Source: a virus | IMG/VR virus record: IMGVR_UViG_3300042936_000545 | Location: 1 to 22,934 of that record | Direction: 5' to 3' (one strand) | DNA length: 22,934 nt | Part shown: positions 1 to 22,934 of the stretch, piece by piece | Layout: each line of letters starts with the position of its first letter | Numbering within the stretch: position 1 is the first letter of the stretch | Program-made: the position numbers and the translations under genes | Notes under the pieces: generated by a model | Databases searched by the model: none | The model's input: only the letters and a program-made list of their open reading frames with translations | Told to the model about the DNA's origin: nothing

Positions 1-1
1 G

Positions 2-355
2 TTGAGTTTCATCGGTGACAAGGGATATGATCTAATTATCTCAATGAATGCAAAATATAACTGGATACGACATAAGTTTGGATTTGGTTATTGGAGTTTT
101 TCAAAATATCTAAAACATAGAGTAAAGAAAGCGGTAGATTTTATTTTCAAGTTTGAAATCAATATCTCAAATCACTGTAAGCGTAAAAATTACGACGGTG
201 TTATTTGCGGACATATTCATCATGCTGAAATAAAAGAAATTGACGGCGTGAAATATATGAATTGCGGAGATTGGGTAGAATCCATGACTGCTCTCGTTGA
301 ACATCACGACGGCAGATGGGAAATAATACATTATATTCGCCACGATGAACAATAA
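2..355 (+). CDS. plcP: PlcP/LpxH-like metallophosphoesterase, C-terminal part (5' partial)
   Basis: The reading frame is open at the window edge, so only the last 117 residues or so are seen. They contain GHIHHAE (residues 70-76) and NCGDWVES (87-94) followed by TALVEH. This is the metal-binding C-terminal half of calcineurin-like phosphoesterases annotated as UDP-2,3-diacylglucosamine diphosphatase, a family that includes PlcP, the phospholipase C that splits phospholipids to diacylglycerol during phosphate starvation. The YWSFSKYLKHRVKKAV segment is also typical of that subgroup. Its stop codon lies inside the next gene, an Agt-like glycosyltransferase, and this pairing favours PlcP over an LpxH role in lipid A synthesis. 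The family call is firm; the substrate is inferred from the neighbour. Confidence 0.8.
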   Translation: MSFIGDKGYDLIISMNAKYNWIRHKFGFGYWSFSKYLKHRVKKAVDFIFKFEINISNHCKRKNYDGVICGHIHHAEIKEIDGVKYMNCGDWVESMTALVEHHDGRWEIIHYIRHDEQ

Positions 356-1343
356 AATTTTAGTTATATCTGACAATATGCCAGACCAAATCAATGGTGT
401 GGTGACTACATTTAAAAATGTAATAAAGATAGGAGAAAAGAATGGATACTATATCTATACTCTTGATCCATCATATTTTCGTCATTTCTCAATGTTCAAA
501 TATCCAGAAGTAAAGATCAGTTTACCATTCGGCATATCTAATATGATAGAAGATGTAGAACCTGATTATATTCATATTGCTACAGAAGGTCCACTTGGAC
601 TTGCTGCGAGAATACATTGTGAAAGAAAAGGATATAAGTATAATACTTCATATCACACAAAATTTCCTGAGTTTTTAAAGAGAATTTATGGTATACCTGA
701 ATTTATTACATACAAGTATGTTCGTTGGTTTCATAAACATTCCGGAAAGGTGCTTGCTACTACCAAATCTATGGTGAATGAGTTGAAGCAACATGATTTT
801 AATGTCGAAGTTATTCCATGGACTCGTGGTGTTGATAGAAGCTATTTAAAATCAACAATTCAAAGATTTAGACATATAAAGCCTGTTGTTTTGTATGTGG
901 GCAGAGTATCAAAAGAAAAAGGATTAGACGATTTGTGTAAATATCAACACCTGTATTGCATTGATATTGTCGGCGACGGTCCATACAAAGAAGAGCTTGC
1001 TGCAAAATATCCAAACGTTAGATTTTTAGGATACAAAAAGGGAAAAGAATTGGCAGACTATTATACACAAGCAGATGTATTTTGCTTTCCTAGTAAAACC
1101 GACACTTTTGGTATTGTACTAATAGAAGCAATGAGTTTGGGCACACCAGTGGCAGCATATCCTGTATCTGGTCCTATTGATATTGTTGAAGAAGGACTAA
1201 CGGGATTTTTATCAAACGATTTGCGCGAGGCTATTGATAAATGTTTATCTCTTAACAATGAAAAGGTTAAGCAAGCAAGTGCTATTTGGTCTTGGGAAGA
1301 GTGCTGGAACATATTTGAAAAGAATTTAGTAAAAAAGATTTGA
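345..1343 (+). CDS. agt: GT4 glycosyltransferase, Agt-like (diacylglycerol glycosyltransferase candidate)
   Basis: A 332-residue GT-B glycosyltransferase, full length for the family. The N-terminal acceptor domain carries INGVVTTF (16-23), HIATEGPLGLAAR (77-89), TSYHTKFPEF (101-110) and WTRGVD (159-164). The C-terminal donor domain begins near VGRVSKEKG (185-193) and contains TFGIVLIEAMSLGTPVAA (254-271). There D253-x7-E261 replaces the usual E-x7-E pair. These N-terminal motifs resemble bacterial GT4 enzymes that lie beside plcP and put a sugar on diacylglycerol (Agt). The start ATG overlaps the end of the phosphoesterase gene by 11 nt, so the two are probably translationally coupled. Suggested role: phosphoesterase makes diacylglycerol, this enzyme glycosylates it at the inner membrane. 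Acceptor and sugar are inferred, not shown. Confidence 0.75.
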   Translation: MNNKILVISDNMPDQINGVVTTFKNVIKIGEKNGYYIYTLDPSYFRHFSMFKYPEVKISLPFGISNMIEDVEPDYIHIATEGPLGLAARIHCERKGYKYNTSYHTKFPEFLKRIYGIPEFITYKYVRWFHKHSGKVLATTKSMVNELKQHDFNVEVIPWTRGVDRSYLKSTIQRFRHIKPVVLYVGRVSKEKGLDDLCKYQHLYCIDIVGDGPYKEELAAKYPNVRFLGYKKGKELADYYTQADVFCFPSKTDTFGIVLIEAMSLGTPVAAYPVSGPIDIVEEGLTGFLSNDLREAIDKCLSLNNEKVKQASAIWSWEECWNIFEKNLVKKI

Positions 1344-1400
1344 CTTTAGATAAAATTCCTTCACTCTCTTACTCAAGAAAAGGGTGCAGTGAGACTGACA

Positions 1401-1452
1401 CGGTGGGACGGCTTTTGACCACCGAAGGACACGAACCGAAATATGTGCCTTC
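1401..1452 (+). ncRNA. Tandem-hairpin RNA segment before the tRNA cluster (unassigned)
   Basis: The 126 nt between the glycosyltransferase stop and the first tRNA hold no convincing reading frame but fold readily. One hairpin pairs CGGTGG (1401-1406) with CCACCG (1419-1424). A second, abutting it, pairs AAGGACAC (1425-1432) with GTGCCTT (1445-1451), leaving one bulged A. A weaker 5-bp pair, TCACT with AGTGA, lies just upstream. There is no strong T-tract, so it is not a standard terminator. It could be a leader or processing element for the tRNA transcript. Confidence 0.3.
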
Positions 1453-1469
1453 CTCGTTCTTTATATTTT

Positions 1470-1546
1470 CCTCTTGTAGCTCAATTGGTTAGAGCGGGTG
1501 CTTTATAGGCGCAGGGTTGTGGGTTCAAGTCCTACCAGGAGGACCA
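1470..1546 (+). tRNA. tRNA-Ile(UAU), probable
   Basis: A 77-nt cloverleaf: acceptor CCTCTTG pairs with CAGGAGG, D stem GCTC/GAGC, T arm GTGGG-TTCAAGT-CCTAC, and an encoded ACCA end. The anticodon loop TTTATAG gives anticodon TAT, reading AUA isoleucine codons. The anticodon stem GGTGC/GCGCA has one mismatch (G27-A43) and one G-T pair. A UAU anticodon avoids the lysidine modification that bacterial CAU isoleucine tRNAs need, and would suit an AT-rich phage. Confidence 0.75.
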
Positions 1547-1638
1547 TTTTAGATAGCAATGATTGTTGCTTCATAGCAGTAGTAGGTTTGGGTCCAACCA
1601 AATTGAAATGCCGTGAATGCAACAATATCGGCTTTTAT

Positions 1639-1724
1639 GCAAGAGTAGGTAAGTGGCTAAAACAGGAAGTTTCATAAGCTTTCGCCGAAAGGCTCCGTGA
1701 GTTCGAATCTCACCTCTTGCACCA
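1639..1724 (+). tRNA. Class II (long variable arm) tRNA with CAU anticodon
   Basis: An 86-nt tRNA with perfect acceptor GCAAGAG/CTCTTGC, T arm GTGAG-TTCGAAT-CTCAC and encoded ACCA. The variable arm is long (GCC-GAAA-GGC), which is normal for Leu, Ser and Tyr tRNAs. The anticodon loop reads TTCATAA, that is CAT, normally Met or modified Ile. The anticodon stem uses weak pairs, including T31-G39, which is also seen in the Leu(GAG) tRNA downstream. Amino-acid identity cannot be fixed from sequence alone. Confidence 0.7.
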
Positions 1725-1733
1725 TTTTATAAT

Positions 1734-1809
1734 GCCTCGTAAGTTTTGAGAGCGAAACGGGTTCTTGGTAAGAACACGACGATTGGTGCAATTCCAATAC
1801 GAGGCTCCA
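1734..1809 (+). tRNA. tRNA-Thr(GGU)
   Basis: A 76-nt cloverleaf with perfect acceptor GCCTCGT/ACGAGGC, D stem GTTT/AAAC, anticodon loop TTGGTAA (anticodon GGT, threonine ACC/ACU) and an encoded TCCA end. The T stem ATTGG/CCAAT is intact, but the T loop is TGCAATT, with G where the nearly universal T55 (pseudouridine site) should be. Confidence 0.75.
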
Positions 1810-1815
1810 ATTTAT

Positions 1816-1995
1816 ATGAAAACTCCGCATAAGAATCGTCGCATTTTGCAAAAACCAAAAAGAAGTGGAGGTTATTGTTTTGGTTGTGATGCTAACTGGA
1901 TAATTCCCAATATAAAATGTTCTGTGTGTGGTCGTATTGGAGAGGGTAGAAGAAAGTTCAAGAAACATGCTCCTACAATCGAAGAATTTGATTAG
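1816..1995 (+). CDS. Small zinc-ribbon protein
   Basis: A 59-residue basic protein starting at an ATG 6 nt after the tRNA-Thr end. An upstream in-frame start would lie inside the tRNA, so it was not used. Two CxxC pairs (C21/C24 and C35/C38) form a likely zinc ribbon, with a Lys/Arg-rich N-terminus and an acidic tail. Such small ribbons are common in large phages, where they bind nucleic acid or host transcription or translation machinery. The exact function is unknown. It sits between two tRNA genes and is probably on the same transcript. Confidence 0.6.
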   Translation: MKTPHKNRRILQKPKRSGGYCFGCDANWIIPNIKCSVCGRIGEGRRKFKKHAPTIEEFD

Positions 1996-2013
1996 TTGTT
2001 AGTTTCCATTTTT

Positions 2014-2099
2014 GGTCGCGTGGCGGAACTGGCTATACGCACATGTTTGAGGTGCATGTTCCGAAAGGATTGTGGGTTCAACTCCCACCGCGACCACCA
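2014..2099 (+). tRNA. tRNA-Leu(GAG)
   Basis: An 86-nt class II tRNA with perfect acceptor GGTCGCG/CGCGACC, variable arm TCC-GAAA-GGA, T arm GTGGG-TTCAACT-CCCAC and encoded ACCA. The anticodon stem CATGT/GCATG encloses loop TTGAGGT, giving GAG, which reads CUC/CUU. Confidence 0.9.
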
Positions 2100-2105
2100 A
2101 TTTTT

Positions 2106-2183
2106 ATGATAACATCAATAATAATATGGATAGTATTAGTAATGCTAGTAGCGACTGAAACAGACAACCAACCCCGTGAATAA
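2106..2183 (+). CDS. Putative 25-residue membrane peptide
   Basis: A short frame directly after tRNA-Leu(GAG). It encodes a strongly hydrophobic stretch (Ile, Val, Leu, Trp, Met over about residues 5-15) followed by a polar tail rich in Asp, Gln and Arg. That fits a single-pass membrane peptide. There is no clear Shine-Dalgarno sequence. The stop codon falls in the loop of a perfect CCCGT/ACGGG hairpin (about 2173-2187), so the region could instead be only an RNA element. Similar in design to the 28-residue peptide at 6509. Confidence 0.35.
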   Translation: MITSIIIWIVLVMLVATETDNQPRE

Positions 2184-2225
2184 CGGGTCACTTTTGGCTC
2201 ATATATATTATATATATTATATACT

Positions 2226-2882
2226 ATGGCTAAGAAAATTAAAGTAAATGTAGCAGATATATCAAACAGCTCTTTGTTTGCAGGAGTTCCGGCAAAAGTA
2301 TTAAAGAATGTACCAAAGATTTGTACAATGAAAGAATACTCGGCTGGCTCAACAATAATAAACGAAGGTGAAAAAGGAGATTTTATGTTTGTTATAGTAG
2401 ATGGTCAAGTAGATGTACTAAAAGGACCAAAGAAGATGAAACTAGCAACTCTTGGTAAAGGAGTATTTCTAGGAGAAGGTGCTCTTGTTAGCAAAGCACC
2501 AAGAAACGCAAGTATTGTTGCAAAAGATAATGTTAAACTTGCTGTATTTGACCAAGCCGGATTTGATAAACTTTCAGTTATGCATCCATGTATTCCGGTC
2601 ACTATGATGAACGTTCATAATGAGCGTTGCAAAGACACAGTGCGCAAAATGAATGTAGCAAAGTCAAAAGAATTTATATTGATGGCTGGTGTTGGACTAT
2701 TACTTTTTATACAAAACTCACATAGTATATTGCCAGAAAATCTACACCCTATAGCAGACCAATTGGCTAGTTATATTCCAGATCAATTGATGGCATTAGG
2801 TGGCCCCGCTGCTGCGGCAATGGGACTAAAGCTCAAGCAACTAGAAATGAGTAGTATTGTTTCTAAACTAGACAAGATTTAA
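2226..2882 (+). CDS. Cyclic-nucleotide-binding-domain protein with C-terminal hydrophobic segment
   Basis: A 218-residue protein. Residues 12-115 form a cNMP-binding (CAP_ED-like) domain: GEKGDFMFVIVDGQVDV in the beta-barrel, then the phosphate-binding cassette FLGEGALVSKAPRNAS (81-96). The cassette keeps the Gly-Glu that contacts the ribose and the Arg that contacts the cyclic phosphate, so ligand binding is plausible. There is no helix-turn-helix after it, unlike Crp/Fnr regulators. Instead, residues 150-163 are hydrophobic (a possible membrane anchor), followed by a Pro/Ala-rich region. It might sense or sequester a host cyclic nucleotide. The start is preceded by an AT repeat ending TATATACT, with no ribosome binding site. 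Confidence 0.7.
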   Translation: MAKKIKVNVADISNSSLFAGVPAKVLKNVPKICTMKEYSAGSTIINEGEKGDFMFVIVDGQVDVLKGPKKMKLATLGKGVFLGEGALVSKAPRNASIVAKDNVKLAVFDQAGFDKLSVMHPCIPVTMMNVHNERCKDTVRKMNVAKSKEFILMAGVGLLLFIQNSHSILPENLHPIADQLASYIPDQLMALGGPAAAAMGLKLKQLEMSSIVSKLDKI

Positions 2883-2940
2883 AATACCTTCACATATATT
2901 TATTGAATATAGTATAATACTATAAAACCAAATATTAAAT

Positions 2941-3156
2941 ATGATAACACCAGAAGACCAACCCGAACCAACAGCAGAACAAATCGCCGAAAATCGCGCC
3001 GCCGCACTCAACGCCGAGCATCCAGCATCATGGGTTTGGGACGAAAGTGCTGTATCGTTTGTTCCTCCAATACCGTTGCCTACTGACGGCAAGCCATATC
3101 TCTGGGACGAGGCGACAAGATCCTTCATACCGTTTCCAGGATTTCCAACTGACTAA
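2941..3156 (+). CDS. Small virion-type protein with duplicated WDE motif
   Basis: A 71-residue acidic, Pro-rich protein. Two copies of a roughly 20-residue unit are visible: SWVWDESAVSFVPPIP, and PYLWDEATRSFIPFPG, each ending in PTD. Similar W-x-DE-x(5)-F-x-PP/P units occur in small structural proteins of marine myoviruses, from general recollection. The gene has its own likely promoter: TATAAT at 2912-2917, with TATTTAT at 2897-2903 further upstream. Higher G+C than its surroundings. Function not established; a tail or capsid accessory role is the best guess. Confidence 0.6.
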   Translation: MITPEDQPEPTAEQIAENRAAALNAEHPASWVWDESAVSFVPPIPLPTDGKPYLWDEATRSFIPFPGFPTD

Positions 3157-3303
3157 TATATTCTTTGAAATAGTTGTTGACATCTGTAGAAAATAATGTA
3201 GAGTTCTTCTTGTTCTTTGATAAAGATAGTTGAAATGGCAATAATAATGGAAAAAAATCCATTCCGTATGCTTTTTGGTTAAAGTTCTTTATATTTATTG
3301 TAT

Positions 3304-3765
3304 GTGGCAAACATCAAATACAAATATACCAAAGAAATTTTAGAAGAAGCCGTTCGCAAATCCAAATCTTATGCTGATGTAATTCGCAATTTTGGAATGA
3401 AAATGGCGGGGGGAAATCACGCACATATAAAGCGTCAAATACAAAAATTTGGAATTGATACTTCTCATTTTCAAGATAAATTATACGCATTTAAAAATGC
3501 TGCTCGTGAAAAAGCATTCGCATCAAGAAAAACTTGTGACGAAGTGTTCAATTTGTCTCCTGAATATAGATTGAAAGGAAAAATGTTGACAAGAGCACTA
3601 ACGGAATCGGGGATAGAATATAAATGTGTAAAATGCGGAATAGGAAAAGAATACAACGGTTTACCAATTACACTGGAAGTGGATCACATTGACGAAAATT
3701 GGAGAAATAATAAAAAAGAAAATTTACAATTTTTGTGCCCAAATTGCCATTCTCAACGAAAATAA
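3304..3765 (+). CDS. HNH endonuclease
   Basis: A 153-residue protein from a GTG start. An alternative TTG start 6 nt upstream overlaps a TATTTAT element and is less likely. The N-terminal half (YTKEILEEAV, GGNHAHIKRQIQKFGIDTSHF) resembles the DNA-recognition part seen in many phage and bacterial HNH proteins. The C-terminal half is the nuclease: C108-x2-C111, EVDHID (125-130), an Asn-containing stretch, then CPNCH (145-149), giving a zinc-supported beta-beta-alpha-metal fold. Its position between unrelated genes and next to tRNAs suggests a free-standing homing-type endonuclease. It ends 7 nt before tRNA-Leu(UAG). Confidence 0.85.
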   Translation: MANIKYKYTKEILEEAVRKSKSYADVIRNFGMKMAGGNHAHIKRQIQKFGIDTSHFQDKLYAFKNAAREKAFASRKTCDEVFNLSPEYRLKGKMLTRALTESGIEYKCVKCGIGKEYNGLPITLEVDHIDENWRNNKKENLQFLCPNCHSQRK

Positions 3766-3772
3766 TTTATGT

Positions 3773-3856
3773 GGGCATGTGGCGGAACTGGCAGACGCGC
3801 ATGACTTAGGATCATGTTCCAAAAGAGTATGGGTTCAAATCCCTTCTTGCCCACCA
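3773..3856 (+). tRNA. tRNA-Leu(UAG)
   Basis: An 84-nt class II tRNA: acceptor GGGCATG/CTTGCCC with one T-T mismatch, anticodon stem CATGA/TCATG around loop CTTAGGA (anticodon TAG, reading CUA), T loop TTCAAAT, and encoded ACCA. The T stem TGGG/CCCT has a weak outer pair. Confidence 0.85.
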
Positions 3857-3954
3857 ATTTTTTCCGGTGTTAAATACCTTGGTGTTCGTCGCACCATTTA
3901 CTGGCTGATATACAATGACAAATACGTAGTTATTATTGATTGAAATGAAACGAC

Positions 3955-4168
3955 TTCCGACACGCGGGTCTGATATAATAATTAGATTAGAGTCCTTGAG
4001 GTAATAGCTTGATTGTATATCGAAGGGGAGCATAGCTGCGGTGCCAATCACTGGGATGACCAACCCAACGCGCAGTCGGAAAAAACTTTTTTGCATTGAG
4101 AACCTTGGGGATGACTCACCTGCTGATGAACCTTGGTCGCAGAGACGCAGGTAACTCTGCCAATGCAA
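3955..4168 (+). ncRNA. Candidate structured RNA with two long-range-closed domains
   Basis: About 360 nt between tRNA-Leu(UAG) and the next gene hold no supported coding frame but two well-closed structures. Domain A: TTCCGAC-A-CGCG (3955-3966) pairs with CGCG-CA-GTCGGAA (4069-4081), enclosing GATATA/TATATC and a GTG-CCAAT-CAC hairpin. Domain B: TTTTGCATTG (4089-4098) pairs perfectly over 10 bp with CAATGCAAAA (4161-4170), enclosing CCTGC/GCAGG (4119-4123 with 4147-4151). The flanks carry the similar strings GAAATGAAAC (about 3942) and GGAATGAAAC (about 4191). It matches no RNA family I can recognise. Confidence 0.5.
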
Positions 4169-4217
4169 AATTACTTTATGACAGGATGTTGGAATGAAAC
4201 TTTTACACAAATAATTT

Positions 4218-4382
4218 ATGGAAACTCAAAATACAACAAGCTACGATTCTGAAAAATTTAAAAGACGCGAAATTATGCGCAATGAATATCGTCGTATGCA
4301 AATTGAAATGAATCAAATAATTTCTCAAAAATCTGATGAGATTGCTGCTCGTTGGATTGAAGAATTGAAAGATAGTAAATAA
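4218..4382 (+). CDS. Small charged coiled-coil protein, unknown
   Basis: A 54-residue protein with alternating Lys/Arg and Glu, predicted almost fully helical (KFKRREIMRNEYRRMQIEMN in the middle) and ending in EELKDSK. No motif is recognised. It lies between the structured RNA and tRNA-Leu(UAA), 10 nt ahead of the latter. The frame contains an in-phase ATG start and has protein-like composition, unlike the alternative frames here. Confidence 0.55.
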   Translation: METQNTTSYDSEKFKRREIMRNEYRRMQIEMNQIISQKSDEIAARWIEELKDSK

Positions 4383-4392
4383 TTTAGAATAT

Positions 4393-4486
4393 GGTCGTGT
4401 GGCGAAACTTGGTAGAACCGCATCACACTTAAAATGTGATACCCACGAGGTAAACACTGTGGGTTCAAATCCCACCACGACTACCA
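4393..4486 (+). tRNA. tRNA-Leu(UAA)
   Basis: A 94-nt class II tRNA: acceptor GGTCGTG/CACGACT (G1-T72 wobble), anticodon stem TCACA/TGTGA with loop CTTAAAA (anticodon TAA, reading UUA/UUG), a long variable arm, T arm GTGGG-TTCAAAT-CCCAC and encoded ACCA. Confidence 0.9.
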
Positions 4487-4494
4487 ATTTTAAT

Positions 4495-4653
4495 ATGAAA
4501 AAACTATGGAGAATATGGGCAAAAGCCCTTGGTGAAAAAGCAAGTGAAAATGATTGCGAAGCAGATCGTGTTGCGCTTATTCGCACACTCATTGTGCTTT
4601 TTTATGTATTGACTAATATATTTATTATTGCTGGTGTCATTAGACATTGGTAA
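4495..4653 (+). CDS. Small single-pass membrane protein
   Basis: A 52-residue protein starting 8 nt after tRNA-Leu(UAA). The upstream in-frame extension lies inside the tRNA and was rejected. Residues 1-25 are amphipathic and charged (KKLWRIWAKALGEKAS). Residues 30-48 form one hydrophobic helix (LIVLFYVLTNIFIIAGV), followed by a short basic tail. No known family. The stop codon is followed at once by the ATG of the next gene. Confidence 0.6.
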   Translation: MKKLWRIWAKALGEKASENDCEADRVALIRTLIVLFYVLTNIFIIAGVIRHW

Positions 4654-4654
4654 T

Positions 4655-5104
4655 ATGAATAAAAAATATTTAGATCACGATCCTCACTGGTCCAATTTAC
4701 CATATCCACTAAAACCGTGCGATGAAGAAGTTGAGATTTATAAAAAATATAAGCTTGATGGAACAACATTGATGCTCGGTTCAACTCGTCAGTTACTTCC
4801 TATTTGTGATTCTGCGATAGATTTGGCTCCAAGATATAGCGACCCAAAAATCAAAGAGGGTGATTGGTATAATCTATCAGGTGCATATGATAATATCATT
4901 GCAGATGGTGCTATAAATTTGTGTAGCGAGTCTTTGATAGACGCAGTAAAGCCGCATTGCCGTAGATTTATCAGTAGAGTATTCTCAAAGAAGTTGCCAC
5001 CGATGAAATATGCTGAATTATTTTATAGCGAGTTTCATAACGCAATTAAAGTGGCAGAAATAAACGAATCATGTCCGATTTTCATCTGGAAGTTTACAAA
5101 TTAG
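4655..5104 (+). CDS. Class I SAM-dependent methyltransferase-like protein
   Basis: A 149-residue protein; the ATG at 4655 is used because it directly follows the upstream stop. Motif I-like TLMLGSTRQL (38-47), an acidic residue at the end of the next strand (D56) and DNIIADG (79-85) match the Rossmann core of short phage methyltransferases. KEGDW precedes the third of these. The protein is short, covering the SAM-binding core with little room for a target-recognition domain. Its last 34 nt overlap the start of the adenylate-forming enzyme in another frame, so the two are probably coupled and may act in one modification pathway. The substrate is unknown. Confidence 0.6.
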   Translation: MNKKYLDHDPHWSNLPYPLKPCDEEVEIYKKYKLDGTTLMLGSTRQLLPICDSAIDLAPRYSDPKIKEGDWYNLSGAYDNIIADGAINLCSESLIDAVKPHCRRFISRVFSKKLPPMKYAELFYSEFHNAIKVAEINESCPIFIWKFTN

Positions 5105-6090
5105 TAACTGGATTGGAAGAAAACCAATATAAAGAGCGCGATGTATCGTTGTTGATACCAAATCTTGGTATATTGACAAGAGAAGAGTTGCAAAAAATAC
5201 CTGTAGACCAATCCAAACCGTTTTCATCTACAAGTGGAGCAACTGGTCAACCAGTATTTGTTCAAAAGTATATGGCACAGCATATATGGTATTGGGCAAC
5301 CAACATGCGTGAACTTATTTGGAGAAAATGGGATACGTCATTGAATTTGGCTGTAATCAATGCGGCTGTGACAGAAGAAAAGATTACACCTTGGCCGACA
5401 AACCCGTATTTATTTACAAAAGGAGTTGGGAAGTGTTATATGCACCCAACGCGAGGAGATTTACAAGGTTGGTTGGACAGAGTTCGGCCAGATTATTTAC
5501 ATACATATCCATCTATTATCGCTACGCTTGATACATCTAAATTAAAAGATGTAAAATCGACAAGTGAAATGGGCGGAACTAATTATAGTTCAGAAGAAGT
5601 AGGCACAATTGGGTTGGAATGTCCAGAAAATCCAAGTGTATATCATATCATGGAGAACATCGTGTTGGAGATTGTAGATGATAATGATATTGTTGTTACC
5701 GATTTGACGCATCCATACATCAAGCGATACAAAATTGGAGATAAAGGAGAGTTTGCTACTTGCAGTTGTGGAAGAAAATTACAAACTATAAATCGTAATG
5801 TTCTTGGTAGAATTCGTAATATGATAAAGTATCAAGATGGAACAACTGCTTGGCCATTGTTCGGCAGCAACACCATAAGAAATGCATGTGATACAATAAA
5901 AAGATTTCAATGTGTGCAAGAGTCATATACAGACATCACACTGAAGGTTCAGGGAACTATACCAGAAGATAAAATTGAAGATGTAAAGAAACTGGTATTG
6001 AAAAGACTTAATCACCCATTCAATCTAAAGATAGAATTTGTAGAATCTTTTCCAGAAGGAAAATTTGAAGAGTTTGTTTGTAAGATATAA
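5071..6090 (+). CDS. PaaK/CapK-like adenylate-forming (AMP-binding) enzyme
   Basis: A 339-residue member of the phenylacetate-CoA ligase / CapK branch of ANL enzymes, which activate a carboxylate as an acyl-adenylate. Visible landmarks: the Ser/Thr/Gly ATP loop SSTSGATGQP (52-61), VVTDL (208-212) with KRYKIGD (218-224), the zinc-type CSCGRK (231-236) and LGRIRNMI (245-252). The C-terminal domain after residue 270 is also family-like. It is shorter than the usual 420-450 residues, mainly at the N-terminus. Carrier and acid are unknown. It overlaps the methyltransferase-like gene by 34 nt, and tRNA-Arg begins 2 nt after its stop codon. Confidence 0.75.
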   Translation: MSDFHLEVYKLVTGLEENQYKERDVSLLIPNLGILTREELQKIPVDQSKPFSSTSGATGQPVFVQKYMAQHIWYWATNMRELIWRKWDTSLNLAVINAAVTEEKITPWPTNPYLFTKGVGKCYMHPTRGDLQGWLDRVRPDYLHTYPSIIATLDTSKLKDVKSTSEMGGTNYSSEEVGTIGLECPENPSVYHIMENIVLEIVDDNDIVVTDLTHPYIKRYKIGDKGEFATCSCGRKLQTINRNVLGRIRNMIKYQDGTTAWPLFGSNTIRNACDTIKRFQCVQESYTDITLKVQGTIPEDKIEDVKKLVLKRLNHPFNLKIEFVESFPEGKFEEFVCKI

Positions 6091-6092
6091 AT

Positions 6093-6169
6093 GCATCTGT
6101 CGGCAATTGGAAAGTCAACGTGGTTTCTACCCACATTTAGTGTCAGTTCGAATCTGACCAGATGCACCA
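6093..6169 (+). tRNA. tRNA-Arg(UCU)
   Basis: A 77-nt cloverleaf with perfect acceptor GCATCTG/CAGATGC, anticodon loop TTTCTAC (anticodon TCT, reading AGA/AGG), T arm GTCAG-TTCGAAT-CTGAC and encoded ACCA. The D stem is short (GGC/GTC). Confidence 0.9.
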
Positions 6170-6410
6170 TTTATGGAAAGTAAAATTATCAGGGATAATC
6201 ACTAATTCGAAATTAGTTGGACGAATAAAATCGTTGGGGATCGTGCCCTCTGCTTTCCGCCAACGTCGGTACATGAGCACATGTAGTATGAAATGCATAT
6301 ATATGGAGTGGGTAAAAATGAGAGATGCAATAAACCACTCCTCGATGAACAATCTAGCAACTTTATATAAAAAGTAACATATCACATATAATAAGTATTT
6401 GTAACTAAAT
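6170..6410 (+). other. Intergenic stretch with hairpins and a possible micro-ORF
   Basis: No firm gene is seen. A perfect 7-bp hairpin ACTAATT-CGA-AATTAGT lies at 6201-6217, and CGTTGG (6232-6237) pairs with CCAACG (6260-6265). A 19-residue frame (6318-6377) has GGAG about 11 nt upstream and could be a tiny peptide, but the evidence is thin. At the end, AAGTATTT-GTAACT-AAATACTT (6393-6414) forms an 8-bp hairpin running into the T-rich start of the next promoter, and probably serves as a terminator. Confidence 0.35.
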
Positions 6411-6412
6411 AC

Positions 6413-6441
6413 TTGACTTTTTATATATATGGTCTCATAGT
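6413..6441 (+). promoter_or_regulatory. Sigma70-like promoter (TTGACT, 17 bp, CATAGT)
   Basis: TTGACT (6413-6418), 17-bp spacer, CATAGT (6436-6441), followed by TATT. The same arrangement, including TTTTTATA after the -35, recurs at 16049 on this strand and at 11640 on the other strand. The -35 overlaps the 3' arm of a hairpin. Predicted start near 6448. Confidence 0.6.
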
Positions 6442-6447
6442 TATTCT

Positions 6448-6508
6448 CTCAGGTTAGGGAACAGCCTTCTATCCTACGGGCAGAGGGCTTTAGAATGAAA
6501 GGCATACT
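6448..6508 (+). promoter_or_regulatory. Structured mRNA leader
   Basis: A leader of about 60 nt between the promoter and the 28-residue peptide. AGCCTTCT pairs with AGAGGGCT (8 bp, one G-T). The CCTA in its loop can pair with TAGG just upstream, which would make a pseudoknot. A compact leader of this kind may control translation or termination. No riboswitch class is recognised. Confidence 0.35.
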
Positions 6509-6595
6509 ATGACAATTATCGTAGCATGGCTGGCTGTCATTGGTTTAATTGTAATTGCAAAAAACGATTATAATACCAAAAAGAAGCCGGTTTAA
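6509..6595 (+). CDS. 28-residue membrane peptide
   Basis: A short frame beginning at ATG in the context GGCATACTATG. Residues 2-17 are hydrophobic (TIIVAWLAVIGLIVIA), followed by a basic, Lys-rich tail, so the topology is probably N-out/C-in with one membrane helix. It has its own promoter, a structured leader and a strong terminator downstream, which together make it a convincing monocistronic gene despite its size. Function unknown; tiny phage membrane peptides often affect host membrane functions or lysis timing. Confidence 0.55.
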   Translation: MTIIVAWLAVIGLIVIAKNDYNTKKKPV

Positions 6596-6630
6596 TATAA
6601 ACAAGGAAATATAAAATAGAAAATAACAGT

Positions 6631-6664
6631 AGGGTGGGCCTAAAAAATCCACCCTCTTTTTTTT
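6631..6664 (+). terminator. Rho-independent terminator
   Basis: AGGGTGG (6631-6637) pairs with CCACCCT (6649-6655), followed by C and nine T. It ends the transcript of the small membrane peptide. Confidence 0.9.
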
Positions 6665-6684
6665 ATGCGTCATATTTATATACT

Positions 6685-7533
6685 ATGAAACTTAAAGACA
6701 TTCTTATTGAAGCTAGGTTATATTCACTAAACATCAAAGAAGTGTTAGAAAAGTTTTTGTCGTTTGAAAATAGAACAATGATATTGTTTGATACTGAAAC
6801 TACGGGGTTGGAAGCAAACACCTCATATATTCAACTTACTCATATTGCCGCGATGGCATTTGATGGTTCAACATTCAAGGAACTTGGAGAATACTCTAAA
6901 AAGATAAATCTTGGAGATCAAACCAAAAGAGCAATTGAAGATCCAGAGTCTAGTGAATATAAACAATTGGCTAAGGACAGAGAGCGTCATTTTAAAAAAT
7001 ACAATAAGCAAGATTTGCATCCTTCTGATGCACTAAAAATGACTGGATATGAAGGTGGTAATGCGCAGCGTGTAGATGAAAAGCAAGGATTGATTGAATT
7101 TGAACAATTTGTAAATTCATATCCGAATGTTGTGTTGATTGCACATAATGCAACATTCGACATGAAAACAATTCAAGCACGCAGAAGATTTCATAAGTTG
7201 CCACCAATGAAACGTGTGCCAGTGTTAGACACAGTTAAGATATCAAGATTCTTCTTTATACCAGCATTGTTGTCTATACAAGGAAATATAGAAGCAGAGC
7301 GTATACTAGCGGGTCTGCTTGCTAAAACAAAATACAAGAGTTATAGTTCAAGTCTCGGCAATCTTGCTAAAGTGTTTGAAATCAAGATAGATGGCTGGCA
7401 TGATGCCAAAGAAGATGTTAAGATGCTTATGGGCGTCTTACAAAAAATGATCATATTTCTAAAACAAAATGCGAGCGTTGACATAAAAGATCAACAAGCC
7501 ACCGCTGCAAAACGTTTTAGAAATATGAAGTGA
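6685..7533 (+). CDS. DEDDh 3'-5' exonuclease (DnaQ-like)
   Basis: A 282-residue protein from the ATG at 6685; the longer in-frame start lies inside the terminator and is rejected. All DEDDh motifs are present: DTETTG (36-41) for Exo I, AHNATFD (153-159) for Exo II and HDAKED (239-244) for Exo III. It would digest DNA or RNA from the 3' end with two metal ions, in proofreading, repair or host nucleic-acid turnover. An insertion of about 60 charged residues separates Exo I from Exo II. The TATTTAT element at 6673-6679 lies just before the start, with no Shine-Dalgarno sequence. It converges on the minus-strand nucleotidyltransferase 1 nt away. Confidence 0.85.
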   Translation: MKLKDILIEARLYSLNIKEVLEKFLSFENRTMILFDTETTGLEANTSYIQLTHIAAMAFDGSTFKELGEYSKKINLGDQTKRAIEDPESSEYKQLAKDRERHFKKYNKQDLHPSDALKMTGYEGGNAQRVDEKQGLIEFEQFVNSYPNVVLIAHNATFDMKTIQARRRFHKLPPMKRVPVLDTVKISRFFFIPALLSIQGNIEAERILAGLLAKTKYKSYSSSLGNLAKVFEIKIDGWHDAKEDVKMLMGVLQKMIIFLKQNASVDIKDQQATAAKRFRNMK

Positions 7534-7534
7534 T

Positions 7535-8260
7535 TTACTCGTATATCAAATAGGGCAAATATGCTCTACGAAGTATATCGTTGGCCAAATCGCTGTCAAA
7601 AGAATATGAGAACTTACGATTGTCATATGCTTTCTTGAGTTCAACTTCAAGCATATCAGCTTTTTCGTTCAACTCAACTCTACCATGTTTTTCTGGTTGA
7701 GTTTTTACACTCATCAAACTCTCATGTATTGCTGTGTTGTATTCTTTCATGTTTACTGGAAAATAACCATCTTTGAATAATGCTATTCCGCAGTAAGCTA
7801 GTCGATAAAGCTGTGTGAAATTTTTTGGGCTGAAACCATACTTATCAAGTTGTGCTTTACGTTTGCTACCAAGTTGACCTGTACGCTCACCATTGGCCAG
7901 TCGTCGCTCGCCTTGCATATAACCAAGCAAGCATCTAAACATTTTGTCTGTGTCCACAAACTTGAGTTTGTTTTCTTGAACTTCGCTAAATTCAACGGAA
8001 GTTTCAAGCAAGCACGCTTTTTCTGTAAAAAGCAATTCAAGTGCCCCAGTGTTTCCATTACGAAGCAATTCAAAGAATTTACGAAATTCATAATAAACAA
8101 CGTCGTCGGTTTCTTGTTTTTGAACATGATCCATCCGATCCAATCCAAGTATCTTGGACGGCTCTGTGTTTATGAAAACCCCACGATAATCTATATCACT
8201 CTCTGGAGTGTCTAGACCATATGCACGACTTCCACCTAAACTTTTTACTAGCATTTGCAT
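7535..8260 (-). CDS. RlaP-like predicted nucleotidyltransferase
   Basis: A 241-residue protein of the polymerase-beta superfamily. GSRAYG (10-15) and SDIDYRG (21-27) give the Gly-Ser and Asp-x-Asp catalytic signature of the family often annotated as nucleotidyltransferase or RlaP, which in phages is commonly seen near RNA-repair genes. The helical C-terminal half contains a conserved-looking GYMQGERR segment. An RNA ligase is encoded at 14662, so a role in RNA end processing is plausible but inferred. TTGACA occurs upstream on its strand (about 8290), but with a poor -10. Confidence 0.75.
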   Translation of the reverse strand: MQMLVKSLGGSRAYGLDTPESDIDYRGVFINTEPSKILGLDRMDHVQKQETDDVVYYEFRKFFELLRNGNTGALELLFTEKACLLETSVEFSEVQENKLKFVDTDKMFRCLLGYMQGERRLANGERTGQLGSKRKAQLDKYGFSPKNFTQLYRLAYCGIALFKDGYFPVNMKEYNTAIHESLMSVKTQPEKHGRVELNEKADMLEVELKKAYDNRKFSYSFDSDLANDILRRAYLPYLIYE

Positions 8261-8341
8261 GTGTATATATGATTAATAAAAAGTGAAGTTTTGTCAAGAT
8301 TATTTATACTTATGTATATTCAACCTATAATATCATAAACT

Positions 8342-9010
8342 ATGAGTAATCTATATAAATTCTTGTCTTCAACGACATTACATCTAACAGCCAGTAAAAC
8401 CGTGCTAATCGAATGTTTCGGTGCCGGTGGTCGTGGCTCTAAAACCGGTAACGGTGGCTCCGGTGGAGCATATTCTAGAGTAACAAAAGCACTTGAATCC
8501 GGTTCATATCTAATCGGAGTGGGTAAAAACGACTATAATGGATATGGAAACGGCGGCGACACATGGTTCAAGTCCGGCAGTGCCGCAGTGATCATTTGTC
8601 AAGCTGGTGGCGGTCGTCAAGATGGTACAATTGATTGGCAAGTTTCTAAAGCAACGGGCAGTACCATCTATTACGGCGGATATGGTTGCCCCGACTTTAT
8701 GGGTTATGCCAGCTATAACGGTTCTGGTGGCGGCGGCGGCGCTGGTAACGGCGGCAATGGTGAATCTGGTCAAAGCGCATTTTTCTCCACGGAATATGTC
8801 GCCGCAAGTGGTGGAACGGGTTCTTGGATAAACGGCGACGGCACAGGTAACGGTGGTAAAGGTGCATTCTATTACTGTGGAGCTAATGTAAACAAAGTAC
8901 ACCCGCCAACAGACGGCGCATATCCAGGCGGCGGTGGCGGCGGTGAATATGATTACGGTGCAGAAACCGAAACCAATGGTGGAGATGGTGTATTGTTCGT
9001 ATCATACTAA
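8342..9010 (+). CDS. Glycine-rich adhesin / tail-fibre-tip-like protein
   Basis: A 222-residue protein. The first 35 residues are a beta-type segment ending VLIECFGAGG. The remainder is rich in Gly-Gly runs (GNGGSGGAYS; five or six consecutive Gly at two places) spaced by aromatic residues, closing with GGDGVLFVSY. This pattern matches glycine-rich phage adhesins whose polyglycine II helices pack at the tip of the tail fibre, and glycine-rich domains of marine-phage structural proteins. A virion role in host recognition is likely. TATAAT lies about 14 nt upstream, TATTTAT at 8301-8307. A strong terminator follows. Confidence 0.7.
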   Translation: MSNLYKFLSSTTLHLTASKTVLIECFGAGGRGSKTGNGGSGGAYSRVTKALESGSYLIGVGKNDYNGYGNGGDTWFKSGSAAVIICQAGGGRQDGTIDWQVSKATGSTIYYGGYGCPDFMGYASYNGSGGGGGAGNGGNGESGQSAFFSTEYVAASGGTGSWINGDGTGNGGKGAFYYCGANVNKVHPPTDGAYPGGGGGGEYDYGAETETNGGDGVLFVSY

Positions 9011-9033
9011 TCAACGCATAAGTTTAAAACAAA

Positions 9034-9060
9034 AAACCCCGCAAATCGCGGGGTTTCTTT
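9034..9060. terminator. Bidirectional terminator
   Basis: AAACCCCGC (9034-9042) pairs with GCGGGGTTT (9048-9056), with A-rich and T-rich flanks. It can serve both the glycine-rich gene and the opposing macro-domain gene. Confidence 0.9.
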
Positions 9061-9558
9061 TTAGTTGGCATCAAGGCGATATACTATTACATCGCTTGGA
9101 TAATCATCAAACGCTACTTCAATAAGCCGAGAAACAATGTCCCAATTTCCACCTCCGCGAAAACTTCCCATTTGAAATGGAAATCCAACAGATGGAACTG
9201 GTAGGTCCATGTCATTTTCTACCAAATCATGTGCCATACCTTCTAGAGCAGAATACAGAGCATCGTAATTAGTTTGTCTTGTGCCTTTACCAAAAAGATT
9301 TTGACCATACAAGTTATAGATGCGACGTATGGAGCTACTGTTGTTTTCGGCTGGGATATAACCAACTGAAAATCTTCCCAATGTATTTGCTTTTGTTATT
9401 GCTGCATTACAATCTGCTTTATATGCAGCTGGATACATTTCACGAATACTACGAGCAATGCCACTGCCGAATGTATTTTGGCAATTAGCTTGGTGACTAA
9501 TAACTTCAACATCCTTGGCGAGCAATAGATTACCTTCTTTGTAGATTAGTTTTTTCAT
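9061..9558 (-). CDS. Macro-domain protein (ADP-ribose binding/hydrolase)
   Basis: A 165-residue protein covering one macro domain. The family signature is clear: GNLL (9-12), SHQANCQNTFGSGIAR (21-36) forming the ADP-ribose loop, NLYGQ in the middle, and GFPFQMGSFRGGGNW near residues 124-138. Macro domains bind ADP-ribose or remove it from protein or nucleic acid. The GxGIA loop is most like the hydrolase/Appr-1''-phosphatase group. In a phage it may remove toxin-made ADP-ribose or process NAD- or RNA-derived fragments. Single gene, facing away from the tail protein downstream on the plus strand. TTGACA occurs upstream on its strand (around 9595), with a weak -10. Confidence 0.85.
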   Translation of the reverse strand: MKKLIYKEGNLLLAKDVEVISHQANCQNTFGSGIARSIREMYPAAYKADCNAAITKANTLGRFSVGYIPAENNSSSIRRIYNLYGQNLFGKGTRQTNYDALYSALEGMAHDLVENDMDLPVPSVGFPFQMGSFRGGGNWDIVSRLIEVAFDDYPSDVIVYRLDAN

Positions 9559-9637
9559 ATAGCCATAGTTTCTATGAAATATACAAAGGTGTCAATACTT
9601 ATTTTATTGTCTTTTTATCTATTTTTATAATATTTAT

Positions 9638-10090
9638 ATGTATATGACAATGATACCCGGCCCAAACAATGAAATGATGACAGCATCAATCGCACCTGCT
9701 TATGGCAGTACTGCCAACTATTATCAAGGTACACAAGGTATAAAATCCATAACTACCGGTGGCACATTTCCAAAGAGTGTTGTAAGTGGTAGCATTACTA
9801 CATACGGCAATCCTGTATTGATTATGTGTTCTGGAGACGCAAATCCATTGACAGATGGCACTTGGGGTGTTCTTCAATTATATAGAGACACAACCGCATT
9901 ATGCCAAAAGGTTCAATATGAAAGCTCCAGTGGAAATGAAAATGTTCCATATAACATTAGTTGCATAGATCCTGTCTCAGCAGGTACATATACATATTAT
10001 ATGAAAGTAAATGATATGTCGGGCGGCAATACCAATTTTGGAGAAGCTTCTGGTCCAAACTTTATATTGACTGAACTAAGTCGAGTATAA
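9638..10090 (+). CDS. Tail-fibre/virion-type beta-sandwich protein
   Basis: A 150-residue protein; ATGs at 9644 and 9650 are also possible, since the first abuts a TATTTAT element (9631-9637). The pattern SGSITTYGNPVLIMCSGDAN, QLYRD, NVPYNISCIDPVSAGTYTYYMKV and FILTEL is a jelly-roll-like repeat of beta strands found in marine-phage structural proteins and fibre tips. No signal peptide or membrane segment. Close to the glycine-rich adhesin gene, with which it may form part of the host-recognition apparatus. Ends at a strong terminator. Confidence 0.6.
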   Translation: MYMTMIPGPNNEMMTASIAPAYGSTANYYQGTQGIKSITTGGTFPKSVVSGSITTYGNPVLIMCSGDANPLTDGTWGVLQLYRDTTALCQKVQYESSSGNENVPYNISCIDPVSAGTYTYYMKVNDMSGGNTNFGEASGPNFILTELSRV

Positions 10091-10091
10091 C

Positions 10092-10119
10092 AAAAACCCC
10101 ACTTTTAGGTGGGGTTTTT
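10092..10119. terminator. Bidirectional terminator
   Basis: AAAAACCCCAC (10092-10102) pairs with GTGGGGTTTTT (10109-10119). It separates the plus-strand virion gene from the converging minus-strand operon. Confidence 0.92.
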
Positions 10120-10122
10120 CTT

Positions 10123-10770
10123 TTACATATCTATGCTATGATGGTCTGGTGATTTTGTTTTACGAGGATTTAGTTCGCGCACAATCTCATTCCATTCCAC
10201 TGGACGTTTCATCCATTCCCAACCTACATCTATTCTATAAAGACTAGTATCTTCTTTTAGATTGCGGTGACAGTGACCGTGGATATGATAGGCGTCTTTA
10301 GATAAATGATTCCAAGATGCGATGGGATAGTGATCCAAGATAACAGCCCTGCCATCAATAAAGATTTCAGCTCTGTGACCAAGGAATGTAAAATTGCTAT
10401 TTCTATATGTTAGTGGATATATTTCAATATCATCGGCAAGTAATCCAACTTCGCTACGGCATTCATCATACATTTGTTGAATACCTGCGTTATGATTGCC
10501 CCAAATAAAATATTGATGCTTGCAAGGTAGATATACAATGCGTTTAGCATATTCCATAGAATTTGCACCAGCACCAATAACCATGTCGCCAAGATTAAAT
10601 AGAATATCATCCGGTCCAATCATCTTGAGCATTTCATGAGTATGAGTATATGCTTCACTAACATTTTGATATTTGCGCGGACCAAGAATAAATGGCTTGT
10701 CGTGACCTAGATGTAGGTCACTTACAAACCAAATTTTTTGGTCGGCTGATTTTAAACTAATTTTTTTCAT
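10123..10770 (-). CDS. Calcineurin-like metallophosphoesterase
   Basis: A 215-residue protein with every metal-site motif: SDLHLGH (17-23), GD (61-62), GNHN (91-94), LDHYPIA and HIHGHCH towards the C-terminus. It should be an active two-metal phosphoesterase; the phage and bacterial relatives act on nucleotides or RNA ends. Last gene of a minus-strand operon: its ATG overlaps the TGA/TAA region of the cREC gene by 4 nt, so translation is coupled. The partnership with a cyclic-phosphate-type receiver protein suggests work on cyclic or terminal phosphates. Confidence 0.85.
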   Translation of the reverse strand: MKKISLKSADQKIWFVSDLHLGHDKPFILGPRKYQNVSEAYTHTHEMLKMIGPDDILFNLGDMVIGAGANSMEYAKRIVYLPCKHQYFIWGNHNAGIQQMYDECRSEVGLLADDIEIYPLTYRNSNFTFLGHRAEIFIDGRAVILDHYPIASWNHLSKDAYHIHGHCHRNLKEDTSLYRIDVGWEWMKRPVEWNEIVRELNPRKTKSPDHHSIDM

Positions 10771-11126
10771 TTTCTGCTTTTCTTGTAAGATTCAATATAA
10801 CTGCGGATGTTCTCACTGCCAATAGGATTCATGCTATGAACTTGATACTCTGGAAAATCATATTTGTGTTGAATGCAATATTCAACAATCCATTTGCAGC
10901 AATCATACCCCGTTTTTTCTTTGTAATTTTCATAAGTTGGATTTCCCGTAACATAATGTTCAAGTCCCAAATCGTGATCAAATGAAACAAACGACGGCAA
11001 ACCATGTTGTGTAATATACTTTACAAAATGATCATAGTTGCGAACTACAACCCACGGACCCATCGGCAATGTTACCCAAGTAACATTTTTTGGCAGACGT
11101 TCATCGTCAATGAAGAGCTTATACAT
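10767..11126 (-). CDS. cREC (cyclic-phosphate-processing receiver-like) domain protein
   Basis: A 119-residue protein from the internal ATG at 11126. The longer start at 11192 adds 22 poorly conserved residues that overlap the preceding gene. LFIDDERLP (4-12) and SFDHDLG (48-54) are the acidic pocket motifs of stand-alone receiver-like domains widespread in large phages and described as cyclic-phosphate processing (cREC). It has no DNA-binding output domain. It lies in an operon just ahead of a metallophosphoesterase, which supports a joint role in nucleotide or RNA phosphate metabolism. Confidence 0.7.
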   Translation of the reverse strand: MYKLFIDDERLPKNVTWVTLPMGPWVVVRNYDHFVKYITQHGLPSFVSFDHDLGLEHYVTGNPTYENYKEKTGYDCCKWIVEYCIQHKYDFPEYQVHSMNPIGSENIRSYIESYKKSRK

Positions 11127-11166
11127 ACCTATGTATCTTGACTCATTTTTATCAAATGTCAATACT

Positions 11167-11334
11167 CTAGATGATTGCGGTATTATATTCATCTAGGTAT
11201 TTATCAATAAGCAACTTGGAAACTTTGATACCCTTTTCATTTTTAGTATTCTCGAAGTGCTGTTTCTTTTTACGCCAATACTCTAAGTCTTCTAATAGTT
11301 CGGACTTTGTGCAGCTTTGTTTGTTATCACTCAT
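11167..11334 (-). CDS. Small coiled protein, unknown
   Basis: A 55-residue, Lys- and Glu-rich, mostly helical protein (SELLEDLEYWRKKKQHFEN near residues 11-29). It was found by reading the gap between its neighbours: its ATG overlaps the TGA of the zinc-finger gene as ATGA, a hallmark of translational coupling, and it ends just before the cREC start. No known family. The coupling and protein-like composition are the evidence that it is real. Confidence 0.65.
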   Translation of the reverse strand: MSDNKQSCTKSELLEDLEYWRKKKQHFENTKNEKGIKVSKLLIDKYLDEYNTAII

Positions 11335-11606
11335 TGTAATCTTCCCCCACCAACCATTACATTTCTCAAGGTGCTTGATTGACCTTTACGACTTGTTTTA
11401 GCCTTAAAGTCGGCATATACATCAGGTTGCATGATCTGCAAACTTCCAGCCGTTTTGTGCTCAAAAACCATAGCACCCATATATTTGGCTTGGGATACAC
11501 CTCGTTTAGCACATCGCAAGCATACTCGCAAACCAAGTTCGGCGCGAGCATCTTCAATAGATTCAGAGCAGCAACTGCAAGGATTTTTGTGTAGTAAATT
11601 AACCAT
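11331..11606 (-). CDS. TraR/DksA-like zinc-finger protein
   Basis: A 91-residue protein whose first third is a C4 zinc finger: C10-x2-C13, a helix SESIEDARAELGLRV, then C29-x2-C32. This spacing and the I-x(3)-R-x-E/L-G pattern follow the TraR/DksA family, whose members bind RNA polymerase in its secondary channel. The rest is unassigned. First gene of the minus-strand operon, under a promoter so close (6 bp from -10 box to ATG) that its mRNA is probably leaderless. It may modulate host transcription early in infection. Confidence 0.6.
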   Translation of the reverse strand: MVNLLHKNPCSCCSESIEDARAELGLRVCLRCAKRGVSQAKYMGAMVFEHKTAGSLQIMQPDVYADFKAKTSRKGQSSTLRNVMVGGGRLQ

Positions 11607-11612
11607 ACAACC

Positions 11613-11640
11613 ACTATGGGCTAAGTATATAAAAAGTCAA
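11613..11640 (-). promoter_or_regulatory. Sigma70-like promoter of the minus-strand operon
   Basis: On the minus strand: TTGACT (11640-11635), 16 bp, CATAGT (11618-11613), then 6 bp to the ATG. A small CAAG/CTTG hairpin overlaps the -35, as at other promoters here. Confidence 0.6.
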
Positions 11641-11691
11641 GCAAAACTTGTTTTTTTAAAAATAGGTCAAAAATAAATACGCTAAAAAACA

Positions 11692-11719
11692 TTGACATAC
11701 CTAAACAATATGATACTTA
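11692..11719 (+). promoter_or_regulatory. Promoter for the ncRNA-tmRNA unit
   Basis: TTGACA (11692-11697), 16-bp spacer, TACTTA (11714-11719). Predicted start near 11726, about 20 nt before the structured RNA. No other good promoter precedes the tmRNA. Confidence 0.5.
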
Positions 11720-11747
11720 TATGTGCAGTTCTTTGAATATCAATTTT

Positions 11748-11929
11748 TGAAACGTATAGGGTAGTCTAAAGGCCGAATATTATAAAATGTGCGGTCATTC
11801 TTTTCATGACAACTTAGTAGGTATCAAGTCAATGACTTGTCTAAAATAACCGAAGTCCGGAAGATAGGACGAATTACCCGAATGTAATTCCGGTGCTGAT
11901 TGCCCGAACATCAGTCCCTATGCGTTTCA
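11748..11929 (+). ncRNA. Novel multi-hairpin RNA with four CCGAA motifs
   Basis: A 182-nt domain closed by a 14-bp stem (one G-T pair): TGAAACGTATAGGG (11748-11761) with CCCTATGCGTTTCA (11916-11929). Inside are CAAGTC-AAT-GACTTG, GTCC/GGAC, GAATTAC-CCGAAT-GTAATTC and CTGAT/ATCAG hairpins. CCGAA occurs four times (11773, 11850, 11878, 11904), the last two in hairpin loops. GTCTAAA precedes the first two copies. No open frame of note crosses it. It ends 13 nt before the tmRNA, and both probably share one transcript. It matches no family I recognise. Confidence 0.6.
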
Positions 11930-11942
11930 ATTCTTTAAAAAT

Positions 11943-12333
11943 GGGCGTGTACTGGATTCGATTTTATAATATGAATACAAGCCGCAAGCACAGTGTGTAA
12001 TCTCACTGTATAATACCGATTGCAAAACATAAACGCAAAGAGAAATCTAGCTAAAGTGTCTTTCCTATCTGTTCGCAAGAACAAGAGTGGCAATGCACTT
12101 GTCGCAGCCTAATTAGGTTGCCCGTACTATCCTACTACGCAGATACTAGGAATAGAACGTTAATTATCTGCTGGTCTTTATAAGGCAGAGAGTCGGTAAT
12201 AAAGACAAGACACAGAACTCTCAACTTCAACACGGTGCTCTACCAAATGTTGTCGGATTATAAGAGATAAGCTTTGTATATGTTTGTAGGTATGTTATAA
12301 AAGACCGCAGTTCAACTCTGCGCACGTCCACCA
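11943..12333 (+). ncRNA. ssrA: Transfer-messenger RNA (tmRNA)
   Basis: A complete one-piece tmRNA of 391 nt. The 5' end GGGCGTG is followed by the hallmark CTGGATTCGA and pairs with CACGTCC at the 3' end. The T arm is CGCAG-TTCAACT-CTGCG and ACCA is encoded. The tag frame is read with resume codon GCA at 12035 (or GCT at 12050) and stop TAA at 12110-12112. It encodes a basic tag of 25 (or 20) residues ending NALVAA, a C-terminus that tail-specific proteases recognise. The tmRNA would rescue stalled ribosomes and tag their products during infection. The T-run right after CCA may help terminate it. Confidence 0.95.
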
Positions 12334-12344
12334 CTTTTTTTATA

Positions 12345-12372
12345 TTGACGAATGCGCTATTTAATGCATAGT
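12345..12372 (+). promoter_or_regulatory. Sigma70-like promoter of the beta-barrel gene
   Basis: TTGACG (12345-12350), 16 bp, CATAGT (12367-12372) followed by TATAT. It starts 12 nt after the tmRNA end and leaves a leader of about 40 nt before the ATG at 12419. Confidence 0.55.
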
Positions 12373-12418
12373 TATATACAAGTTACTCAAAAGAGTAAGA
12401 AAACTAAACAAAATAAAT

Positions 12419-13168
12419 ATGAATAAAAAAATCCTAATCATGATTGCGGCATTACTTGCCGTTGCTACTGTTAAAGCCGATGCTACTGCACCAGTTGTAG
12501 TATCAACAGCTTCTCCAGTCGCTATCACAGCTGATGCAACATACTACACCAAGTTCTTGAACAAGGGCGTTGTAGCATTTGATGACGTTGTTATTGCTGC
12601 TACCACAGTTGAAGCTTATGGCTTTGTTGCTGGCGTCAAGACCTACAACACCATCCAATCCAATCCAATTGGCAAGACCGTGGCCAGTTCTGGCTTGTTC
12701 AAGCGGGTTGATACCACGCTTGCCTACAAGTTCACCTCACCAATGGCGAACTTGTCGCTCGGCACGGCATACAGCTCTTATAGTAAGAGCGCAGCCAGTG
12801 TCGCAAGTTCCAATGAACCATTCGTCGCTCTTGACGGTACGGTTTATAAGACCTTCGCCACATGGGATGTTAAAGGCCGCGCCGATCTAACATCGCGCAC
12901 CAACAACATCGAAGCAAACGTTCGCCTACCATTCGGCTTTAACCACCTCAAGGTTGTGCCAGTTCTTGGCTACGGCTTCAACGATCCAACAGCCGCTACC
13001 ATAGCTGCTTTCAAGGATGCTAAACAATATTGTGTTGCTGGTATTGGTCTTGGTTACTACACCAAGGTTGCTACCCTAAACGCCGGTGTTTACCAACGCC
13101 GTGACAGTCTATTCACCGCAGGAAATACCGTAAATGGTGTTTCGGCTGGTGTTGCTGTAAAGTTCTAA
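12419..13168 (+). CDS. Secreted outer-membrane beta-barrel-like protein
   Basis: A 249-residue protein. Residues 1-20 are a classic Sec signal peptide (basic MNKK, hydrophobic core, V-K-A before the likely cleavage). The mature part has many alternating hydrophobic strands ending in turns, for example VLGYGFND and VAGIGLGYYT. It ends in VAVKF, with the terminal Phe used by the Bam machinery. That fits a barrel of about eight to ten strands in the outer membrane. Codons are richer in C and G at third positions than in neighbours, as in strongly expressed or recently acquired genes. It has its own promoter and strong terminator. Role unknown: possible pore, receptor block or surface change. Confidence 0.7.
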   Translation: MNKKILIMIAALLAVATVKADATAPVVVSTASPVAITADATYYTKFLNKGVVAFDDVVIAATTVEAYGFVAGVKTYNTIQSNPIGKTVASSGLFKRVDTTLAYKFTSPMANLSLGTAYSSYSKSAASVASSNEPFVALDGTVYKTFATWDVKGRADLTSRTNNIEANVRLPFGFNHLKVVPVLGYGFNDPTAATIAAFKDAKQYCVAGIGLGYYTKVATLNAGVYQRRDSLFTAGNTVNGVSAGVAVKF

Positions 13169-13187
13169 TAAAAAGTTAGTTCTAACA

Positions 13188-13219
13188 AAAAAAGCGCCCT
13201 TTAAACAGGGCGCTTTTTT
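13188..13219 (+). terminator. Strong Rho-independent terminator
   Basis: AAAAAAGCGCCCT pairs with AGGGCGCTTTTTT around loop TTAAAC. It ends the beta-barrel transcript and directly precedes the next promoter. Confidence 0.95.
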
Positions 13220-13227
13220 ATTGCTTA

Positions 13228-13255
13228 TTGACAAACTATATAAAATGTGTATATT
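13228..13255 (+). promoter_or_regulatory. Sigma70-like promoter, leaderless uvsE
   Basis: TTGACA (13228-13233), 16 bp, TATATT (13250-13255). The ATG is 6 bp further on, so the first transcribed base is probably at or next to the start codon. Confidence 0.7.
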
Positions 13256-13261
13256 GATTGT

Positions 13262-14221
13262 ATGATATTACCAAAAAATGTAGTTCCATCGCTTTGTTGT
13301 ATTCACACTGGCTTACAAAAAACTGGCGTCAAATTTAATGTTATGACTTATGCTCAATATAAAAAACTGGGCAAACAAGTTGCTATGAAAGTATTAGCAG
13401 ATCGTTCTTATAACAACATCAAAACAATTCATTCTATTGTCAAAGAGTGTGCCAAGAATGGATGGAATTATCGCATAGGCAGCAGTGTGTTTCCGTTGAT
13501 GACACATCCAGATTTAAATTTTAACGTAGATGATTTTTACAATGCTGCTGAGATTTATGCAGAGTTTCGTGATTGTGCAAATACTATCAAACAGAACAAG
13601 ATTCGTTGCAGTATGCATCCAGACCAATTTGTTGTTCCAGCCAGTCCAAACTCAAAAGTTCGTATAAATGCTATTCGCGACCTTGAACAACATGGCTATA
13701 TAATGGACTTGCTTGATTTGCCCAAAACACCAGAAGCACCTATTAACATTCATATGAATTGTTATAATAATGGTAACTTTAGTGAAGCTGCTGATAGATT
13801 CATTGAGTCATATAATCTAATGAGCAACAGTGTGCGTCCACGATTGGTATTGGAGTGCGAAGACAAAATTAAAAGTTGGAATACTAAATTGTTATATGAG
13901 CATGTGTATAAGAGAATCAACATGCCAATTACATATGACTCTCATCACCATAGATGCGGAAATACTTACGGTAACTTAACTCCGGAACAAGCATGTGATT
14001 TGGCAAGAACAACTTGGGGTAATCACAAACCTCTATTTCACTTTAGTAATGGAAAAAATTCCCCAATTGACAGAGCACATTCCGATTGCGTATATCAAAT
14101 ACACGAAGAATTGTTCAAATGTCCCACGGATGTTGATTTTGAATTTAAATTCAAAGAACAATCTATTATTAAATTTGTGGAGAAGTTCTCCATCCTAGAC
14201 ACTGTTTGTACTTCCCCTTGA
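13262..14221 (+). CDS. uvsE: UV-damage endonuclease (UvsE/UVDE family)
   Basis: A 319-residue TIM-barrel protein. The ATG at 13262 is preferred over a GTG 15 nt upstream that lies inside the promoter. Family motifs are RIGSSVFPLMTH (71-82), R115 with SMHPDQF (117-123), INIHMNCY, LVLECEDK and YDSHHHRC, which supply the His/Asp/Glu metal ligands. The enzyme nicks DNA 5' of UV photoproducts. Length is normal for bacterial UvsE. It gives the phage excision repair independent of the host and suits a sunlit aquatic habitat. Monocistronic under a strong promoter; no terminator was recognised after it. Confidence 0.9.
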   Translation: MILPKNVVPSLCCIHTGLQKTGVKFNVMTYAQYKKLGKQVAMKVLADRSYNNIKTIHSIVKECAKNGWNYRIGSSVFPLMTHPDLNFNVDDFYNAAEIYAEFRDCANTIKQNKIRCSMHPDQFVVPASPNSKVRINAIRDLEQHGYIMDLLDLPKTPEAPINIHMNCYNNGNFSEAADRFIESYNLMSNSVRPRLVLECEDKIKSWNTKLLYEHVYKRINMPITYDSHHHRCGNTYGNLTPEQACDLARTTWGNHKPLFHFSNGKNSPIDRAHSDCVYQIHEELFKCPTDVDFEFKFKEQSIIKFVEKFSILDTVCTSP

Positions 14222-14285
14222 TAAGAGATTACTTTATATATTACACAAATAATATGCTATAAATAAGATTTCTCGCAAAAAGTTA

Positions 14286-14313
14286 TTGACATTTTGGATA
14301 AAAAATACATACT
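14286..14313 (+). promoter_or_regulatory. Sigma70-like promoter
   Basis: TTGACA (14286-14291), 16 bp, CATACT (14308-14313). The same pair with the same spacing occurs at 20519. The leader to the ATG at 14357 is about 37 nt. Confidence 0.55.
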
Positions 14314-14356
14314 GATATTCGTTAAATCAATTAACAGCTAAACTAATAAAAATAAT

Positions 14357-14572
14357 ATGACAAAGACAAACAAAACAAAAAATGGCCGCAAGGTTTCCAC
14401 GCTCGTTCGTAATACTTCTTATGAACTTTCTTTCTCTCGTCCTGCCAAGGGCGTCAAGAGCGAGAGCACTCACCTAAACGTCACTGGCTTTAATCCAGCC
14501 ACCGGTGAAGTCAACAAGGTTCGCCTCGATGGTCGTGCCGTTGCTACCCTTCGCAAGATTCTTGCTAAGTAA
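14357..14572 (+). CDS. Small basic protein, probably highly expressed
   Basis: A 71-residue protein with a Lys/Arg/Thr-rich N-terminus, a central ELSFSRP...THLNVTGFNPATGEVNKV stretch with beta-strand character, and a helical C-terminus RAVATLRKILAK. No family is recognised. Codon choice shifts to C-ending codons, as in the beta-barrel gene, and it sits alone between a good promoter and a strong terminator. Both suggest abundant expression. A nucleic-acid-binding or host-takeover role is possible. Confidence 0.7.
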   Translation: MTKTNKTKNGRKVSTLVRNTSYELSFSRPAKGVKSESTHLNVTGFNPATGEVNKVRLDGRAVATLRKILAK

Positions 14573-14593
14573 TAATTAAAAAGGTTATAGTTC

Positions 14594-14626
14594 AAAACCC
14601 CCAACACAAAAAGTTGGGGGTTTTTT
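14594..14626 (+). terminator. Strong Rho-independent terminator
   Basis: AAAACCCCCAAC pairs with GTTGGGGGTTTT around ACAAAAA, followed by T. Its T-tract runs into the TTGACA of the next promoter. Confidence 0.95.
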
Positions 14627-14627
14627 A

Positions 14628-14656
14628 TTGACATTCTATATAAAGATGCCACATTA
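14628..14656 (+). promoter_or_regulatory. Promoter, leaderless RNA ligase gene
   Basis: TTGACA (14628-14633), 17 bp, ACATTA (14651-14656; weak -10). The CTATATAAA string in the spacer is shared with the uvsE promoter. The ATG follows 5 bp later. Confidence 0.5.
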
Positions 14657-14661
14657 AAGTC

Positions 14662-15777
14662 ATGAAAATTGATCTACAGTCCATCGATCCTGAATCATTT
14701 ATGGTGCATCAACACTTTGTTGGTGAGCATGAGTGCTTTTTGGTACAACCAATTCATTTTGGAGCGATTTGGGTAAAGGAAAATCTTATTTACCGTTCAT
14801 CCTTATGGGACAAGGACGGTAATCCTGTATCGTTGAGTTTCAAAAAGTTCTTCAATTACGACGAAAAGCCTGACATTTTTCCAGCACCTTCCAACCTAAC
14901 TGGTGCGAAGTTAATGGAAAAGCTGGACGGTTCTACTTTAATCTTTTCTCGCTACAAAGGTCAAACTGTTATTCGTACACGCGGAACTGTTGATGCTCGT
15001 AAGCAAGCAAATGGACATGAGATAGACTATTTGCTTCAAAAGTATCCAAAGTTTGCAGATATGTTGAATCAAGCCGACACATACGATCAATCGTTTATAT
15101 GTGAGTGGTTGAGTCCAACCAACAGAATTGTACTGAATTATGGCAATGAGCCAGACATGAAGTTGATTGCTGTAATCAACCACGCAGATTATACGCTTGC
15201 TCCGCAGAGTGTATTGGACTTGTATGCAAATAGTTGGGATTTACCACGTCCTCGCACTTTCTCTTACAACTCTGTTGAAGAAATGAAGTCGGCAGTTGAA
15301 GTGTTGAAAGACCAAGAAGGCTTGTGTGTATATTATGGTAACGAACAACAAATTCGTAAATTAAAAGCCGCCCAATATCTTTTTTTACATCGTGCAAAAA
15401 GTGAAATTTCTAGCGTAGACAAAGTGATTGATGTGTATATTGATTGGTTTATGTCACGTCACACATTATCACATGAACCAACTGGATATGTAGAATTCTT
15501 TGAGTATATAACTATAAAGTTTGACTTTGAGATTGCTACAATGGCAACTGGACATGCTTCGCGTATCTGTGATGCTATGAAAGAAGTTCACAGGATTATG
15601 AATGCATTGTTTGAGTTTGCGTCTGCTCGTATGAACATTCCTCGCAATATTGCCGCAAAGGAAGTATTACAAGCATATGGCAGCACAGGCAGAAGCGCGA
15701 TTATATTCAAAATGTTGGACCGCAAGACTATCGGTGCGGATGAATATAAGAAACTGCTATACCAAGTATTGAAGTAA
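14662..15777 (+). CDS. T4 Rnl1-like RNA ligase
   Basis: A 371-residue ATP-dependent RNA ligase. The nucleotidyl-transfer motifs are all visible: motif I KLDGST with catalytic K87, FICEW (145-149) for motif IIIa, EGLCVYY (219-225) for motif IV and K233/K235 for motif V. The upstream segment DGNPVSLSFKKFFN (52-65) is typical of the Rnl1 group. The helical C-terminal domain after about residue 250 matches Rnl1 architecture. It seals 3'-OH/5'-phosphate RNA ends, classically to repair tRNAs cut by host anticodon nucleases, which fits a phage carrying its own tRNAs. No Pnkp-type end-healing gene is in the window. Confidence 0.88.
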   Translation: MKIDLQSIDPESFMVHQHFVGEHECFLVQPIHFGAIWVKENLIYRSSLWDKDGNPVSLSFKKFFNYDEKPDIFPAPSNLTGAKLMEKLDGSTLIFSRYKGQTVIRTRGTVDARKQANGHEIDYLLQKYPKFADMLNQADTYDQSFICEWLSPTNRIVLNYGNEPDMKLIAVINHADYTLAPQSVLDLYANSWDLPRPRTFSYNSVEEMKSAVEVLKDQEGLCVYYGNEQQIRKLKAAQYLFLHRAKSEISSVDKVIDVYIDWFMSRHTLSHEPTGYVEFFEYITIKFDFEIATMATGHASRICDAMKEVHRIMNALFEFASARMNIPRNIAAKEVLQAYGSTGRSAIIFKMLDRKTIGADEYKKLLYQVLK

Positions 15778-15782
15778 CAAAC

Positions 15783-15818
15783 ATAGGGCTTGACTTTATA
15801 TAGTTCAAGCCCTATTCT
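15783..15818 (+). promoter_or_regulatory. Hairpin with embedded promoter
   Basis: A perfect 11-bp stem ATAGGGCTTGA (15783-15793) / TCAAGCCCTAT (15805-15815) follows the ligase gene. The same bases hold TTGACT (15790-15795), 17 bp, TATTCT (15813-15818). It may end the ligase message and start the next one. Confidence 0.55.
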
Positions 15819-15838
15819 GTTTTGTACATTTATACAAT

Positions 15839-16045
15839 ATGACAAAAACTAAAACTAAAGAAGTAAACACCAAGGAACAAGCCGCAAAGCGTTTAGTAAT
15901 TGGAGATAGAGTATTAAGTGCTTCGGGTAAGATACTTATGGTGTCTCTTGTAGTCAATAAATCAAATCGTACTATCGTTTTGTTTGACGGCGATATGGAA
16001 GTTGATTTTGATCCATACTTTCAAATTAGAGTTGTTGTGATTTAG
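15839..16045 (+). CDS. Small beta-rich protein, unknown
   Basis: A 68-residue protein with a Lys/Thr-rich N-terminus (about 17 residues). A compact beta domain follows: RLVIGDRVLSASGKILMVSL, a second strand pair NRTIVLFDGDMEVDF, then IRVVVI. The GDRVL...GK...V pattern resembles small SH3/KOW-like barrels, but no family can be named. Its promoter lies in the hairpin just upstream, and another promoter begins 3 nt after its stop codon. Confidence 0.6.
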   Translation: MTKTKTKEVNTKEQAAKRLVIGDRVLSASGKILMVSLVVNKSNRTIVLFDGDMEVDFDPYFQIRVVVI

Positions 16046-16048
16046 TTC

Positions 16049-16077
16049 TTGACTTTTTATAAAAACGAGTTCATAGT
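16049..16077 (+). promoter_or_regulatory. Sigma70-like promoter (TTGACT, 17 bp, CATAGT)
   Basis: TTGACT (16049-16054), 17 bp, CATAGT (16072-16077) followed by TATT, nearly identical to the promoter at 6413. A short leader carries AGGA (16088-16091) before the ATG at 16099. Confidence 0.65.
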
Positions 16078-16098
16078 TATTTGTATAGGATAAAAAAT

Positions 16099-16752
16099 AT
16101 GAATGTAATCAATCAACCAGTACTATGTTTGAACGGCGCTTGGCAAGTCTTGGACACCAAGACCGTCAAAGAGGCTTTCATCTCTATGCTTGGCGGAGAT
16201 GGTGGTAAAAACCCACCCGCTATGGCTATTGACATGACATTTCCAACCGACGAGGATGGCAAAGTTGATTGGAATTCTCCAGAATACACCAACCCAGTTG
16301 GCTGGGATGTCTGGAAAACCCTTCCAATCAGAGACTATGATTTGACTATTAGCACCGGCACCATGACTATTCGTGCTCCGCGTGTTATCATACAGCCAAA
16401 TTATAGCAAGATGCCAGTGGTCGTTCAACGTCCAACCAAAGACGCTATTAGAAAGCGTGACGGTGGCATCTGTCAATATTCTGGCAAGGTTCTTACAAAC
16501 AGAGAGGGCAATGTTGACCACGTTATACCTCGTGCTCAAGGTGGTAAAAATACCTTTGAAAACATGGTATGGAGTTGCAAGGAAATCAACTCGACCAAGG
16601 CAGACAAAACTCCTTCACAGGCAGGTTTGAGGCTTCTTCGTAAGCCATCGTCTCCAAAGCCAATTCCTCGCAGTTCTACTATCACGGTTGCACATCACCC
16701 AAGTTGGGTATACTTCATGAGTAATGTCACCGAAGTAAGAGGCGTAGCATAA
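16099..16752 (+). CDS. HNH endonuclease with N-terminal extension
   Basis: A 217-residue protein; the ATG at 16099 is chosen because AGGA lies 8 nt upstream, while an earlier start would overlap the promoter's start site. Residues 115-175 form the HNH domain: RKRDGGICQYSG, DHVIPRAQGG (140-149), N-x(3)-N and KAD. The second Cys of the usual CxxC is Ser (CQYSG), so the structural zinc may be absent. The N-terminal 100 residues (WQVLDTKTVKEAFISML) resemble proteins of the CRISPR-independent HNH group found in cyanophages and their hosts. Free-standing or homing-type nuclease. Ends before a terminator hairpin. Confidence 0.85.
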   Translation: MNVINQPVLCLNGAWQVLDTKTVKEAFISMLGGDGGKNPPAMAIDMTFPTDEDGKVDWNSPEYTNPVGWDVWKTLPIRDYDLTISTGTMTIRAPRVIIQPNYSKMPVVVQRPTKDAIRKRDGGICQYSGKVLTNREGNVDHVIPRAQGGKNTFENMVWSCKEINSTKADKTPSQAGLRLLRKPSSPKPIPRSSTITVAHHPSWVYFMSNVTEVRGVA

Positions 16753-16769
16753 AATCATATTGACAAACG

Positions 16770-16803
16770 AAAGGATGCTCTACAATATAGGGCATCCTTT
16801 TTT
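16770..16803 (+). terminator. Rho-independent terminator overlapping a promoter
   Basis: AAAGGATGC (16770-16778) pairs with GCATCCTTT (16792-16800), followed by T. TTGACA at 16760-16765 with TACAAT (16781-16786, 15-bp spacer) in the hairpin loop may form the promoter of the next gene. Confidence 0.85.
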
Positions 16804-16808
16804 ATATT

Positions 16809-17198
16809 ATGAATATCTTCCTAGAACTTGGAATCAACTTGTTATTTTCGGCAACACTAGTGTATATTTTTTACATTTATAAGATTCGCCCAACGCAACA
16901 ATCTTTTCAAGAATCGCTTAAAAAGCAAAAGGCAATGTTTATAGAATCCGGCAATGCTATAACCGACACGTTAAAGGTAGCATTTGAGAATTTGAAAAAA
17001 ACTAGTAACGACCAAAGTAAAACAAATGCAAAACTTGCAGAATATAATTCAAGATTACATAGAATTGAACAACGCCAACGTGGATTGGTTGGTAGCCGAG
17101 GCGGGGAAGATACAGATAACGGAGAATTTGGAAAAAGTGAACGAACTTCGTTCCAGAATCGCATTCGCTCAAAGGGAAACTCAGGAACTGAGAAGTGA
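16809..17198 (+). CDS. Membrane-anchored coiled-coil protein
   Basis: A 129-residue protein. Residues 5-25 are one transmembrane helix (LELGINLLFSATLVYIFYIY). From about 30 to 95 a long coiled coil runs on (QQSFQESLKKQKAMF, TDTLKVAFENLKKTS, AKLAEYNSRLHRIEQRQ). The last 35 residues are Gly/Ser/Arg-rich and look less like a folded protein; they coincide with a second, better-looking frame from 17026. The inner-membrane helix plus coil recalls phage i-spanins, but no lysis genes are near. Alternatively the two frames were one gene split by a +1 shift. Confidence 0.55.
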   Translation: MNIFLELGINLLFSATLVYIFYIYKIRPTQQSFQESLKKQKAMFIESGNAITDTLKVAFENLKKTSNDQSKTNAKLAEYNSRLHRIEQRQRGLVGSRGGEDTDNGEFGKSERTSFQNRIRSKGNSGTEK

Positions 17199-17265
17199 GT
17201 TGAAAAGTCTTGACTCTCTTTGTAAAAAACTTAAAATAAACAGCGATAAAGTATACATACAATGA
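17026..17265 (+). CDS. Coiled-coil protein overlapping the upstream gene
   Basis: A 79-residue, helix-rich protein (ENLEKVNELRSRIAF, RETQELRSELKSLD) read in the +1 frame relative to the membrane protein. It shares 173 nt with that gene and then continues past its stop. Its TGA overlaps the ATG of the next gene as ATGA, so translation of the chain is coupled. No lipobox or signal peptide, so it does not look like an o-spanin. It may be an independent overlapping gene, or the natural C-terminus of the upstream protein reached by frameshifting. Confidence 0.5.
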   Translation: MQNLQNIIQDYIELNNANVDWLVAEAGKIQITENLEKVNELRSRIAFAQRETQELRSELKSLDSLCKKLKINSDKVYIQ

Positions 17266-17477
17266 AAACTAACACAGAGAACGCTCGCATGGCAGAATTT
17301 GGCAAATTGGAAGTTGGAAATAAATTTTATTTGTCCAACCCAATCGGCATGAATGAGAATGCGGCATACACAAAAATCGTGAGTCAAAAAGACAGTGACG
17401 GTAAATGGTCAAATGCAAATAATGTATTTGGCTTGCGTACATTCGTTCAATATGACAAACGTATTTGGGTAAAATGA
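17262..17477 (+). CDS. Small protein, unknown
   Basis: A 71-residue protein (FGKLEVGNKFYLSN, TKIVSQKDSDGKWSNANNVFG, FVQYDKRIWVK) with beta character, like small phage proteins that describe a parameter-type fold; no family is named. Its ATG overlaps the previous stop and its TGA overlaps the next ATG, both in ATGA form. It is the middle link of a tightly coupled operon leading to the clamp-loader-like gene. Confidence 0.6.
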   Translation: MKTNTENARMAEFGKLEVGNKFYLSNPIGMNENAAYTKIVSQKDSDGKWSNANNVFGLRTFVQYDKRIWVK

Positions 17478-17947
17478 AAAAAGCAAAGTCTAAAGATTCC
17501 GTAGAGTCTAAGCCAAAAACCAAAAGTTTGTTTGATCATATCAATCATGTACGTGAGGGTAAAAACCCAAACTATTTTAGCACACTGACTGATGCTGACA
17601 AAAAGACATGGAGTAACTATATGGTGTGCAGATTCTTGAGTATGCAAGCCGAGCTTGTTGATACAATTAACGAGTTGCAAGCATACCAAGATAAGCTTAC
17701 ATCCGAGCAGTTTTATAAACTATGCATCGCTGTTGTACCAAAAGGTCGTAGATTTGACGCATATATCAAAAGCAAAGCAGACAAGTATAACAAAGACTTG
17801 CTTAGTTTATTGTCGCGTCATTATCAAGACAGTGAGCGGAATGTAGTAGAATATCTACAACTGTTATCCAGTAGCGAGTTGTTGAACATTGTTTCGCTGT
17901 ATGGTTATAGTGAAAAACAAATAGAAGATTTGCTTGAAAAGACTTGA
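17474..17947 (+). CDS. Clamp-loader small subunit-like protein (gp62 type)
   Basis: A 157-residue protein from the ATG at 17474 (ATGA overlap with the previous stop). The helical pattern LFDHINHVREGKN, WSNYMVCRFLSMQ, ELVDTINELQAYQ, FYKLCIAVVPKGRRFDAYIK followed by LLSRHYQDSERNVVEYLQLL is typical of phage clamp-loader A subunits (T4 gp62 family). These join the AAA+ subunit to load the sliding clamp onto primed DNA. The conserved hydrophobic-Pro-x-G-R/K-R-F/Y element is the most telling. The large subunit and clamp are not in this window. It is followed directly by the promoter for dNMP kinase. Confidence 0.6.
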   Translation: MKKAKSKDSVESKPKTKSLFDHINHVREGKNPNYFSTLTDADKKTWSNYMVCRFLSMQAELVDTINELQAYQDKLTSEQFYKLCIAVVPKGRRFDAYIKSKADKYNKDLLSLLSRHYQDSERNVVEYLQLLSSSELLNIVSLYGYSEKQIEDLLEKT

Positions 17948-17971
17948 CGAAAATGGTCAAGTTGCTATTCT
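17942..17971 (+). promoter_or_regulatory. Hairpin with embedded promoter, leaderless dNMP kinase gene
   Basis: ACTTGAC (17942-17948) pairs with GTCAAGT (17956-17962). TTGACG (17944-17949), 16 bp, TATTCT (17966-17971) form the promoter. The ATG is 8 bp downstream. Same design as at 15783. Confidence 0.6.
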
Positions 17972-17979
17972 CGTAACAT

Positions 17980-18600
17980 ATGAGTAACAATAAAAAAGTG
18001 GTGGGGCTTGGAGGTTGTGCCCGCGCAGGAAAAGATACATTTGCTGCCATTCTTGAAATGAAGCTTCAACAGGCTGGAAAGTCTGTGAAGAAAGTTTCTT
18101 TGGCTGGCCCATTAAAGCAGCAATGTGAGTTATTTTTAACAACTAATTTAGGTATATCGGCATTTACACAAGTCACAGAAGAAAAGAATATCATGCGCCC
18201 ATTCCTTGTATGGTACGGCGATGCTCAACGCAAACGCACCAATGGTAGATACTGGATTGAACTTGCAAACAAAGAAATTCAAGAAAGTAACTATGACTAT
18301 TATATCGTAACCGATGTTCGTTATGATGCGTATGAAAAAGACGAACTATATTGGTTAAAGACTGAAATGAATGGATTGCTATGCCATATCAGTAAATGGA
18401 TAGGCTCTGAACCATATACTCAGTTTGTTCCTCCTGCAAACGAACATGAGGCATTAAATGATCCAAAAGTTAGAGCTGCGGCACATCACAAAGTTGAATG
18501 GCGTGACGTTGGTAGAATATCTGCAACTGAATTGTTGCACGACCCTGAACTAACCGAGCATGTTGATGAGTTTATGATTAAGTATATCAATAAGCGTTAA
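17980..18600 (+). CDS. Deoxynucleoside monophosphate kinase
   Basis: A 206-residue P-loop kinase. The Walker A motif is GGCARAGKDT (11-20). A GPLKQQCELF helix, RPFLVWYGDAQRKR and YIVTDVRYDAYEKDEL (Walker-B-like Asp plus substrate-site Arg) follow. This fits phage dNMP kinases of the T4 gp1 group, which phosphorylate dNMPs for viral DNA synthesis and accept hypermodified nucleotides in some phages. Length is close to that group. Probably leaderless. Its stop overlaps the converging minus-strand gene by 4 nt. Confidence 0.8.
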   Translation: MSNNKKVVGLGGCARAGKDTFAAILEMKLQQAGKSVKKVSLAGPLKQQCELFLTTNLGISAFTQVTEEKNIMRPFLVWYGDAQRKRTNGRYWIELANKEIQESNYDYYIVTDVRYDAYEKDELYWLKTEMNGLLCHISKWIGSEPYTQFVPPANEHEALNDPKVRAAAHHKVEWRDVGRISATELLHDPELTEHVDEFMIKYINKR

Positions 18601-19049
18601 TTTACGCCATTATAATCGTCGTCGTCATCGTCATCCTCGTCATCTTGGTTTGCGTCCTCAAGTTCTTTCTTTAAATTTATAAAGTCTTCTTGAGTCAATC
18701 CAAGTTCATTTATAATTGCGGATATAAGAAAAGCCATTTCACGTGTAGATAATTTTTGTTTTTTTATACCCTGAGAAAACTTAGAGACGATTGCAGCAAT
18801 CAATTTTTTATTTTTTGATTGATCTGGTGGGTATATAATACCGGGTATAGGATTGTTCTCGTCGTGCATGTCCGAAATTTTTTCCATTTCCTCATCAAGC
18901 ATTTGTTTATACTCTTTGTCGCTTGATGTTACACTTTTGATTAGTGCCTTCAAATCTTCAATGTCTTGCTTCTTTACAACTTTTGCAACTGTGAAGTTCT
19001 TGAGTACTCCCGCTTTCTGTAAAACGTGACTGAAATGTGGTTTGTTCAT
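18597..19049 (-). CDS. Acidic-tailed helical protein, unknown
   Basis: A 150-residue protein. The first 110 residues are helical and Lys-rich (DIEDLKALIKSVTSSDKEYK, KKLIAAIVSKFSQGIKKQKL). The C-terminus has a run of about a dozen Asp/Glu residues. A Pro-rich hinge (PIPGIIYPP) splits the two helical parts. Acidic tails like this occur in DNA mimics and in phage scaffold or chaperone-type proteins; which applies here is unknown. Faces and slightly overlaps dNMP kinase, divergent from the PD-(D/E)XK gene. TATTTATT occurs about 20 nt upstream on its own strand. Confidence 0.6.
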   Translation of the reverse strand: MNKPHFSHVLQKAGVLKNFTVAKVVKKQDIEDLKALIKSVTSSDKEYKQMLDEEMEKISDMHDENNPIPGIIYPPDQSKNKKLIAAIVSKFSQGIKKQKLSTREMAFLISAIINELGLTQEDFINLKKELEDANQDDEDDDDDDDYNGVN

Positions 19050-19091
19050 CTATATGTTATTTCTTTGTTAATAAATATAACAGTATTTAAT

Positions 19092-19119
19092 TTGACATCA
19101 TATTTTCTTTGTGTATAGT
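19092..19119 (+). promoter_or_regulatory. Sigma70-like promoter, leaderless nuclease gene
   Basis: TTGACA (19092-19097), 16 bp, TATAGT (19114-19119). The ATG at 19128 is 8 bp beyond, with no room for a ribosome-binding site. Confidence 0.7.
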
Positions 19120-19127
19120 AGTTGGAT

Positions 19128-20222
19128 ATGTCAAACGAACAATTCTTTGTTGAAGAACCTACTGAAAAAGCTGTTGAAGCACCTGCAACTGAATCGGTTG
19201 GTGTACTTGCTGTAAAAGAAGAGGTAAAGAAATTAAAGTCAGTAAGTTTCAGTCAATATAGTAAGTGGCTAAAATGTCCTATGGAATGGAAGCTGTCTTA
19301 TATAGACAAGCTTGCGCCATATGAAGCCAGCATTCATACCACCTTTGGTACGGCTATTCATGCTGCGTTACAAGAATATCTTCGCCTATTATATACAGTT
19401 GATACAAAATCCGCTGATGAGTTCGATGCGCTTGGTTTATTTAAGAAAGAATATGAAGAAGGCTTAAAAGACTTGAAGATTGCCACGGATGAACAGATAG
19501 CAATCATTGAAGAAAAAATGAAAGACCAAGTTCTTACAGATGAACAACGAACTGATCTTCTTAAAGAAGAGTTAGATGCCCTCGGTTTGATTACAAAATC
19601 CGTAGTTGCCGAGTTTGAGAATGATGGTAAAGTTATTTTAGATCACGTTCTTGGTCATTCTATTCGTGCCAAGCACTTTCCAAGTAAGAAATATGAACTT
19701 GTAGGTATTGAACTTCCTTTGGAAATACCATTAAGAGGAGGTACTATAATGTATAAGGGCTTCTTGGATATTGTACTAAGAGATAAAGATACCAAGAAGA
19801 TACTTATTTTAGATTTTAAGACATCAACCAACGGGTGGAATAAATATCAGAAGGCAGACCGCACCAAAATTGACCAACTGTTGCTGTATAAACGCTTTTA
19901 TAATCAAATGTTCAAGATTCCTATGTCTGACATAGAAGTTGAGTTCTTTGTTGTTAAACGCAAACTATACGAGGATGTTGCATTTCCTCAACAACGCATT
20001 CAACGCATATCTCCACCGGATGGTAAGATGAGTATGAAAGAAGTTGAAACTAGTTTCTTGCAGTTTATCAATGAAGGATTTGATGCTGCTGGTGAATATA
20101 ATAAAGAGACTACGTTCTTAAAGAATCCGGGCAAAGCAAAAAAGAATTGCAAATATTGTATTTTCAAGACTCTCAAGAATAGCAAGGGTGAGCTTTATTG
20201 TGACGGAAAAGAAAGCTGTTAG
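19128..20222 (+). CDS. PD-(D/E)XK nuclease, RecB/Cas4-like
   Basis: A 364-residue protein; the ATG at 19128 is preferred over a TTG 6 nt upstream. SFSQYSKWLKCPMEWK (40-55) and FGTAIH (73-78) are the opening motifs of the RecB-type nuclease fold. Catalytic residues are in GFLDIV (D214) and ILDFKTS (D229, K231), with an Asp-Gln-Leu helix after. Near the C-terminus C-x2-C and two further Cys (NCKYCIFK...YCDGKESC) could bind an Fe-S cluster or zinc, as in Cas4/AddB-like proteins. The N-terminal 40 residues are acidic and probably flexible. Likely a DNA-end-processing or recombination exonuclease of the phage. Confidence 0.85.
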   Translation: MSNEQFFVEEPTEKAVEAPATESVGVLAVKEEVKKLKSVSFSQYSKWLKCPMEWKLSYIDKLAPYEASIHTTFGTAIHAALQEYLRLLYTVDTKSADEFDALGLFKKEYEEGLKDLKIATDEQIAIIEEKMKDQVLTDEQRTDLLKEELDALGLITKSVVAEFENDGKVILDHVLGHSIRAKHFPSKKYELVGIELPLEIPLRGGTIMYKGFLDIVLRDKDTKKILILDFKTSTNGWNKYQKADRTKIDQLLLYKRFYNQMFKIPMSDIEVEFFVVKRKLYEDVAFPQQRIQRISPPDGKMSMKEVETSFLQFINEGFDAAGEYNKETTFLKNPGKAKKNCKYCIFKTLKNSKGELYCDGKESC

Positions 20223-20247
20223 TTCTTATATTGATGTTTTGTTTTTT

Positions 20248-20278
20248 ATATATATGGAATATTAATTTTCATATATAT
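20248..20278 (+). promoter_or_regulatory. Inverted repeat over the start of the RHH-like gene
   Basis: ATATATATGGAA (20248-20259) is an imperfect inverted match to TTTTCATATATAT (20266-20278), which covers the first possible ATG at 20277. The position suits autoregulation by the ribbon-helix-helix-like product. Confidence 0.35.
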
Positions 20279-20513
20279 GTATATAGACAAATCATTAAAT
20301 ACTATGAGACTAAAATCAAATCACGACACATCCTTTACGTCAGTACATGTTTTCAAAGACAAATATACTTCTTTCAAAGAAGCGGGAATTAGTGGAGGCA
20401 TGACACTACAAAAACTAGTTAATCGTTGTGTATATCTATATATCAACGATCCAGAGTTCAGAAAGAAGATTGACGCAGAAAATACACTACAAATTAGTGG
20501 AAGTGCATTTTAA
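20277..20513 (+). CDS. Ribbon-helix-helix-like small protein
   Basis: A 78-residue protein; an in-frame ATG at 20304 (context AAATACTATG) would give 69 residues and may be the real start. A strand-like TSVHVFKDKYTSFKEA is followed by a turn and helix MTLQKLVNRCVYLYINDPEFRKKI, similar to the beta-alpha-alpha pattern of CopG/Arc-type DNA-binding proteins. Such proteins often repress their own promoter, and an inverted repeat overlaps the first start codon. A short spacer and a separate promoter follow before the glycosyltransferase. The family call is tentative. Confidence 0.5.
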   Translation: MYIDKSLNTMRLKSNHDTSFTSVHVFKDKYTSFKEAGISGGMTLQKLVNRCVYLYINDPEFRKKIDAENTLQISGSAF

Positions 20514-20518
20514 ATAAT

Positions 20519-20546
20519 TTGACAATAATCAAATTTAAAACATACT
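20519..20546 (+). promoter_or_regulatory. Sigma70-like promoter of the glycosyltransferase operon
   Basis: TTGACA (20519-20524), 16 bp, CATACT (20541-20546), identical in hexamers and spacing to the one at 14286. The ATG at 20558 is 11 bp away. AAAGGTTATAT before the ATG is repeated before the second glycosyltransferase at 22256 and may be the ribosome-binding context. Confidence 0.55.
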
Positions 20547-20557
20547 AAAGGTTATAT

Positions 20558-22033
20558 ATGGTAAATGGTTACATTCCTCAAAAAGATAGAAAGAAAATCA
20601 TACTACTTTGCGACGATCTTCGGATGCATTCTGGTATTGCTACAATGGCAAGAGAGTTCGTAACTGGACTTGCTGGAAAGTACAATTGGGTACAAATAGC
20701 AGGTTCTGTTCAACATCCCGAAAAGGGCAAGGTTCTTAACCTTGACGGTGCTGTAAATCAAATGGCTGGTATAAGTGACGCATATGTTCGTTTATATCCT
20801 GTAGATGGCTATGGCAGTCCTGATATTCTAAATGAAGTTATAAAGCTTGAACAACCTGATGCGTTGCTTCATTTCACCGATCCTCGCTTTTGGATTTGGT
20901 TGTATCAAATGGAACGCGAACTTCGCCAAAAACTACCAATTGGTTTTTATAGTATATGGGATAATTTGCCGTATCCTATGTACAATCGTGCATATTATGA
21001 AAGTTGCGATTGGATCGGCGCAATCAGTAAGCAAACAAAGAACATTGTTGAAGGTGTTCTTGGTTCAAACTTAAACAAACCAACCAAAGTTAGTTATGTT
21101 CCGCACGGTATCAACACCAAGATTTTCAAACCTCTTACAACCGAGGGTGAACTAAAAGACTTGGCGGTATTAAGAAAGCAATTGCTCAAGAAGGATTATA
21201 ACTATGTTATTTATTATAACAACCGTAATATTCGTCGCAAGCAAACTTCTTCAATCATGCTTGCATATCGCAACTTCTGCGATAACTTGACCAAAGAAGA
21301 AGCAGCTAAGTGTGTACTACTCATGCACACAGCTCCATTGGATGAAGCGGGCACAGATTTACCAGCATGTAAAGAAGCATTCTGTCCAGACTATGATGTT
21401 ATTTTTAGCGGCGACAAGATTATGCCCGAACGCATGAATCAATATTATAATATCGCTGATGTAACTATCAATCTATCCGACAACGAAGGATTTGGTATTG
21501 CAACTGCCGAAAGTATCAGTTCCGGTACTCCAATCATTGTATCTGTCACAGGCGGTCTACAAGACCAATGTGGATTTACAGATGAAAATGGCAAGCCAGT
21601 TGAGTTTGATCTTGGCTGGGGAACAAACGCCGATGGTCGCTACAAGAATCATGGAACGTGGGTAACTCCGGTATATGCCGGTGCTAGAATGGTACAAGGT
21701 AGTATTCCCACTCCATACATCCTTGCAGATTATGCCAAGTGGGAAGATGCCGCCGTTGCTATGATGCACTGGTACGCAGTTGGTAGAGAAGAACGCAAGG
21801 CTCGCGGCTTAAAAGGCCGCGAATGGCTTATGAACGAAGGTCAACTAAGTTCTGAGAGCATGTGCGAAACGATGGCCGAAGGCTTGGACAATATGATGAA
21901 AGACTGGACTGGTCGTGAGCGTTTCAACATCCATCGTCATGATGAATATGTTGGGCACAAGATGCCAGAAAAGAAACTTGGATTCATCTTACCAAAGATT
22001 GATCGCGAAGAAGCAAAGAAAAAATTCAACTAA
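20558..22033 (+). CDS. GT4 family glycosyltransferase
   Basis: A 491-residue GT-B glycosyltransferase. The N-terminal domain opens with IILLCDDLRMHSGIATMA (14-31), the acceptor-side glycine loop. VPHGIN (181-186) marks the domain hinge. The C-terminal donor domain has NEGFGIATAESISSGTPII (309-327), with the E-x7-E motif. An extra C-terminal stretch of about 100 residues is rich in charged residues. Phages use such enzymes to glycosylate their DNA, capsid or host surface; the target cannot be told here. First gene of an operon with a small coiled protein and a second glycosyltransferase. Confidence 0.88.
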   Translation: MVNGYIPQKDRKKIILLCDDLRMHSGIATMAREFVTGLAGKYNWVQIAGSVQHPEKGKVLNLDGAVNQMAGISDAYVRLYPVDGYGSPDILNEVIKLEQPDALLHFTDPRFWIWLYQMERELRQKLPIGFYSIWDNLPYPMYNRAYYESCDWIGAISKQTKNIVEGVLGSNLNKPTKVSYVPHGINTKIFKPLTTEGELKDLAVLRKQLLKKDYNYVIYYNNRNIRRKQTSSIMLAYRNFCDNLTKEEAAKCVLLMHTAPLDEAGTDLPACKEAFCPDYDVIFSGDKIMPERMNQYYNIADVTINLSDNEGFGIATAESISSGTPIIVSVTGGLQDQCGFTDENGKPVEFDLGWGTNADGRYKNHGTWVTPVYAGARMVQGSIPTPYILADYAKWEDAAVAMMHWYAVGREERKARGLKGREWLMNEGQLSSESMCETMAEGLDNMMKDWTGRERFNIHRHDEYVGHKMPEKKLGFILPKIDREEAKKKFN

Positions 22034-22041
22034 AAAATATT

Positions 22042-22233
22042 ATGGCAAAAGCACTAACAAAAGAAGAAGCAAAGACAAAAGTATACGAGCTAACCAAACA
22101 GCTCGCCGAAATCAAGAAGGAAAAGAAGTTAGCTAATATTGATTTCAAAGATCGCATCAATGACGTAGAAAACGAAATTGAAGCAATTATTGACGAGCAA
22201 GAAGCTCAAAACACACCAGGCACATCTCCCTAA
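22042..22233 (+). CDS. Small coiled-coil protein between glycosyltransferases
   Basis: A 63-residue, highly charged, helical protein (LTKEEAKTKVYELTKQLAEI, then KDRINDVENEIEAIIDEQEA) with heptad-like spacing and a short Pro/Thr/Ser tail. It starts 8 nt after the first glycosyltransferase and ends 22 nt before the second. It could tether or dimerise the enzymes, but that is inference from position only. Confidence 0.65.
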   Translation: MAKALTKEEAKTKVYELTKQLAEIKKEKKLANIDFKDRINDVENEIEAIIDEQEAQNTPGTSP

Positions 22234-22255
22234 ACAAAAATAAAGGTTATATAAA

Positions 22256-22934
22256 ATGAGTAATGAAATAAAACCAGTTTGTGTCTTACAAGGACCAATC
22301 GCATCTCGATCCGGTTATGGCGATCATTGTTTCCAAATAGCAACGGCGCTAATCAATTCTGGAAAGTTTGATGTGAAAATTATCCCTATGCGTTGGGGCG
22401 TTTGCCCAAACACAATGCTTGATGACGAAAATGCTTATATGGTCAAAGAGATCAAGAGCAGAATCGCCACAAACATCAACGCACAACCTGAACTATTTGT
22501 TCAAGTTTCTATTCCCAATGAATTCAAACCAATGGGAAAATTCAACATCGGTGTAACGGCTGGTATTGAAAGCACGATTCCAAAAGCAGAATGGATTGAA
22601 GGATTGAATCGCATGGACTTGAACATTGTTCCTTCCAACTTCTCCAAGGATGTATTTGTTAAAGCTTCATTCTCTAAACGCCATGAAAATGGTGTAGAAG
22701 AAAAAGTGACGCTAAAAAAGCCAATTGAAGTAGCATTTGAAGGTGTAGACACAAATATCTATAAAAAAACAAGTGAAGCATCACCGGAAATCGACGCATC
22801 ATTGGATGCAATTCCAGAGAACTTCTGCTATCTGTTTGTTGGTCACTGGATTCAAGGCGACCTTGGTGCAGATCGCAAGGATGTTGGAATGCTTGTAAAA
22901 GTGTTTAGTGAAGTATTCAAGAATAAGAAGAATC
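22256..22934 (+). CDS. GT4-like glycosyltransferase, 3' partial
   Basis: The frame starts at ATG 22256 after AAAGGTTATATAAA and is open to the window end (226 residues seen). The start QGPIASRSGYGDHCFQIATA is the acceptor-side glycine loop of phage GT4 enzymes. Next come an alternating NIGVTAGIESTIPKAEWIEG section and PSNFSKDVF, then VAFEGVDTNIY, the counterpart of the VPHGIN hinge. FLFVGHW-type text near the end (YLFVGHWIQGDLGADRKD) opens the donor domain. The catalytic E-x7-E region lies beyond the window. It is a relative rather than a copy of the upstream enzyme. Confidence 0.85.
   Translation, partial: MSNEIKPVCVLQGPIASRSGYGDHCFQIATALINSGKFDVKIIPMRWGVCPNTMLDDENAYMVKEIKSRIATNINAQPELFVQVSIPNEFKPMGKFNIGVTAGIESTIPKAEWIEGLNRMDLNIVPSNFSKDVFVKASFSKRHENGVEEKVTLKKPIEVAFEGVDTNIYKKTSEASPEIDASLDAIPENFCYLFVGHWIQGDLGADRKDVGMLVKVFSEVFKNKKN

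Follow-up and report, generated by a model that had tools for sequence, protein, structure and literature searches.

We analyzed positions 1 to 22,934 of IMG/VR virus record IMGVR_UViG_3300042936_000545, a stretch here called the window. On its plus strand, a structured RNA of about 180 nt lies at positions 11748–11929 and ends 13 nt 5′ of a phage tmRNA gene (11943–12333). This distance, given in a preliminary description of the locus, was confirmed by the ARAGORN and Rfam calls of the tmRNA (RF00023, 82.5 bits). The U-rich spacer between the two (11930–11942) measures 5–13 nt in nearly all relatives. Upstream of the RNA, a promoter-like element TTGAC-N15-GATACTTAT (11692–11720) is followed by GTTCTTTGA (11728–11736), a boxA of the rRNA-operon (rrn) type. 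All of these features are on the plus strand.

The tmRNA encodes the tag AKRNLAKVSFLSVRKNKSGNALVAA. With 25 aa (AKRNLAK...VAA), the tag of the window and its relatives is a long one and differs from those of Bacteroidota, of which GENNYALAA is an example. SmpB was not found in four relatives, some of them partial records, and so the host SmpB is probably used. The element TATATTGAC recurs right after the tmRNA (e.g., at window position 12345, and in loci L013 and L015), possibly as the promoter of the next gene. A UvdE UV-damage endonuclease gene (13247–14221) is a stable neighbor of the tmRNA in the clade. Around the window tmRNA we also noted an RNA-repair-like gene set comprising an RlaP nucleotidyltransferase, a macro domain, a cyclic-phosphate-processing receiver domain (cREC), and a T4 Rnl1-type RNA ligase, located at 7535–8260 (−), 9061–9558 (−), 10767–11192 (−), and 14662–15774 (+).

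Fold and Covariation of the RNA

The fold energy of positions 11748–11929 was −55.0 kcal/mol, compared with −37.4 ± 4.0 kcal/mol for shuffled sequences (z = −4.38), and none of the 200 shuffles folded as well. The fold remained unchanged when the tmRNA was included in the folded sequence. Both the 14-bp closing stem, with strands UGAAACGUAUAGGG and CCCUAUGCGUUUCA, and the internal hairpins of the preliminary description were present. No open frame runs across the whole element, and a coding explanation was rejected on that ground; the lengths of the homologues differ by non-multiples of three.

The structure was modeled with eight helices: P1, P2, a P3 arm of three short helices with an apical P4, P5, and P6. 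This model pairs 90.9% of the alignment cells and contains 18 compensatory pairs, changed on both sides. Slid control models paired at most 45% of cells and gave at most 5 double-change pairs. When the same substitutions were re-placed along the tree, the mean was 6.0 such pairs and the maximum 12, so that 18 was reached in none of 500 runs. RNAalifold recovered P1, P3, P5, and P6 unaided. Covariation had been named in the preliminary description as a check on the fold, and the 18 double-change pairs support it. Together with homologues in 37 contigs, these data establish the element as a genuine structured RNA, with a fold conserved well beyond chance.

The closing stem P1 (5′ strand 11748–11761, 3′ strand 11916–11929) is paired in 96% of cells and has 5 double-change pairs. 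Pairing in the alignment also supports the P2 hairpin (11771–11796). The P3 arm (11799–11864) is built of UCUUY/RAAGA, GAC/GUC, and GGY/RCC helices, of which P3a and P3c are 100% paired with double changes, and it is capped by P4 (11825–11839), a CAAG..CUUG hairpin of variable length. P5 (11871–11890, loop CCRAAU) shows double changes in 4 of its 7 pairs. It is joined through a CGGU segment (11891–11894), invariant in alignment A1, to P6 (11896–11914, loop CCCNAA), where double changes affect 4 of 5 pairs.

The best-conserved residues are UAGUAGG opposite CCGAAG in the P3 arm, the GAUAGG junction, and the P5 loop. Within the first of these, the pattern of AGUA (11816–11819) opposite GAA (11852–11854) is invariant, the CCGAAG strand being present in 14/14 members and in the diverged L013 form, while the flanking GGY/RCC pairs covary in the alignment. 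The sequence pattern of the region suggests a loop E (AGUA/GAA) module placed between two helices. The compactness of the multi-arm fold and its invariant, purine-rich core beside a processing site would also suit a new self-cleaving or other catalytic RNA that separates itself from the tmRNA. We consider this very improbable: no Rfam ribozyme matched, the strong conservation is internal rather than near the ends of P1, where a candidate cleavage site would lie, and RNase P is available for 5′ maturation of the tmRNA.

CCGAA Motifs

Copies of CCGAA start at positions 11773, 11850, 11878, and 11904. Four copies on one strand of 182 nt compare with 0.11 expected (naive Poisson P about 5e-6, for a count picked post hoc). 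Copy 1 lies in the 5′ strand of P2 and copy 2 in the internal loop of the P3 arm; copies 3 and 4 occupy the P5 and P6 hairpin loops, as drawn in the preliminary description. That description had proposed titration of a repeat-binding protein by the four motifs, to be refuted by homologues lacking the stems and the repeats. The homologues keep the stems and do not keep the repeats: copy 1 is found in 3/14 members, copy 2 in 14/14, copy 3 in 8/14, and copy 4 in 6/14. Copies 3 and 4 drift to forms such as CCAAA and CCTAA, the alternatives for copy 3 being CCAAA or CTGAA.

A protein-titrating sponge would draw on the likeness of the two hairpin loops (CCRAA and CCCNAA). Against it, copy 1 is unconserved, copies 3 and 4 vary, P6 is missing from L013, and the one invariant copy sits in an internal loop rather than in a hairpin loop. 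The stems are thus what selection holds, the titration idea is unsupported as stated, and we regard a sponge as quite unlikely. CsrB/RsmZ-type RNAs likewise carry a repeated short motif in their hairpin loops. The phage RNA, compared with them by model through Rfam only, differs in that its repeats are not conserved in all copies and its multi-arm architecture is fixed.

Distribution and Natural Variants

A search with the neighboring UvdE protein gathered 47 IMG/VR loci. Of these, 33 contain the RNA by nhmmer; with flanks included, they represent 19 distinct sequences, and full-length BLAST matches reached down to 73% identity. Three more scans, each with a pattern drawn from another part of the RNA, led back to this phage clade, with only a few chance sites besides. 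A fourth, looser scan added 4 contigs of a diverged form, bringing the total to 37 IMG/VR contigs. All belong to one clade, T4-like as judged from clamp-loader A, and the RNA always stands just upstream of the tmRNA, in a fixed place between boxA and the tmRNA gene; in the viral pattern scans it was never found away from a tmRNA. Each long record with a match (up to 297 kb) holds a single copy. In the gathered clade set, all contigs with a detectable tmRNA carry the RNA, except L024; in some of them the tmRNA was missed by ARAGORN and is present by BLAST. Such tmRNAs lie at 3087–3478 in L008, 8700–9091 in L041, 8726–9117 in L013, and about 1326–1707 in L018. Their acceptor stems are changed yet complementary (GGGCTCG/CGAGTCC; GTGGCCG/CGGCTAC), and those of L008, L041, and L013 have an altered T loop, with TAGATT for TGGATT.

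The RNA was not found in L084, L085, and L127. The pattern match in L050 was rejected for its unrelated context without partner motifs, and those in L165, L166, and L168 were chance matches in unrelated sequence. Six GTDB pattern matches were also rejected; the three that were read proved to be unrelated sequence without the 3′ motifs, and 5 of the 6 loci had no Rfam match. A covariance-model search of 296 Bacteroidota genomes gave no match, a result that shows little as the search had no positive control. In the nearest named relatives of the clade, Flavobacterium phage immuto and Microcystis phage Mel-JY01, we found no convincing tmRNA and no RNA; neither phage has the RNA-tmRNA unit.

Two natural variants delimit the element. 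In L024, the promoter and boxA run straight into a full tmRNA, the RNA being cleanly missing and the gap between boxA and tmRNA being about 17 nt. The RNA is therefore separable, and the tmRNA gene is maintained without it. The diverged form of L013 and L010 was found by covariance model (E = 7.7e-9). The minimum free energy structure of the L013 form alone rebuilds P1, the P3 arm, and P5; CCGAA copy 2 is kept, and P6 and the CGGU segment are lost.

The inverted repeats that bound the element and the clean empty site of L024 could also point to a small MITE-like mobile element, whose 14-bp terminal inverted repeats would mimic a stem. Opposed to this are the G-U pairs kept in the stem, the double changes in internal helices, a closing-stem sequence that is wholly different between L013 and the other members, and the presence of a single copy per record at always the same site, with no copies seen at other loci. 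On the RNA-level covariation and the single copy we rejected this explanation, the least probable of those considered.

Promoter and boxA

The promoter-like element is kept as TTGAC-N15-GATAMTTAT in all homologues, with fixed N15 spacing, and occurs once per examined contig, at the RNA-tmRNA unit. According to the preliminary description, the RNA and tmRNA probably share a promoter. This agrees with the single conserved site at the head of the unit and with the same site directly before the tmRNA in L024.

The boxA of rRNA operons is the site of NusB/S10. The phage GTTCTTTGA is invariant among homologues, 9–11 nt 5′ of the closing stem, and identical to the boxA of the rRNA operons of Bacteroidota, the likely host phylum, where the same 9-mer occurs in an rRNA leader and in 16S-23S spacers. 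Labilibaculum has one copy about 109 nt ahead of its 16S rRNA gene and another in the 16S-23S spacer, and in Mucilaginibacter the 16S-23S spacer contains it; these are boxA positions of rRNA operons. The 9-mer by itself is no rarity in AT-rich DNA (three occur in the window), and the boxA argument rests on its invariance and position. Given the identity with Bacteroidota rrn boxA, the unit reads as promoter, rrn-type boxA, clamped RNA, and tmRNA; with the promoter-like element and a boxA at an rrn-like place, its layout resembles that of a small rRNA operon leader. The boxA type and the phage relatives favor a Bacteroidota host; no direct host link was found. In L029, a boxA-like GTTCTTTGA (1652–1660) also stands a few nt before a tRNA-Leu at 1665, which may be chance.

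Alternative Pairing and a Possible Leader Function

The invariant CGGU segment can pair with RCCG at 11849–11852. This pairing and the P3 arm are mutually exclusive states that lie within about 5 kcal/mol of each other in 14/14 members, and in several, the window included, the competing pairing is at least as stable as the covarying P3 arm. Such near iso-energetic states give some weight to the main rival explanation, in which the fold is a cis-acting tmRNA leader that controls transcription across the tmRNA precursor, its folding, or the processing of its 5′ end. It could do so as a protective 5′ structure, as an RNase III or RNase P signal, or as a switch between the P3 arm and RCCG/CGGU. 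The U-rich spacer after P1 is in line with it, and the constant linkage, a few nt upstream of the tmRNA and nowhere else in the viral scans, could equally mean cis action. The same explanation loses weight with L024, whose promoter, boxA, and intact tmRNA do without the RNA, and with the L013 form that lacks the CGGU segment. The spacer, moreover, varies in length, and the plus strand of 11550–12450 contains no terminator-like site of the kind an intrinsic-terminator riboswitch would have. We rate a leader function as less likely than not.

Comparison with Known RNA Families

The scan of the window against Rfam 15 returned no family above the gathering threshold, and permissive scans (E ≤ 10) of three divergent members gave chance-level matches only; hits to sR32, AgrB, CRISPR-DR7, DGCR5, Yfr8, and Atu_C9 fell far below gathering scores and were rejected. 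A search of the open-access literature for structured RNAs preceding phage tmRNA genes yielded no report of one. The view that no known family fits, already taken in the preliminary description, is thus borne out, and the RNA is a new, previously unclassified family of one phage clade.

Function of boxA and the leader-trailer helix of rRNA have been described (PMC10250234, PMC5725501). As in rRNA operon leaders, only a short distance separates the phage boxA from the 5′ strand of a long-range stem, within which a folded RNA is enclosed; here the enclosed RNA is of about 180 nt and precedes a tmRNA, and is not rRNA. With 13–14 bp, the phage stem falls short of the >17 bp that proved critical in the case of E. 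coli 16S (PMC10250234). Like the RNA described here, GOLLD and ROOL are structured phage or prophage ncRNAs; they often lie near tRNA genes and have no known function (PMC12286853). They are several times larger (GOLLD often exceeds 800 nt), whereas the present RNA is tied to a tmRNA and boxA, and their covariance models gave no match, including at E ≤ 10 in Rfam. The element probably belongs to the same transcription unit as the tmRNA precursor (RF00023), but it lies outside the tmRNA model and is absent upstream of the L024 tmRNA and of five inspected Bacteroidota tmRNA genes, which also have no boxA close upstream. Bacterial Y RNAs resemble it in that a long stem closes an arm-bearing RNA; there was no Rfam match, and Y RNA identity was rejected as four phage records, partial ones among them, yielded no Ro60 (TROVE, PF05731) gene.

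Discussion

The explanation we propose, which we see as evenly poised between right and wrong, is a separate phage ncRNA that is co-transcribed with the tmRNA, folds with the help of boxA and Nus factors, and acts in trans by way of its core. The transcription unit would produce two RNAs, the RNA of about 180 nt being the first cistron after the promoter and the rrn-type boxA, and the tmRNA the second. By analogy with boxA and the leader-trailer helices of rRNA, host NusB/S10 and other Nus factors would bind the candidate boxA and shield the untranslated transcript from Rho. The Nus complex would hold the leader near RNA polymerase, and P1 would close once its 3′ strand emerges. Release during 5′ processing of the tmRNA, raised in the preliminary description, is plausible: RNase P would cut at the 5′ end of the tmRNA, a few nucleotides beyond P1, and free a stable, stem-clamped RNA. 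The freed RNA would show its core (the UAGUAGG/CCGAAG loop-E-like arm, the GAUAGG junction, and the P5 CCRAA loop) to a partner in infection, presumably a protein or ribosome-associated factor. We infer action in trans from the conserved core and from the dispensability of the RNA for the tmRNA, the latter resting on one natural deletion, L024.

Its production together with the tmRNA would point to a part in translation or in rescuing ribosomes. In a more far-reaching version, which we put forward with considerable doubt, the phage would borrow the host boxA/Nus machinery to make an abundant stem-clamped RNA that binds ribosomes or a rescue or translation factor and, together with the tmRNA, retunes the handling of stalled ribosomes in infected cells, possibly as a switch between two folds.

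Structured phage RNAs that so far have no function assigned are few, and the present RNA adds a well-supported class to them. The empty site of L024 and the minimal, diverged L013 form provide a control and a definition of the core. The family also offers a concrete starting point for learning the role of phage tmRNA genes. Its rrn-type boxA hints that phages enlist the Nus complex to make stable RNA in settings other than rRNA and lambdoid antitermination.
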